Assembly: GCA_030066735.1 (NCBI GenBank)
Contig: JASJBB010000005.1
Coordinates: 43,740-107,739 of the forward strand
Origin: Woeseiaceae bacterium
Lineage (GTDB): Bacteria > Pseudomonadota > Gammaproteobacteria > Steroidobacterales > Woeseiaceae
Length of the DNA stretch: 64,000 bases
Reading direction: 5' to 3'
The notes under the pieces are model-generated. The model worked only from the letters and a program-made list of their open reading frames with translations. It had not been told where the DNA came from and ran no database searches. The number at the start of each line of letters is the position of its first letter. The first letter of the stretch is position 1. A program made the translations under genes and the position numbers. Shown here in pieces: positions 1 through 64,000 of this stretch.

Positions 1-579
1 GAACACTTTGTCCACGGTCGGCCCATCGAGGGCCCGTTCGACGAACACCTGCGGCAGGCCGTGTTTGCGATGGGCTGCTTCTGGGGCGTCGAACGCCGCT
101 TCTGGCAACTGGACGGCGTCTACACGACGGCCGTCGGCTACGCCGGCGGCACGACGCCAGACCCGGACTACAAGCTGGTGTGCTCGGGATCGACGGGGCA
201 TGCCGAGGTCGTGCTCGTGGTTTTCGATCCGGCCGTCATTTCCTACGAACGGCTGCTGGCCGAATTCTGGGAAAACCACGACCCTACCCAGGGCATGCGC
301 CAGGGCAATGACATCGGCACGCAATATCGCTCTGCCATATACACGCTCGACGACGACCAGGATGCCGCGGCGCGGCAGTCCCTGCCCGGCTACCAGGCTG
401 AATTGCACAAGGCCGGGTACGGCGACATCACCACCGAGATCAAGGCCCTCGACAAGTTCTGGTACGCCGAGGACTACCACCAGCAGTACCTCGCGAAAAA
501 CCCGGGCGGCTATTGCGGCGTCGGCGGCACCGGCGTGAGCTGCCCGGTCGGGCTTGTCACGGACCGCCGGTCTGCCTGA
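1..579 (+). CDS. msrA: Peptide-methionine (S)-S-oxide reductase MsrA, 5' truncated by window edge
   Basis: Frame open from base 1 ([13 protein letters not shown]...); GCFWGVER catalytic motif, TAVGYAGG, and typical MsrA C-terminal half. Confidence 0.95.
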
Positions 580-592
580 CCAGGAAACTCCC

Positions 593-1198
593 ATGTCCAA
601 GAGAACCACCCGATCGCGCAAGCCGCGCAAACCCAGCCGCAAGCAGGCCGAACAGGCGGTCGAGACGCTGCTGTTGTGGGCAGGCGAAGACCCGCGCCGC
701 GAAGGCCTCATCGACACGCCGAAACGCGTCGCCGAGGCCTATAACGACTGGTTTAGCGGCTACAAATCGAACCCGGTGCAGTATCTCCGGCGCACGTTCG
801 AGGAAGTCGAGGGCTATGACGAGATGATCGTCCTGCGCGATATCGAGTTCGAATCACACTGCGAACACCACATGGCGCCCATCATCGGCAAGGCGCACGT
901 GGGTTACCTGCCGCGTAACAAGGTCGTTGGCATCAGCAAACTCGCTCGCGTCGTCGAGGCGTTTGCCCGGCGCTTCCAGGTCCAGGAAAAGATGACGGCG
1001 CAAATCGCAAACTGCATCGAAGACGTGCTCAAACCGAAGGGCGTCGGGGTGGTCATTGAGGCCGTGCACCAGTGCATGACGACGCGCGGCATCCACAAAG
1101 GCGGCGTGTCGATGGTGACCAGCCAGATGCTGGGATCGTTTCGCAAGGACGCCCGCACACGCGCAGAATTCCTGCGCATGATCGGCAACGACCGCTAG
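593..1198 (+). CDS. folE: GTP cyclohydrolase I FolE
   Basis: [53 protein letters not shown] motifs; ATG at 593 preferred over 554. Confidence 0.96.
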
Positions 1199-1204
1199 GT
1201 CCGG

Positions 1205-2851
1205 TCAGTCGAGCCCGAGTTCCGCGGGCCCCTGGTTGAAGACGATGTCGACCGGGATGCTGGCCCGGGTCAGGCGATCGAGGTCTGCCTGCAGCTGATC
1301 GCCGATCACTCCCCTGGTATTCGTCAGTTCGGCAGCGCCGTCGTAATCGCCGTCGCCCTGCAACGTCAGCAGCAACCGGGACAGGTCCGCCATGGCCTCG
1401 CGCATGCGTTCGAAATCGACGCGGTAGCGGCCGGTTTCAGCATCGCGCACGAAAGCGCCGGCGTCCATGAAGAAATTGAAGCGCACCATGTTGGCCTTGC
1501 CGTGCGCGCTGCTTGCGCCGAACCGGATGGAACGAAAGACGCTGGTCATGAAAGTCACGTAGTAGTCGCGCAGATCGACATCGCCGAGTTCGCCCGCGTC
1601 GTAAAGGGCGGTCACCATGTACAGGCCGAGCACGTCAGCCTTGCCTTCCTCGATGCTCGATGCGACGTCGCGCAGCGCCTCGCCGACCGTGCTGTTGCCG
1701 TCGATCGTGTACTTGATGCCGAGGCCGTGCGCGACCTCGTGGAACATCGTGTTGCTGAAGAACGCATCGAACGTGATGTGCTGCCGCTGTGAGGCATCGA
1801 CGAGCTCGTCGGCGATGGGCTCGAGTATCTTGTCGAACTTCGCGCGCATCGCGTTCTTGAGCTGCAACCGCCGCGTGCCCTTCTGGAGCTGCACGTCCTC
1901 ATCGTTGGGCAGGTTGATGGCAATGGTCTTCGAACCGGCATTGCTGTCACCGGCGTAGTAGACGACGTCATAGGCATTGAGGTCGGCGTCCGAACCCGGC
2001 GATTCCATCTTGTAGGCGTCGGGCACGGGCAGTCCTTCCTGCAGCTCCGGCAGGAAGGCCGCGAAACGCGCCAGGTTGGCGCTCCACTCCATGTCCTTGA
2101 TCAACACGTAGGCCGAGTACGCGGCGCGATAACCGAACAGCTGGTCCTCGTAGGTCTCGATGGGACCGATAACGACATCGACCTCATTGTCCTTGACCTC
2201 CATCCAGTACAGGTCGCTGACCTTGAAGTCGTCGCTGATCAGGGCCGCCGCGCGCAAATTCAGGTAGTTGGCAAAATCCTGGCTGTCTGCGAGATCGGCC
2301 GCCTGGCGCAACAGGTCGGCCGCTGCCTTGAGCTCGTCGGCATAGGCGACGTGGTAGGGCACGAGCGTGAGCACGCCGTTCTCGTCGCGCCGCACCAGCG
2401 AGTAGAGGCCGCTCTTGCCCGGCAGGTAAGCGGCCTCGAACTCCTCGACCGTCATGTCGGCCGGGTAGAAGTTGGCGCCGGCCGGTTTCGGCCCGGCATC
2501 CTTGACGAACGGCCGATTGCCGTCGAGCCGGTCCCAGGGGCCGTAGTTGATCTCGGCAAAGCGTCTTTCGTCGCCCGCGCCCAGAGAGTCCAGCAAGCTG
2601 CGGTAGTTGTCACCGTAAGCCTGGCGCCAGAACAGGCCGTCCATGATGTCGGCAGCCTCGATCAGCACCCCGATCATCTCGCGCTGATCGTCGGTGAGAT
2701 AGCTCAGGTCGGCCGTGAGCGTGAAATCGGCATAGATCTCGGGCCGCGCCTTGCCCTCGACGAGCGGCTCGACCGTGGTTTCGGGCATCGGTTCCTCGGC
2801 ACAAGCTATGAGGAACAGGCTGGCGATCATCGGAGTGATTTTTCGAAACAT
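1205..2851 (-). CDS. Lipoprotein zinc peptidase, M49 (dipeptidyl-peptidase III)-like
   Basis: N-terminal lipobox-like LIACAEE; HEVAHGLG zinc motif plus EEGKADVLGLYM (compare EECRAE...GLYL of M49). Confidence 0.75.
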   Translation of the reverse strand: MFRKITPMIASLFLIACAEEPMPETTVEPLVEGKARPEIYADFTLTADLSYLTDDQREMIGVLIEAADIMDGLFWRQAYGDNYRSLLDSLGAGDERRFAEINYGPWDRLDGNRPFVKDAGPKPAGANFYPADMTVEEFEAAYLPGKSGLYSLVRRDENGVLTLVPYHVAYADELKAAADLLRQAADLADSQDFANYLNLRAAALISDDFKVSDLYWMEVKDNEVDVVIGPIETYEDQLFGYRAAYSAYVLIKDMEWSANLARFAAFLPELQEGLPVPDAYKMESPGSDADLNAYDVVYYAGDSNAGSKTIAINLPNDEDVQLQKGTRRLQLKNAMRAKFDKILEPIADELVDASQRQHITFDAFFSNTMFHEVAHGLGIKYTIDGNSTVGEALRDVASSIEEGKADVLGLYMVTALYDAGELGDVDLRDYYVTFMTSVFRSIRFGASSAHGKANMVRFNFFMDAGAFVRDAETGRYRVDFERMREAMADLSRLLLTLQGDGDYDGAAELTNTRGVIGDQLQADLDRLTRASIPVDIVFNQGPAELGLD

Positions 2852-2906
2852 GGCGAATGGGTCTGGCTGGGATGGAAGCGAATTATGGCACTAATGGGCT
2901 CTGATC

Positions 2907-2965
2907 GGGACGCCTTTCATCGGAGGTAAAGCGCAGCTCGGCGAGCCATGAAGATGAAAGGTCCC
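2907..2965 (-). repeat. Conserved-loop/variable-stem hairpin element, copy A (3' of murI)
   Basis: Arms GGGACgcCTTTCATC / GATGAAAGGTCCC flank the 31-nt loop GGAGGTAAAGCGCAGCTCGGCGAGCCATGAA; loop matches three other copies in the window. Confidence 0.8.
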
Positions 2966-2977
2966 CCGCCCGTCGCT

Positions 2978-3802
2978 TTACAGGTCCACGACTTCAATAT
3001 CCTTCCAGGTCAGGTCGCGGCCGAGGAATTGTCCACCGACTCGGGCGAAACGGGTCGCACCGTCCGTGGCGAGGAGCGTCAGGTCGCCATCCGCGTCATC
3101 GTCGCGCGCAATGCCGAGTTCGGCCAGCAGCTCGCGCGCCGCCCTGGCCGTCGTATTGGCCGAGTCGACGATCGCCACGCCATCGTCGAAGACGGCGCGA
3201 AACGTGTCTCGCAGCAGCGGAAAGTGGGTGCAGCCGAGGATGACGCTGTCCGGCCGGCGCGCGGCGTCGGGCAATTCCTCGAGGTAACGCTGCACGATGG
3301 CCTCGCCGATCGCGCCGTCGTTCCAGCCCTCTTCGGCCAGGGACACGAGCAGTTCGCAGGCCAGTTCGTCCACCGCGGCCTGCGGGTCCAGGCTATGTAT
3401 CGCTGCACGGTAGGCGCCCAGCCGCACGGTCGCCTCGGTCGCCAGGACGAGATGGCGGCCACCCGGCTTCGCGGTGACGGCTGCGGTCGCACCGGGCACA
3501 ACGACACCGATAACAGGCAGCGGCTGCATCTGTTCGCGCAGCGCGTCGAGCGCCACGGCCGACGCCGTGTTGCAGGCCACGACCAGCATCTTGATGTCAC
3601 GTTGTTGCAGCAATGCCGTCGCCTGGCAGGCGTAACGGGCGATCGAAGCCGGGCTCTTGGTTCCGTAGGGCAGGCGCGCGGTGTCGCCCAGGTAGACGAG
3701 ACGCTCGTGGGGCATCTCGGCCTGCAAGGCCTTGAGGACCGTGAGTCCGCCGACGCCCGAATCGAAGACCCCGATCGAGCGCGTTGCGTCCGCTGCATTC
3801 AT
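2978..3802 (-). CDS. murI: Glutamate racemase
   Basis: IGVFDSGVGGLTVLKAL, YLGDTARLPYG, VVACNTASA, ILGCTHFPLL; start chosen at ATG 3802. Confidence 0.95.
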   Translation of the reverse strand: MNAADATRSIGVFDSGVGGLTVLKALQAEMPHERLVYLGDTARLPYGTKSPASIARYACQATALLQQRDIKMLVVACNTASAVALDALREQMQPLPVIGVVVPGATAAVTAKPGGRHLVLATEATVRLGAYRAAIHSLDPQAAVDELACELLVSLAEEGWNDGAIGEAIVQRYLEELPDAARRPDSVILGCTHFPLLRDTFRAVFDDGVAIVDSANTTARAARELLAELGIARDDDADGDLTLLATDGATRFARVGGQFLGRDLTWKDIEVVDL

Positions 3803-3850
3803 CGGCGCATTGTACTGTGGAGTCGGCGCAACATTGAATACAATGCCGCC

Positions 3851-4864
3851 ATGCAGAAGCTCCTCTACGGCGTTGTCGCCTTCATCATCGCGTTGCTCGT
3901 TATCGGGCTGACCCTGCCACGTTACGCTCGCGTCGAGGTGGAAGCGCAGATCGACGCGTATCCGGCCACGGTTTTCGCCCTGGTCAACGACTTCCATCGC
4001 GTGACCATGTGGTCGCCATGGCTGGAAGCAGACCCCAACGCCAGGGTCGTGATCTCTGGCCCGGCGCGTGGCGTCGGTGCGACCATGACCTGGGACGGTA
4101 CGATCATCGGCACCGGAACACAGGTCATTACCGACAGCCGCCCATTCGGGTACGTGGCTACTACGATCAATCCGGGCGAATCCGGTGAAGCAAGAACCTG
4201 GTTCAACCTGGCGGGGAATGGCCAGTCGACGCAGGTAACGTGGCGCTTCGAAACGGACTATGGCTTTAACGTACTCGGGCGCTTCTTCGGCCTGGCTTTT
4301 GCAGGCATCGTGCGCAGGGACTACGAAGCGGGCCTTGCCCGTCTTCGGGACTATGCCGAGAGCCTGCCCGGCGCCGACTTCAGCGACCTGCAGATCGAGC
4401 AGCTCGTCGTCGAGGCTGCCGACATCGCTTACCTGCCAACGACCTCGATCCCGGAGCCCGCGGCGATGTCCGAGGCTATGGGCGATGCGTACTTCGAAAT
4501 CCTCGGCTTTATTGACACACAGGGGCTTTCGGAGGCCGGAGCGCCGCTGTCGATTACCCGGTCTTTCAGCGGCTCAGAGCTGCAGTTTGATGCCGCAATC
4601 CCGGTGCGGGGCGTCACTGAGGACACTCCGCGCGAAGGCCATCGGGTGAAAATCGGGTCGACGTACGCGGGCAATGTGATCCGTGTGCGCCATGTCGGCT
4701 CTTACCGCACGCTGGGCGCCACGCACTTCAAGATCGGCGCTTACCTCGGGGCGCTGGGCATAAAACGGGCCGGCGCCGCCTGGGAGTCCTACGTGAGCGA
4801 TCCGACCAGGGTGCCGGAAGCGGAGCTGGTGACCTACGTTTACTACCCGATCAGTTCGACTTGA
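3851..4864 (+). CDS. SRPBCC (polyketide cyclase-like) plus AraC effector-binding (GyrI-like) domain protein
   Basis: N-terminal TM, VFALVNDFHRVTMWSPW SRPBCC signature, C-terminal GyrI-like region ending VTYVYYPI. Confidence 0.75.
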   Translation: MQKLLYGVVAFIIALLVIGLTLPRYARVEVEAQIDAYPATVFALVNDFHRVTMWSPWLEADPNARVVISGPARGVGATMTWDGTIIGTGTQVITDSRPFGYVATTINPGESGEARTWFNLAGNGQSTQVTWRFETDYGFNVLGRFFGLAFAGIVRRDYEAGLARLRDYAESLPGADFSDLQIEQLVVEAADIAYLPTTSIPEPAAMSEAMGDAYFEILGFIDTQGLSEAGAPLSITRSFSGSELQFDAAIPVRGVTEDTPREGHRVKIGSTYAGNVIRVRHVGSYRTLGATHFKIGAYLGALGIKRAGAAWESYVSDPTRVPEAELVTYVYYPISST

Positions 4865-5222
4865 CCAGGAATGGCGGCACGACCTCGGGGTCCTGGCTGT
4901 CGAGCGGCAGGGCCATATCGTCGCCAGGGCTGAGCCGTACCAGCTCGCCGTAGAGAGAAACAACGGAAACGGCACATTCGGAGGCTTCGTGGACCGACAT
5001 CTTGCGCACCGAGGCGCAGATCGGCCCTTCGCCGTTCAGCGGGGAAACGCGGTGCATCTGGTGTTTCAGGTTGGAGAATGTCTTCTTGAGCGAACCGGGC
5101 AATTCGTCTTCACTGATTTCGCCAAGGTTATCTTCGTAGGCTTTGATAAGTCTTTGTTTTATATGGCCATGGCCGGCCAGCACCGAGACTGCGGCGTAAA
5201 AGCGGTCAACGTGGTACGACAT
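4851..5222 (-). CDS. Hypothetical protein
   Basis: Intact ORF (open to 5276), 14-nt convergent overlap with upstream gene; no recognised domain. Confidence 0.55.
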   Translation of the reverse strand: MSYHVDRFYAAVSVLAGHGHIKQRLIKAYEDNLGEISEDELPGSLKKTFSNLKHQMHRVSPLNGEGPICASVRKMSVHEASECAVSVVSLYGELVRLSPGDDMALPLDSQDPEVVPPFLVKSN

Positions 5223-5416
5223 TTCCACTCCAGCGTTTTTCATTATTTTTGGGGCTGCTTTCATGGCGAGCAGCACTTACGCTATTGAGCGACTACCTCC
5301 TGTAGTCCGCGGTCCTCTCAAACCGCTTCATCCTTGATGGACTCGTGATCTTTCAGATACCTGCGCCCGGTTTTTATAACAGAGATCGCAAAGTGCACGC
5401 AAGTAGTGCAATACCC

Positions 5417-8400
5417 CTATGCCTTGCGGAACTCGACCGCCCACATCTCCTCGCCCAGTTCGCGGTCAATCGTGAAAATCGCGTCGGACTGGCCGGTCTC
5501 CCAGCCCGTGGCCAGGGTCTCGGCCATGACATAATCCCGATGCGCCGCGAGCGCCTTTTCGACCCCCGGCGAGCCTGAGATGCCCAGCACGATCCGGTCC
5601 GAGACCTCGAGCCCGGCCTGCTTGCGGGCGTCCTGCACCGAGCGGATGAGCTCACGCGCCACGCCCTCGTCGATCAGCTCGTCGCTGAGCGCCGTATCGA
5701 GCTCGACAAGGTACCCGGCCTCCTCGGCGCAAGCGAATCCCTCGCTCGCTTCGGTCTCCACCAGGAAATCGTCAGCCGGCAGCGGCTCGTCGATCATCGG
5801 CAGCGGGTAGGCTTCGCCCTGCGCAACGGCGCGGGCGATAGCGGCGCCATCGGCCTCTTCCTCGAGCCACTTGCGGATCAGCGGAATCTTCGGTCCCAGG
5901 CCTTTCCTGCCCAGGGACGGCGTGTTGACCTTGATGCGATAGCTCACGTGGCTCGCATCACGGGCAATGAACTCAATGGCCTTGACGTTGAGTTCCTCGA
6001 GCACCTGGTCCTGGTTTTGCTCCAGCGCCGCGCGCGCCTCCTCCGACGGGGCGCGCACCAGCAGGCGGGACAGCGGCTGCCGTGTCCGCACGCCGGACTG
6101 GCCGCGAGCGGCGCGCCCGAGCCCGACGACCTTTTGCACGACGCCGATCTTGAACAGCAAATCGTCGTCGCGCCAGGCCGGGTCCGGCTCCGGCCAGCTC
6201 GACATGTGCACGCTGTCGGGCGCTTGCGTGTTCACGCTGCGCACCAGGTTCTGGTACACGTTTTCGGCAAGGAACGGCACGAACGGCGCCATGAGCTCGG
6301 TCACTCCGGTTAGGCACTCGTACAACGTCAGGTAGGCAACGTGCTTGTCCTCGGGATCGGTCGACTTCCAGAAGCGGCGGCGGTTGCGTCGCACATACCA
6401 GTTGCTGAGCTGATCGACAAAGGACTCGATAGCCTCACCGGCGCCCTTCGCGTCGTAGTCATCCATGGCTGCGGTCACGGCCGTAATGGTCTTGTGCAGC
6501 AACGCAATCGCCCAGCGGTCGATTTCGGGACGGTCCTGAACCGGCACGTGGCGGCCGAAGTCCACGTCATCGAGCCGCGCATACAGTACGAAGAAACCGT
6601 AGGTGTTCCAGAACGTATTGATAAACGAGCTCGCGACGTCAGCGACAATCTCGACCGAGATGCGTTTTTGAACATCGGGCGACAGCCGCGCCAGGAAGTA
6701 CCAGCGCAGGGCGTCGGCCCCGACCGTGTCAAAGACGTCATAGGGGTCGACGATGTTGCCGAGCGACTTGGACATCTTCTTGCCGTCCTTGTCGACGATG
6801 TGGCTGAGGCAAATGCAGTTCCTGTAGGCCACGCTGTCGGAGACCAGCGTTGCGATCGCGTGCAGCGTATAGAACCAGCCGCGCGTCTGGTCGATGGCCT
6901 CGCAAATGAAGTCGGCCGGGAAGTGCTTGTCGAATTTGTCCCGGTTGGCGAACGGGTAATGCCATTGCGCGTAGGACATGGCGCCCGAGTCGAACCAGCA
7001 ATCGATCACCTCGGGCACGCGCCGCCAGGTCCTGCCGTCTTTCTCGAACGTGATGTCGTCGACGGCCGGGCGGTGCAGGTCGAGGTCGCTTAAATCGGTT
7101 CCGGCCAATTCGCTCAACTCTTCTACCGAACCAATACAGACAAATTCACCTTGCCCGTCGGTCCACACCGGTAATGGAGTGCCCCAAAACCGTTCGCGCG
7201 ACAGCGCCCAGTCGATGTTGTTCTCGAGCCAGTTGCCGAAACGGCCTTCGCGGATGTGCTCCGGCACCCACTTGATGGTGTTGTTGAGCTCGACCATGCG
7301 GTCGCGGAACTGCGACGTGCGGATGTACCAGGCGTTCTTGGCGTAGTAGATGATCGGGTCGCCCGTGCGCCAGCCGAACGGGTAGCTGTGGGTGATTCGC
7401 TCGGAGCGGAACATCAGGCCGCGGTCCTTGAGAATTCGGATCAGCGGTTTGTCGGCATCCTTGAAGAACATGCCCTTGACGGGCTCGACGTCGTCGAGGA
7501 AATTGCCGTCGAGGCCGACGCCGTGCACGACGGGCAGTCCATGTTCCTGGCCGAACACCAGGTCGTCCACGCCGTAGGCCGGCGCCGTGTGCACGATGCC
7601 GGTGCCACTCTCGGTGCTGACGAAGTCCGCTGCATACACCTTGAAGGCTGCGTCCGAGTCGACCTCGAGGTAGTCGAACAGGCGTTCATACTCGACACCC
7701 ACGAGCGCCGCGCCCTTGACGGTCTTGACGACCGTGTGCGCCATGTCGCCAAACACGCTCTCCCGCAGCGCCTCGGCCAGGATCAGCGTTTCGCCGTCGA
7801 CCTCGCAGTAGCTGTAGTCGATGTCCGCGCCGACCGCGAGCGCGAGATTCGACGGCAGGGTCCAGGGCGTCGTGGTCCAGACCAGGATCGAGGTTTTGTC
7901 CTCGCCCTTGACCCTGAAACGTACGGTTATCGACGGGTCCTCGACGTCGCGGTAACCGAGCGACAGCTCGTGCGACGACAACGTGGCCCCAATGCGCGGG
8001 TCGTAAGGCACGACCTTGTAACCCTTGTAGATGAGGTCGCCGTCCCAGATCGTCTTCAGCAGGTGCCAGACCGATTCGATATAGGAGTTGTTGAGCGTGT
8101 AATAGGCCTCGTCGAGGTTGACCCAGAAACCCATGCGCTCCGTCATGCGCTCCCAGTCATTGATATAGGTCATGACCGATTCGCGGCACAGTCGCGTGAA
8201 CTCGGCGATACCGACTTTCTGCTCGATCTCGTCCTTGTCGTAGCTGTCGATCAGGCCCTTTTTCTTGAGGTGCTTTTCGACCTCGTGCTCGACCGGCAGG
8301 CCGTGGGTGTCCCAGCCAGCCTTGCGCGGCACGTAATAGCCGCGCATCGTCTTGTAGCGCGGGAACGCGTCCTTGAAGCTGCGGGCCAGCACGTGGTGAA

Positions 8401-8569
8401 TGCCCGGTTTGCCATTAGCCGTCGGCGGCCCTTCGTTGAAGCTGAACTGCGGGCCATCCTCGTTCTGGTGCAGGGTCCTGGCGAACGTGTCGTGTTCGCG
8501 CCAGAACTCCAGCACCTCCTCCTCGAGGGCCGGCCCGTTGTATCGGCCCTGTACTTCTTTAAAGGTCAA
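5417..8569 (-). CDS. ileS: Isoleucyl-tRNA synthetase, long eukaryote-like type (IleRS2)
   Basis: 1050 aa; PPTANGKPGIHHVLARSFKD, GWDTHGLPVE, WISRE-like ALSRERFWGTPLPVW, KMSKSLGN; overall IleRS2-like. Confidence 0.96.
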   Translation of the reverse strand: MTFKEVQGRYNGPALEEEVLEFWREHDTFARTLHQNEDGPQFSFNEGPPTANGKPGIHHVLARSFKDAFPRYKTMRGYYVPRKAGWDTHGLPVEHEVEKHLKKKGLIDSYDKDEIEQKVGIAEFTRLCRESVMTYINDWERMTERMGFWVNLDEAYYTLNNSYIESVWHLLKTIWDGDLIYKGYKVVPYDPRIGATLSSHELSLGYRDVEDPSITVRFRVKGEDKTSILVWTTTPWTLPSNLALAVGADIDYSYCEVDGETLILAEALRESVFGDMAHTVVKTVKGAALVGVEYERLFDYLEVDSDAAFKVYAADFVSTESGTGIVHTAPAYGVDDLVFGQEHGLPVVHGVGLDGNFLDDVEPVKGMFFKDADKPLIRILKDRGLMFRSERITHSYPFGWRTGDPIIYYAKNAWYIRTSQFRDRMVELNNTIKWVPEHIREGRFGNWLENNIDWALSRERFWGTPLPVWTDGQGEFVCIGSVEELSELAGTDLSDLDLHRPAVDDITFEKDGRTWRRVPEVIDCWFDSGAMSYAQWHYPFANRDKFDKHFPADFICEAIDQTRGWFYTLHAIATLVSDSVAYRNCICLSHIVDKDGKKMSKSLGNIVDPYDVFDTVGADALRWYFLARLSPDVQKRISVEIVADVASSFINTFWNTYGFFVLYARLDDVDFGRHVPVQDRPEIDRWAIALLHKTITAVTAAMDDYDAKGAGEAIESFVDQLSNWYVRRNRRRFWKSTDPEDKHVAYLTLYECLTGVTELMAPFVPFLAENVYQNLVRSVNTQAPDSVHMSSWPEPDPAWRDDDLLFKIGVVQKVVGLGRAARGQSGVRTRQPLSRLLVRAPSEEARAALEQNQDQVLEELNVKAIEFIARDASHVSYRIKVNTPSLGRKGLGPKIPLIRKWLEEEADGAAIARAVAQGEAYPLPMIDEPLPADDFLVETEASEGFACAEEAGYLVELDTALSDELIDEGVARELIRSVQDARKQAGLEVSDRIVLGISGSPGVEKALAAHRDYVMAETLATGWETGQSDAIFTIDRELGEEMWAVEFRKA

Positions 8570-8585
8570 AATCCGTTCTCCAAAC

Positions 8586-8840
8586 TAAAACGCCCCGGGC
8601 GCAATCTGCGCCCGGGGCGATGAATGCTCATCACGGTACCACCCGGTTTCACGACCGCCTCGCGGCAATCGCCTCCTGGGTCCTGCGACCCGACGCCCGT
8701 GTCGTGGGCCAGCCGGCTGCGTCTACTCGAAAACTTTGGGGCAGCGACTCCGGGGTGATATTCGGCGGACTCTGGCCCGGAGCTCGCACCATCCTCCGGT
8801 CGCTGTGGCCTGAGCGGCCCGCCTACTCGTCCCCATCGAC
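8586..8840 (-). promoter_or_regulatory. T-box riboswitch (tRNA-Ile, transcription attenuation class) upstream of ileS
   Basis: Minus strand: GATGGGGACGAGTAGG stem I start; CAGCGAC...GTCGCTG helix; distal hairpin CCGGAGGATGGTGCGAGCTCCGG; GAATATCACCCCGG specifier region (ATC); GAGTAGACGCAGCCGG; AAACCGGGTGGTACCGTGATGA T-box; then terminator. Confidence 0.93.
8591..8619 (-). terminator. Intrinsic terminator of the ileS T-box
   Basis: Minus strand CGCCCCGGGCGC-AGATT-GCGCCCGGGGCG followed by TTTTAGTTT; 12-bp perfect stem sharing CGCCCCGG with the antiterminator. Confidence 0.92.
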
Positions 8841-8995
8841 GTCTTGCCGGAAAACTAGCCGCAAGTAACCGAAATTACAAGCAAAAAGTCGCCGAAAGCG
8901 GCTTAAGTCCGCTGGTTATATGCCGATAACCATGCCATACCGAGTATAAGTAGCCAGCCGATGATCGCACAAAGGACTGCCGCGACAGCCGCCCT

Positions 8996-10672
8996 ATGAG
9001 GAGCGCGCCCGACATTGCGGTATCAGCCAAGCCCTCCGGTGTCCGGCACACTGGCGGCAACCTGGCCCTGATCGTCAGCGGAGACGGCTCGATCGAGCAG
9101 CTGCTGCAGTCCGGCGAATCCTGCCCCGACGCGAGCAGCATTGACGACTTGTGGCCTGCCGAGGCAGCCGCCCGAATTCGGCACAACTTGCGGCGCGCTT
9201 TGCGCAGCCGCCAGTATTTCGCCGAGGCAATACCCGGGGACGAGCCTGCGCCGGCGGCCGAGTTCATTTACGTCGCCCAGGGCCGCAACAGGGTGCTGCT
9301 GATCGTTCGCGATGCCTCGCCGCAGGCGGGCGCACTCTCGCACATGCAGCGGCTGGCCTATGTCGACAACGCGACAGACTTGCCGAACCGGGAATTTCTT
9401 CTCGAGGAGCTCGGGCAGGTCATCGATCAATTGCGTCTCAGGGAACACCGCGCCGCGGTGATCTTCATCCACCTCGACGAGATCGAAGAGCAGCGCAGCG
9501 CCTTCGGGCTCGGCCAGCTGCAATCCATCCTCCGGGAACTCGGCTCGCGCCTGAAAGACGAGCTGCGCGGACCGAACGCCGCCGAAGAAACCGACCCGGA
9601 ACGGCGCTCGATCGTCGCCCGGGTCGATTACCGCCAGTTCGCGGTTGTCCTGCCGAGTATTCAAAGCGGCGAAGACGCCGAAGCCGTGACCGCGCGGCTT
9701 ACGGCCAGGTTGCAGGAGCCCGTTTACGTCAACGGCAACGCGGTCAGGGTGCGCGCTTGCGCCGGCATTGCCCTGCTGCCGCAGGATGGCAACGACGTCA
9801 AGACGCTGTGCGAGCACGCGTCAGCCGCGATGGAAGATGCGCGCACGGATCGCGGCAGTTCGGTCGTGTTTCACAGCGGCACGGTCAGGCTGCGCTCGCT
9901 GCAGCGCCAGGATCTCGAGTTCGAACTCAGGACCGCGCTCGATCGCGAGGAGTTCGCGCTCAACTTCCTGCCGGTCGTCGACGCCGCCAGCGGCCAGGTC
10001 ACGACGATCGAGGCCTTGCTCCGCTGGCCCGAGTCTGTCGTTGGCGCCCATTCGACCAGAAAGGTCATCCTGCTCGCTGAAAGAACCGGCCTGATATTGC
10101 CGATCGGGGATTGGGTTCTTGGAAGCTGCTGCGAGCAGCTCAGGGCCTGGCACGACGCGGGCTTCGACGATCTGCGCCTGTCGATCAACCTGTCCCTGCA
10201 GGAATTTGCGCGGCCCGACCTGGCGGACCGAATAAGCGGCGCCCTCGATGCGAGCGGCCTGGCGCCAGACCGTATCGACACCGAGTTCAACGAAAAAACG
10301 CTCTGCCGGGATGCCGTCTCGGGCTTCGAGGTTTGCAACATGCTGCGGTCGCTGGGCGTCGGGCTCGTTGTGGATGACTACGGCCTGGGGCCCTGTTCGA
10401 TCGCCGAACTCGCGCAAAGCGGCGTGGATGCGATCAAGGTGGATAACACGCTGGTGGCGCAGATCGGCAGCACCCGCGGCAAGGCCGCCTGTCATGCGGC
10501 AATTTCACTGGCGCACGCGCTCGGCCTCACGGCCATCGCGGAAGGTGTCGAGACTGAGGAGCAGTCTGCAGTCCTCCGGGAACTGGGCGCCGACAGGCTG
10601 CAGGGCTTCCGCTTCTCAACGCCGCTCGAGGCGGCCGAAGTGACGGCATTCCTGGAGAGCCGCATTGGCTGA
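8996..10672 (+). CDS. Degenerate GGDEF / EAL domain protein
   Basis: DLPNREFLLEEL and VARVDYRQFAVVL in place of GGDEF; EAL-domain motifs IEALLRW, VVDDYGLGPCSIAEL, AIAEGVET. Confidence 0.88.
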   Translation: MRSAPDIAVSAKPSGVRHTGGNLALIVSGDGSIEQLLQSGESCPDASSIDDLWPAEAAARIRHNLRRALRSRQYFAEAIPGDEPAPAAEFIYVAQGRNRVLLIVRDASPQAGALSHMQRLAYVDNATDLPNREFLLEELGQVIDQLRLREHRAAVIFIHLDEIEEQRSAFGLGQLQSILRELGSRLKDELRGPNAAEETDPERRSIVARVDYRQFAVVLPSIQSGEDAEAVTARLTARLQEPVYVNGNAVRVRACAGIALLPQDGNDVKTLCEHASAAMEDARTDRGSSVVFHSGTVRLRSLQRQDLEFELRTALDREEFALNFLPVVDAASGQVTTIEALLRWPESVVGAHSTRKVILLAERTGLILPIGDWVLGSCCEQLRAWHDAGFDDLRLSINLSLQEFARPDLADRISGALDASGLAPDRIDTEFNEKTLCRDAVSGFEVCNMLRSLGVGLVVDDYGLGPCSIAELAQSGVDAIKVDNTLVAQIGSTRGKAACHAAISLAHALGLTAIAEGVETEEQSAVLRELGADRLQGFRFSTPLEAAEVTAFLESRIG

Positions 10673-12560
10673 CGCCCGCTCCAAGTCGCCCGGCGCCGTG
10701 CTCGAAGACCGGCTGGATCTCACGCGATCGATCCGCAAGCTGTCGCCGCTGCACGCGCCTGGCCACGAAGTCGACGACGCTGTCGACGGCACGGCGCTGC
10801 TGGTCTGCAGAGACAATGACTCGAGGAAATGGGGTCCGCGGTGGCTGGGCCGGTACGGGCTCAAACCAACCCTGTTGCCTGACGGAGACGATCCGCTGGC
10901 GGCCGCGCGCGACACGAAGCCCGATGTGATCATCGTCGAGTCCGCGCTGCGGACAGCCGGTGGGGAACCCGTCTACAAGAGCCTGCTGGATGCCGCCGAC
11001 CTCGATGTACCTGTCGTCGTACTATGCGCGAGCGCGCGCGATCTCCCCACCGTGTTGCGCGCAAAACCGTTCGACGTCATTCGCAAACCGCTCGAGTGGG
11101 AACTCATCGCACATCGTGCCGAGTACGCGGCACGGCTCAATGTGATGCAGAGGCGGTTCGCCGAGAACCGGGATTCGCTGCGCAATGCCCTGGAGATTGC
11201 CGATGCCGCACGCGAGCGACTGCGCAGCCGGGAGTCGTTCGAGCCGGTGACGGGGCTGCCGAACCGGACCAAGTTCGTCGACCTGCTGAAACGCGGGATG
11301 GCCACCGTCGATCGCGACGGCAACCAGCTGGCCGTCATGGTGATTGGCTTCTCGCGGTTTCGACTCGTGATTGAGGCCATGGGCCAGGAACGCGCCGACA
11401 TGATCCTCACCCAGGTTGGCAACATGCTTGCCGATGTCCTGGGCGATGCCGCGGCGGCGCCGACCAAGCCGACCGGCCTGCGAACGGCGGCGGTGGCCAG
11501 TATCGACCAGTCGCGATTTGGGCTGATGATCACCGCGTCGCAAGAAACCGAATCCATTGACAACATGCTGCAGCTGCTGCTGGGCAAGCTGGCGCAGCCC
11601 ATCCAGGTGGACGGCCAGACGGTCTCTCTGTCCGCCTGCCTTGGCGTCGCCATCTACCCCCAGGACGCGGACGATGTCGACAGCCTGTTGCAGCGCGCCG
11701 ACAACGCGATGCGCGATGCGCAAAGCCGGGGCGGCGGCTTCAAGTATTACTGCTCCGAAACGGACGCGGCAGCCGCCCGCAAGCTCATGCTGGAGAACAT
11801 GCTGCACGAGGCCCTGGATCGAAACGAACTGAGCCTCGCCTACCAGCCCATCGCCGACGTCGGCCTGGGCAGGGTCATTTCTGCCGAGGCGTTGTTGCGC
11901 TGGAAGCAGCCGGACGGCTCCGTAATCTCGCCGGCCGAGTTCGTGCCGGTGGCCGAGGAATCGGGACTCATGACGCGCATCGGCGAATTCGTCCTGGACG
12001 AGGCCTGCAAACAGACGCTGGCCTGGCGTAATGCGGGGATACCGCTGCCGATAATCTGCGTCAACGTGTCCAAGGTGCAGCTCATGAGCGGCGATTTCGT
12101 GGCAGCCGTCAAGCGCATCATCAACAAGCACCAGATCGACCCCGCTACTCTCGAACTCGAGCTCAGCGAGCGCGGCGTGCTGTCCGGTCACCATAACCTG
12201 ATCAGCCAGCTGCATGACCTCAAGAGCTTCGGCGTAAGACTGTCGGTCGACGACTTCGGTACTGGCGACTCCGCCATTGCCTACCTCAAGGAACTGCCGA
12301 TCGACGTGTTGAAGATCGACCGCTCCTATATCACCGGCCTGGCCAGCAACGAGAAAGACACCGCCATCGTGTCTGCAATGATCGCGTTGGGCCAGCGGCT
12401 CGGCCTGACCGTGATCGCCGAAGGTGTCGAAACGCCTGAACAGTTGGCGGCACTGCGCGACCTCGAGTGCGACGCCTTCCAGGGCTACCTGATTTCCGAG
12501 CCCGTGCCGGGCCCGATATTCGCCTCGCTCCTGAGCAAGCCTTCCGGTAACAAAGACTAG
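10665..12560 (+). CDS. Receiver-like / degenerate GGDEF / EAL domain protein
   Basis: N-terminal receiver-like region; VASIDQSRFGLMI replaces GGDEF; AEALLRWKQPDG, SVDDFGTGDSAIAYLKELPIDVLKIDRSY, AEGVET; 8-nt overlap with upstream ORF. Confidence 0.88.
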   Translation: MADARSKSPGAVLEDRLDLTRSIRKLSPLHAPGHEVDDAVDGTALLVCRDNDSRKWGPRWLGRYGLKPTLLPDGDDPLAAARDTKPDVIIVESALRTAGGEPVYKSLLDAADLDVPVVVLCASARDLPTVLRAKPFDVIRKPLEWELIAHRAEYAARLNVMQRRFAENRDSLRNALEIADAARERLRSRESFEPVTGLPNRTKFVDLLKRGMATVDRDGNQLAVMVIGFSRFRLVIEAMGQERADMILTQVGNMLADVLGDAAAAPTKPTGLRTAAVASIDQSRFGLMITASQETESIDNMLQLLLGKLAQPIQVDGQTVSLSACLGVAIYPQDADDVDSLLQRADNAMRDAQSRGGGFKYYCSETDAAAARKLMLENMLHEALDRNELSLAYQPIADVGLGRVISAEALLRWKQPDGSVISPAEFVPVAEESGLMTRIGEFVLDEACKQTLAWRNAGIPLPIICVNVSKVQLMSGDFVAAVKRIINKHQIDPATLELELSERGVLSGHHNLISQLHDLKSFGVRLSVDDFGTGDSAIAYLKELPIDVLKIDRSYITGLASNEKDTAIVSAMIALGQRLGLTVIAEGVETPEQLAALRDLECDAFQGYLISEPVPGPIFASLLSKPSGNKD

Positions 12561-12582
12561 CCGGAATTTGACACGGGCGTTA

Positions 12583-12598
12583 TGTGACCCGCGTCACA
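12583..12598. promoter_or_regulatory. CRP/FNR-family-like palindrome TGTGA-N6-TCACA
   Basis: TGTGACCCGCGTCACA matches the CRP consensus half-sites; about 90 nt upstream of the likely start at 12689. Confidence 0.5.
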
Positions 12599-12688
12599 CT
12601 TCGCCCGCCGCCCTCCCTTACCGCCATCAACGCGGCGAGACCCGTAATACGAGTTAATACGCTCCATAAGAACTGGGAGGGGCGGACC

Positions 12689-15600
12689 TTGCAAAACAAG
12701 TCCGGATTCACGACAAGATCGAATGCTGGCGCGATACTCGCGCTATGCGCCATGCTCTTGCTGCCCGTGTCGACGGCGCTCGCCGGCAAGAACGGCAGCC
12801 ACCCGATGCGGTTCGATCGCCTGACGCTCGACCAGGGGCTGTCCCAAAGCAACATACTCAGTATCCTGCAGGACTCGCAGGGCTACATGTGGTTCGGCAC
12901 CGAGAACGGCCTGAATCGCTATAACGGTTACGCGTTCGAGCACTTCAAGCGCGAGCGCGGCAACCCGGACACACTGTCCAGTGATTTCATTTTCGACGTC
13001 GCCGAGGACGCCGAGGGCAACCTCTGGATCGCAACCAACGGCGGCGGTCTCGCAATGCTCGACCACGAGTCCGGCGCGTTCGTCAGCTATCGCCACGACG
13101 CCAACGATGCCGGCAGCATTGGCTCCAATGTCGTACGCCGGGTACTCGTCGGCGACGATGGCAGCATCTGGGCGGGAACGCGTGGCGCCGGCGTCAGCCG
13201 GCTGGACCGCGATTCGGGTCGTTTTGACCACTATCGGTTCGAGACGGAGGCCGGCCCCGACAACATCTTCGTATTGGCCCATGCCGGGGACGGCAAGCTG
13301 TGGGTTGGCGGCGACCACGGGCTGAGCCGATTCGACACGGACAGCGGCGAATCAGTTACCTGGTCGCACAATGCAGCCGACGCGGGCTCGCTCAGCAAGC
13401 ACAGCGTGCGCGCGCTGCTCGAAGATGCCGGCGGGACGCTGTGGGTAGGAACCTATGGCGGCGGCCTGCACCGCTTTGATATCGAGACGCGGTCATTCGA
13501 GCGCTTCGCCCATGACGCAGCGAACGACTCCTCGATATCCGGCGACCGGGTAACCGCTATCTTCGAAGATGGCGCCGGGCGCCTGTGGGTGGGAACGACG
13601 ACGGGATTGAATCTCGTCGACCGCGATGCCGGGCGCTTTGTGCGCTATCACAATGAAGACACGGACCCTTCCAGTCTCGGCGACAACTCGATCACGGTAA
13701 TCTACGAAGACCGCGCCGGCGTCCTGTGGGTCGGCACGAAGATGCGCGGCCTCAGCAAGTGGAACTCGCGCACCTGGTCCTACGGGCTCGAGCCGGCCAG
13801 GGAAATCACGTCGAGCGGCGAGAGCCAGCCCAACGTGACCTCGTTCGCGCTTGACGATGACGGGGTGCTCTGGATCGGCACGTTCGGCGAGGGACTCAAT
13901 GCCGTCGATCGCGAAAGTGGCGTCGTCACGCGCTACCGTCACGACGAGGGCAACGCCCGGACGATTGGCGACGACCGCGTCATGAGCCTGCTGCGCGACC
14001 GTAACGGCATGCTCTGGATCGGCACGATGGGCCGCGGCATCAGCCGGCTGGATCCCGAGACCGGGGATTTCAGCCACTTCCGCAGCCAGGCCGACGATGC
14101 ATCGACGCTGAGTGCGAACGGCATCATGGCGATGTACGAAGACTCGGCCGGACGCGTCTGGGTCGGGACTTTCGGGGGCGGGATCAGCCGCTTCGAACCG
14201 GACACGAATTCGTTCACCCGCATAGCCGGCGGCGAGGGTGAGCCCGGATCACTGAGCAGCAACCGCGTGACCAGTTTCGTCGAAGACGCCAATGGCAACA
14301 TGTGGGTCGGCACCGATTCTGGCGGCCTGAATCTCGTGAACGGCGAAAGTGGCGAGATCTCGGTCTTCCGGCACGACCCCAACGACCCGGCCTCGGTTGC
14401 CGACGACACGATCTATGCACTGAACGTCGATGCCGATGGCAACGTCTGGGTCGGCACGCGCGGCGGCGGGCTCGATCGAGTCGTGGGCGATTCGAAGCAA
14501 CCAGCCGGCATTACGTTTGCCAACATTTCCCAGGCCGACGGACTGTCGAACGACGTGGTCTACGGCGTTCATTTCGACGCCGCCGGCCATGCCTGGATAA
14601 GCACCAATTACGGCATCAGCAAGCTGAATCCGGCCACCGGCGAGTTCCGCAACCTGCATCGCAGGGACGGCCTGCAGTCGGAAGAGTTCAACTTCGGCGC
14701 ACACTACAGCGCGGCCAGCGGCGAACTGTTTTTCGGCGGCCACAACGGCTACAACGCTTTTCAGCCGGACGGCGTGCAGGTCAATCTCATTGTCCCGCCG
14801 GTCGTCATGACAGGCTCGTACGACATGAACGACCCGACCAAGGCCGACCTGCCCGTCGATGAGAACGACGGCATCGAGCTGGGTTACCGGGACGACGTCA
14901 TTACTTTCGAGTTCGCGGCCCTGGATTACGCGGCGCCGGAACAGAACAGCTACATGTACAAGCTCGAAGGTTTCGACAGGGACTGGATCGATCTCGGCAA
15001 CGAGCGCCGTGTCACCTACACGGACCTCGATGCGGGCAACTACCTGCTGCGCGTCAAGGCCGCAAATAGTGACGGCACCTGGAACGAAACGGGTTTTGCG
15101 CTGCCTGTCAAAGTAGCGGCGGCGCCCTGGGCAACCTGGTGGGCCTACCTTGGCTACCTCGCCATGATCTTGCAGGCCGGTGTTTTCCTGTGGTTCGCCC
15201 ACAAGCGCAAGATCCGCCGCGAGGAAGAATACAGCGCCCGGCTCGAGCAGGAAGTCGACGCGCGCACCGAGCAGCTGGTGGACCGCAATCAGCAGCTCAG
15301 GGTCCTGAACGAGGCGCTGCAGGAAAGCAGCCTGTCCGACCCGCTGACGGGCCTGCGCAACCGCCGCTTCGTGTTCGAGGAGGTCTCTCGCGATCTCGAC
15401 GTCGTGCGTCGCCGCATGACGGACCAGCACCAGGGTATCGACCGCACCGACACGATCGACCTCGTGTTCATGATGATCGATCTCGACAACTTCAAGCCGA
15501 TTAACGATACCTACGGGCACGCGGCCGGCGACCAGATGCTGTTGCAGGTCCGTGACGCCCTGCTCGAGACTTGCCGTCGTTCGGATTTCGTCATTCGTTG

Positions 15601-16024
15601 GGGCGGCGACGAGTTCCTCGTCATCGCCAAGCAGGCGCGGCCCATGGAATCGGAGGCGCTTGCCGAGCGGATTCGCACCCGGATCGCCGCAACCAGCTTT
15701 ACGGTTGGCGAAGGCCAGGTCGCGAGGACGACCTGCTCGATCGGCTTCGCCGCCTTCCCGTTGTTCAGGGCCAATATCGACGAGTCGAGCATCGACCAGA
15801 TCATCTGCCTTGCCGACGGCCTGATGTACGAGGCCAAGAAGCAGCGCGACGCCTGGGCCGGCATGTTCAGCCCGACCGAAGCCTCCACGAGCTACGTCAT
15901 CGAAGACGGCTCGCTGGAACCCACATCCCTGCTGTTCCGCGCCAAGCGCGCAGGAAAGCTTTCGCTCCACGAAACCACCACGGACCTGCATTCGGCCCGT
16001 ATTCTCGCATCGAGGCATAGATAG
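12689..16024 (+). CDS. Two-component-regulator-propeller (Reg_prop)/Y_Y_Y sensor diguanylate cyclase
   Basis: Many LWVGTxGGGLxRFD propeller repeats, Y_Y_Y-like YKLEGFDRDWIDLG, TM, coiled coil, intact RWGGDEFLVIA; TTG 12689 start with signal peptide preferred over 12584. Confidence 0.9.
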   Translation: MQNKSGFTTRSNAGAILALCAMLLLPVSTALAGKNGSHPMRFDRLTLDQGLSQSNILSILQDSQGYMWFGTENGLNRYNGYAFEHFKRERGNPDTLSSDFIFDVAEDAEGNLWIATNGGGLAMLDHESGAFVSYRHDANDAGSIGSNVVRRVLVGDDGSIWAGTRGAGVSRLDRDSGRFDHYRFETEAGPDNIFVLAHAGDGKLWVGGDHGLSRFDTDSGESVTWSHNAADAGSLSKHSVRALLEDAGGTLWVGTYGGGLHRFDIETRSFERFAHDAANDSSISGDRVTAIFEDGAGRLWVGTTTGLNLVDRDAGRFVRYHNEDTDPSSLGDNSITVIYEDRAGVLWVGTKMRGLSKWNSRTWSYGLEPAREITSSGESQPNVTSFALDDDGVLWIGTFGEGLNAVDRESGVVTRYRHDEGNARTIGDDRVMSLLRDRNGMLWIGTMGRGISRLDPETGDFSHFRSQADDASTLSANGIMAMYEDSAGRVWVGTFGGGISRFEPDTNSFTRIAGGEGEPGSLSSNRVTSFVEDANGNMWVGTDSGGLNLVNGESGEISVFRHDPNDPASVADDTIYALNVDADGNVWVGTRGGGLDRVVGDSKQPAGITFANISQADGLSNDVVYGVHFDAAGHAWISTNYGISKLNPATGEFRNLHRRDGLQSEEFNFGAHYSAASGELFFGGHNGYNAFQPDGVQVNLIVPPVVMTGSYDMNDPTKADLPVDENDGIELGYRDDVITFEFAALDYAAPEQNSYMYKLEGFDRDWIDLGNERRVTYTDLDAGNYLLRVKAANSDGTWNETGFALPVKVAAAPWATWWAYLGYLAMILQAGVFLWFAHKRKIRREEEYSARLEQEVDARTEQLVDRNQQLRVLNEALQESSLSDPLTGLRNRRFVFEEVSRDLDVVRRRMTDQHQGIDRTDTIDLVFMMIDLDNFKPINDTYGHAAGDQMLLQVRDALLETCRRSDFVIRWGGDEFLVIAKQARPMESEALAERIRTRIAATSFTVGEGQVARTTCSIGFAAFPLFRANIDESSIDQIICLADGLMYEAKKQRDAWAGMFSPTEASTSYVIEDGSLEPTSLLFRAKRAGKLSLHETTTDLHSARILASRHR

Positions 16025-16026
16025 CC

Positions 16027-18147
16027 ATGAAGAAAATCACTTTATCAATCGCCCTTATCGCCGTAATCGGCGCCGCGGCGTTCGTCCTGCAAGCGAACGA
16101 CCGTATGATCCCCTGGTCGACCAGCGTCTTCGATGCGCCGGCCGATAGTCTTGCCGTTGTGGAACGCGACGTTGCAGGCGAGCGTGCTTCACGTGAGGCA
16201 GCTACCGACGCTTCCGTCGCGGTCGAGCCGACCGCCGATGACCTTTACATGGCAGATGCGGTTGCCAGCTTTTACACGCCGCAGGCTACGCCAGGCGCAC
16301 GCTCAGCGGCGGCGGCCACGACCGACGAACGGCCGGCCCGCAGCGCGCAGGCAGCGGCCATGGCCAAGATGAGCAGCCAGGTAGCCGCGCTGGCGGCTTC
16401 GGGCGGCAACGCGCCGGTCGAGCTCATCGTCAGCTACGACGACTACCCGCAACTGTTCGAAGACGGCCGCATCGAAAGCCTGGGCGGCGAGGTCGTGCGC
16501 CGCTACTCGATCATCGAGCAGCTCGCAGTGCGCCTGCCGGCCGACGCCCTCATTGACCTCGCGGTCGACGACTCGGTCGACCGGGTGTCGCTGGACGAGA
16601 CCGTGCGGGTGACCGCGGCGACCTTGCTGTCGTCCAGCGCGCCCGAATTGCAATCGTCCGCGCTCGCATCGAATCGCCCGGTCTATCCTTCGCCGAACAG
16701 GTCGTTCAACGGCCGTTATATCAACGTCGCCATGATCGACACCGGCGTCGCTTCGCACGTCGACCTGACTGGCCGCGTGCAGCAGTTCAGTTTCCTGGAC
16801 GGCGAGTCCCCGGATGTCGAAATCGACGGCGAGCTTAGCGGCGTTGAATACAACAGCCTGCGGGACGGCTACGGCCACGGCACGCACGTGGCCGGCATCC
16901 TCTCGGCAACCGGCAAGAGCTCCGGCGGCAAATACACGGCGATGGCTACGGGCGCGAACATCCTGTCGCTGCAGGTGCTCGACGACAACGGCCTGGGGCA
17001 GACGTCGGACGTAATCGCCGCCCTCGACTGGCTGCTGCAATACGGCCAGTACTTCGACATTGACGTCGTTAACATGTCGCTCGGCAAGCCCGTTACCGAG
17101 TCGAACACCACAGATCCGCTGGTACTCGCCGTCGAAGCGCTGTGGGACAGCGGCATGGTCGTCGTCGTCGCCGCGGGCAACCAGGGTAACGATGGTTACT
17201 TTACGGTGACGAGCCCGGGCAACTCGCGCAAGGTCATCACGGTCGGTTCGCTGACCGATAACGGCACGGGTACCGACTTTAGCGACGACTACGTGTCGAC
17301 GTTCTCCTCCCGCGGGCCGACGCCGGGTGACTTCGTCGTCAAACCCGACCTCGTCGCTCCGGGCAATCGACTGGTGTCGACGATTCCGAGTTCGTCCACG
17401 TTGGGCGACCTGCTTCCCGACCGCATGGTCGCCTGTTCGATGGGCGACGAGTGCGACGACTATTTCATGTTGTCAGGCACGAGCATGGCAGCCCCGATGG
17501 TCAGCGCCACGGCCGCCCTGATGCTGCAGAAGGACCCGTCGCTGACGCCGGCCACGGTTAAGGCCCGGTTGATGCGCTCGGCGCGCAAGTACGGCCATTC
17601 GCCGATCGACGCCGGCGCGGGACTGCTCGACGTGGATGCCGCGCTCAACGAGGCGAACACCGTGTCCGGCGAAGCGTTGTCGCCGCTGATGCAACAGGAT
17701 CCGGCAACCGGCGCCACGCTGATCCAGGAAACCGGCGTCCTCTGGGGCGACACCATCTGGGGTTCCGGCTACCTCTGGACCGACGGCGGCGGCATCAACT
17801 CCAACGGCTACCTCTGGACCGACGGCGGCGGTATCAACGCCAACGGCTACCTCTGGACCGATGGTGGCGGCATCGATGCCAACGGCTACCTCTGGACCGA
17901 CGGCACGGTGGATGCCAATGGCTACCTGTGGACCGACGGTGGGCTGGTCGCCAACGGCTATCTCTGGACCGACGGTGGCACCGGCGGCGGCCGCATCGCG
18001 GCCAACGGCTTCCTCTGGACTGACGGTGGCGGCATCGGATCCGATGGCTACCTGTGGACCGACGGCGGGGGCACGAACGTCGCGACGTTCTTCGATCCGA
18101 CTGCCGAGAACCCGGAGCTGCTTGACGACGAGCACACGGTCCAGTAA
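16027..18147 (+). CDS. Subtilisin-like (S8) secreted serine peptidase with C-terminal GYLWTDGGG repeats
   Basis: Signal peptide; VAMIDTGVASH (Asp), GHGTHVAGI (His), SGTSMAAPMVSATAAL (Ser). Confidence 0.94.
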   Translation: MKKITLSIALIAVIGAAAFVLQANDRMIPWSTSVFDAPADSLAVVERDVAGERASREAATDASVAVEPTADDLYMADAVASFYTPQATPGARSAAAATTDERPARSAQAAAMAKMSSQVAALAASGGNAPVELIVSYDDYPQLFEDGRIESLGGEVVRRYSIIEQLAVRLPADALIDLAVDDSVDRVSLDETVRVTAATLLSSSAPELQSSALASNRPVYPSPNRSFNGRYINVAMIDTGVASHVDLTGRVQQFSFLDGESPDVEIDGELSGVEYNSLRDGYGHGTHVAGILSATGKSSGGKYTAMATGANILSLQVLDDNGLGQTSDVIAALDWLLQYGQYFDIDVVNMSLGKPVTESNTTDPLVLAVEALWDSGMVVVVAAGNQGNDGYFTVTSPGNSRKVITVGSLTDNGTGTDFSDDYVSTFSSRGPTPGDFVVKPDLVAPGNRLVSTIPSSSTLGDLLPDRMVACSMGDECDDYFMLSGTSMAAPMVSATAALMLQKDPSLTPATVKARLMRSARKYGHSPIDAGAGLLDVDAALNEANTVSGEALSPLMQQDPATGATLIQETGVLWGDTIWGSGYLWTDGGGINSNGYLWTDGGGINANGYLWTDGGGIDANGYLWTDGTVDANGYLWTDGGLVANGYLWTDGGTGGGRIAANGFLWTDGGGIGSDGYLWTDGGGTNVATFFDPTAENPELLDDEHTVQ
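17755..18075 (+). repeat. Intragenic tandem repeat encoding ~8 copies of (A/S)NGYLWTDGGG(I)
   Basis: Seven GYLWTDG and one GFLWTDG unit read from the translation. Confidence 0.92.
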
Positions 18148-18153
18148 TTGATA

Positions 18154-18178
18154 GCTCTTCCCCTATTGGGAGAAGAGC
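18154..18178 (+). terminator. Candidate hairpin 3' of S8 peptidase
   Basis: GCTCTTC-CCC TATT GGGAGAAGAGC with one bulged nucleotide; only weak downstream T content. Confidence 0.45.
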
Positions 18179-18217
18179 CGTCTTTCCTGAGCCACACTTT
18201 GTAGCAAGCAACGACAT

Positions 18218-18265
18218 CCGCCTGGCCGTCTTCGAACAGGGAGACGGCCAGGCGGTCTTTTTTTT
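18218..18265 (+). terminator. Strong intrinsic terminator overlapping 5' end of the alpha/beta hydrolase reading frame
   Basis: CCGCCTGGCCGTCT-TCGAACAGGG-AGACGGCCAGGCGG (14-bp perfect stem) then TCTTTTTTTT. Confidence 0.85.
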
Positions 18266-19118
18266 GCACGGCTTTCCCGAGCTCGCCTACTCCTGGCGCT
18301 TCCAGCTGCCGGCGGTAGCCGGGGCCGGCTACCGCGCCATTGCCATCGACCAGCGCGGCTACGGCCAGAGTACTGTGCCGCCGACTATCGAGGACTATGG
18401 CATCGACCAGCTCATTGGCGACGTGCTAGGGCTGCTCGACCACCTCGAGATCGAGCGCGGGACCTTCGTCGGGCACGACTGGGGCGCATTCGTCCTGTGG
18501 CACATGAGCCTGCTGTACCCCGAACGCATGGCGCGGCAGGCGATCCTGAATATCCCGTTCTGGCCGCGCCCGCCCATCGACCCGATCGCGCTGTTCCGGC
18601 AGCGGTTCGGCGACGACTTCTACATCGTCAACTTCCAGGATTCCGACGAGGCTGACCGGACCTTCGCCTCGGATCCGGCGCATTTCTTCGACGTACTCAT
18701 GCGCAAGAACCAGGTGTCGCGCCGCGAATTCGAACAGCTCCCGGCCGAGCGCCGGGTGCTGAGCCTGTTGCAGACATTCGCCCGCAGCGAGTCAGGTGGC
18801 GACCCCCTGCTCAGTGACGAGGAGCGTGACTACTTCACCAGTGCTTTCGCCCGGACAGGCTTTACCGGCCCGATCAACTGGTACCGCAACTGGACCGCCA
18901 ACTGGCAGCGGCTCGACGGTGTGCCGCAGGTCGTGGAGGTGCCCACGCTTTTCATCGGCGCGATGGACGATATCGTCGTCTCGCCAGAACACATCGAGGC
19001 CATGAAACCGTTTGTGAAAAACCTCGAGTGCCATGTGCTCGAGAACTGTGGCCACTGGTCGCAGCAGGAGAAGCCCGACGCGGTCAATCGGCTCCTGATC
19101 GACTGGCTAGCCACTTGA
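18264..19118 (+). CDS. Alpha/beta hydrolase (epoxide hydrolase-like); start uncertain, homologous frame extends upstream to ~18186
   Basis: [49 protein letters not shown]; upstream in-frame codons EPHFVASNDIRLAVFEQGDGQAV look homologous but lack ATG/GTG/TTG. Confidence 0.8.
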   Translation: [284 protein letters not shown]

Positions 19119-19479
19119 GCCCCTGCGTGTACGACACGTAAGCGGCGCCGCCGGCGATCATGAAATTCACGATCTCGGCCAACGTGACCGGACCGGCGCC
19201 GGTCGCAAACACGTCATGCGTGATCATCATGGAACGGAGCGCCATGCTGATGATCAGGGCCGCGAGCGTAACGACGGACTCCACCAGGCCGACGACGTTG
19301 GTCCAGGCCGGGCGCCAGATCACGAGCGCGAAACAGCCGAAGAGCACGACATAAAACAGCACCCGCAGCGTCGGCGCCGACTCGAGAAACGCCGCGCGGA
19401 CATTGACGCCGAAGCCGAAGTCGAGGGAGACGAACAGCGCTGTGGCCGCGTAGTAGATGCGCAAAATGTTTCTATTCAT
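19084..19479 (-). CDS. Small integral membrane protein, unknown function
   Basis: 131 aa with ~4 hydrophobic segments; 35-nt convergent overlap with hydrolase. Confidence 0.6.
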   Translation of the reverse strand: MNRNILRIYYAATALFVSLDFGFGVNVRAAFLESAPTLRVLFYVVLFGCFALVIWRPAWTNVVGLVESVVTLAALIISMALRSMMITHDVFATGAGPVTLAEIVNFMIAGGAAYVSYTQGLKWLASRSGAD

Positions 19480-19554
19480 TTCCGTCGAGTTTACTGCAAT
19501 AAATCTCGATTAATATCGGTCTACTAGGTGACGACACTGCCTTCAGGGCCCGAC

Positions 19555-20514
19555 ATGCTGATCAAGAAACCCGCCGACATCCGCCCGTCCGAGATCACGA
19601 GCGAGAGCAACTACCTGGACCGCCGCCAGTTCATCGGCGCCGGGAGCATTGCGGGCGCCTCCCTGCTGGCCGGCCCGGCGCTCGGGGCCATTGTGCCCGA
19701 GGGCGATCGCGCGCAGTTGCCGGATGTCCGCAAGAGCCCGTTCAGCACGTCCGAAAAGCCCAACAGCTACGAGGACATCACGACGTACAACAACTACTAC
19801 GAGTTCGGCACCGGCAAAGGCGACCCGTTTCGCAACGCGCAGGACTTCGAGGCGCGGCCGTGGTCGGTCACGGTCGACGGGCATGCCGCGAAGACCGGCA
19901 CGTTCGACTTCGACGACTTCATCAAGCCGTTCGACCTCGAGGAGCGCATTTATCGCATGCGTTGCGTCGAGGCCTGGTCGATGGTCATTCCCTGGGTGGG
20001 CATCTCGCTGGCCGACGTCGTCAGGCATCACCAGCCCACGTCGAAGGCGAAGTACGTGGCCTTCGAAACGCTCCACGACCCCAAGCGCATGCCGGGGCAA
20101 CGCCGCCGGGTGCTCGACTGGCCCTACCGCGAGGGACTGACCATTGCGGAGGCGACCAACCCGCTGACCATCCTCGCAGTCGGCGTCTACGGCGAGGCCA
20201 TGCCGAACCAGAACGGCGCGCCGATTCGGCTCGTCGTGCCGTGGAAATACGGTTTCAAAGGCATCAAGGGCATCGTTCGCATCAGCTTCACCGAGAAGCG
20301 GCCGCAGGTCAGCTGGAATATTTCGGCGCCGCACGAGTACGGTTTCTACGCCAACGTGAACCCGGAGGTCGATCACCCGCGCTGGAGCCAGGCGAGCGAA
20401 CGACGCATCGGTTCCGGGCTCTTCGCGGCGCGGATTCCGACGCAGATGTTCAACGGCTACGGCGATCAGGTCGCACACCTCTACGACGGGCTCGACCTGC
20501 GCAAGAACTACTGA
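19555..20514 (+). CDS. msrP: Protein-methionine-sulfoxide reductase catalytic subunit MsrP (YedY)
   Basis: Tat-like DRRQFIGAG leader; [19 protein letters not shown] molybdopterin Cys motif; followed by msrQ. Confidence 0.95.
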
Positions 20515-20519
20515 GCGCG

Positions 20520-21146
20520 ATGAACACGCTGCAGCGAGTTCGGTTTGTCGGTAAACCGATCGTTTTTCTGCTGTGCCTCGTGCCGGCGCTGCTCGTCGTC
20601 GGCGATGCGCTCAACCTGACCGGGCAGCTGTCGGCCAACCCCGTCGAGGATATCCTCGACCGGTTCGGCAACTGGGGCCTGCGCTTCATCATGGTGGCGC
20701 TCGCAGTAACGCCACTGCGCCGAATCACGGGCTGGAACTGGCTGGCGCGGTTTCGCCGGATGCTGGGCCTGTTCGCGTTCTTCTACGTGCTGATGCACTT
20801 CTTGGTCTGGCTGCTGCTGGACCGGGCGCTGGCCGTGGACCCGGCTTTCCAGTGGAGCATCGTCTGGGAAGACCTGACGGAACGGCCGTTCATCACGATT
20901 GGTTTTGCCGCACTGCTGCTGCTAACCGCAATGGCGCTGACCTCGACCAACGGCATGCGCCGGCGCATGCGCAAGAACTGGGACCGACTGCACTACGGCG
21001 TCTACGTCGTGGGCGTTCTCGGCGTCTGGCACTACTGGTGGCAGGTCAAGCAGGACATCCTGGAGCCGCTGATCTATGCGGTTATCCTGGCCGTGTTGCT
21101 GGGGCTGCGGCTTTACTGGAAGTACCGCAGAGCCCCTTCAAACTAG
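20520..21146 (+). CDS. msrQ: MsrQ (YedZ) heme-binding membrane subunit
   Basis: Ferric-reductase-like TM protein (RFGNWGLRFI, RRMLGLFAFFYVLMHF, LHYGVYVVGVLGVWHYWWQVK) directly after msrP. Confidence 0.93.
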   Translation: MNTLQRVRFVGKPIVFLLCLVPALLVVGDALNLTGQLSANPVEDILDRFGNWGLRFIMVALAVTPLRRITGWNWLARFRRMLGLFAFFYVLMHFLVWLLLDRALAVDPAFQWSIVWEDLTERPFITIGFAALLLLTAMALTSTNGMRRRMRKNWDRLHYGVYVVGVLGVWHYWWQVKQDILEPLIYAVILAVLLGLRLYWKYRRAPSN

Positions 21147-21149
21147 AAT

Positions 21150-21182
21150 AAAAAAACCGGGGCGGCTCGCTGTCGCCCCGGT
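21150..21182 (-). terminator. Intrinsic terminator 3' of hsp20 (minus)
   Basis: ACCGGGGCG-N9-CGCCCCGGT flanked by an A-run on plus (T-run on minus). Confidence 0.75.
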
Positions 21183-21203
21183 CGTGTCACACTTGTCGTG
21201 TCG

Positions 21204-21692
21204 TCAGGCGACTTTGACAGTGTGGCGTGTCGCCGCCTGGATCTTCGGAAGTTTAACGCTCAGGATACCGTCCTTCAGCTCTGCCTCGATATGCTCCGTA
21301 TCGATTTCGACAGGCAAGGCGATCGTCCGCCGGAGCTCTCCGTAACCCAGCTCATGGCGGTAGAACGTTTCTTTGGTTTCTTCTTCCTCAAACTCCCTTT
21401 CGGCCTCAATCGTCAGGCGATCGCCTGCAATCGTGACCTCTACGTCGTCTTTCTCGACGCCAGGCAGTTCCGCTCGGACTATGAGCTCTTTCTCGTGGTC
21501 CAGGAGATCGATGCGGAAGCTCCGCTCGAAATCGATTCCCATAGGCCACTGCCAACCAAAGGGCTCAAACGTCTCCATCCAGCGGCGTGGTGGGAAGTCC
21601 TCGAAGAACTCCTCCATGCTGCGGGCCAGAGGCGTAGTCCGTTTAACGTCAATTACCCTTTTGCGGGGTTCGAACTTGTGCAACCTTGACAT
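21204..21692 (-). CDS. Small heat shock protein Hsp20 / alpha-crystallin
   Basis: ELIVRAELPGVEKDDVEVTIAGDRLTIEAERE, GELRRTIALPVEIDTEHIEAELKDGILSVKLPK. Confidence 0.93.
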   Translation of the reverse strand: MSRLHKFEPRKRVIDVKRTTPLARSMEEFFEDFPPRRWMETFEPFGWQWPMGIDFERSFRIDLLDHEKELIVRAELPGVEKDDVEVTIAGDRLTIEAEREFEEEETKETFYRHELGYGELRRTIALPVEIDTEHIEAELKDGILSVKLPKIQAATRHTVKVA

Positions 21693-21772
21693 TCAACTCA
21701 CCTCCTTCCGCTTTTTGCACTGGCGATTTTCTGCCAGCCCACTAGATATAACCCTCCTCGACAACGGCAGGA

Positions 21773-21804
21773 ATCGGGGAAACTCCGAATTGAATTTCCC
21801 CGAT
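21773..21804. promoter_or_regulatory. Inverted repeat between dehydrogenase gene and hsp20
   Basis: ATCGGGGAAA-N12-TTTCCCCGAT, 10-bp perfect arms, no flanking T-run. Confidence 0.5.
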
Positions 21805-21822
21805 GCCCGGTTTTAAATGGTG

Positions 21823-22986
21823 TCAGCTAACGGCGCGCAGCTCGGTGTCCGGCCTCGGCGCCTGCACCGACCAGCCTGAACTGAAGCGCTGGTAGCGCAT
21901 TGCTTCGGCCAGCCGCTCCCTCGACATCGCAACCGCTGCCTCGCGCGGCAGGATGCGCTCTTGCTTCATGCGCTCGAGCACTTCGGTCGTGTTGCGGCTG
22001 ATCTTCTCTTCGATGATGCCGAAGACCTGGGCTTCGCTGCCGCCTGCGAATTCAACCGCTCCGCAGATGACTCCGCCGGCATTCGCGATGAAGTCCGGGA
22101 TGCACAGCACACCGCGGCGGTGCAACATTGCCTCGGCGCGTTCGGTAACGCCGATATTGGCGCCCGGAACGATCAGCTTGGCCTTGACCGTTGCCTGGTT
22201 GTCGGCACGAATGACGTCGGGCCGCGCTGCCGGTACCAGGATGTCGCAATCGACGCTGATGATGGCCTCACGAGCCAGGCGTTCGCCCTCGCCGAAGTCG
22301 GCGATTCTGCCACCCGCCTCGACGTGCTTCGCAAGCTTGTCGACGTCGAGTCCGCCGGCATCGTGGACGGCGCCGCTGTAATCAGCTGCCGCGACCAGGA
22401 CCGCGCCGCGCTCGGCGAAGAACCGCGCGGCATGCTTGCCGACGGCGCCAAAGCCCTGCATGGCCACGCGCGCACCGTCGATCTTCATGCCGACGACTTC
22501 CTTCGCGACGTCGGCGCTGGCAACGACGCCCCAGGCGGTCGCACCGAGTTCGTCAAGCGGTATGCCGCCGAGTACCCGCGGCAGGCCGACGCAGCGTGCG
22601 CCTTCGTCCTTGAGAAGCGCCATGGCAGCCTCGTTGGTACCCATGTCCGGACCGGGAATGTAGTCCGTGAGCTTCTGGACACCCTTGGCAAATGCGCGGA
22701 TCAGTTGTTCCTTGGCGCTGGGTTCCATGGTCGGGTCACCGAAGATCACCGACTTGCCACCACCGTGTGGGAGCCCTGCGGCGGCATTCTTGAGCGTCAT
22801 GCCGCGCGCGAGGCGAAAACACTCATCCAGTGACACATCCGGCGCCATGCGCACTCCACCGATGGCCGCACCGGCCGCGGTATTGTCAACAACCGCAATG
22901 GCCTTCAGGCCGATCGCGGGCTCATATAAATGTAGGATGGTCTTGGGTCCAAGATCATCACAGAAACGAAATGCTGACGCTGTCAT
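21823..22986 (-). CDS. Glu/Leu/Phe/Val dehydrogenase family (leucine-dehydrogenase-like)
   Basis: [56 protein letters not shown]. Confidence 0.9.
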
Positions 22987-24650
22987 TTCACTGCTCCCAT
23001 GGTTTGTGATGCCTTGCTGGCTTGCTCGAGTTCCTCCGTAAGTTGCTCGCGCAGAATGAATTTCTGGACCTTGCCCGTCACCGTGAGCGGGAATTCCTCG
23101 ACGAACTTGACGTAGCGCGGAATCTTGAAGTGCGACAGCTTGCCGCGGCAGAAATCGCGGATTTCGTCGACGGTTGCGGTCTCGCCTTCAAAGAGGCGGA
23201 TGCAGGCCGCGATCTCTTCGCCGAACTTCTCGTCCGGCACGCCGACCACTTCGACCTGGTCGACTTTCGGGTTGGTGTACAGGAACTCCTCGATCTCGCG
23301 CGGGTAGATGTTCTCACCGCCGCGAATCAGCATGTCCTTGCTGCGGCCGACGATACGCACGTAGCCGTCTGCGTCCATAGTGGCGATGTCGCCAGTGTGC
23401 ATCCAGCGCCCCGCGCTGCCGTCACCCCAGTAACCGAGCATGACGTTGTAGCCGCGGACGCACAGCTCGCCAGGCACATCGAGAGCCACGATCTCGTCGT
23501 TCTCATCAACGATCTTGACCTCGGTGTGCGGCAATACCTTGCCGACCGTGCCGACCCGCAGGTCGATGGGATCATCGGGCGACGTCTGCGTCGACAGTGG
23601 ACCCGTCTCGGTCATGCCGTAGCCGATCGTGATCTCGCTCATGTGCATCTTGTCGATGACCTCGCGCATCAGCTCGATCGGGCAAGGCGCGCCGGCCATG
23701 ATGCCCGTGCGCAATGCGTTGAGGTCGAATGTGTCGAAATCGGGGTCGTCGAGCATGGCGATGAACATCGTCGGCACGCCGTGCAGCGCCGTGCACCGCT
23801 CTTCCTGCAGCGCCTGCAACGTCTCGCGGGCATCGAACGCGGCGCCCGGGAACACGATCGTCGCCCCGCGCGTCGCGCACAGCAGCGTGCCGAGCACCAT
23901 GGCAAAGCAGTGGTACATCGGGACCGGAACGCACAGCTTGTCGTTTTCGGTAAAGCGCAGGATCGCTGCCGACATCGAAGCGTTGTTGATCATGTTGTGA
24001 TGCGTCAGCGTCGCCGCCTTCGGTGCCCCGGTCGTTCCGCTGGTGAACTGGATGTTGATCGGCGCATCGAAGTCGGCGCGCTGAGCAATGGCGTCGAGCG
24101 TCTGCAGCGATTGTTCGCTGCCGAGCTGCATCACCTCATCGAGCCTGTGCATGTTCGCGATCGCCTCGTTACCGAGGTGTATCACGACGTCGAGTTCCGG
24201 TACCCGGTCCGGGTACAGGGATTGCACCATCTCGATGTAGTTGCTGGATTTGAAGCGGGTTTCGGTTATGAGTCCGCGGCAGCCGACCTTGTTGAGGGCA
24301 TATTCGAGTTCGGACAGGCGGTAGGCCGGGTTGATGTTGACGAGGATGAGGCCTGCATAGGCGCTGCCGAACTGTGCCAGCAACCATTCGGCGCGATTCG
24401 GCGCCAGCATTCCTATGCGATCGCCGGGCTCGAGGCCTGCAGCGAGCAGGCCGGCGGCGAGTTTGCGGGCGCGTTCGCGAAGCTCCTTCCAGCTCCAGCG
24501 CACGCCCTGGTCGGCAACGACCAGCGCTTCCTTGTCCGGCCAGTTCGCGGCGGCATTCTCGAGTACGCCGCTTATAGTCACGCCCATGAGAGGCGGCCCG
24601 CCACCTCCATGTACATAACTCAGTCCGTGTTTATCCCGGTTCCAGTTCAC
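22983..24650 (-). CDS. AMP-dependent acyl-CoA synthetase / ligase
   Basis: [73 protein letters not shown]; 4-nt overlap with next gene. Confidence 0.93.
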
Positions 24651-24733
24651 CGCAATCGAATGATGGCGATACCAGGCCGTTTTCGAAATCGGTACAACTA
24701 CAGACTTGTAGTTCGCCCGGCGAAACTGTAAAA

Positions 24734-24753
24734 AAGCCCGCCGCAGCGGGCTT
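24734..24753 (-). terminator. Intrinsic terminator 3' of TonB-dependent receptor
   Basis: AAGCCCGC CGCA GCGGGCTT with T-run on minus strand. Confidence 0.75.
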
Positions 24754-24758
24754 CTCTT

Positions 24759-24780
24759 GACGCCTGCTGGAGCGGGCTCC
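24759..24780 (-). repeat. Short GC palindromic repeat (GTCGCCCGCTGGGGCGGGCTCTT family)
   Basis: GACGCCTGCTGGAGCGGGCTCC immediately 3' of stop; related copies near groEL and purH. Confidence 0.5.
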
Positions 24781-24782
24781 TG

Positions 24783-27374
24783 CTAGAAATCCGCCTGCAA
24801 GCGCACGTACCAGAACCCGCCATTGGTTCCCCATGGAGAGGTAATGGAGCGATCGACGCCAAGCACACCGAGGATCACGTCGCCCTCGCGGTCGGGCTCT
24901 TCGTCGAGCAGATTCTCGGCGCCCACGCTAAGGCGGTAGTAGTCGGCGAACGTAAACGTCGCTTCGAGGTCGACGATCAGAGCGCCGCTATATCCCGTGA
25001 AGTCCGAGCAGTCGCCCGGGCTGAACAGGCCGCCGGTCGAGTCCCAGCTGCCGTAATTGTTAAGCCTCAGAAAGCCGCCGAGCATCGCGCCGGTCTGGTA
25101 GTCCAGCGTCAACGCCGTGCGATTGTCGGGCACCTGGTGCTCGAGGTCGCAGACACGCGACGCGTTTATCGTGTTCGGCGTGACGTTGCTGATCTCCTGC
25201 TCGTTCCAGGTGTGGCGCAGGTCCGCCACCAGCGTGCCAGGGCCCACGTCCCAGTCGCCGGTTACGGCGAGGTCGATACCGTTGACGTCCGAATCGAATG
25301 CATTGGCGAAGTAGCTGGCGAGACTGCCAACGAGTAACTGGGCATTGGCGACGCCGAGTGCCTCCATTTCGTCAGCTTGAGCCTGCGTGACGGTGTTGGG
25401 GCCGAGCAGCGCGAGGCGGTCTTCGATCGAAATATCGTAGTAATCGACCGTAACGCTGATGTTGTCTGCAGCCTGCCAAACCACGCCGACCGTAAAGCTC
25501 TGCGATTCTTCAGGATCCAGTGGGCTCGAGCCCAGAACCTGGGCCTCGATGCTGTTGACCGGATAGGTGCCACTCGGAATCAGGTTGCCCGATGCGTCGG
25601 CACTCGTGGTCGTATTGAGCGTGTTGATCTGCCCGGGCGTCGGTGCGCGGAATCCGGTGCTCGCCGTGCCGCGGATCGCGAAGGTGTCGGTGATGTCGAT
25701 GCGCCCGGAGAGTTTCCAGTCGAACGTGCTGCCGAACTCGTCATAGTCCTCGAAGCGGAACGCGACGCCGCCTGTGAAGCGGTCGGTGAAATCCACCTCG
25801 AAATCGACGTACGCAGCAATACTGTCGCTGTCGAACGACCCGGCCGAGTCGGTCGGGAAGCCCTGGAAGCCATCAGACCCGACGCCGAATATGAACGCGG
25901 GACCGGCGCTGATCGATGCCGAATCGCCAGCCTTGATCTTGTAAGTTTCCTCACGCCATTCGGCGCCGAACGCGAAGTTGACGGGCGATGCGAAGTTGCC
26001 GATTTCAAGCGGCATGACGAAGTTCGCATTCAGGCTCGACTCTTCCTGGGTGAGCTTGCCGGGCTTGAAGCTCGTCGGCGACAGCCGGCCGAGGCTCGGA
26101 TTGATCGACTCGGACAGCGTGTAATCGGCCTCGGCGGAAGCCGTCCGCAAGCGAACGTCCCAGGTGCCGCTGCCACCGAACTCGCCGCGCACGCCCGCGA
26201 CCAGTGCGAGATCGGTAATACTGGCGCCGAAGTCCGGATTGTAGCCTCCCGGGAACTGCGTATAGATCGGGTTGAGCAACACCCAGCCGCTCGGGCTGTT
26301 GGCATCCGCCGTCAGATAGTCTGCCGGATCGTTGCCACCCGCGATGATGTCGTCCACTAGCTGCTGCGGCGCGTCGTCCGGCAGAAAATCACCGTTCGTA
26401 TCGACAATCAGCGTCGAGCGGCCATCGACGCCAGCCGAAGGCGGCAGCACCGGCGTACGGTAAAAGAAATCGGAAATCGTATCGTTGTCCGAATAGCCGA
26501 CGTTGGCGAAGAATTCGGTCGTATCGTTGATATCGACGCCGAGATTCAGGAATGCCTTGAGCGTCTCGACGTCCGGGTCACCCCAGCGCTGGCAGAGACC
26601 ATCGAGCGGCACGGTGGATTCGCCCACCTCGGCAATCACCGGCGGGCACGCGATGTGCGGCACACCACGCGACGTGGTGTCGGCGGTCGAGTACTCGACC
26701 GTCGCGTTGGCGAATCCGCTGCCGCCGAGCCTGAACCCGCCGTTGGCTGCAATCGTGGTGCGAGCGCCGTCACCTTCGAAATACTCGCCGAACTGCGCTG
26801 AAACCGTGAAGCCCTCGCTGGCATCCTTGAGGATGACGTTGACGACGCCGGCGATAGCGTCGGAACCGTACTGCGCCGATGCCCCGTCGCGCAGTACCTC
26901 TACGCGCTGGATCGCCAACGCCGGGATCGCGGCAAAATCGACCGCCTGCGCTCCCTGGTTGACGGTGCCCAACGGCGCGAACTGCAGGTTGACGAGCGGC
27001 GAGCGATGCCGGCGCGTGCCGTTGACGAGGACAAGGGTCTGGTCGGGCGAGAGGTTGCGCAGCGTGACTGGCCGGATGAAAGCCGTACCGTCGGCAATCG
27101 GGAACCGCTGGGTATTGAAGGACGGGGCGATCTTGGTGAGCCCGTCGGTCATGTCGAAAGTGCCCTGGTTGCTCAACGTTGTGCCGGCCAGCACGTCGAT
27201 CGGTGACAGCGTTTCGGTCGGCGACTGGCCTTCCTTGCGCGTACCGGTCGTGACGACCTCCTCGATCAACTCGTCTTCCGACTGCTGTGCGACGGCCAGC
27301 GGGCTGCCGAGCGACAGCGTAAGTGCCACGGCCGCGCAGATAGACGACGGCCTGAAACCGGATGTTCCGTTCAT
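24783..27374 (-). CDS. TonB-dependent outer membrane receptor
   Basis: Signal peptide; plug motifs (RVEVLRDGASAQYGSDAIAGVVNVILK); beta-barrel; terminal aromatic WYVRLQADF. Confidence 0.94.
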   Translation of the reverse strand: MNGTSGFRPSSICAAVALTLSLGSPLAVAQQSEDELIEEVVTTGTRKEGQSPTETLSPIDVLAGTTLSNQGTFDMTDGLTKIAPSFNTQRFPIADGTAFIRPVTLRNLSPDQTLVLVNGTRRHRSPLVNLQFAPLGTVNQGAQAVDFAAIPALAIQRVEVLRDGASAQYGSDAIAGVVNVILKDASEGFTVSAQFGEYFEGDGARTTIAANGGFRLGGSGFANATVEYSTADTTSRGVPHIACPPVIAEVGESTVPLDGLCQRWGDPDVETLKAFLNLGVDINDTTEFFANVGYSDNDTISDFFYRTPVLPPSAGVDGRSTLIVDTNGDFLPDDAPQQLVDDIIAGGNDPADYLTADANSPSGWVLLNPIYTQFPGGYNPDFGASITDLALVAGVRGEFGGSGTWDVRLRTASAEADYTLSESINPSLGRLSPTSFKPGKLTQEESSLNANFVMPLEIGNFASPVNFAFGAEWREETYKIKAGDSASISAGPAFIFGVGSDGFQGFPTDSAGSFDSDSIAAYVDFEVDFTDRFTGGVAFRFEDYDEFGSTFDWKLSGRIDITDTFAIRGTASTGFRAPTPGQINTLNTTTSADASGNLIPSGTYPVNSIEAQVLGSSPLDPEESQSFTVGVVWQAADNISVTVDYYDISIEDRLALLGPNTVTQAQADEMEALGVANAQLLVGSLASYFANAFDSDVNGIDLAVTGDWDVGPGTLVADLRHTWNEQEISNVTPNTINASRVCDLEHQVPDNRTALTLDYQTGAMLGGFLRLNNYGSWDSTGGLFSPGDCSDFTGYSGALIVDLEATFTFADYYRLSVGAENLLDEEPDREGDVILGVLGVDRSITSPWGTNGGFWYVRLQADF

Positions 27375-27456
27375 GAGTTCCCCCCTCGATGTCAAAACGC
27401 CGGATGCGTTATGTTCAGTATAGTACGGCCGCGGGGACTTAGAACGGGTTCAAACG

Positions 27457-27486
27457 AAAAAGGCCCGCCGGATGGCGGGCCTTTTT
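27457..27486 (-). terminator. Intrinsic terminator 3' of groEL
   Basis: AAAAAGGCCCGCCGGATGGCGGGCCTTTTT, bidirectional. Confidence 0.85.
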
Positions 27487-27509
27487 GTCGCCCGCTGGGG
27501 CGGGCTCTT
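27487..27509 (-). repeat. Short GC palindromic repeat (GTCGCCCGCTGGGGCGGGCTCTT)
   Basis: Near-identical to 41105-41127 and related to 24759-24780. Confidence 0.55.
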
Positions 27510-27527
27510 TCGGTGCTGTGCGAGGGC

Positions 27528-29496
<1,969 letters not shown>

Positions 29497-29561
29497 GGGG
29501 CATATCTCCTATAAGTTTCTGATTTATAACCGACTTTTGGCGGTTTTCCGGCCGCATACTG

Positions 29562-29588
29562 TTAGCACTCGGCCACAAGGAGTGCTAA
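29562..29588. promoter_or_regulatory. CIRCE element (HrcA operator) upstream of groESL
   Basis: TTAGCACTC-N9(GGCCACAAG)-GAGTGCTAA: exact consensus and spacing. Confidence 0.96.
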
Positions 29589-29764
29589 TAATAGGCATCG
29601 AAGCCTAAATTTCAAGGCATTTTCGGCCGCAAGACGGCCGAAAATCGGACCTGCGTCGATGACAACCACGGGGACCCCCGGTATCCTGCGCCGCGATACC
29701 CTTGTTTGCCGTAATATTCGCGGCTCGCGCCGGGTCTAAAGTGGTCGCAAGCGCCGGAAATTCA

Positions 29765-31987
29765 ATGACAAAGTCCATTCACATCCTGCTTTATGTCCTG
29801 CTCCTGTCCGCGCCGTCGCTGGCCCTGGCCCAGGATGAGGAGCCCAGGAAGCCCGAAGAGGTCTACCGCTACGCGGTGTACGACACCGGCGATGCGCTCG
29901 AGGTCGACTGGGCCATCGACGAGGGCTATTACCTGTATCGCAACAAGCTCTCCTTCGAGAGCGCCACGGACGGCTTCGAGATCACCCAGGTCCGCCTGCC
30001 GCAGGGCATGCCCCACGAAGACGAGTTCTTCGGCAAGCAGCAGGTGTACCGCGAGAATTTCTACGTCAGCATCCCCTACCGGGTCGCGGACGAGCGCCCC
30101 GGGACAATCGACCTTGTGATCAAGAGCCAGGGCTGCTGGGACGGCGGGCTGTGTTACCCGCCGCAGATCTGGACGGAAAAAGTCGAACTCAAGCAGCCTT
30201 CGCAGCAGAAACTGGATCTCACGACGGTGGGGCAGACCGGCTCGCTGGGTGGGCTGGGCGACAGCGAATTCGTGCCCGTTGACGAGGCCTTCAGGCCGAT
30301 CCTGATACCGATCGACGGCAACACGGTGGAGGTGACCTTCGAGGTTCTCGACGGCTATTACCTTTACAAGGACAAGATCTCGGTCAACGTAGTTTCGGAC
30401 AACGTCCAGCTCGGCAAGCTCGATCTGCCCCAAGGCAAGCTCAAGTACGACGAGTTTTTCGGCGAGTCGGAGGTGTATTTCGACGACGTGTTCGCGACGC
30501 TGCCGCTGGCCCGCGCAACTCCCGAGGCGATGGACCTCGAACTCGAAGTCAATTTCCAGGGCTGTGCCGAGGGCGGTCTCTGCTACCCGCCGACGACGCG
30601 CGTGGTCTCTACGACGTTGCCCGAGGCCACGACGGTCACGGATCTTGCCGCCCTCCCCGATCGGGATGTGCCGGTCTCGGAGCAGGCGAAGCTCGCCCAG
30701 GTCATCACGCAGTCGAGCATCTGGGTCACGATCGGTGTGTTCTTTGTTGCAGGGCTCGCGCTCGCATTGACGCCCTGCGTGCTACCGATGATTCCCATCC
30801 TCTCAGGCATCATCGCCGGTGAGGGCGAAAACGTCAGCCCGTCGCGCGGTTTCTTCCTCGCATTCATCTATGTCATGGGCATGGCGCTCGTCTACACCGC
30901 AGCCGGCGTCGCCGCAGCGGCGGCCGGGCTGCAGTTGCAGGCAACATTCAACCAGCCCTGGGTGCTGATCCTGTTCTCGGGACTCTTCGTCGTTCTCGCC
31001 ATCGGCATGTTCGGCGCGTTCGACCTGCAGATGCCCAGCTCGATCCAGAGCAAGCTGGCCACGGTCAGCGGCAACCAGAAGAGCGGCACGGCGATTGGCG
31101 CATTCGTTATGGGCGCGCTCTCGGCGCTGGTCGTCACGGCCTGCGTCGCACCAGCCCTGATCGCGGCGCTGACCGTGATGGCGCAAAGCGGTGACATGCT
31201 GCGCGGCGGCACGGCGCTGTTCGCGATGAGCCTGGGCATGGGTGCGCCACTGCTCGCCGTGGGCGCGGCCCAGGGGCAGCTGCTGCCGAAAGCCGGACCG
31301 TGGATGGTGGCCGTCAAGGGCGCGTTCGGTTTCATGTTCCTCGGCCTGGCCGTATGGATGCTGTCGCGCATTCTGCCCGGCGGGGTCACGCTGGCGCTGT
31401 GGGCGGTCCTTGTGTTCATGTCGGGCGTCTTCATGGGCGGCCTGACGTCACTGGGTCCCGATTCGTCCATCGCCCAGAAACTCGGCAAGGGCTTCGGGCT
31501 GCTCGCCATCCTTTACGGGCTGCTGTTGTTCCTGGGATCGCTGTCCGGCGGCACCAACCCGCTGAAGCCGCTCGCGGCGGTCAGCTTCGGCGGCGGAATG
31601 ATGGCCGTTGAGGAACATCATCTCGAGTTCCAGCGCATCAAGACCGTCGCAGACCTCGACCGTGAAATTGAGGCCGCTGCCGCTGCGGGCAAGACGGCCA
31701 TGCTCGACTTCTACGCCGACTGGTGCGTGTCCTGCATCGAGATGGAGGAGTACACCTTTACCGACGCCGGCGTACAGGCGGCACTGGCCGATACCGTCGT
31801 GTTGCAGGCGGACGTGACGGCCAATGACGACCAGGACCAGGAACTTCTGCAGCGCTTCGGGGTCTTTGGACCACCGACAATTATTTTCTTTGGCACGGAT
31901 GGCCAGCAGCGCCACGGCTACGAGGTCGTGGGCTTCATGAAAGCAACGGACTTTGCGGATCACGTGAACCAGGCGTTTGGTTCCTAA
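29765..31987 (+). CDS. dsbD: Thiol:disulfide interchange protein DsbD with apparently duplicated N-terminal alpha domain
   Basis: Membrane domain LTPCVLPMIPILSG...VTACVAPALIAALT; C-terminal DFYADWCVSCIEME; two QGC(W/A)xGGLCYPP modules. Confidence 0.94.
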   Translation: MTKSIHILLYVLLLSAPSLALAQDEEPRKPEEVYRYAVYDTGDALEVDWAIDEGYYLYRNKLSFESATDGFEITQVRLPQGMPHEDEFFGKQQVYRENFYVSIPYRVADERPGTIDLVIKSQGCWDGGLCYPPQIWTEKVELKQPSQQKLDLTTVGQTGSLGGLGDSEFVPVDEAFRPILIPIDGNTVEVTFEVLDGYYLYKDKISVNVVSDNVQLGKLDLPQGKLKYDEFFGESEVYFDDVFATLPLARATPEAMDLELEVNFQGCAEGGLCYPPTTRVVSTTLPEATTVTDLAALPDRDVPVSEQAKLAQVITQSSIWVTIGVFFVAGLALALTPCVLPMIPILSGIIAGEGENVSPSRGFFLAFIYVMGMALVYTAAGVAAAAAGLQLQATFNQPWVLILFSGLFVVLAIGMFGAFDLQMPSSIQSKLATVSGNQKSGTAIGAFVMGALSALVVTACVAPALIAALTVMAQSGDMLRGGTALFAMSLGMGAPLLAVGAAQGQLLPKAGPWMVAVKGAFGFMFLGLAVWMLSRILPGGVTLALWAVLVFMSGVFMGGLTSLGPDSSIAQKLGKGFGLLAILYGLLLFLGSLSGGTNPLKPLAAVSFGGGMMAVEEHHLEFQRIKTVADLDREIEAAAAAGKTAMLDFYADWCVSCIEMEEYTFTDAGVQAALADTVVLQADVTANDDQDQELLQRFGVFGPPTIIFFGTDGQQRHGYEVVGFMKATDFADHVNQAFGS

Positions 31988-31999
31988 CCGGGACATTCC

Positions 32000-32629
32000 G
32001 TGAACAGATCGTTTCTCGTCTTCGCGACCGCGTTTGTCGCGCTCATGGCCGGCGCATTGCTGTATGCAGTCCGGCTGCCCGTGCAGGCGCCCGAAGCGCC
32101 TGCGCAGCCGCCAGCAGCGGCAGAACTCGCTGAAACCGCCGAGGCAATGCCTGCCATACCGGTCGTGCCATCGTTCAGCCTCCCGGACATCGACGGGACG
32201 CAGCGCAACTTCAGCGAATGGAGTGGGCGGCACACACTGCTCAATTTCTGGGCAACCTGGTGCGCGCCCTGCCGCCGTGAAATTCCCTTGCTCAAAGCCT
32301 TCCAGGACGAACAGGGCGACAACGGCGTCCAGGTCATCGGCATCGCGGTCGACGATGCGTTGCCGGTATCGAAGTACGCCGAAGAGATGCAGTTCAATTA
32401 CCCGGTCCTGGTCGGGCAGCAAGAGGCGATGGAGATTGCCGAATCCTCGGGCATCGAGTTCATCGGCATGCCCTTCACGATGATCGTCGCTGCGGATGGC
32501 GAACTGTTGAACGCGCACTTCGGGGAAATCCACGAGCCGGACCTCGCGCACATCGCGGACGTGCTGCGCATGCTCGAGCGTGGCGAGATCGACAAGGCCA
32601 GCGCTCGCGAGGCGCTAAATTTCTTGTAA
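32000..32629 (+). CDS. TlpA-family thioredoxin-like protein
   Basis: N-terminal TM; LLNFWATWCAPCRREIPLL. Confidence 0.92.
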   Translation: MNRSFLVFATAFVALMAGALLYAVRLPVQAPEAPAQPPAAAELAETAEAMPAIPVVPSFSLPDIDGTQRNFSEWSGRHTLLNFWATWCAPCRREIPLLKAFQDEQGDNGVQVIGIAVDDALPVSKYAEEMQFNYPVLVGQQEAMEIAESSGIEFIGMPFTMIVAADGELLNAHFGEIHEPDLAHIADVLRMLERGEIDKASAREALNFL

Positions 32630-32702
32630 AACTTGCCCGAACATCCCTTAAAAGGGTTAAACTTGCCGCCATCTCCTAGAAAGTGGTTGAAAGTGGCGGG
32701 AA

Positions 32703-33155
32703 ATGGCCGGCATTTTGCTTCTCAATGGTCCCAACCTGAACCTGCTCGGCACGCGCGAGCCCGAGGTTTACGGTGCGACACGCCTCGATGACATCGAGGC
32801 GAACTGCATTGAACTGGCCGAAGAACTCGGCCACTCGCTCGACTGCTTCCAGAGCAATGCCGAACACAAGCTCGTCGACCGCGTGCAAAAAGCAGCCCGC
32901 GACGGCGTCGCTTTCATCCTGATCAATCCCGGCGCGTTTACGCACACGAGCGTCGCCTTGCGCGACGCGCTGCTCGCCGTGGATATCCCGTTTATAGAAA
33001 TTCACTTGAGCAATACGTTTGCCCGGGAGGAGTTCCGGCACGCCAGTTATTTCAGTGATGTCGCTGAAGGTTGTGTAATTGGTCTCGGGGCTATGGGCTA
33101 CGAACTTGCACTACACGCGGCTGCGCAGTCGATGGCAGGCGCCGAGGAAGACTGA
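32703..33155 (+). CDS. aroQ: 3-dehydroquinate dehydratase type II
   Basis: [44 protein letters not shown]. Confidence 0.97.
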
Positions 33156-33640
33156 TGGATATAAGAAAAGTCAAAAAACTGATCGAACTGCTGGACGAAT
33201 CCGGCATTGCCGAGATCGAAATTACCGAGGGCGAAGAAGCCGTGCGCATCAGCCGCTACCCCCAGGGTGCTGCCGTCGCAGCGGCGCCGGTAGCCCCGGC
33301 GCCGGTCGCGATCGCCGCACCGGCGCCAGCAGCCGCTGCGCCTGCGCCCGCCGAAGCGCCGGCGGCGGCACCGGCCGAAGTCGAGGAGGAGGGCTACCTC
33401 GTCCCTGCCCCGATGGTCGGCACGTTCTATGCGGCATCGTCGCCTGGCGCCGCGCCCTACGTGCAGGTCGGCGATCGTGTCAACGAGGGCGACACGCTCT
33501 GCATCATCGAAGCCATGAAAATGATGAACCAGATCGAAGCCGACGTCTCGGGCGTGGTCAAGTCGATTCGGGTGCAGAACGGCGAGCCTGTCGAATATGG
33601 CCAGACGCTGATCGTCATCGATCAGCGGCAACCCGACTAA
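33155..33640 (+). CDS. accB: Acetyl-CoA carboxylase biotin carboxyl carrier protein
   Basis: [28 protein letters not shown]; biotinyl [12 protein letters not shown]. Confidence 0.97.
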
Positions 33641-33652
33641 CGGGCAAACACT

Positions 33653-34996
33653 ATGCTCGACAAAATCGTTATAGCCAATCGCGGCGAAATCGCGCTGCGC
33701 ATCCTGCGCGCCTGCCGCGAAATGGACATCAAGACCGTGGCCGTGCATTCGACGGCCGACAACAATCTCAAGCACGTGTTGCTTGCCGACGAGACCGTCT
33801 GCATCGGCCCGCCGAACTCGATCGAGAGTTACCTGAACATGCCGGCCATAATCAGCGCGGCCGAGGTAACCGACGCCGTCGCCATCCACCCCGGCTACGG
33901 CTTCCTGTCGGAGAACGCGGATTTTGCCGAACGCGTGGAGTCCAGCGGCTTCGCGTTTATCGGTCCGCAGGCAAGCGCGATTCGCCTGATGGGCGACAAG
34001 GTTTCGGCAATTCGCGCCATGAAGGAAGCCGGCGTGCCGACCGTGCCCGGTTCGGACGGTCCGCTCGGCGAGGACGCCGATGAGATCATCAAGATGGCGC
34101 GCGACATCGGCTACCCGATCATCATCAAGGCCGCGGCCGGTGGCGGCGGTCGCGGGATGCGCGTTGTACACGCCGAAGCCTCCCTGACAGCAGCCATCAC
34201 GGTCACCAAGGCCGAGGCGCGCGCCGCGTTCGGCGACGACACGGTGTACATGGAAAAGTTTCTCGAGAAGCCGCGCCACATCGAGATCCAGGTCATTTGC
34301 GATTCGCACGGCAACGCGGTGCATCTTGGCGAGCGCGACTGTTCGATGCAGCGCCGCCACCAGAAGGTCATCGAGGAAGCGCCCGCGCCGGGCCTCACCG
34401 AAGAGCAACGCAATGCGATCGGCGAGCGGTGCGTGAAAGCCTGCCAGGAAATCGGTTATCGCAGCGCCGGCACCTTCGAGTTCCTTTACGAGGATGGCGA
34501 GTTCTACTTCATCGAGATGAACACGCGCCTGCAGGTCGAACACCCGGTCACCGAACTGATCACCGGAGTGGACCTCGTGCGCGAACAGCTACGGGTCGCG
34601 GCGGGAGAAAAGCTGAGCATCCGCCAGGAAGACGTCAAGATCCAGGGTCACGCGATCGAGTGCCGCATCAATGCCGAGGACCCGAAAACGTTCATGCCAT
34701 CGCCGGGCCTGATTACGCTCTACCATGCACCAGGAGGGCCCGGGGTGCGCATCGACAGCCATATTTACAGCGGCTACAAGGTGCCGCCCTACTACGACTC
34801 GATGATCGGCAAGCTCATTACGCACGGCGCAGATCGCAAGGCGGCCATTGCGCGCATGAGGAACGCGCTGACCGAGATCGTTATCGAGGGCATCAAGACC
34901 AACGTGCCTTTGCACCAGGAGATCTGCCAGCATGCCGCATTCCGGCAGGGCGGCACCGACATCCATTACCTGGAGAAGCGTCTGGGCCTGGCGTGA
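33653..34996 (+). CDS. accC: Acetyl-CoA carboxylase biotin carboxylase subunit
   Basis: [50 protein letters not shown]. Confidence 0.98.
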
Positions 34997-35018
34997 CGGG
35001 GAGCACATCGAAATAGCG

Positions 35019-35915
35019 ATGGATTGGCGACAATTTGTCATGGATCTCGAATCGCTCAATCCGGACAGGGTCGAAGAAATTCTGCTACGCCACGGCGCAC
35101 ACTCGGTGACCTACTCCGATGCCGGCGACCAGCCCTTGCTCGAACCGGCTCCGGGCGAAACCCCGCTGTGGCGCGACACCCGGATCACGGGCCTGTTCTC
35201 CGTCGACACCGATTTCGCGGCACTGCGCGACGAGATCCTCGGTTCCTTCAACATGGCCGAACTGCCGAGGCACGAAATCTCCGAGCTCGAAGATCGCCCC
35301 TGGGAGCGGGAATGGCTGCGGGACTTCGGCCCGATGCGGTTCGGCGAGCGGCTCTGGATTTGCCCGGGCGACAGTCGCGTTGACGACGAGCACGCCGTCA
35401 TCGTGCGCCTCGATCCGGGGCTCGCGTTCGGCACGGGCACTCACGCGACGACCGCGCTGTGCCTGGAATGGCTCGACAGCCTGGCGCTTGATGGTCGAAC
35501 CCTGCTCGACTACGGCTGCGGTTCCGGCATCCTCGCTATCGCTGCACTCAAGCTGGGTTGCGCCGGGGCTCTCGCTACGGACATCGACCACCAGGCGATT
35601 ACCGCCACGCGCGACAACGCGGCCGCCAACGGCGTCGGCGACCGCCTGAAAACCCACCTGGGTGCGGAGAATATTGATGAGCAGTTTGACGTGGTCATCG
35701 CCAATATTCTTGCGTCACCGCTAGTCGAACTGGCAGGTCCGATCGCTGCGCGCGTTCGCAGCGGTTGTCCTCTCGCGTTATCCGGCATACTCTCCGGGCA
35801 GGTTGGAGAGGTACTCGAGGCTTACCGGCCGTGGATCGAGTTCGACGAGCCCGTCGAGCGCGAGCAAGGCGGACAGACCTGGGTGCGTTTGAGCGGTCGC
35901 AGGACCGTGGGCTGA
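35019..35915 (+). CDS. prmA: Ribosomal protein L11 methyltransferase
   Basis: DPGLAFGTGTHATTALCLEWL, LLDYGCGSGILAIAA, VIANILASPLVEL. Confidence 0.96.
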   Translation: MDWRQFVMDLESLNPDRVEEILLRHGAHSVTYSDAGDQPLLEPAPGETPLWRDTRITGLFSVDTDFAALRDEILGSFNMAELPRHEISELEDRPWEREWLRDFGPMRFGERLWICPGDSRVDDEHAVIVRLDPGLAFGTGTHATTALCLEWLDSLALDGRTLLDYGCGSGILAIAALKLGCAGALATDIDHQAITATRDNAAANGVGDRLKTHLGAENIDEQFDVVIANILASPLVELAGPIAARVRSGCPLALSGILSGQVGEVLEAYRPWIEFDEPVEREQGGQTWVRLSGRRTVG

Positions 35916-35918
35916 GCG

Positions 35919-38213
35919 ATGTATACCCAATGCCCTGAATGCAGCGTTGCCTTCCGCGTAAGTGCGGACGTGCTGAAGATGGCGGCCGGCCAGGTCCGCT
36001 GCGGAGGTTGCGGCGTGGCCTTCAATGCGCTCGAGCACCTGTCCGAATCAAAGCCGGAAGCGCCGCCGATCAGGGAAGAACCGTCGGACCCCGGCCTGCC
36101 GGAACTACAGCCTGACGAGGCCGGCGAGATCGAGGCCGCCGAACCCGAGGCCGACGCGCCGCCGCCGTCAATCTCGGCCGAGCAGAACGCGGCGCTGCTC
36201 AGGACGCTGGACGAGCTGGCCGGCGAAGACGTTCGCATCGAGGACACGGGTGTCGAGTGGCGTGTCGTTGACGACGAGGACGAGCCCGAACCCGAGCCAA
36301 CCGAACCCGAGCCCGAACCCGAACCCGAGCCCGAGCCCGAACCCGAGCCCGAGCCCGAACCCGAGCCGTCCCAGTCTCAGGTCATTGACGAGATGTTGTT
36401 CGACGACAACACGGTGCTGCCCGACGACTTCGACGAGGTCGTCGAAGCGCCCTCGCAACCAAGAGTCGAAGAGGCCCCGTCAACACCGCCGGAGCCCGAG
36501 ATACCGCAGTTCGACCTTGACCTGAGCGAGCCTGGCGAATGGGACGACCTTCTGGGCGATCTGGACGACCAACCCGAGACTGCGCCTGTGGCTGACGACG
36601 TCGACGACGTCGAAGACATCGAAGACATCGAAGACATCGAGGACATCGAGGACCACGACGCCACTGAGTCCGAGCAACCCGACACGCCTCTGGACGTCGA
36701 CACGCAGTTCGAAATCCAGGCCGAAGCAATGGGCATCGACCTGAGCGGGATTCACGAGTCGGTGCACGAGGAACCGGAGTCAGCGGCGGAAACGGCGCCG
36801 GAACCGGACGCGGAACCCGACGACCTCGCGGACACGTCGATCGAGGAAGACCTGATGGCGGCTGCTTTCGAAGTCGAGGCGGCGAAGAAAAATGAGGCCC
36901 TCGATCTCGAAGAGCTTGCCGCCGATGAAGCGCTCGACCTCGACGAATTCGCGGACGATGAGGCGCTCGACCTCGAGGAGCTCGCGGACGATGAGGCCCT
37001 CGACGTCGAGGAGCCTGCTGCCGCAGAGGACCTGCCGCCTGAGGAACCGTTCGCGGATGCGGAAGAGCCAGAGCAGCAGGAGCAGGACGAACAGGACGAA
37101 GTCGCGGAAGACGCCGAGCTGGAGGTCGACCTGCAGGTCGAAGAAGAAGCGGAAATCGAAGATGACGTCGACGACATCGCCCGCGGCTTCGACAACGACG
37201 TCGAACGGGATATCGAGACCTTGTCCATGTCACTCGACGATGACGCGGACGACGGCGTAGCAACCCGGAACGAGGACCACGTCATTCCCGAGATGAGCGA
37301 GGAAGAGAAGACCATCAACATGATGATCGACCAGGAGCTCTTCAATATCGCCGTCGAGGATGAAAACGGATTCGCCTCCACCATCGTGCAGCTGCAGCCT
37401 GACGACGAACTGTTCGAGGACGCCGACACCGACGACGACCCTGACCAGGCCGAAAAAAAGAAAGACAAGAAGAAAGACAAGAAGAAGAAAAAGAAGAAAG
37501 ACAGGGACAGCGCCAGACCCATGCCTGACATGGCTGTCGAGACCATTGTCATGGAGGGCGATCTCGTTCGCGGCGATTCCGACTTTGAGGAGCAGGCGGA
37601 CGAGGAAGAGCGAGCCGTTGCGCCCATCCCGCCTGAAACCACGATCCCGATCAGCCGCGAGAAGGACGACTATGCCCGCCGCCGGGAGACGACGTCTGCG
37701 CCGGCCGGCATGGGCACGTGGGTTGGCATCGTCGTGCTCGTCCTGCTGCTGGCAGTGCAGCTCATCCACCAATCGCGCGAAGCGCTGGCCACCGTGCCGG
37801 CATTCAATTCGGCCATCGGCCCGATCTATCGGCTACTCGGCCGACCTTTGACCCCGGAATGGAATATCGGCGGCTGGCGTTTCGAAGCGACCAAGGGAGA
37901 CACCGACGAGACCGGTGAGCGGCTCACGATTTATTCGCGCGTGGGCAACAATTCCGAAGAACCGCTGCCTTATCCGCTGGTTCACCTCTCGCTAACCGAC
38001 CGTTTCGAGGACGTCATCGGCAGCGCGGTATTGGAACCCGCCGAATACCTTGCCGAGAATGTCGACCCGCGCAAGCCGGTGCCGCCGGGCAGTTCGTTCA
38101 ATGCAGTCATCTCTATCGACTCGCCCTCGCCCGATGCGACCGGATTCAAGCTCAATGTCTGTTACCGCCTGGCCAGCGGGCAGTTGCGCTGCGCCGACCA
38201 CGACTTCAAATGA
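35919..38213 (+). CDS. Zinc-ribbon / DUF3426 protein with very long acidic low-complexity middle
   Basis: MYTQCPECSVAFRVSADVLKMAAGQVRCGGCGVAFNA zinc finger; C-terminal TM and DUF3426-like region; located between prmA and dusB. Confidence 0.88.
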   Translation: MYTQCPECSVAFRVSADVLKMAAGQVRCGGCGVAFNALEHLSESKPEAPPIREEPSDPGLPELQPDEAGEIEAAEPEADAPPPSISAEQNAALLRTLDELAGEDVRIEDTGVEWRVVDDEDEPEPEPTEPEPEPEPEPEPEPEPEPEPEPSQSQVIDEMLFDDNTVLPDDFDEVVEAPSQPRVEEAPSTPPEPEIPQFDLDLSEPGEWDDLLGDLDDQPETAPVADDVDDVEDIEDIEDIEDIEDHDATESEQPDTPLDVDTQFEIQAEAMGIDLSGIHESVHEEPESAAETAPEPDAEPDDLADTSIEEDLMAAAFEVEAAKKNEALDLEELAADEALDLDEFADDEALDLEELADDEALDVEEPAAAEDLPPEEPFADAEEPEQQEQDEQDEVAEDAELEVDLQVEEEAEIEDDVDDIARGFDNDVERDIETLSMSLDDDADDGVATRNEDHVIPEMSEEEKTINMMIDQELFNIAVEDENGFASTIVQLQPDDELFEDADTDDDPDQAEKKKDKKKDKKKKKKKDRDSARPMPDMAVETIVMEGDLVRGDSDFEEQADEEERAVAPIPPETTIPISREKDDYARRRETTSAPAGMGTWVGIVVLVLLLAVQLIHQSREALATVPAFNSAIGPIYRLLGRPLTPEWNIGGWRFEATKGDTDETGERLTIYSRVGNNSEEPLPYPLVHLSLTDRFEDVIGSAVLEPAEYLAENVDPRKPVPPGSSFNAVISIDSPSPDATGFKLNVCYRLASGQLRCADHDFK
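36286..36370 (+). repeat. Low-complexity EP repeat within the DUF3426 gene
   Basis: CCCGAACCCGAGCC hexanucleotide-like repetition encoding (EP)n. Confidence 0.85.
36612..36652 (+). repeat. 9-nt tandem repeat GA(A/G)GACATC encoding (EDI)n
   Basis: Consecutive GAAGACATC / GAGGACATC units. Confidence 0.85.
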
Positions 38214-39196
38214 AAATCGGTCCCTACGAGCTGGCGAGCCCGTTCGTGCTCGCGCCGATGGCTGGCGTGACCGATGCGCCGTTCCGGCGCCTGTGCCGAC
38301 AGTTCGGCGCCGGCATGACGACGTCGGAAATGACCACTGCGGATACCAGCCTCTGGCAGACCGCAAAGTCGCGCCGGCGGCTGGACCTGGACCTCGACGC
38401 GGAACCGGTTGCCGTGCAGATCGCCGGCTCGGAGCCGGCCCAGATGGCTGCCGCGGCGCTCGCCTGCGTCGAGCGCGGCGCCCAGATTATCGATATCAAC
38501 ATGGGTTGCCCGGCCAAGAAGGTCTGCAAGAAACTCGCGGGCTCGGCCCTGCTGCAGGACGAGGCGCTCGTGGCCGCGATTCTGCAGGCGGTCGTCACGG
38601 CTGTGGACGTTCCGGTGACACTGAAGATTCGCACCGGATGGGATCCCGAGCACCGCAATGGCGTCGAAATCGCCCGCATCGCCGAGGACTGTGGCATCCG
38701 GTCGCTTGCTGTCCATGGTCGAACGCGTGCCTGCCGTTACAACGGCAATGCCGAGTACGACACGATCGCGCGCATCAAGCAGGCTGTCGGGATCCCGGTC
38801 ATCGCAAACGGAGATATCGCGAGTATCGAGAAGTCGCTTGAAGTTCTGCGCCTAACTAATGCAGACGGCTTGATGATCGGTCGGGGTGCACAGGGCCGCC
38901 CGTGGATCTTTCAGGAACTGCTCAGCGCCGTTCGCGAAGACCTCGGTTTGCCACGGCTAGCAAAAAACCGATTGCGTGATATTATGCTCGGCCACCTTGA
39001 GGACATGCATCGTTTCTACGGCGAAACGACAGGCGTTCGGGTGGCACGCAAGCACCTGACCTGGTATTGCCAGCATCTCGTCAACGCCGACGAGTACCGA
39101 CACCGGGTTGTGCGAGTCGGGAGCGCAGAAGAACAACTTCGACTGACGCGGGAATACTTCGAGAGCGAGGGAGGAGGTATTTCCATTGCAGCGTAG
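38210..39196 (+). CDS. dusB: tRNA-dihydrouridine synthase B
   Basis: APMAGVTDAPFRRLCRQFGAGMTTSEM, DINMGCPAKKVCKKLAGSALL, VHGRTRACRY; precedes fis. Confidence 0.97.
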   Translation: MKIGPYELASPFVLAPMAGVTDAPFRRLCRQFGAGMTTSEMTTADTSLWQTAKSRRRLDLDLDAEPVAVQIAGSEPAQMAAAALACVERGAQIIDINMGCPAKKVCKKLAGSALLQDEALVAAILQAVVTAVDVPVTLKIRTGWDPEHRNGVEIARIAEDCGIRSLAVHGRTRACRYNGNAEYDTIARIKQAVGIPVIANGDIASIEKSLEVLRLTNADGLMIGRGAQGRPWIFQELLSAVREDLGLPRLAKNRLRDIMLGHLEDMHRFYGETTGVRVARKHLTWYCQHLVNADEYRHRVVRVGSAEEQLRLTREYFESEGGGISIAA

Positions 39197-39215
39197 TCGC
39201 CGAGGATTGACCAAC

Positions 39216-39494
39216 GTGGCAAAGCAGAAAAAGAATAATGAGGCATTGAAAGCCTCCAGAAAGAGCAAACCGCTCCACCAGCACACAGAAGACGCACTCA
39301 AACAGTATTTCAGGAACCTGAACGGCGACCGTCCGGGCGATCTTTACGACCTCGTTATCGGCGAAGTCGAGCGGCCCCTTTTCAAGGCGGTCATGGACTA
39401 CACCGACGGCAACCAGAGCCAGGCTGCCGGCATCCTCGGCATCAATCGAGGCACGCTGCGCAAGAAGCTAAGGTCGTATTCCCTGATCCACTAA
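39216..39494 (+). CDS. fis: DNA-binding protein Fis
   Basis: C-terminal HTH VERPLFKAVMDYTDGNQSQAAGILGINRGTLRKKL; dusB-fis arrangement; GTG start. Confidence 0.95.
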   Translation: MAKQKKNNEALKASRKSKPLHQHTEDALKQYFRNLNGDRPGDLYDLVIGEVERPLFKAVMDYTDGNQSQAAGILGINRGTLRKKLRSYSLIH

Positions 39495-39530
39495 TCTTTT
39501 TCATTTCAGCCACTTATTCCAGGTGACCAG

Positions 39531-41078
39531 ATGTTTACCGTGCGACGAGCGCTGCTCAGCGTTTCCGACAAGCGGGGACTGATCCCGTTTGCACAGGGCC
39601 TCGCCGGCCTCGGCGTCGAGATCGTTTCCACCGGCGGCACGTGCCGCGCGCTGCGCGAGGCAGGCCTCGACGTGATCGAAGTTGCCGAAAAGACCGGCTT
39701 TCCGGAAATCATGGATGGCCGGGTCAAGACCCTGCACCCGACGATTCATGGCGGCCTGCTCGGACGCCGCGGCACCGACGAGGCCACGATGGACGAGCAC
39801 GGCATCGAGCCGATCGACCTGCTGGCCGTCAACCTGTACCCGTTCGAACAGACGATCGCACGCGAGGATGCAACGATCGACGACGCGATTGAGAACATCG
39901 ACATCGGCGGGCCGGCAATGATCCGCGCCGCGTCCAAGAATCACGACGGCGTCGCCGTCGTCGTAGACCCGGACGATTACGAAGACGTGCTCGCATCGCT
40001 GCAGGCCGAGGAGCTCTCTCTCGAGGCCCGCCGCAAACTCGCGGCCAAAGCCTACGCCCATACAGCGAGTTACGACACGGCCATCACGAAGTACCTGTCG
40101 GCGTCTCTCGGGGCGCCGCCGCTCGACAGCAAGATCCTGTACTCGGGCACGCTGGTCGAGCGGATGCGTTATGGCGAAAACCCGCACCAGGAGGCCGGGT
40201 TTTACATCGACCAGCAGGCGCCGGCCGGCTCGCTGGCCACGGCGACCCAGCTACAGGGCAAGGCGCTCTCGTACAACAACATTGCGGACTCCGACGCCGC
40301 GTTCGAGTGCGTCAAGCAATTCGACGCCCCGGCCTGCGTTATCGTCAAGCATGCGAACCCGTGCGGTGTCGCCGTCGCCGGCACGATCCTCGAAGCGTAC
40401 GAAAAAGCCTTCACGACCGATCCGACCTCGGCGTTCGGGGGCATCATCGCCTTCAACCAGCCGCTCGACGCGGCGACTGCGAAAAGCATCATCGACCGGC
40501 AGTTCGTCGAGGTCATCGTCGCGCCCGAGATAGACGCCGACGCGGCCCAGGTGCTCGAGCAAAAGAAAAATGTGCGCGTGTTGCGCACGGGTCCGTGGGA
40601 TTCGGCCGGCGCCGGCTTCGACTTCAAGAAAGTCTCGGGCGGCCTGCTCGTGCAGACCTCCGACATGGGCAGGATCACGGCCGACGACCTCAAGGTGGTC
40701 ACCGAGAAAGCCCCGACACCAGAGCAGATCGACGACATGTTGTTTGCCTGGACCGTGGTCAAATACGTCAAGTCGAACGCCATCATTTTCTGCAAGGACA
40801 AGATGACGATCGGCGTCGGTGCGGGCCAGATGAGCCGCGTGTACAGCACGAAGATCGCCGCCATCAAGGCCGCGGACGAGGGCCTCGAGGTTGGCGGCTC
40901 GGTCATGGCCTCCGACGCTTTCTTCCCGTTTCGTGACGGCATCGATACGGCCGCGGAGACGGGTATCTCCGCCATCATCCAGCCGGGCGGGTCCATGCGT
41001 GACGACGAGGTTATCCAGGCGGCCAACGAGCACGGTCTGGCGATGGTCTTCACGGGCATGCGACACTTCCGGCACTAA
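39531..41078 (+). CDS. purH: Bifunctional AICAR transformylase / IMP cyclohydrolase
   Basis: [55 protein letters not shown]. Confidence 0.98.
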
Positions 41079-41127
41079 GTCGCCCACTGGGGCGGACCAG
41101 TGAATTCGCCCGCCGGGGCGGGCTCTT
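41079..41127. repeat. Two adjacent copies of short GC palindromic repeat between purH and purD
   Basis: GTCGCCCACTGGGGCGGACC and TTCGCCCGCCGGGGCGGGCTCTT. Confidence 0.6.
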
Positions 41128-41139
41128 ACAAGGGTTCAG

Positions 41140-42426
41140 ATGAAGGTATTGGTGATAGGCAGCGGTGGGCGCGAACACGCGCTGGCGTGGAAGTGCGCTC
41201 AGTCCGACGCCGTCAGCGAGGTGCTCGTCGCGCCCGGCAATGCCGGCACGGCGCGCGAGGCCGGGGTCCGCAACGTGCCTGTCTCATCTGATGACATCGA
41301 GGCCCTCGCCGAACTGGCAACGAGCGAGTCGGTGGACCTGACTATCGTCGGGCCGGAGGCGCCGCTCGTCGCCGGCATCACGAACCGTTTCGAAGAGCTG
41401 GGCCTGTCCTGCTTCGGTCCCAGCGCCGCGGCGGCCCAGCTTGAAGGATCGAAGGCGTTCACCAAGGATTTTCTTGCGCGCCACGGCATTCCCACGGCCG
41501 ACTACCGGAATTTCTCTGAACTCGAACCAGCGCTTGCCTACATTCGCGAACAGGGCGCGCCGATCGTGATCAAGGCGGACGGCCTGGCGGCCGGCAAGGG
41601 TGTCATCGTCGCGACCAGCCTCGAAGAGGCCGAACAGGCGGCCACGGATATGCTGGCGGGGAACAGGTTCGGCGAGGCGGGCGCGCGCATCGTCGTCGAG
41701 GAGTTTCTCGACGGCGAGGAAGCCAGCTTCATTGTCATCACGGATGGCAGCAACGTGTTACCGATGGCTACCTCGCAGGACCACAAGGCGCGCGACGAGG
41801 GTGACGTGGGCCCCAATACCGGCGGCATGGGCGCGTATTCGCCCGCACCGGTCGTGACGGCCGGCGTCGAACAGCGCATCATGGATCAGGTCATCACGCC
41901 GACCCTGGCTGGCATGAAGTCCGACGGCAATAACTACGTCGGATTCCTCTACGCCGGGCTGATGATCACGCCCGATGGCACACCGAAGGTCATCGAGTTC
42001 AATTGCCGCTTCGGCGACCCCGAGACCCAGCCCATCATGGCCCGTCTCGAGTCGGACCTCGCAGCATTGTGCAAGACGACGCTCGAAGGCGGCCTGGGCG
42101 ATGCAACGGCTGACTGGGACGAGCGCGCCGCGCTCGGCGTTGTCATGGCGGCCGGTGGGTATCCCGGCAGCTATGCCAAGGGTAAACGCATCAGTGGACT
42201 CGACGCGGCCGACAGCGACGACCAGAAAGTGTTTCACGCGGGCACCGCGGAATCCGGTGGCGACATCGTGACGAGCGGCGGACGCGTCCTGTGTGTCGTC
42301 GGGCTCGGGGACTCCGTTCAGGCAGCCGCGCAGGCCTCGTATGACGCGGTCTCGAAGATCAGCTGGGGCGACGCATACTTCCGCAGGGACATCGGCCACC
42401 GCGCGATCGCCAGAGAGCAGGACTGA
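41140..42426 (+). CDS. purD: Phosphoribosylamine--glycine ligase
   Basis: MKVLVIGSGGREHALAWK; KADGLAAGKGVIVA; QDHKARDEGDVGPNTGGMGAYSP. Confidence 0.98.
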   Translation: MKVLVIGSGGREHALAWKCAQSDAVSEVLVAPGNAGTAREAGVRNVPVSSDDIEALAELATSESVDLTIVGPEAPLVAGITNRFEELGLSCFGPSAAAAQLEGSKAFTKDFLARHGIPTADYRNFSELEPALAYIREQGAPIVIKADGLAAGKGVIVATSLEEAEQAATDMLAGNRFGEAGARIVVEEFLDGEEASFIVITDGSNVLPMATSQDHKARDEGDVGPNTGGMGAYSPAPVVTAGVEQRIMDQVITPTLAGMKSDGNNYVGFLYAGLMITPDGTPKVIEFNCRFGDPETQPIMARLESDLAALCKTTLEGGLGDATADWDERAALGVVMAAGGYPGSYAKGKRISGLDAADSDDQKVFHAGTAESGGDIVTSGGRVLCVVGLGDSVQAAAQASYDAVSKISWGDAYFRRDIGHRAIAREQD

Positions 42427-42430
42427 GCCC

Positions 42431-43627
42431 GTGATAACGGTCGGCGAAGCCCGCGAGGCGATCTTGGCCGCCATGCCGGCTTTCGAAGCCGAGACCGTAC
42501 CGGTCGAATCCGTCTGCGGCCGTGTGCTCCGGCAGAGCATTGTCGCCGAGCGCGACCAGCCGCCGTTCGACCGCGTCATGATGGATGGCATCGCGATCGC
42601 GTCGAGCGACTTCGACGCAGGCACGCGACGCTTTCCGATCCAGTCGACACAGGCCGCCGGCGACGCGCAACAATCCCTGGATGCCGGTCACTGCATCGAA
42701 ATCATGACCGGCGCGACTCTGCCGCACGGCGCCGATTGCATCGTGCCCGTCGAACGCATCTCGGTGACGGATAACGCCGCCACGCTCGAAACCGGCTACG
42801 TCGCCGAGGCCGGGCGATTCACTCACAGCCGAGGCTCCGATCACGAGCAGGGCGCCGAGCTGCTCCGTGCCGGCAAGCGCATCTCGCCGATGGACATCGC
42901 CATCATCCATTCGGCCGGCCTGACCGAGGTCGCGGTGAGCCGCTCGCCGTCGATCCGGGTTATTTCGACCGGCAACGAACTCGTGCCCGCCGGTGATCCC
43001 ATAGCCCCGCACCAGGTGCGCCTGTCGAACGGACCTGCCGTTATCGCCCTGCTACAACAGCACGGCTACACCGATTGCCGGCACGACCACCTCGTGGACG
43101 AACCCGAGCTGCTCGAGCAGCGCATCAGCGCGCACCTGGAGGCCGCCGATGTCCTGATCCTGTCCGGCGGAGTCTCGATGGGCAAGGCCGACTATGTGCC
43201 ACAGGTTCTCGGGAATCTCGGGGTCGATCTCGTCTTCCACAAGATCAGTCAGCGGCCCGGCAAGCCGATGTGGTTCGGAATGGGACCAGGGGGCCAGGCC
43301 GTGTTCGCACTACCGGGCAATCCGGTTTCGACGCTCGTGTGCGCCCGGCAGTATGTAGTGCCGGCACTGGCCAGGTCCTCCGGCCAGGTGACCGCGCAGC
43401 CGGAGTTTGCGGCGCTCGCCCGGGACGTCACTTTTAATCCGCATCTGACCTGTTTCCTGCCGGCACAGCTCATTTCCGGCACCAATGGCCAGGCGCTCGC
43501 GATGCCGGTGCCAACCAACACGTCGGGCGACTTCGCGGCGCTATCGGCAACCGATGGCTGCGTCGAACTGCCGCTCGAAGAGTCTGTCTTCCCGGCCGGC
43601 ACGACCGTCCGGCTGCACCGCTGGTAA
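42431..43627 (+). CDS. moeA: Molybdopterin molybdenumtransferase MoeA
   Basis: MMDGIAI, IMTGATLPHGADCIVPVE, ISTGNELV, SGGVSMGKADYV, ALPGNPVST. Confidence 0.95.
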   Translation: MITVGEAREAILAAMPAFEAETVPVESVCGRVLRQSIVAERDQPPFDRVMMDGIAIASSDFDAGTRRFPIQSTQAAGDAQQSLDAGHCIEIMTGATLPHGADCIVPVERISVTDNAATLETGYVAEAGRFTHSRGSDHEQGAELLRAGKRISPMDIAIIHSAGLTEVAVSRSPSIRVISTGNELVPAGDPIAPHQVRLSNGPAVIALLQQHGYTDCRHDHLVDEPELLEQRISAHLEAADVLILSGGVSMGKADYVPQVLGNLGVDLVFHKISQRPGKPMWFGMGPGGQAVFALPGNPVSTLVCARQYVVPALARSSGQVTAQPEFAALARDVTFNPHLTCFLPAQLISGTNGQALAMPVPTNTSGDFAALSATDGCVELPLEESVFPAGTTVRLHRW

Positions 43628-43631
43628 GCGA

Positions 43632-44546
43632 TTGAACGTCCCCTACATCGACCATGATGCCGTCGCCGGCGTCCTGCGCATGCATGACCTGATTCCCTGC
43701 ATGCGCCAGGCGATGATCGATTTCTCGGCGGGGCGCATCCAGCAGCCTGCGCGACGCATCATGGAAGTCAGCGAGCACGGCGGTTACTTTGGCGGCATGC
43801 CGGGCGTCAGTCCCGGCGCAATGGGCGCCAAGCTGGTTGCGTTCTACCCGCGTAACGCCGACAAGGGCCTCGAGACTCACATGGCGCTGATCGCGTTGCT
43901 CGACCCTGCGACCGGCCGGCCGCTCGTCACGATGGATGGCGGGCTGATCACCAAGATGCGCACCGCGGCCGTCACCGCGGCATTCGTCGATGCCGTGGCC
44001 GCGCCGGGCGTTGCGTCGCTGGCCGTCCTCGGGGCCGGCGCACAGGCTGAAAGTCATCTCGAGGCGTTGTCGCTGGTCCGTGAATTTAGCGATGTCCGCA
44101 TCTGGAACCGGGCGCCGCAACGGGCTGCTGCACTTGCCGATTCGGTCGGCGGCCGCGCCTTGAGCGCCGAGGAAGCGGTGCGTGGCGCCGATGTCGTCAT
44201 TGCGGCAACCGGCGCCTCCGAACCGGTGCTCAGCGGCGATTGGATAAAGGCCGGCGCCACGGTCGCGTCGGTCGGTTGGTCCGGCCCCGATGGCAGTGAA
44301 CTCGATGCGGCCACGATGGCGAACACGGTCATTGTGGATTCCCGCGAAGGCGCGCTCGTCGAATCGGGCAATGTGCGCCGCTGGAACGCCGAAATCCGGG
44401 CCGAACTGGGCGAGATCCTCGACGGTAACGCCACCGTCGAAGCATCGGAAACCGTCGTTTTCGAGTCGATCGGGATGGCCTGCCAGGACCTGGCAGCCGC
44501 GGCGCTCGTCATGAGCAAATTGCACCTCGGAGAGAGGTCAAAATAG
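43632..44546 (+). CDS. Ornithine cyclodeaminase / mu-crystallin family protein
   Basis: GGLITKMRTAAVTA, LAVLGAGAQAESHLEAL, VIAATGASEPVL, ASVGWSGPDGSELD; TTG start. Confidence 0.9.
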   Translation: MNVPYIDHDAVAGVLRMHDLIPCMRQAMIDFSAGRIQQPARRIMEVSEHGGYFGGMPGVSPGAMGAKLVAFYPRNADKGLETHMALIALLDPATGRPLVTMDGGLITKMRTAAVTAAFVDAVAAPGVASLAVLGAGAQAESHLEALSLVREFSDVRIWNRAPQRAAALADSVGGRALSAEEAVRGADVVIAATGASEPVLSGDWIKAGATVASVGWSGPDGSELDAATMANTVIVDSREGALVESGNVRRWNAEIRAELGEILDGNATVEASETVVFESIGMACQDLAAAALVMSKLHLGERSK

Positions 44547-44652
44547 CGATTCCCGGCCAGATCTGGCAATCCGTGGAAGTCCCTAGAAGCCTGCATTTCC
44601 AACGTATTTAAAGCTTTCGCCAAGCGCGGATAATCCTTGACTGAAGCAGTAT

Positions 44653-44676
44653 ATCAGTAATTCCTAATTTACTGAT
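44653..44676. promoter_or_regulatory. Palindrome upstream of octaheme cytochrome gene
   Basis: ATCAGTAA-TTCCTAAT-TTACTGAT, 8-bp perfect arms, ~44 nt before the ATG. Confidence 0.45.
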
Positions 44677-44719
44677 TTGCAAGCTCCCCGCAAGAATTAA
44701 CCAACCTGAGGACACGGAA

Positions 44720-46366
44720 ATGAGAGATCCAAGAAGCAGAGAATATCGATTCTCGGCCTTCCTTGGCGTCGTCTGTATGGCATTCGCGTTAGGTGCATGC
44801 TCTGGCGATGATGGCAAGGATGGAGCCGATGGCATAGCTGGCGCTCCAGGCGTCGACGGCTCTGACGGCATTAGCTGCTGGGATCTCAATGAGAACGGCG
44901 TAGCCGATCCCAATGAAGATCTCAACGGCGACGGCGTCGTGGACGTGCTCGACTGCAACGCTCTCGCCAGCGGTGCATACCAGACAGCACAACTGCACGT
45001 CGGCTACTTCACCGAAAACACTTACGAGGGCACGCAGTCGTGCCTGAACTGTCACGGCCTGCTGGGTGAAGACCTGTTGACGAACGCCCACTTCACGTGG
45101 GAAGGCGTCTCGGCCAATATCACCGGCTTCGAAGGCGACGTTAACGGCAAGACCAACCTGATCAACAACTTCTGTATCGCTGTACCGACCAACGAAGGTC
45201 GCTGCACGCATTGCCATACTGGCTATGGTTGGGATGACAACACGTTTGCCTTCAACGATCCCGCAACGGTCGATTGCCTGATTTGCCACGACCAGTCCGG
45301 CACCTACAAGAAGGGCAAAACGACGGCCGGCCTGCCGGATCCCGCAGTTGATCTCGACATCGTTGCACGCAGCGTTGCGCTGAACGACGGCAAGCCCACG
45401 CGCCAGAACTGCACGTTCTGCCACGCCTTTGCCGGCGGCGGCGACAACGTCAAGCACGGCGACATCGCGATGAACCTGCTCGACACGACGCGCGACTTCG
45501 ATGTCCACATGGGCACCGACGGCGGCAACATGGACTGCGTAGACTGCCACCAGGTCATGCGCGTCAATGGCGACGGCGATCTGGTCGACCACGGTATCGG
45601 TGGCATGGCGTATCACTCGGTTGACGACGGCGAAATGAAGGGCTGCGTCGACTGCCATGGCAACCTCGCCGGTATCCACGTTGGCACCACGGTACAGCCG
45701 GTGACGGACCTCCACACCACGCTGGCATGCCAGGTCTGCCACATCCCGGCGATCGCACGTTCCACGTCGACGAAGACGGAGTGGTACTGGGCCGACGCTG
45801 GCCAGGATATCGATCCTGTTCCGACAGATCCTGCTACCGGACGTCCGCTTTACGACAAGAAGAAAGGCACGTTCGTTTGGGAGAACAACGTACGACCCGA
45901 ACTGCTGTACTTCGACGGCAAGTGGGACCGCATGATCATCAACAAGAACGACCAGTACACGGAACTGCCGGCTGTGCTGGGCGCACCTTCGGCCGACTAC
46001 ACGACGCCAGGCGCCATGATCTATCCGTTCAAGAAGATGGTCGGCAACCAGCCTGCCGATGCCGGGAACCAGACGATGCTCGTCCCGCACCTGTTCGGCA
46101 TGAAGGGCGGTCCCAACCCGTACTGGGTCCAGTTTGACTGGGATCTCTCGCTGACGGACGGCGCGAACTACACGGGCCAGACCTACACGGGCGCATTCGA
46201 ATTCGTCGACACCGTCATGTACCTGACGGTTAACCACGAAGTTGCCCCGAAGGAACAGGCCCTTGGTATGGATGCCGCCTGCGGTGACTGCCACTCGAGC
46301 GGCTTGATCGATTGGACAGGACTCGGCTGGAGCGACGACCCCGTACTGGGAGGTACAAGGCCGTAG
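44720..46366 (+). CDS. Octaheme c-type cytochrome, tetrathionate-reductase-family (OTR-like) lipoprotein
   Basis: Lipobox LGACSG; eight CXXCH motifs; LINNFCIAVPTNEGRCTHCHTGYGW and KKGTFVWENNVRPE typical of the OTR family. Confidence 0.9.
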   Translation: MRDPRSREYRFSAFLGVVCMAFALGACSGDDGKDGADGIAGAPGVDGSDGISCWDLNENGVADPNEDLNGDGVVDVLDCNALASGAYQTAQLHVGYFTENTYEGTQSCLNCHGLLGEDLLTNAHFTWEGVSANITGFEGDVNGKTNLINNFCIAVPTNEGRCTHCHTGYGWDDNTFAFNDPATVDCLICHDQSGTYKKGKTTAGLPDPAVDLDIVARSVALNDGKPTRQNCTFCHAFAGGGDNVKHGDIAMNLLDTTRDFDVHMGTDGGNMDCVDCHQVMRVNGDGDLVDHGIGGMAYHSVDDGEMKGCVDCHGNLAGIHVGTTVQPVTDLHTTLACQVCHIPAIARSTSTKTEWYWADAGQDIDPVPTDPATGRPLYDKKKGTFVWENNVRPELLYFDGKWDRMIINKNDQYTELPAVLGAPSADYTTPGAMIYPFKKMVGNQPADAGNQTMLVPHLFGMKGGPNPYWVQFDWDLSLTDGANYTGQTYTGAFEFVDTVMYLTVNHEVAPKEQALGMDAACGDCHSSGLIDWTGLGWSDDPVLGGTRP

Positions 46367-46392
46367 CAATACCCTGGTTAGCTTGAGTCCGG

Positions 46393-46425
46393 AGCGCCCG
46401 CGGTTCCCGCGGGCGCTTTTTTTTT
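46393..46425 (+). terminator. Intrinsic terminator 3' of octaheme cytochrome
   Basis: AGCGCCCGCGG-TTC-CCGCGGGCGCT followed by T9. Confidence 0.95.
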
Positions 46426-46493
46426 GGTCCCGGTATCGGAATAATGACCAACCCTCTGAAGGAGGCCATTGTGATCCGGGGTTGCGGACAGTA

Positions 46494-48401
46494 ATGACAA
46501 CACGAATCCTGATATTTCTCATGACCATTGGGGTTGTGGCGTGCTCGCCGGGTAGCAGCACCGATCGTGACCCGGCGCTGGCCAAAGACCATTACTCGTT
46601 CGCCAACGTCGAGCAGTTCGTCACCGAGCAGATTGTTCTCAACCTGAACGTCGATTTCGAGGCGCAGGTCCTTAACGGGTCGGCGATGCTGTTTATGCGG
46701 CGAATCGACCCGGACGCCCGGGAAATCGTGCTCGATACGCGCGACCTGACCGTTGAAAACGTCGAATTTCTGGTTAGCCGAGGCAAGGAGTGGGACGAGA
46801 TACCCACCGAACACACCCTCGGCGAAACCGACGCGTTGCTCGGTACGCCGCTGACTATTTACGTCCCGGATTCGTTGGCCGATGCCGAGCATGTCGTGCC
46901 CGTCGTCCACTACCGGACCAGCCCGGAGTCCACTGCGCTGGGCTGGCTGCCGCCCGAACTGACGGCAGGTGGCGAACACCCGATGCTGTATTCGCAATCG
47001 CAGGCGATCCACGCCCGCAGCTGGATCCCGTTGCAGGATACGCCCGCCGTGCGATTTACCTATCTTGCACGCGTTCGTACCCCTCCCGGGCTGATCGCCC
47101 TGATGAGCGCCGAAAACGATCCGGACGTCGAACGAGACGGCGACTACTATTTTGAGATGCCGCAGCCGATTCCGTCCTACCTGATGGCGATCGCGGCAGG
47201 CAACCTGCACTTCGCCGCCCTGGGTGAAGACACGGGCGTCTACGCCGAGCCGGAATTGCTCGAGGCCTCGGCGTATGAGTTCGCCGATACCCAGGCCATG
47301 TTCGAGACGGCCGAGGCCATGTTCGGCCCCTATCAATGGGGCCGATACGACCTGCTGATACTGCCGCCGAGCTTTCCCTATGGCGGCATGGAGAATCCGC
47401 GCCTGTCGTTCCTGACGCCCAGCCTGCTGGCCGGTGACCGCAGCCTCGTATCGGTCGTGGCGCACGAGCTCGCCCACTCCTGGTCCGGCAATCTCGTCAC
47501 CAACCAGACCTGGCGCGACGGCTGGCTCAACGAAGGCTGGACCAGCTACCTCGAGTTTCGGCTGATGCAGGTAATCTACGACGAGGACCGCGCGGCCGAG
47601 GAAAACCTGCTCAACTACGAGGAGCTGCTGCTCAATTTCGAGCGAATCGACCCGAAGTACCAGGCCCTGGCGCCACGTATCACCGAACTCGACCCGGAGT
47701 CCGGGCAGGGGACGATCGCCTACCACAAGGGCAACCTGTTCCTGCAATACCTGGAACACGCCTATGGCCGCGAGATTTTCGACCAGTTCATCACCGATTA
47801 CTTCAGCGACTTTGCGTTCCAGGTGATCACGACTGAGGACTTTGTAGACTATCTCGACAAGCGCCTGCTCTCGGTGCACCACGGTATCCTCACGCGCGAG
47901 CAGGTGGAGCGCTGGATGTACGAACCCGGTCTGCCCGACGACGCCGTCTTACCGACTTCACGCAACCTGGACGATGCCGCGGAACTGGCAGCGATGTGGT
48001 CGCGGGGCGAACTTGATGCAGCTGAACTTCCGGTAACTGACTGGAGCGCACAGGCGACGATCCACTTTATCAACGCGCTGGACCCGGACCTGTCTACAGA
48101 GAAACTCGTCGAGATCGACAAGGCACTTGGTTTGAGCGACACGCAGAATGCCGAGATCGCGCGGACCTGGTTCATCCAGGTGGCGACGCGGCGGCACGAA
48201 CCCGCCTACGATCAGATGGCGGAGCACCTGCGCAAGTTCGGTCGCGTCCGGCTGATTCGCCCGATCTACGTGGCGCTGGCCGGGAATGGCAGCGACATGC
48301 AACTGGCCAGGGAATTGTTCAACGCCGCGCGCGGCGCCTATCACCCGATCGCCAATGCCTACATCGGCCCGGTTTTCGAGGACGATCCGGACGGCGAATG
48401 A
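46494..48401 (+). CDS. M1-family aminopeptidase (leukotriene A4 hydrolase-like) lipoprotein
   Basis: Lipobox VVACSPG; GGMENPRLSFLTPSLL, VVAHELAHSWSGNLVTN, WLNEGWTSYLE. Confidence 0.94.
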   Translation: MTTRILIFLMTIGVVACSPGSSTDRDPALAKDHYSFANVEQFVTEQIVLNLNVDFEAQVLNGSAMLFMRRIDPDAREIVLDTRDLTVENVEFLVSRGKEWDEIPTEHTLGETDALLGTPLTIYVPDSLADAEHVVPVVHYRTSPESTALGWLPPELTAGGEHPMLYSQSQAIHARSWIPLQDTPAVRFTYLARVRTPPGLIALMSAENDPDVERDGDYYFEMPQPIPSYLMAIAAGNLHFAALGEDTGVYAEPELLEASAYEFADTQAMFETAEAMFGPYQWGRYDLLILPPSFPYGGMENPRLSFLTPSLLAGDRSLVSVVAHELAHSWSGNLVTNQTWRDGWLNEGWTSYLEFRLMQVIYDEDRAAEENLLNYEELLLNFERIDPKYQALAPRITELDPESGQGTIAYHKGNLFLQYLEHAYGREIFDQFITDYFSDFAFQVITTEDFVDYLDKRLLSVHHGILTREQVERWMYEPGLPDDAVLPTSRNLDDAAELAAMWSRGELDAAELPVTDWSAQATIHFINALDPDLSTEKLVEIDKALGLSDTQNAEIARTWFIQVATRRHEPAYDQMAEHLRKFGRVRLIRPIYVALAGNGSDMQLARELFNAARGAYHPIANAYIGPVFEDDPDGE

Positions 48402-48811
48402 CCGGCACATCGCCCGTCCTTGTACTAGACTTAAGGGTGATGGAAAACACTCTCGAAGTTACGTTCGAGGGCGATCACGTCCTCGTGATTGCGAACGGCG
48501 ATAAAGACTATCGCTATATGGAACAGGTCTGGCGTGAAGTCACGATGGCTTGCGAGCAGCACGATTGCTACAACGTGCTCGGGCTCGCCGACACGCGAAC
48601 CCCCGTCGAGGCAGTAGAGGGCTACGACCTGCCCAACCTGTTCAGGGAGCTCGGCATCGGGCAGCACTACAGGATTGCCTGGGTCGAGAAGAACCAGGAC
48701 GCCCGTGACACGATTGAATTCGTGCAGACGGTGCTCGCCAACCGCGGCCTGCCCGGCCTGTTGTTCGATACCGAAGAAGAAGCCCGCGGGTGGCTGCTGG
48801 GGAACGGTTGA
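48398..48811 (+). CDS. Hypothetical protein, SpoIIAA/STAS-like
   Basis: 137 aa; 4-nt overlap with upstream gene; VMENTLEVTFEGDHVLVIANGDKDY. Confidence 0.6.
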   Translation: MTGTSPVLVLDLRVMENTLEVTFEGDHVLVIANGDKDYRYMEQVWREVTMACEQHDCYNVLGLADTRTPVEAVEGYDLPNLFRELGIGQHYRIAWVEKNQDARDTIEFVQTVLANRGLPGLLFDTEEEARGWLLGNG

Positions 48812-49242
48812 ACAGCTTCTACCGCCTCGCCGCGGACCTCGTTCTCTATCTGCACGTCAGCTTCGTCGTCTTTGTCATAGCTGGACTGCTGCTCATCGTC
48901 ACCGGTCATTTCGCCGGCTGGCGCTGGGTCCGCAACGGCTGGTTTCGCGTCGCGCATCTCGGCGCGATTGCGGTCGTCGTTTTGCAGGCCTGGCTGGGCG
49001 TGCTGTGCCCCCTGACCACGCTGGAAATGTGGCTGCGCTCAAAGGCCGGAGACGCGGTGTACCCTGGCGCGTTCATCGCGCACTGGGTCGAGCAAATTCT
49101 GTACTATGATGCTCCGGCGTGGGTATTCACCCTGTGCTATTCGGCGTTCGGTCTGCTCGTCCTGGCCAGCTGGATCTGGATACGTCCGCGACCCATAAAA
49201 AGAAACAAGGGGAGAAACGATGGAGATCTTCGCCAAGGTTAA
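48808..49242 (+). CDS. DUF2784-like integral membrane protein
   Basis: LADLVLYLHVSFVVFVIAG...LCPLTTLE..WLR; overlaps upstream ORF. Confidence 0.8.
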   Translation: MNSFYRLAADLVLYLHVSFVVFVIAGLLLIVTGHFAGWRWVRNGWFRVAHLGAIAVVVLQAWLGVLCPLTTLEMWLRSKAGDAVYPGAFIAHWVEQILYYDAPAWVFTLCYSAFGLLVLASWIWIRPRPIKRNKGRNDGDLRQG

Positions 49243-49309
49243 GAAAGGCATCGCGCTGTCGGCAGGTTGTTTTTTCATCAAGAAGTCGCATGCACCTGGC
49301 CCAGGCTAA
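49220..49309 (+). CDS. Possible 29-aa small ORF overlapping neighbours
   Basis: MEIFAKVKKGIALSAGCFFIKKSHAPGPG preceded by AAGGGGAG ribosome-binding-like sequence. Confidence 0.35.
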   Translation: MEIFAKVKKGIALSAGCFFIKKSHAPGPG

Positions 49310-49730
49310 CGTCGCCAGGATGCGGGCGCCCTATGACGACCCGCTGATGGCCGATTTCAAGGCACAACTCGATATCGTGAATGCCACGGCCGACGCCGCG
49401 CCGGGCTTCGTGTGGCGATTCGTCGAGGATGACGAGGACGGCCCCGAAATTGCCCGGGTTTTCGGCGCCGACAACGTGCTGTTCAATCTCTCGGTCTGGG
49501 AGTCGATCGGCGCGCTGGAGACCTGGGTCTACAGCGGCAAGCATCTCGACGTGGTGCGCAAGCGCACGAAATGGTTCGAGAAATCCGCGCGCTCGCCGAT
49601 GGTCCTGTGGTGGGTCGACGACGGCCACATCCCCACAATCGAAGAGGCCGGCAGCCGCTTCGAGGTGCTATGGAGAAATGGCCCCTCGCCGGGGGCGTTT
49701 ACGTTCGCAACGCGATTCGAGACCACCTAG
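49290..49730 (+). CDS. DUF3291-like protein
   Basis: MHLAQANVARMRAPYDDPLMADF...FNLSVWESIGALETWVYSGKH...WWVDDGHIPTIEEA. Confidence 0.82.
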   Translation: MHLAQANVARMRAPYDDPLMADFKAQLDIVNATADAAPGFVWRFVEDDEDGPEIARVFGADNVLFNLSVWESIGALETWVYSGKHLDVVRKRTKWFEKSARSPMVLWWVDDGHIPTIEEAGSRFEVLWRNGPSPGAFTFATRFETT

Positions 49731-49735
49731 AAGTC

Positions 49736-51160
49736 TTACTTCTTCATCGCCTCGAAGAACTGCGAGTTGGTCTTGGTGTCCTGCATCTTGTTGAGCAGGA
49801 ACTCCACCGCGGCGAGCTCGTCCATCGGGTGCAGGACCTTGCGCAGGACCCACATCTTCTGCAGCTCGGCGGGGTCGGTCAGCAACTCTTCCTTGCGGGT
49901 GCCGGAACGGTTGATGTTGATGGCCGGGAAGACACGCTTTTCGGCAATGCGGCGATCCAGGTGGATCTCCATGTTGCCCGTGCCCTTGAATTCCTCGTAA
50001 ATGACCTCGTCCATCTTCGATCCGGTATCGACCAGCGCCGTCGCGAGGATTGTCAGGCTGCCGCCCTCCTCGATATTGCGCGCCGCGCCGAAAAAGCGCT
50101 TCGGCCGGTGCAGTGCGTTCGCATCCACACCGCCCGTCAGGACTTTGCCCGATGACGGTACAACCGTGTTGTAAGCACGCGCCAGGCGTGTGATCGAATC
50201 GAGCAGGATCACGACGTCGCGCTTGTGCTCGACGAGGCGCTTGGCCTTCTCGATGACCATCTCGGCTACCTGCACGTGGCGGCTGGCGGGTTCGTCAAAC
50301 GTCGACGACACGACCTCGCCGCGCACGGTGCGCTCCATCTCGGTGACTTCCTCGGGCCGCTCGTCGATGAGCAGCACGATCATGTCGACCTCGGGCGAGT
50401 TGGCGGCGATGGCCGACGCGATGTTCTGCAGCAGGATCGTCTTACCGGCTTTGGGCGGGGAGACGATCAGGCCGCGCTGGCCCTTGCCGATCGGCGCCAC
50501 CATGTCGATGATGCGCGCGGTCAGGTCTTCGGTGCTGCCCGTGCCTTGCTCGAGCTTCAGGCGCTCCGTCGGGAACAGCGGCGTCAGGTTTTCGAACAGG
50601 ACCTTCGTGCGCGCATTCTCGGGCGAGTCGTGGTTGATCTGCCCGACTTTCAGCAACGCGAAATAGCGCTCGCCGTCCTTCGGCGGACGAATCAGGCCCG
50701 AGACCGTGTCGCCAGTGCGCAATGCGAAGCGGCGGATCTGGCTGGGGCTGACGTAGATGTCGTCCGGTCCCGCCAGGTACGAGCCGTCCGAGGAGCGCAG
50801 GAAGCCGAAACCGTCCTGCAGGATCTCGAGAACGCCGTCGCCGTAGATGTCTTCACCATTGTCGGCATGCGCCTTGAGGATGGAAAAGATCATCTCCTGC
50901 TTGCGCTGGCGGGCGAGGCCCTCGAGCCCCAGCTCTTCGCCGAGCGTGACAAGATCGGCAGCCGGCCGACTCTTGAGGTCGGTCAGGCTCATCGCGTTCT
51001 TGCTGGCTTCCAGCTGCTCGGGCGGAATTACCTCGATATTCCCGTCATCGGGGAACTCGGTATGCTGTGGCCGCCTGCGACGACGGCGATTGCCGCCTTT
51101 ACTTTTGTTGCCGGACTTTTGTGGCCGGCTTTTTGCTTGATTACCCAAGTATCCTCTCAC
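49736..51160 (-). CDS. rho: Transcription termination factor Rho with Arg-rich N-terminal extension
   Basis: [14 protein letters not shown] core; [48 protein letters not shown] start overlaps trxA stop. Confidence 0.97.
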
Positions 51161-51483
51161 AGATTAGAGTCCAGGAATTCAGTCAGCTGCGACTTGGAAA
51201 ACGCGCCGACCTTTTGCGCCTGTACGGCGCCGTCTTTGAATAGCATCAGGGTCGGAATGCTGCGAATGCCGAATTTGGCCGCAACATTCTGGCTTTCGTC
51301 GACGTTTAGCTTGACCACCGCCAGTTTGTCGGCGTACTCGGTCGCTGCCTCGTCGATGAACGGTGCAATCATCTTGCATGGGCCGCACCACTCCGCCCAG
51401 AAGTCGACAAGCACCGGCTTGTCGGAATTAACGACGTCAGCATCGAAATTGCTGTCATTGGTGTGCACGATATTGTCGCTCAC
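51157..51483 (-). CDS. trxA: Thioredoxin 1
   Basis: [20 protein letters not shown]; adjacent to rho. Confidence 0.97.
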
Positions 51484-51714
51484 CGGCTACTACCTCCAAT
51501 TGAATACGGATATTTATCTGTAAAAATGGATGACGCTGCCTTCTCTATAAGGCAATATGTCGCAGCTTTATGGCCGACTGTCCGGCTTCTATGACGAATC
51601 GATGAATGCGAAACTGGCGGGTGCGACGGCTTGTCGCGTCGAATTAAACCCAATTTCACCGCTTCACGCGCCATTTTGCAAGCACTAAATGCACTTTTTT
51701 AAAGCCCCCAGATT

Positions 51715-52995
51715 ATGGCCGATAACCATCTGAGCGACCTCAGGTTTGACTCTCTAACGCTGCACGACAACGTTCGGGCAGGTATCCGCGACGCAGGCTT
51801 CGAGTTCTGCACGCCGATCCAGGCATCGACCCTGCCGATTGCCCTCGAACCGCGCGACGTCGCGGGCCAGGCGCAGACGGGCACCGGCAAGACTGCCGCA
51901 TTTCTGATCGCCACGTTCCAGAAATTGCTTGCGTCTACCCCGGACCCCGAGCAACCGAAACAGCCGCGCGCGTTCATGCTCGCGCCGACGCGGGAACTGG
52001 CCATGCAGATCGCGAAAGACGGCGAACTGCTGGGCAAGCACACCGGTTTCAAGATCGGGCTCGCCTATGGCGGCACCGACTATGAAAAGCAACGGCGTAC
52101 GATCGAGGACGGCATCGACATCCTGATCGGCACACCGGGCAGAATCATCGACTACTTCAAACAGGGCGTTTTCAAGCTGAACCAGGTTGAGGTCGCAGTA
52201 TTGGATGAAGCCGACCGCATGTTCGACCTCGGCTTTATCAAGGACATTCGTTACCTGCTGCGGCGACTGCCGCCCCCCGACCAGCGGCTCAACATGCTGT
52301 TCTCCGCCACGCTGTCCCATCGTGTCATGGAACTCGCGTTCGAGCACATGAACGAGCCCGAACTCGTGCGCATCGAGCCCGACAAGGTCACGGCCGACCG
52401 CGTGCGCCAGGCCATCTTTTTCCCGTCGAACGAAGAAAAGCTGCCGCTGCTGGTCGGGCTGATTCGCGAAATGGGAGCGGGCCGCATCATGGTGTTCGTC
52501 AACATGAAGCGGGACGCCGAGCGTGTCGAAGCGACGCTCGAGGCCAATGGCGTGCACGCCAAGGCAATCTCGGGCGACGTGCCGCAGAAGAAGCGCCAGC
52601 GCCTGTTGCTGGATTTTCAGAGCGGCAACCTGCAGGTTCTGATCGGCACTGACGTCGCATCCCGCGGCCTGCACATTCCCGACGTGCAGTACGTCATCAA
52701 CTACGACTTGCCGCAGGATGCGGAAGATTACGTCCATCGCATCGGCCGTACCGCGCGTGCCGGCGCCTCGGGCGACGCGCTGAGCTTCGGCTGCGAATCC
52801 TACGCAATGTCGCTGCCCGATATCGAGGATTACATCGGTCACAAGATCCCGGTCGCGAGCTACGACCCTGCAATGCTGCCCGAACTTGTCAGGCCGCCAC
52901 GCAAGGAGCGCAAAGCCCGCAAGCCGGGTCCGCAGCGCAAGCGGTCCGGAAAACGGCGTCCTCCCCGGCGTCCGCGGGGTCCGAAAAAGGACTAA
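51715..52995 (+). CDS. rhlB: DEAD-box RNA helicase, RhlB-type
   Basis: AQTGTGKTAAF, APTRELAMQI, VLDEADRMFDLGF, SATLSH, HRIGRTAR; divergent from trxA-rho. Confidence 0.93.
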   Translation: MADNHLSDLRFDSLTLHDNVRAGIRDAGFEFCTPIQASTLPIALEPRDVAGQAQTGTGKTAAFLIATFQKLLASTPDPEQPKQPRAFMLAPTRELAMQIAKDGELLGKHTGFKIGLAYGGTDYEKQRRTIEDGIDILIGTPGRIIDYFKQGVFKLNQVEVAVLDEADRMFDLGFIKDIRYLLRRLPPPDQRLNMLFSATLSHRVMELAFEHMNEPELVRIEPDKVTADRVRQAIFFPSNEEKLPLLVGLIREMGAGRIMVFVNMKRDAERVEATLEANGVHAKAISGDVPQKKRQRLLLDFQSGNLQVLIGTDVASRGLHIPDVQYVINYDLPQDAEDYVHRIGRTARAGASGDALSFGCESYAMSLPDIEDYIGHKIPVASYDPAMLPELVRPPRKERKARKPGPQRKRSGKRRPPRRPRGPKKD

Positions 52996-53006
52996 CTCGC
53001 GGGCGC

Positions 53007-53075
53007 GGGCCGGAAGGTGTTTACCTTCATGGCTCGCTGCGCTGCGCTTTACTTCCGGTAAACACCTTCCGGCCC
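53007..53075 (+). repeat. Conserved-loop/variable-stem hairpin element, copy B (3' of rhlB)
   Basis: GGGCCGGAAGGTGTTTACC [TTCATGGCTCGCTGCGCTGCGCTTTACTTCC] GGTAAACACCTTCCGGCCC: 19-bp perfect arms, 31-nt loop. Confidence 0.9.
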
Positions 53076-53079
53076 ACGC

Positions 53080-53742
53080 TCAAACTAGTTCGCGAACCCC
53101 GGCAACGCCGGGGAACTCGCCGTTGTCCCGCACCGGTTCGGTCGTGTCAGGTTCCGTTATTACGACCGATTGGCGGATGCCAAACTCGACCGCGCTGCGC
53201 AAGACGGGGACCGTGTCGTCGACGAATACCGTGGTCTCCGGGTCGAAGCCCTCCTCCTCGCGCAGCGCGTGCCAGAACGCCTGCGTTTCCTTGGCGTGCC
53301 CGTACGTGTGGGAACTGTGGATGCCGTCGAAATACTCGCCGAAACCGAGCCTGTCGTTCTTCAGGTTCAGCGTATCCGGGTGCGAGTTGGTGACAAGCAG
53401 CACCCGTACGTCGGTCGCGCGCACGGTTTCGAGGAAGGCCTGCGCGCCGGGCAGGTAGACGATTCGATGATGCACCTCGCGGTGCAGCTCCAGCACGTCA
53501 AATCCCAGGCGCTCGCTCCAGTGGTCGAGGCAATACCACTCCAGGTCTCCCTGTATCGCCATGTACTTGGCATACAGCCGGTCGCGCGCCACCCGGTACT
53601 CGAGATCGTTGTGTTCGGCGTAGCGGCCGACGACCAGCTCTTTCCAGACGTAAGTATCGAAGGCAAGGTCGAGGATCGTGCCGTCCATGTCGAGCATGAG
53701 CGTCCGGCACCCGGATACGGCCGTTTTGGGATCGAATGTCAC
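53080..53742 (-). CDS. yrfG: GMP/IMP nucleotidase YrfG-like HAD hydrolase
   Basis: TLMLDMDGTILDLAFD; LLVTNSHPDTL; VFVDDTVPVLRSA. Confidence 0.88.
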   Translation of the reverse strand: MTFDPKTAVSGCRTLMLDMDGTILDLAFDTYVWKELVVGRYAEHNDLEYRVARDRLYAKYMAIQGDLEWYCLDHWSERLGFDVLELHREVHHRIVYLPGAQAFLETVRATDVRVLLVTNSHPDTLNLKNDRLGFGEYFDGIHSSHTYGHAKETQAFWHALREEEGFDPETTVFVDDTVPVLRSAVEFGIRQSVVITEPDTTEPVRDNGEFPGVAGVRELV

Positions 53743-53783
53743 TGTTTTATACTTCGCGGCCCCGCTGGTGACCGGATACTGGT

Positions 53784-54584
53784 ATGAACCTCAAGGATAT
53801 GATCAACCCGATCGTCGATCTCGCGATCGCGGCCGGCCATGCAATTCTCGAAGTCTACGCGACCGACTTCGACGTTCAAGAAAAAGGTGACGAATCACCG
53901 CTGACGCAGGCTGATCTCGCCTCTCATCGCCGTATCGTTGCGGGACTGCGCGAGCTGACGCCCGACATTCCGATAATCTCGGAAGAAGAAGGTCTGCCGG
54001 CATTCGCCGAACGCGGCCAGTGGCAACGCTACTGGCTGATCGACCCGCTCGACGGGACCAAAGAGTTCGTCAATCGCAACGGCGAGTTCACGGTGAACAT
54101 CGCGTTCATCGACAACGGCCGGCCGTTGCTTGGCGTCGTCCACGTCCCCGTGCAGGAAAAGACCTACGTCGGCTGCGAGGGTCACGGCTCGGAGCTGCGC
54201 GCAGACGGCGGCACCACGGCGATCAGCGTTGCCGAGGCCAGCCACAGCCCGGTACGCATCGTCGGCAGCCGCTCGCACCGCGGCTCCAGCCTGGATGCCT
54301 TCCTCGAGCAGGTGGGCGGAGCGGACATGGTGCCGATGGGAAGTTCGCTCAAGTTCTGCGTTGTTGCCGAAGGCGGCGCCGACATCTACCCGCGCCTCGG
54401 CCCGACGTCGGAATGGGACACGGCGGCCGCGCAGGCCGTCGTCGAACAGGCGGGCGGCAAGGTCCTGGAGCTCGACGGTAAGCCGTTGTCTTATAACCAG
54501 AAAGAAGACATCCTGAACCCGTTCTTCATCGTCATCGGCGCCGCGGACAGGGACTGGCTGGCGCTGCTCGCGAACGGCGAGTAG
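53784..54584 (+). CDS. cysQ: 3'(2'),5'-bisphosphate nucleotidase CysQ
   Basis: IISEEEG, WLIDPLDGTKEFVNRNGEFTVNIAFI, WDTAAAQAVVEQAGG. Confidence 0.95.
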   Translation: MNLKDMINPIVDLAIAAGHAILEVYATDFDVQEKGDESPLTQADLASHRRIVAGLRELTPDIPIISEEEGLPAFAERGQWQRYWLIDPLDGTKEFVNRNGEFTVNIAFIDNGRPLLGVVHVPVQEKTYVGCEGHGSELRADGGTTAISVAEASHSPVRIVGSRSHRGSSLDAFLEQVGGADMVPMGSSLKFCVVAEGGADIYPRLGPTSEWDTAAAQAVVEQAGGKVLELDGKPLSYNQKEDILNPFFIVIGAADRDWLALLANGE

Positions 54585-54595
54585 CATGGTAGAAA

Positions 54596-54811
54596 ATGAC
54601 CGACAAAGTCGATACAGAATCTTTCAAGAATCTCGAGCGCCTGCGTGAGCTGCGAGTCAGCCATCGTGATCTCGACTACCTGATCGACCGCCTGCAGCAT
54701 GACCCGATGGTCGACCAGCTGCGCATCCGTCGGCTCAAGAAGCGCAAACTGCTCATCAAGGACATGATCGCCGCGCTCGAAAGCGAGCTGATTCCGGACC
54801 TTGATGCCTGA
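54596..54811 (+). CDS. YdcH / DUF465-like small protein
   Basis: 71 aa; SHRDLDYLIDRLQHDPMVDQLRIRRLKKRKLLIKDMIAALE. Confidence 0.82.
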   Translation: MTDKVDTESFKNLERLRELRVSHRDLDYLIDRLQHDPMVDQLRIRRLKKRKLLIKDMIAALESELIPDLDA

Positions 54812-54819
54812 CCTGTTGC

Positions 54820-54894
54820 GGCGGTCCTGAGGGTGCTCAACCTCATGGCTCGCGTTGCTGCGCTTTACTTCGGCTGAACACCCTCAGGACCGCC
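54820..54894 (+). repeat. Conserved-loop/variable-stem hairpin element, copy C (3' of ydcH-like gene, overlapping 3' end of trhO)
   Basis: GGCGGTCCTGAGGGTG...CACCCTCAGGACCGCC 16-bp perfect arms around CCTCATGGCTCGCGTTGCTGCGCTTTACTTCGG. Confidence 0.87.
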
Positions 54895-55806
54895 GGACCC
54901 TGCATCGGGACCAATGTGCGAGTCTCCTCGCCTGCGAGCGAGCTCGATCTGTTTCGCGCGTTCCTCCAGACGGGCGGCGCGGTCCTCGTCGAGCTCACCA
55001 ACGCACTTCGAGCAGGAGATGCCCTCTTTGTAATCGGGTGACGCCAGGTCCTCGGTGCTCAACGGCCGACGGCAGGCGTGGCACTGCACGTAGCCACCCT
55101 CGGCCAGGTCGCGGTCGACGGCAACGCGGGTATCGAACACGAAACACTCGCCATCCCAGCGATTGTCCCCGGCCGGCATCTCCTCGAGATAACGCAGGAT
55201 GCCGCCTTGCAGGTGATAGACCTCGTCGAAGCCGAGCTCCAGCATCAGCGCGGTCGCCTTTTCGCAGCGGATGCCGCCCGTGCAGAACATGGCCAGCGGC
55301 CGGTCTCGAGACTCGGCGGCGAGCTTCTGTGCAAACTCCGGAAACTCCCGAAAACTGTCGGTTTCGGGGTCGATGGCGTTGGGGAAAGTCCCCACCTCGT
55401 ACTCATAATGGTTGCGCGTGTCGATGACGAGCACGTTGGGGTCCTCGATCAGCCGGTTCCACTGGTCGCCGGACACGTAGGTTCCGGTTTTGCGGTGCGG
55501 CAGGATATCGGGACGACCGAGCGTGACGATTTCTTTTTTCAGGCGCACTCGCATGCGACGGAACGGCGGCTCCGTCACGTCGTTCCAGCGCGCCTCGATG
55601 GGTTCGGCCAGGTCCAGGCGTTCTTCGATCCAGGCGAACAGCTGGCGAATGCACGACTCCTCGCCGGTGACCGAGCCATTAAAGCCCTCGGCGGCCACCA
55701 GGATCGTACCGAGCAGCTCGCGCTCCTCGCAGACAGACTGCAGCGCGACGCGAAAACCGGCAGGGTCTTCGAGATCCAGAAAACGATAGAACGATGCGAC
55801 TTTCAC
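54865..55806 (-). CDS. trhO: tRNA uridine(34) hydroxylase, rhodanese family
   Basis: VIDTRNHYEYEVGTFPNAIDP, MFCTGGIRCEKATALML, GGILRYLEE. Confidence 0.94.
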   Translation of the reverse strand: MKVASFYRFLDLEDPAGFRVALQSVCEERELLGTILVAAEGFNGSVTGEESCIRQLFAWIEERLDLAEPIEARWNDVTEPPFRRMRVRLKKEIVTLGRPDILPHRKTGTYVSGDQWNRLIEDPNVLVIDTRNHYEYEVGTFPNAIDPETDSFREFPEFAQKLAAESRDRPLAMFCTGGIRCEKATALMLELGFDEVYHLQGGILRYLEEMPAGDNRWDGECFVFDTRVAVDRDLAEGGYVQCHACRRPLSTEDLASPDYKEGISCSKCVGELDEDRAARLEERAKQIELARRRGDSHIGPDAGSGGPEGVQPK

Positions 55807-58292
55807 TGGTCCAACTGATCCTCGGCTACCGTCAGCGACAGGATACTGTGGCGAATCTGCTCGCCGAGGACGAGACGCGCGTCGGTACCGATATCGACGA
55901 TGTCATCGTCGAACTCCAGCAGACCATCCTCGTTGCGCCGTAACACGTCCTGTTCCTGCAGTTTACGAATGAAATCGTGAAACAGCGTTTTATTGAAAAA
56001 GTCCGGGGAATGCAATTCGTAGATCATCGACAGTCGCTCGGCGCTGAGCTGGCACATCTGCTCCAGCCGCGCCCGTGTCAGCGTGCCACTGCCGTGCTGC
56101 ACCAGGATCGCGATCACGAGATAGAAACGTTGCAGCATGGGCACCATGGACTGGCCCAGCATCATCAGCTGGTAGGCGTCGGCCGAGCCCGCACGCGGAC
56201 GCTCCAGCACCCGGCGGCGCTTGTGCCGGATCAGCAGGCCTTGCGCAACCAGTGCGTCGACGGCGTCTCGCGTGACATCATCGATCTCGTCCTCGGGCCA
56301 CTGGAGACAAAGCTCCTTGCGCATGAACGGGTAAATCAGGCGAATCAGCCGCTGCAGCTCGGCGAGGGGCAGCTCGCGGCCCTGGATAAAACAGCACGCG
56401 ACGGACGCCGGCACGGCGAGCAGGTGCAATATGTTGTTGCGGAAGTAGGTGAGCAGGACGGCCGTGCTTTCGGTCATGTGGATCACGTCGCCCATCGGGT
56501 GTGACGTGCGGCTGATTGCATTGAGCTTTTCGCCATGCGCGATGATCTCGTCCGGGCTCCAGTCCGGCACCGTCACCGAGTCGGAGTAGTGGAAGTTCCG
56601 CAACAGGTCCAGGCTCAGCTGCAGCTGTCCGCGCAGTTCCGCGGCGCCGATGGTCTGCTTGGGCGTGGCAAGCAGGACATAGGCGAGCAGGCTGATCGGC
56701 GTTACCGCGGCGGCCGCGTTGATGCCGGCCATGATCTCGCCACCGAGCTTTTCGACGACCTCATTGAGCCACGGCGGCCGTTCGCCATTGCCGCTGGGCA
56801 GGTTGCGCCAGTCCGGTTGCACGGTATCCAGCATATGGTCGAGCTCGATCGGCTCGCCGATATTGACGTACACCCGACCGAAGTTCTCGCGCAGGGATTT
56901 GATCGACTGCACAAGCCCCAGCAGGGACTCCTTGCGCTTTTCGGCGCCGCCCAGCTCGCTGATGAAAGAGCCGCCCTCGATGAGCTTCTCGTAGCCGAAG
57001 TACACGGGCACGAACACCACGGGGCGCCGGGGATTCTGGATGTAAGACCCGACCGTCATGGCGAGCATGCCGCCCTTCGGCGACAACAGCCGACCCGTGC
57101 GACTGCGGCCACCCTCGACGAAATACTCGATCGTGTAACCACGAGTCAGCAGTTGATTCAGGTAAGCATCGAACACGGCTGCGTACAGCCGGTTGCCGCG
57201 AAAGCTGCGGCGCAGGAAGAACGCTCCGCCACGCCGCAGGATCGGGCCGACGATCGGCATGTTCAGATTGATACCCGCCGCGATATGCGGCAATTGCACG
57301 CTCTGTTCGTAGCAAATGTAGCTGAGCAACAGGTAATCGAAGTGGCTGCGGTGGCAGGGCACGTACACGACGACCTTTTCCTTGGCCACCTCTCGCAGTC
57401 GCTCGGTATGGCCCAGCTCGATGCCGTCGTAGATCTGGTTCCACAACCTGCGCAGGATGCGCACGGCGATACGGATAGCCGGCCACGAAATGTCAGCCGC
57501 AATCTCCATCACGTACTTCTGCACCCTGCGCTCGGCGGCGGCGAGCTTCTTCGGATCGTCCCCGGCTTCCGCCTCGATGACGCGCCTGACATTCGGCGAC
57601 AATGCCACGAGCCTCGCGATTCTTCGCCGGTTGGACAGGTCCGGGCCGACGGTTGCGGTCCGCCGCTTGCGGAAGTGCACGCGCAGGATGCGAGAGACCT
57701 TGCGGAAGGCTATGTCGGCCGTGAGTTTTTCCTGGATGATCGAGTTGAGCGGCAGTGCGTGGCTAAACCACATCAGCGTATTGCGGCCGTGCAGCAGCGT
57801 GGCGAAAAACTTGCGTGTGCGGCTTGCGACATCCCAGTTCTCGGCAAAGAACAACTTGAATGCAGAGTCTTCACGGTCGGGAGATCGCCCCCAGTAGATG
57901 GCGACGGGAACAAGCTGCAGGTCCTCCGCACTGCCGTCGCCTGCCTCGACCAGGCTGCGCAGCCGTCGCGACCCGCCGGTTACGGGCCGCCGGAACAGGA
58001 AGCCCTTGAAAGGCCGCAGCACAACGAGACGTCTCGAAAAGCGCTTGCCACAGTATTCGAAAGATTCTCGCGGCGATGGCAGCCCGTGCCGCGCGCAGGC
58101 GCGCTCGAGGGCCAGTATGTCAGCGAGGCCGCCGGTCTCGAGGACATAGCAGATCTGCGCGTCCGTATCGGCGTACAGCTCGGCCGGCGAATCCGGCTGC
58201 ACGGTCGGCCGCGCCCAGAGCGAGAACACCTTGCCGGCCAGCCAGTAGAGGGGCCGGAAGATGAACCGGGCGATGTCCATCAGCCAGATCAT
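55803..58292 (-). CDS. plsB: Glycerol-3-phosphate 1-O-acyltransferase
   Basis: VYVPCHRSHFDYLLLSY, GAFFLRRSF, FVEGGRSRTGRLLSPKGGML, FVPVYFGYEKL. Confidence 0.97.
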   Translation of the reverse strand: MIWLMDIARFIFRPLYWLAGKVFSLWARPTVQPDSPAELYADTDAQICYVLETGGLADILALERACARHGLPSPRESFEYCGKRFSRRLVVLRPFKGFLFRRPVTGGSRRLRSLVEAGDGSAEDLQLVPVAIYWGRSPDREDSAFKLFFAENWDVASRTRKFFATLLHGRNTLMWFSHALPLNSIIQEKLTADIAFRKVSRILRVHFRKRRTATVGPDLSNRRRIARLVALSPNVRRVIEAEAGDDPKKLAAAERRVQKYVMEIAADISWPAIRIAVRILRRLWNQIYDGIELGHTERLREVAKEKVVVYVPCHRSHFDYLLLSYICYEQSVQLPHIAAGINLNMPIVGPILRRGGAFFLRRSFRGNRLYAAVFDAYLNQLLTRGYTIEYFVEGGRSRTGRLLSPKGGMLAMTVGSYIQNPRRPVVFVPVYFGYEKLIEGGSFISELGGAEKRKESLLGLVQSIKSLRENFGRVYVNIGEPIELDHMLDTVQPDWRNLPSGNGERPPWLNEVVEKLGGEIMAGINAAAAVTPISLLAYVLLATPKQTIGAAELRGQLQLSLDLLRNFHYSDSVTVPDWSPDEIIAHGEKLNAISRTSHPMGDVIHMTESTAVLLTYFRNNILHLLAVPASVACCFIQGRELPLAELQRLIRLIYPFMRKELCLQWPEDEIDDVTRDAVDALVAQGLLIRHKRRRVLERPRAGSADAYQLMMLGQSMVPMLQRFYLVIAILVQHGSGTLTRARLEQMCQLSAERLSMIYELHSPDFFNKTLFHDFIRKLQEQDVLRRNEDGLLEFDDDIVDIGTDARLVLGEQIRHSILSLTVAEDQLDQ

Positions 58293-58333
58293 GGGGTCAG
58301 TTGCGGCCGGGGCCGCTCTCAGAATTCAGCGTG

Positions 58334-58609
58334 TCAGTTATTCACGGCCTCTTCGATGTCTTCCTTGACCTCCTCGGCGTGCTCCTTGACGATCTCGCCG
58401 ACTTCCTCCGCCTTGTCCATTGCGTCGTGGTACGCCTCACCGAGCTCGTCCGTGCCCTCTTCGACGGCATCGCCGACCGCGTCGGCGACGTCCCCAACCT
58501 CCCTGGCGACGTCTTCCATCTCGTCTGCAATTCGATCCATCTTGGAGTCTTTCGATTCGCCGCTGCATCCCGCCAGGACCAGCGCAAACAGAACCAGTAC
58601 AAATCTCAT
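58334..58609 (-). CDS. Small acidic lipoprotein
   Basis: Lipobox LVLAGCSG; repetitive amphipathic D/E/A-rich helix. Confidence 0.7.
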   Translation of the reverse strand: MRFVLVLFALVLAGCSGESKDSKMDRIADEMEDVAREVGDVADAVGDAVEEGTDELGEAYHDAMDKAEEVGEIVKEHAEEVKEDIEEAVNN

Positions 58610-58633
58610 GACATTTCTCCAGTGATGTCTTGT

Positions 58634-59134
58634 TCAGGCGTTTATCTTTTCAATAAATCTGCGCAAATGATAGTTGATCTCGTCAATGTTTTCGGTCAGG
58701 CGATGGTCGCCGTCGAGCACGTGCAGTTCGGCATTACAGGCCTGCGCAAAACGAATGCTGTTTTCAACCGGCACGACGTCGTCGCGCCAGCCGTGCACGA
58801 TCGCGATCGGCATGTCCGGCGGCGCGGGCGTCAGCTCCTCGTAGCCCGGCATGAAGTACGCCGGCGCCAGCACAAACAGACCGGCGGCGCCCAGCGCCCC
58901 GGCTCCAGCAGTCGCCACGTGGCCACCCATGCTCGAGCCGACGAGGACCAGCTTGCCGTCGATGCCGCTGCTCTCGGCAATCAGTTTGTCGACTCGGTCG
59001 GTCGGATCGGCCATGCCCTGGTAATCGATGCTGTCGGCCTCACAACCCATGCCGCGCACCAGGTCCGCCATCGCCCGGATCTTGGTACCCCAGGGACCGC
59101 TTTCCTGGCCGTGCGAAAAAATCACCGTGGTCAT
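58634..59134 (-). CDS. Alpha/beta hydrolase (YqiA-like)
   Basis: VLVGSSMGGHVA nucleophile elbow; VHGWRDDVVPVENS; DGDHRL. Confidence 0.85.
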   Translation of the reverse strand: MTTVIFSHGQESGPWGTKIRAMADLVRGMGCEADSIDYQGMADPTDRVDKLIAESSGIDGKLVLVGSSMGGHVATAGAGALGAAGLFVLAPAYFMPGYEELTPAPPDMPIAIVHGWRDDVVPVENSIRFAQACNAELHVLDGDHRLTENIDEINYHLRRFIEKINA

Positions 59135-60465
59135 ACCAGTATTCCTTCTCCTGAATCACAAAGCTCCTCGAGGTGGCGCTCCAGCAACCAGAGGCGGTCC
59201 TGGCCCCAGGTCGTGAAGTCGCCATGCCGCAAGGTCGGCACGCCCCAGCAACCGGCATCGAACATCGCCGCGCGATTGTCCTCGACTTTCTCCCGCCAGC
59301 CCTCGTCCTCCATGGCGGCCAGTACTTCCGGCCAGAACAGGCCGCAACGAGCCGTGACCTTGCGCATGCCTTCGTCGGTGGCGACGTCAATCCCGCGCGC
59401 CCAGATCGCCTCGCCGGCATGCAGCAGAAAGTCGCGCTCGCGTCTCTCCTGTTGCGCGTAGTAATAGACGGCCAGGCAGCGTTCGACGCCGGCGCCCACC
59501 GGATCGGCGAACTTCCCGTACGGGACACCGAGACGGCGCGCTTCGCGTGCCGTGTCGAATACTATGTACGAGAGCTTCGCTCGCGGGACCTGCATGCCTC
59601 GCATGACCATCGGCAACACCGGCCTGACCTCGAGCCGCAGCCCGAACGCATCGGCAATGCCGAATACCCGGGACAACGCGAGGTAAGAGTACGGGCTGCG
59701 AAACGAGTAGAACAACTCCAGCGCCGGCAGGTCTGCCGCCGCACCGGGCGGCCTCACCGGTAGCGACACCTGCATCGCCTGTCGAATGGACGCCAGCTTC
59801 GCGCCCTGCCTGTCCGGTCGCCGCGTGCCCAGTTCATCGAGCCGGTCGACGAGGTACGGCAGCCGGTCGACGCCCCAATACCATTCGCCTGCGTAGTGCA
59901 GCATCGCCGAGTTGTAGTGGCCGAGGTCAACCAGGCGCTGCTGGTTGGCCGCAAGCAACGCGCGACCATCGCCGCCGGGCGCCCCGATGCGGCGCTCGAC
60001 ACCGGCTGTATCGCCACGCCAGTAGGCCGTTATCGCCTCGAGAAACTCGCTGTCGAATTCGGGCGAGTCGCTGACTGCGGCAAGGCTGTCGATCAGCGCC
60101 CGCCGGTGTTCGACCGGCGGCGCCGCGCCCTTGTCGAGAAACGGGATGCCCAGCTCCGCCGCGACGCGAGCGCAGTCTTCATCGGCATACAGCGCGAGCA
60201 ACTCAGTTTCGGGCCGGAAAGCCTCGTCATTGCAGGACTGCGTCAGGTAGTAACGCAGCTCGATGTCGAAGGCTGCCGCCAGGTCGGGCAGGTAATGAAC
60301 CAGCAGGTAGGACCAGGGGTCGTCCAGTTCCAGGAATGCCGAGATGACGTGTCCGGAGCCACCCAGTTTGCGACGCGTCTCCGCGATCGACCGCTTGGCG
60401 TTTTGCGTGCGCTCGCTGACCAGCGCGCCGATCAGCTTCGAGCGCAACTTGCTACGAATACTCAC
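59131..60465 (-). CDS. Tandem DsbA/2-hydroxychromene-2-carboxylate isomerase-like protein
   Basis: Two thioredoxin-fold-like halves: AFLELDDPWSYLLVHYLPDLA and LELFYSFRSPYSYLALSRVFGIA; WGVPTLRHGDFTTWGQDRLWLLERHLE. Confidence 0.8.
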   Translation of the reverse strand: MSIRSKLRSKLIGALVSERTQNAKRSIAETRRKLGGSGHVISAFLELDDPWSYLLVHYLPDLAAAFDIELRYYLTQSCNDEAFRPETELLALYADEDCARVAAELGIPFLDKGAAPPVEHRRALIDSLAAVSDSPEFDSEFLEAITAYWRGDTAGVERRIGAPGGDGRALLAANQQRLVDLGHYNSAMLHYAGEWYWGVDRLPYLVDRLDELGTRRPDRQGAKLASIRQAMQVSLPVRPPGAAADLPALELFYSFRSPYSYLALSRVFGIADAFGLRLEVRPVLPMVMRGMQVPRAKLSYIVFDTAREARRLGVPYGKFADPVGAGVERCLAVYYYAQQERRERDFLLHAGEAIWARGIDVATDEGMRKVTARCGLFWPEVLAAMEDEGWREKVEDNRAAMFDAGCWGVPTLRHGDFTTWGQDRLWLLERHLEELCDSGEGILV

Positions 60466-60821
60466 TCTTCATCCCAGGCCAGTGCCGGTTTCCACAGCAG
60501 CTCGTCAAGGTCAGGCTGCCACCGATACTTCTGCATGTCGACCCGGCCCGAGAGAACGGCGACATTCTCTTCCAGCAGGCGCTTGCGCTGTTCCCGGTAA
60601 CCGCGGCTGCCCTTGGGGAACGCGATTCGGCCGGATGCCTGCAATACCCGGTGCCATGGCACGTCGTGTCCTGCCGGCAAGTTCCTGAGCGCGTAGCCGA
60701 CCTGCCGCGCCCCGCGCGGGATGCCCGCGATCTCGGCGACCTGGCCGTAGCTCGCTACCGTTCCCTCCGGAATATCGCGGATCGTCTCCCAGATGCGATG
60801 CATGCGCGCGCTGCGATCCAT
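60462..60821 (-). CDS. Alkyltransferase-like protein (Atl), MGMT fold lacking catalytic Cys
   Basis: IPEGTVASYGQVAEIAGIPRGARQVGYALRN; PWHRV where MGMT has PCHRV. Confidence 0.9.
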   Translation of the reverse strand: MDRSARMHRIWETIRDIPEGTVASYGQVAEIAGIPRGARQVGYALRNLPAGHDVPWHRVLQASGRIAFPKGSRGYREQRKRLLEENVAVLSGRVDMQKYRWQPDLDELLWKPALAWDEE

Positions 60822-60822
60822 G

Positions 60823-62187
60823 TCAGCCGAGTCCCAGCCGCGCCTGGATCTCGCGCTTGGCGTCGGCCAACACGCTGTCGCGATCAAGGCTGTCGAGAAT
60901 CTGCTTGACGACGTGTTTGGGACCGCCGTCGCCCCAGGACTTGCCCTGGCCGAGGTATTTCGCAGCGACCTGACCCACGACATAGGTGCTGTAGTACGCG
61001 ATGGCGCCCTGCGCGCCCGCTGTAACGATCGTCGAGAGCCCCGCCGTACCGACCTTGAGCGCGCTGGACACGAAATGCAGGGCCCAGACCGTCCCCATCA
61101 GGGCCGCCGCCTCAACGGCGATGACTTTGACGAGCGAACCGGCTTCTTTCTGGCTCAGCGGCAGGTCGTAGACCTTTGACAGGTGCACGACCATCCCGAC
61201 GTCGATAAATGCGGCGGCGAACAGGTCGGCGACCGGTATCGGGTTGAAGGCGACGGCAATTCCCTTGCCGACACAATAGGTGCGGACCAGTTTCTCGCCG
61301 ATCTCGCGCCGCGCCGCGAGAATTCGCTTGCCAACCTGGTCCGAAAGGTCGGCGGCGAACAGGCTGGCATTGAGGGCCGCCAGCGTCTTGCCTTCGGCTT
61401 CGAGGATATCCCACAACTTGAGGCGCAGTTCGGCGACATCCGGTGCGCGTTGCCGCGTGTGCTCGGTTTCGTTGCCGTCGGCGTCGATGTCGATGACGAC
61501 CTGTGGCCGCGGCTGCCCGGCCGCCGCGATGACGTGGGCCGGGTCGACGAGTCCTGCAGTCTTGTCGCGAATCGAGCCGAGCAGCGCATCGCGCTCGTCG
61601 CCCGTAAAGAGGTCGCTCTTGTTGAGTACGACGAGGACGGGTCTGCCTTGCGCCAAAAGCGTACGCAACGATTGCAATTCCGTATCGGTGATGTCGCCGT
61701 CCAGCACGAACATCACGAGGTCCGAGCGGCCGGCCACTTCTTTCGCCATGGCCTCGCGATCTTCACCGCCGGCTTCGTCGAGGCCCGGCGTATCGATCAG
61801 GAACACGCCGCCGGCACGCACTTCGTTCCACGGCTGCATCGCAGAGCGCCGGGTCTCGCCGTGCAGGGGGCTTACCGAAAACACCTCTTCACCAATCAGG
61901 GCGTTGAGCAGCGACGACTTACCGGTACTGACACGGCCGAACGCCGCGAGGTGCAGGTGCCCGTTCTCCAGCTTGTCGAGCATGGCTTCGACGGACTCGT
62001 AGTCGTGCGCCAACGAGTCACGAACACCCTCGGGGAGGCGCCCGTCGTTGACCAGCTCTCGAAGGCTCTCGCGTGCGAGTTCGAGATGCCCCGACCCGTC
62101 ATCGGGCCCGGCGTCAGCCTGCGTCCGGCTCTTTTTCTTCCAGGGCCATCCTGGCAACGCGGCGAACGCCCGCTTCAATATGCTCAC
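60823..62187 (-). CDS. Era-like GTPase with DUF697-like C-terminal domain
   Basis: GRVSTGKSSLLNAL, IDTPGLDE, VVLNKSDLF; C-terminal TM region; GTG start. Confidence 0.85.
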   Translation of the reverse strand: MSILKRAFAALPGWPWKKKSRTQADAGPDDGSGHLELARESLRELVNDGRLPEGVRDSLAHDYESVEAMLDKLENGHLHLAAFGRVSTGKSSLLNALIGEEVFSVSPLHGETRRSAMQPWNEVRAGGVFLIDTPGLDEAGGEDREAMAKEVAGRSDLVMFVLDGDITDTELQSLRTLLAQGRPVLVVLNKSDLFTGDERDALLGSIRDKTAGLVDPAHVIAAAGQPRPQVVIDIDADGNETEHTRQRAPDVAELRLKLWDILEAEGKTLAALNASLFAADLSDQVGKRILAARREIGEKLVRTYCVGKGIAVAFNPIPVADLFAAAFIDVGMVVHLSKVYDLPLSQKEAGSLVKVIAVEAAALMGTVWALHFVSSALKVGTAGLSTIVTAGAQGAIAYYSTYVVGQVAAKYLGQGKSWGDGGPKHVVKQILDSLDRDSVLADAKREIQARLGLG

Positions 62188-63610
62188 TGATGCCTTCCTC
62201 GAATTCCCTGGCCGCTTCCTCGGGCAGGAGTTTGCCGTGTTTCGACAACGTCTGGACGAGACTCCTTCCCAGCGCGTCGAAAATGAGCCCATAGGCGACC
62301 GCGTGCACAAGACCACCGGCGACGGTGCCGACGCCCGGGAAAGCCTTGAGGCCGTTGCCAGCCACGGCCAGTGACAGCGGCAATGCGCGCCCCACCCTGC
62401 TCTGGCTCAGGTTCAGAAACTCCTCGATGTCGAGGTCGCGCGGCGCGGCACCGTAGAGGCCGCAAAGCTCCTGCGTCATGGCCGTGCCGATATAACCCTG
62501 GATCAGCACGTCGGTTCCCGGACTGACGGCCGCGAGCGATCCGATCACCGCCTTGCGCGTGGCACTGCGAATGATCTGCTCGGACCGCTGCGCGCGGTAC
62601 TGGGCCTCGGCCTCGGCGAGCTTCCCGGCTGCGAGGCGGAACACGGCACGATCGCGGCGGCGGTCGATGTCCTCGGGATCTTCCAGCAGGCGGTTGATCG
62701 CCACGACCAGAACCCCGATGTCGGCGGGACGCTGGCGCCGGACCGACGACTCGCGGCCGCCGCCAGCGCGTTCCACGACGTCTATCTCGCCGCCGGCCGA
62801 GACCGCCACGACCCGGTCGCGCTCGATAGCGCCGCCGGCCGAACCCAGGTGCTCGAGCAACCGTTGCAGCAACGCCGCCTGGTCTTCGTGACTGTAACGA
62901 TCCGCTTTGTTCATCACGATGATGACGGGCTTGCCAAGCGCCGACAGGTCGGCCACGGCGGCGGACTCCCGGCGCGTGAGGTCGCCGTCGCAGACGAACA
63001 GGACCACGTGCGCGCGCTGCGCCTCGCTCATCGCCATCTCGTCGAGACCCTCCTCGTGGCCGCCCGTGCCGGGTACGTCCGTCAACAGGATCTCGTGGCC
63101 GTCGTCGTCGCGCCAGCGGTAGTGCGTGATCTCCGTCGTCGAACCACCCAGCACGTCGACGCCGACGTTGGCTTCCGGCACGAGCGCCTTGATCAACGAG
63201 CTCTTGCCGCTGCTGATTTCACCGAAGAAACACAGGTGTATGCTGCCGGCGGCGCGGCGCGCGGCCAGTTCCTGCAACTCGGCCTGGGCCGCCGTGACGT
63301 CGATACCGGCTTTCTCGGCCTCGGCAAGCCGCTCACGGATATCGGCTGCCGACAGTGGCTGCACATCGGGCCGGTGCGCATCGGGGATCTTGCGCCGGAC
63401 GACAAGCCGCCAGATCAGCCAGGCCGCCGCCAGAACCAGCGCCACCATGGCAGCGACATAGCCGACCAGCAGCCACCGCGGTCCTTCGAGCAACCGGTCC
63501 CAGACGTTGAGCGCCGACTCTGTGACAAACAACAACGCCGCGATCGCAATAACGAACAGCAGCGCGATGACCGCGGCAATGCCAATCCGAATAACTCGGT
63601 CGAGTTTCAT
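62114..63610 (-). CDS. Membrane-anchored GTPase with DUF697-like C-terminal domain
   Basis: Two N-terminal TMs; GEISSGKSSLIKAL, TDVPGTGG, IIVMNKADRY. Confidence 0.85.
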   Translation of the reverse strand: MKLDRVIRIGIAAVIALLFVIAIAALLFVTESALNVWDRLLEGPRWLLVGYVAAMVALVLAAAWLIWRLVVRRKIPDAHRPDVQPLSAADIRERLAEAEKAGIDVTAAQAELQELAARRAAGSIHLCFFGEISSGKSSLIKALVPEANVGVDVLGGSTTEITHYRWRDDDGHEILLTDVPGTGGHEEGLDEMAMSEAQRAHVVLFVCDGDLTRRESAAVADLSALGKPVIIVMNKADRYSHEDQAALLQRLLEHLGSAGGAIERDRVVAVSAGGEIDVVERAGGGRESSVRRQRPADIGVLVVAINRLLEDPEDIDRRRDRAVFRLAAGKLAEAEAQYRAQRSEQIIRSATRKAVIGSLAAVSPGTDVLIQGYIGTAMTQELCGLYGAAPRDLDIEEFLNLSQSRVGRALPLSLAVAGNGLKAFPGVGTVAGGLVHAVAYGLIFDALGRSLVQTLSKHGKLLPEEAAREFEEGISEHIEAGVRRVARMALEEKEPDAG

Positions 63611-63619
63611 ACCTGACCA

Positions 63620-63708
63620 GTATGCCCCGATTCGGGACGTTTCTCACCGGCAGTAAAGCGCAGCGCAGCGAGCCATGAAGGTGAGGAACGTCCCGGGTCG
63701 GGGCATAC
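63620..63708 (-). repeat. Conserved-loop/variable-stem hairpin element, copy D (3' of DUF885-like gene)
   Basis: 29-nt arms GTATGCCCCGATTCGGGACGTTTCTCACC / GGTGAGGAACGTCCCGGGTCGGGGCATAC (three departures, all G:T wobble on the plus-strand transcript) around a 31-nt loop. Confidence 0.9.
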
Positions 63709-63710
63709 GG

Positions 63711-64000
63711 TTATAGCTGTGATTCGACCCAGTCGTCGATCTTGGCCTCGAGCATCGACAGGGGCATCGGCCCGTCCATCAGGATCTGCGTGTGGAAATC
63801 CTTCACGTCGAAGCGGTCGCCCAGGCGCGCCTCCGCGTTATTGCGGATTTCGCGGATCTTGAGCTGGCCGATCTTGTAAGCCAGCGCCTGTCCCGGGATG
63901 GCCATGAAGCGCTCGGCCTCGGACACCGCGCGGGCCTCCTTGACCGGTGAATTCGCGTACATGTAGTCGAGCACATCCTGGCGCGTCCATTCCTTGGCAT
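63711..64000 (-). CDS. DUF885-like protein, C-terminal fragment running off window
   Basis: AKEWTRQDVLDYMYANSP...ERFMAIPGQALAYKIGQLKIREIR; frame open to window edge. Confidence 0.85.
   Translation of the reverse strand, partial: AKEWTRQDVLDYMYANSPVKEARAVSEAERFMAIPGQALAYKIGQLKIREIRNNAEARLGDRFDVKDFHTQILMDGPMPLSMLEAKIDDWVESQL

Follow-up and report, generated by a model that had tools for sequence, protein, structure and literature searches.

The usual definition of a REP-type repeat rests on a conserved stem and a tag. The stems of described REPs measure 5-13 bp and their loops 2-20 nt (PMC3733652), some enterobacterial REPs carry GGTAAGCGNAGCGC tips or GTAAGCGNAGCGC tips (PMC2817692), and IS110 elements commonly insert in REPs (PMC1525189). 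According to the literature, GCGNAGC forms a DNA mini-hairpin of extraordinary stability (PMC4686876 and references there). When template switching occurs at inverted repeats, the arms become homogenised and the interior or spacer inverted (PMC8604942); the process also maintains hairpins (PMC8794818). The hairpin family in marine bacteria that is described here appears to be a new relative of the REP repeats, turned inside out: as the initial annotation of the locus had noticed, its pattern of conservation is the opposite of theirs, in that the tip is constant and the stem diverges.

Four hairpins in the window

The window, that is the whole stretch of 64,000 nucleotides that was analysed, had been reported to contain four loci with a common loop. 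The loop was found at all four (2922-2952 and 63649-63679 on the minus strand, 53026-53056 and 54842-54872 on the plus strand) with at most two mismatches each, against an expectation of 0 in shuffled sequence. The arms, described earlier as near-perfectly self-complementary within each locus, form near-perfect inverted repeats of 16-29 nt that flank a loop of 29-31 nt. No T-run follows any of the four hairpins, in agreement with the earlier statement that they are not canonical intrinsic terminators. Rfam 15 gave 0 matches in the window at the gathering score, and elsewhere only sub-threshold matches to long hairpins; identity with an Rfam family was rejected.

The hairpin of copy B spans 53002..53079 on the minus strand, the inferred folded strand (96.3 bits with the R1 covariance model), and consists of an inverted repeat (53003-53025/53057-53079) that is 96% complementary, with folding z-scores of -7.4 (DNA) and -8.2 (RNA). 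Its neighbours, whose stop codons face it from either side, are genes for a DEAD-box helicase (51715-52995, plus strand) and a HAD hydrolase (53080-53742, minus strand), both assigned with Pfam. Its conserved tip (53029..53052, minus strand) reads 5'-GTAAAGCGCAGCGCAGCGAGCCAT-3' on the folded strand, with the GNA triloop at 53038-53040 (minus strand). Copy C (54818..54895, minus strand; R1 score 82.1 bits) likewise has convergent neighbours, a DUF465 gene (54596-54811, plus strand) and a UPF0176/rhodanese gene (54865-55806, minus strand; Pfam). In its tip (54845..54868, minus strand) the bases AAC at 54854-54856 replace GNA, and the tip also supplies the TAA stop (window positions 54865-54867) of the UPF0176/rhodanese gene.

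Copies A and D are both found between tandem minus-strand genes. Copy A (2899..2976, plus strand; R1 score 65.0 bits) shows the weakest pairing among the four, has a tip at 2926..2949 (plus strand) in which TCG replaces GNA, and is located between genes for an Asp/Glu racemase (2978-3997) and a peptidase M49 (1205-2851; Pfam); its orthologue in G020 is flipped. Copy D (63626..63703, plus strand; R1 score 89.1 bits) has its inverted repeat at 63620-63648/63680-63708 and its tip at 63653..63676 (plus strand). Its downstream neighbour is a GTPase gene (62114-63610, minus strand; Pfam), and the outer arm overlaps the adjoining GGCATAC. Orthologues of copy D are present in G012 and G020. The four copies had been said to share one orientation relative to the upstream gene. 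This is true within the window, although for B and C, whose flanking genes converge, such an orientation is meaningless; genome-wide it is only a tendency, and orthologues flip.

Size and distribution of the family

The family is dispersed, as was first proposed. The suggested genome-wide search of the 3.34-Mb draft genome that contains the window retrieved 22 copies with the pattern and 23 with a covariance model, and reversed-pattern controls gave 0 matches; the counts are those of searches that scored a limited number of candidates. G041, a genome that is 100% complete, has 66 copies by the covariance model, and G194 has 58; the pattern found 65 in G026 and 56 in G194. Pattern matches were present in 75 of 398 genomes from the same order and, in a class sample of 387 genomes, in the own genus only. 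A scan of species genomes yielded more than 114 stretches. Most belong to records that bear the label Woeseiaceae or Gammaproteobacteria, and a few to metagenome-assembled genomes (MAGs) labelled Coxiellaceae or Myxococcota. In the Coxiellaceae MAGs (L054, L075, L084) and the Myxococcota MAGs (L148, L166, L076) the same tip thus occurs outside the main order; the stems in L054, L075, L076, L148 and L166 are self-complementary and unrelated, and both transfer and binning are possible sources. Viral contigs contained 0 exact matches, for which reason viral carriage of the hairpin was rejected.

A constant tip on a diverging stem

On the complement of the strand first read, the tip has the form RTAAAGC-GSA-SCGNAGS-GA-GCCAT, and the complete element can be written 5'-stem-GGAA-GTAAAGC-GCA-GCGNAGC-GA-GCCAT-GAA-stem'. 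The three loop positions that had been taken as free ("nnn") are in fact constrained: on the complement strand they form a triloop whose sequence is GNA, N varying freely, in 261 of 282 copies; on the strand first read, most copies have TNC here. The triloop is closed by a C-G pair and then by an outer pair, giving a two-pair mini-stem. The outer pair (positions 11-17) is unbroken in 282/282 copies (G-C in 173, C-G in 108, A-T in 1); tip position 9, two bases 5' of this pair, changes together with it. In an alignment of 38 sequences the tip pair 38-44 is G-C or C-G. The apical seven bases are GCGNAGC in G-type tips and CCGNAGG in P-type tips, and in a rarer variant, GTCACCCGCAGCGNAGCGAGGCAT, found in G020, another tip pair has gone from G-C to C-G. 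Some hairpins of G041 have longer apical domains (L367:7395-7519 and 10001-10125; L351:8271-8395; L356:16928-17076; L348:3916-4060; L215), with either a common 47-nt insert (TACTCAACAAGGTGCAAAG...CTATCGGAC) or a 71-nt insert with GGCAACAGGATGTTGC, a hairpin that resembles a CsrA site (CsrA-like ACAGGATGT).

The stem is usually 20-28 bp long (mean ungapped length 28.6 bp) and encloses a loop of about 31 nt. In the own genome the complementarity of the arms is 19.7 within a copy and 7.6 when arms are swapped between copies, and the best match of a left arm is its own right arm in 19 of 20 cases, so the excess of within-copy complementarity expected by the initial annotation is clearly there; over 240 distinct copies the corresponding values are 21.4 within and 6.3 between copies. 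The accompanying claim that the arms differ completely between loci is wrong. In the own genome the right arms follow a recognisable consensus, close to TTCC-GGTRARCRNCNTCCCGNCCGC, and between genomes 52% of the stem positions are identical in copies that are not orthologous. The arms are diverged homologues. In the 38-sequence alignment, standard pairs make up 93.2% of the pair cells, compared with 66.0% for shuffled partners and 33-49% (maximum 48.6%) for slid arms, and two-sided changes are seen in 24 of 29 pairs, including 23/23 outer pairs. In G026 many pairs even use all four Watson-Crick combinations at approximately 100% pairing. A small palindromic insertion, TACGTGCCCTAGGGGTA, recurs inside one arm of several hairpins (L215, L127, L138).

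An A·C mismatch on one strand is a G·T pair on the other. The residual stem mismatches on the strand first read comprise 258 A·C versus 27 G·T in gapped arm alignments, counts that are not independent because the copies are related. Among ungapped mismatches, again in related copies, the numbers are 212 versus 59, compared with 11195:9227 for arms swapped between copies, and A·C predominates in 77 copies, G·T in 9. This excess implies that only the complement strand tolerates G·T wobble. The complement strand is also predicted to be the more stable one in 196/240 copies as RNA and in 203/240 as DNA. By this pattern of mismatches, the constrained strand is the complement of the strand first read. 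Terminators, used as a positive control for the asymmetry, offered only 3 informative mismatches, which is too small a number. In many own-genome copies the strand first read also contains a small open reading frame, ATG GCT CGC nnn GCT GCG CTT TAC TTC CGG TAA (MARxAALYFR*); it was rejected as a coding sequence, since other subfamilies have no in-frame stop and the changes at nnn are non-synonymous.

Location at gene ends

The copies are found at the 3' ends of genes, mostly between two genes that converge. In G041, with genes called by a simple codon-usage model, 33 stretches contain 52 covariance-model matches, of which 35 are convergent, 14 tandem, 0 divergent and 3 unplaced, whereas the 483 gene boundaries of the background comprise 80 convergent, 330 tandem and 73 divergent ones. 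The convergent excess among the 49 classified copies (35/49 versus 80/483) has a p-value of 3e-15, and promoter regions are avoided (0/49 divergent versus 73/483). At tandem sites about 30 copies have the constrained strand in sense and about 39 in antisense orientation, in partly overlapping sets. No leading/lagging bias was observed in G041 (22:21), and a replication-strand bias was rejected on these counts.

History at orthologous sites

For 15 of the 20 own copies, comparison of both flanks with four relatives showed that one or more of these carry the hairpin in the same intergenic position. The stems of orthologous copies are on average 63% identical, against a background of 52% (p = 2.5e-8), which indicates that many copies were inherited. 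The remaining shared sites may reflect re-insertion at favoured sites, and the high level of site sharing could equally be due to host-level selection in place. Paired changes have occurred in place: four pairs differ between L369 of G020 and L340 of G041, and 4/4 are compensated. The orientation of orthologous pairs is the same in 27 and flipped in 16 (n=43). Inversion of the loop only was rejected, since in 5/6 informative flipped pairs the stem asymmetry moves with the tip and the outer flanks stay; hence the hairpin inverts as a unit.

Tips are switched as well. In L007/L377 the stem is nearly identical and the tip is of the G-type in one genome and of the P-type in the other; for copy B (L011/L382) the stems are closely matched and G020 has the variant tip mentioned above; and paralogues in G020 and G040 combine near-identical stems with different tips. 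Empty sites were found at locus D, where the hairpin is absent from G053 and G040, and at locus B. A comparison with empty orthologous loci had been expected to reveal which arm is ancestral, but in G053, where the two stops at locus B overlap at CTAG, neither arm is there. The element is not a loop placed in a pre-existing hairpin. Other palindromic repeats occupy the same intergenic sites in some relatives (L271 in G020 at locus C, L224 in G003 at locus A, L248-L249 and L253), and these resemble published REPs (GTAGGAGCG..., AAAAAGGGGTCAGAGCCC...).

Spread and candidate mobilising genes

The family has spread, as is shown by the differences in presence and absence, by near-identical copies in G005 and by two-hairpin units in G026 and G005. 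Near-identical stems occur at different loci in G005 (14/24 with at least 95% stem identity), G020, G053 and G040. Most copies of G026 and many of G005 are organised in two-hairpin units, i.e. opposite pairs approximately 115-155 bp apart; those of the own genome are single. Hairpin pairs about 150 bp apart are also found in G159 (C34, C131) and G194 (C47), in the order (-,+), where G026 and G005 have (+,-).

In G005 an IS110-family transposase (PF02371, PF01548) is inserted in the hairpin tip. Such insertions follow GGAATAAAG or CGGACCGCAG in contigs L191, L192, L193, L198 and L200 and often cause contig ends. A 1.57-kb pair in the same genome (L195) was considered as an autonomous element and rejected; its 375-aa open reading frame (L195:1283-2410) has no Pfam match and is flanked by two remnants of the two-hairpin element. 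Y1 transposase genes (PF01797) are absent from G049 (23 copies), G194 and G000, and present in G054 and G086, which have zero copies. At 34 Y1 loci no hairpin was found nearby with the R1 model at E-values up to 1. A RAYT as the current mobiliser was therefore rejected: Y1/RAYT genes neither track the copy number nor adjoin the hairpin, and the search yielded no mobilising gene. No target-site duplication or cut site was defined for the hairpin copies.

What the hairpins may be

On balance we lean towards viewing the family as a REP-like, non-autonomous mobile palindrome that is recognised via a structured tip on one strand. The tip would then be the recognition module and the stem a scaffold of 20-28 bp that needs only to pair and would diverge by paired substitutions. 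New copies would be gained and kept at the 3' ends of genes, particularly where two genes converge. Once in place, the stem would remain paired, the hairpin could invert and tip types could swap, all of which would be expected from template switching during replication and from conversion at palindromes; template switching combined with selection for pairing on one strand would explain the paired changes and the flips. By analogy with the way RAYT and IS200-like systems work, we infer that the folded species may be single-stranded DNA handled by a hairpin-recognising transposase, and the strand-specific wobble tolerance may be an indirect sign of strand-specific cleavage of the IS200/IS605 or RAYT type. 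It is also conceivable, though we give this less credence, that the hairpins are mobile or domesticated palindromes with a GNA-capped tip recognised by a factor other than a RAYT, a stem that is a free-running scaffold renewed by template switching, and tips exchanged independently of stems. A conserved loop-binding partner, one of the options first put forward, is kept here as an option, acting on the complement strand rather than on the strand first read.

An origin as a host RNA element, i.e. a transcribed 3'-end hairpin or small RNA with a protein-bound tip that protects transcript ends or blocks convergent read-through, appears unlikely to us. The location at gene ends would suit it, as would covariation with wobble tolerated on one strand, the fact that copies are kept at orthologous sites while their pairs change in place, and the longer apical domains of some G041 copies. 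An mRNA 3'-end structure, as proposed initially, would however hardly have its constrained strand antisense about as often as sense, nor flip in 16/43 orthologous pairs, and the presence of the hairpin is patchy, with no U-run and no Rfam match. It is improbable that the hairpins are true members of the GTAG/CGTC REP super-families, moved by a RAYT (TnpA-REP) that has since been lost from the own genome: the tag is absent, stem and loop exceed the published ranges (PMC3733652) and linkage to a RAYT is lacking, in spite of the dispersed intergenic palindromes, the opposite paired copies with different stems, the IS110 insertion within the element and the GGTAAGCGNAGCGC tips of some enterobacterial REPs (PMC2817692).

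Slightly harder still to credit are neutral palindromes that are kept perfect by template-switch mutation alone, with neither selection nor an enzyme. Template switching does homogenise arms and invert spacers (PMC8604942) and maintain hairpins (PMC8794818), and flips and paired changes are both present here, but this reading would leave unexplained how the copies multiplied, why the tip is constant with its pair never broken, and where the 10:1 strand asymmetry comes from. The initial suggestion of a mobile loop that inserts and copies its target as the second arm seems very improbable. Locus D could be read in this way, as its outer arms hold the -10-like GGCATAC that adjoins the downstream gene, together with its complement, in G000 and G012, and G013 and G046 have GGCATACT at this locus without a complete hairpin. 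The empty B site of G053 contradicts such copying, and so do the homology of the stems among copies and the near-identical stems of paralogues.

A widespread family with the reverse of the REP pattern suggests that recognition of a hairpin can reside entirely in its tip, and that stems can drift provided that pairing is kept. The orthologous series of empty, occupied, flipped and tip-switched sites allows the evolution of palindromes in bacterial chromosomes to be measured, and to distinguish selection from arm repair that is driven by mutation. Should an enzyme move the hairpins, the tip provides a ready-made bait for finding it.

Comparison with known systems

The interior inversion and arm homogenisation of quasipalindrome template switching are also seen here (PMC8604942, PMC8794818); that is a mutational process and not an element, and it leaves the copy number and the conservation of the tip unexplained. 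The d(GCGNAGC) mini-hairpin DNA has the same apical seven bases as the G-type tips, with N variable (PMC4686876), and the P-type tips differ from it (CCGNAGG); here the motif caps a long natural hairpin, the folding of which is predicted. In the enterobacterial REPs with GTAAGCGNAGCGC tips, GTAA...GCGNAGC resembles the hairpin tip, a resemblance to a published table rather than a test (PMC2817692). The stem of those REPs is conserved and starts with GTAG, whereas the hairpins described here add GCGCA and GA, which flank the GNA mini-hairpin.

The family resembles REPs and BIMEs in general: its members are short palindromes that are dispersed between genes and situated at their 3' ends, mainly at convergent and tandem sites, they often come as oppositely oriented pairs with different stems, and IS110-type elements target them (PMC3733652, PMC1525189, PMC2817692). 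The paired, BIME-type organisation is found in G026 and G005, with single copies in the own genome, and the REP-like ecology extends to the lack of divergent sites in G041 (0/49) and to the IS110-type insertions in the tip. It differs in that a stem of 20-28 bp diverges and a tip of about 31 nt is constant. A GT(A/G)G or CGTC tag is seen at the stem ends of 4-13% of the copies, compared with 7-11% at control positions. The mean stem of 28.6 bp and loop of about 31 nt compare with 5-13 bp and 2-20 nt in REPs (PMC3733652), and none of the 34 Y1 loci has a repeat-flanked RAYT/Y1 gene. With no tag and no linked RAYT gene the family is not filed as a classical REP; since it behaves in a REP-like manner, yet departs from REPs in tag, length and RAYT linkage, we file it as a variant of the REP-like kind.

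Follow-up and report, generated by a model that had tools for sequence, protein, structure and literature searches.

The 64,000-nt stretch of DNA analysed here (the window) contains a pair of convergent genes, trhO and a 71-codon ORF for a DUF465 (YdcH-type) protein, with a hairpin, copy C, at their facing 3′ ends (Table 1). The 24-nt arms of copy C are 92% complementary and lie 29 nt apart; its DNA fold has a z-score of −5.6, and 0 of 200 shuffles were equally stable. The plus strand has two A.C mismatches, which are G.T/G.U wobbles on the minus (trhO-sense) strand, where 24 of 24 positions pair in an unbroken helix. An earlier note, made from the sequence alone, had placed the right arm in the trhO reading frame and the left arm past the ydcH-like stop, and the ORFs agree: right-arm sequence CACCCTCAGGACCGCC (54879-54894) is translated in the ...GGPEGVQPK* end of TrhO, the trhO stop codon falls within the conserved hairpin loop, and the left arm lies 3′ of the DUF465 stop. 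In the 64-kb window, trhO is the only convincing gene that terminates in a hairpin loop; a second gene that seemed to run into a loop, at copy A, was rejected since that ORF is antisense to a 548-aa ORF.

Table 1. Genes and hairpin features in the window.
Feature	Position	Strand	Basis
Copy A, same hairpin family as copy C	2907..2965	+ (the GTAAAGCGC strand)	Inverted repeat, loop motif
Copy B, same hairpin family as copy C	53003..53079	- (the GTAAAGCGC strand)	Inverted repeat, loop motif
DUF465/YdcH-type small protein, convergent with trhO	54596..54811	+	PF04325, 52.9 bits
Left arm of copy C, non-coding, past the DUF465 stop codon	54819..54842	+	Inverted repeat, fold
Conserved apex of copy C; minus strand reads GTAAAGCGCAGC-AAC-GCGAGCCATGA	54843..54868	-	Loop comparison among copies
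trhO TAA stop codon in the hairpin loop	54865..54867	-	ORF, comparison with relatives
trhO, tRNA uridine(34) hydroxylase	54865..55806	-	NCBIfam NF001133, 291 bits against a cut-off of 170
Added TrhO tail codons DAGSGGPEGVQPK	54868..54906	-	TrhO ends of 50 relatives
Right arm of copy C, translated within the TrhO tail	54872..54895	-	ORF, inverted repeat
Copy D, same hairpin family as copy C	63620..63708	+ (the GTAAAGCGC strand)	Inverted repeat, loop motif

Copy C is a member of a dispersed family of intergenic hairpin repeats found in Woeseiaceae-type gammaproteobacteria of marine sediment, each unit comprising arms of ~20-30 bp and a conserved apex. The 3.3-Mb assembly of the window genome contains 19 occurrences of the loop TCATGGCTCGCNNNGCTGCGCTTTAC, four of them in the window, and 0 matches to its reversed control pattern. 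There are thus at least 19 copies of the hairpin in this genome, and more than 200 across Woeseiaceae-type MAGs. With two search patterns, the loop was found in 26 genomes of the same GTDB genus, where copy number ranges from 0 to 54 per genome, and in 0 of 31 genomes from other genera of the same order; a scan of GTDB contigs located it mostly in MAGs named Woeseiaceae or Gammaproteobacteria, with a few Coxiellaceae or Myxococcota. Carriage by phages or plasmids was rejected: the loop motif is absent from all of 2.9 million viral contigs, and a plasmid search with the trhO region returned only weak local similarities. Rfam gave no match near the gathering score for positions 52000-56000 of the window, which include copies B and C, and a search of the open-access literature, with most subscription journals outside its scope, found no published description of such a repeat family. 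A sister loop, GCTCGCTNCGCTCGCTTTAGGC (L360, L361), is present at 10 places, only in three related genomes (G034, G083 and G103), and in two loci (L060 of genome G038, and L284) an extra mini-hairpin (CCCCACGAGGGG; CCCGTCAAGCGGG) interrupts the loop at an identical position, where GAGC meets ATGA.

Did trhO supply an arm of the hairpin, or did the hairpin supply the end of trhO? The earlier note had proposed that copy C could discriminate between these mechanisms, and the TrhO C-termini of 50 genus members bear this out in favour of insertion over copying. Genomes that have no hairpin at the trhO slot end TrhO in ...HIGPKP, HIGPK, HIGPKS or similar (HIGPK/R/S). Among these trhO ends, a GPEGVQ-coding arm is present only in the window genome (G000; ...GGPEGVQPK) and in G038 (...SGPEGVQQK), both of which have the hairpin with the stop codon in its loop. 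In two further genomes (G026 and G095) a hairpin of the same orientation occupies the slot past trhO's own stop and is wholly non-coding. A palindrome older than its loop, which the note had allowed for, finds no counterpart: no relative has a single arm alone, or both arms without the loop, at the trhO slot. Because neither arm exists without the loop, and relatives with an empty slot end in HIGPK/R/S, these alignments show the hairpin to have arrived as a unit that lengthened TrhO by a tail and a TAA stop. That the trhO arm was instead the template and the non-coding arm its inverted copy would suit a window genome in which only one arm is coding, and is nonetheless scarcely credible and, within the 50 trhO ends sampled, refuted, since the GPEGVQ arm never occurs there apart from the hairpin and the same-slot hairpin of G026 and G095 lies entirely outside trhO.

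The hairpin entered immediately 3′ of the stop of trhO in a common ancestor of G038 and the window genome; with that stop lost in their lineage, translation passes through one arm and ends at the TAA supplied by the loop, as the comparison shows. Copy C illustrates how a repeat can lengthen a conserved enzyme of tRNA modification, to which it contributes one arm and a stop codon. The trhO-slot hairpins of G000/G038 and of G026/G095 may or may not go back to one insertion: the TrhO tree needs five changes, and the arms of the two pairs agree at only 70%; G020, the sister of G000 (support 91/71), holds another kind of hairpin in the slot.

Is pairing preserved as the arms diverge? When the four same-orientation trhO-slot hairpins (G000, G038, G026 and G095) are aligned, pairing is seen in 95.7% of cells and variation on both sides in 9 of the 24 pairs. 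The covariation score is 0.50, whereas shuffles give 0.22 and slid controls 0.13 at most; a third-codon-position bias of the G000-G038 arm changes (four of six stem changes) is suggestive only. Across the 195 family copies with a clear stem, 56-98% of cells at stem positions 1-23 are Watson-Crick, compared with 22-59% when right arms are shuffled among copies, and the median stem score is 16, compared with 3 (maximum 6.5) for matched random flanks. The loop is the conserved part: the arms of random copy pairs have a median identity of 46%, inner arms have by eye a weak consensus (GGGACATTnCTCATC / GATGAGnAACGTCCC), and outer arms differ from copy to copy. Common arms at different sites were seen for a few copies within a single genome (L004/L007, 0.87), so the arms move with the loop. 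In 13 orthologous pairs, of which five are inverted, the arms are still homologous, and 28 positions differ in both arms. The alignments thus show arms that keep changing by matched substitutions and are not copies of trhO.

If pairing is maintained, which strand has to pair? Read on the ATGGCTCGC strand, the mismatches are mostly A.C (322), C.C (91) and T.C (86), against 29 G.T, 2 G.G and 11 G.A; on the other (GTAAAGCGCAGC) strand the same mismatches read overwhelmingly as tolerated G.T/U, G.G and G.A. By copy, A.C exceeds G.T in 146 and the reverse holds in 4 (p 3e-38, a value computed over copies that are not independent). Arm composition, assessed by shuffling, predicts an A.C:G.T ratio of only 578:393, and the ratio is still 154:27 after the five most variable positions are dropped. 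It is alike in every gene context (convergent, 136:11; the two co-directional arrangements, 70:5 and 41:4; divergent, 23:3), which makes the bias a property of the element and not of the host transcript. Damage of C that favours one strand could imitate part of the bias; counter to this account, an A-T pair was the origin in 9 of the 31 G.T cases that are informative.

The apex carries the same asymmetry. On the GTAAAGCGCAGC strand, 188 of 208 copies have GNA as their apical triplet, with C, A, T or G as N, and longer loop variants extend a mini-stem below it; copy C, in which the triplet is AAC, is therefore an atypical family member. GNA triloops are unusually stable in single-stranded DNA and occur in RNA too, so that the triloop is a pointer, but no proof, to DNA as the folded form. 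A micro-ORF in the loop (ATGGCTCGC..., MARCAALYFR) was dropped by reasoning, since GNA on the other strand leaves its middle codon free to vary and its stop depends on the arm. From the mismatch types and the GNA triplet, both read on the GTAAAGCGCAGC side, we infer that the folded single strand GTAAAGCGCAGC-GNA-GCGAGCCATGA is the form under constraint. Because the bias does not follow host transcription, the maintained strand is probably single-stranded DNA, whose folding might serve mobility or some function tied to replication; the maintained form may also be an RNA transcribed from the element. This would be a rare case in which mismatch types alone reveal which strand of a DNA repeat must fold, independently of host transcription. 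Taken as a whole, the account of unit insertion, TrhO extension, matched arm change and a constrained folded single strand is, in our judgment, probably correct.

How does this family compare with known folded repeats? A REPIN consists of two inverted conserved repeats around a less conserved spacer; here the layout is reversed, with a conserved centre and free arms. Recognition of a folded single strand with free arm sequence is also a known mode, that of integron attC sites; the hairpin family resembles them in this respect, but attC conserves foot boxes and not the apex, the attC R box GTTRRRY is found at the foot of 1 of 195 copies, and no arrays were seen for the hairpin family. The alternative that survives best, while still unlikely, is that these hairpins are an ordinary REP/REPIN-type mobile repeat moved by an unseen host RAYT. 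Like REP and REPIN elements, they are short, dispersed, extragenic and strand-specific hairpins that vary widely in copy number between genomes; compensatory changes are known from REPIN spacers (PMC3116915), and REP is recognised strand-specifically as folded single-stranded DNA (PMC8266576). However, REP carries a conserved four-base motif, usually GTAG, on the 5′ side of the hairpin foot (PMC8266576), whereas here it is the apex that is conserved, and GTAG adjoins the foot in only 14 of 195 copies on the GTAAAGC strand and 19 of 195 on the other, against a background of 2.3%; this small excess may come from TAG stop codons adjoining the foot. The conserved palindrome of REP is likewise missing from arms as dissimilar as those described above. 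A RAYT/Y1 transposase was rejected as mobiliser: Y1_Tnp genes are equally common in non-carriers and carriers (16/26 against 32/47, p 0.61, over 73 genomes of which the carriers are partly incomplete), and no hairpin copy lies in any of 30 Y1_Tnp loci. As the REP features tested fail, the family is not filed with REP/REPIN, of which it might, by analogy only, be called an inside-out relative.

A bolder reading, which we offer tentatively, is that the hairpins represent a novel type of bacterial repeat in which one DNA strand, once folded, is recognised by its conserved GNA-triloop apex, with arms that are free to vary while the strand pairs, and with gene-end slots that are kept for long while orientation flips and arms are rewritten. 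The larger interest of the family lies in this inside-out design and in the strand signature; the family also separates three mechanisms that are usually lumped, namely inverted copying, selection on RNA and mobile single-stranded DNA.

Could the arms be made and kept by inverted copying at the DNA level, with no selection on the fold and the loop as a fixed cassette subject to the known spacer inversion? Published work credits template switching with making arms alike and inverting spacers (PMC8604942) and with generating hairpins (PMC8794818), and the quasipalindromes that it generates resemble this family in their matched arm changes and in inversion of the centre between orthologues. Loop orientation is indeed random at orthologous slots (51 pairs same, 46 inverted; both orientations in 22 of 32 shared slots), although most pairs also fit re-insertion, and in the trhO-ydcH slot of G083 (L073) and G103 (L075) the same hairpin has its centre inverted between 10-bp outer arms (GGCGGCCAGC / GCTGGC(C/G)GCC), with arms that are 98% identical once normalised to the loop. 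Yet homogenisation by template switching has no strand preference and predicts symmetric mismatches, not 322 to 29; it predicts neither GNA triplets on one strand nor a conserved loop; and no empty site with a lone arm was found. The strand bias argues against the pure form of this explanation, which we consider improbable, and together with the conserved, repeated centre it points to a maintained element. The idea implied in the earlier note, that inverted copying produces the arms incidentally at every site, gains no support as the main cause: empty sites lack the whole hairpin, the arms have a weak consensus across the family, some copies in one genome share arms at different sites, and DNA copying alone predicts neither compensation in orthologous arms nor strand-specific G.T/U tolerance. 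Within a maintained, folding element, template switching may nevertheless contribute to keeping the arms alike and could invert the loop; inversion between orthologues might equally reflect recombination between the arms or re-insertion.

An RNA element at mRNA 3′ ends, a terminator or decay barrier whose pairing is selected in transcripts of the neighbouring genes, is about equally improbable. The RNA folds are stable, and the hairpins markedly prefer the space 3′ of stop codons, usually starting at the stop codon itself (99 copies lie between convergent genes, 79 between co-directional and 12 between divergent ones). In this, they resemble intrinsic (Rho-independent) terminators, which are also GC-rich hairpins 3′ of stop codons and between convergent genes, but which have a T-tract and not a conserved 29-31 nt loop common to many loci. 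Intrinsic termination was rejected because there is no T-tract past the stem on either strand (at least five T in eight at 7 of 390 ends; mean T fraction 0.24, against 0.21 in the background). Moreover, G.U tolerance stays on the same element strand even where the neighbouring genes transcribe the other one (the 70:5 context), and among co-directional copies this opposed orientation outnumbers the other (50:29).

Slots are often shared between species: 15 of the 19 copies in the window genome lie in slots also filled in another species. At most shared slots, however, arm similarity does not exceed that of random pairs, which leaves two options, repeated use of the slots or rewriting and flipping of the arms in place. 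The 13 homologous-arm pairs suggest that in-place change may occur at least sometimes, with re-insertion of a sister copy as another possibility. Orientation set by replication was rejected, as the GC skew of the flanks is unbiased (positive in 106 of 203).

The trhO-ydcH slot also houses other repeats. In G032 (L338) it holds a hairpin whose loop differs (CTTCACTCGAACCCCCTTTAACTCGCTCAG) but whose inner arm is similar (GTATTTATC / GACAAACAC), perhaps from a sister family that has a different apex, and in G012 (L064), G031 (L081) and G090 (L085) it contains more hairpin-like inserts with ATTAAGTAAG-type or similar loops. REP-like palindromes, TAGGAGC...GCTCCTA or GAGCGCTTCTCGAAGCGC, fill the slot in G020 (L059), G034 (L068) and G003 (L079). 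Gene ends thus seem to be reused by several kinds of repeat. Elsewhere in the window, at 17733-18079 and 36268-37511, repeats lie within apparent coding sequence, as 39-nt units around GGCTACCTCTGGACCGACGGCGGC and as acidic or lysine-rich stretches of low complexity.
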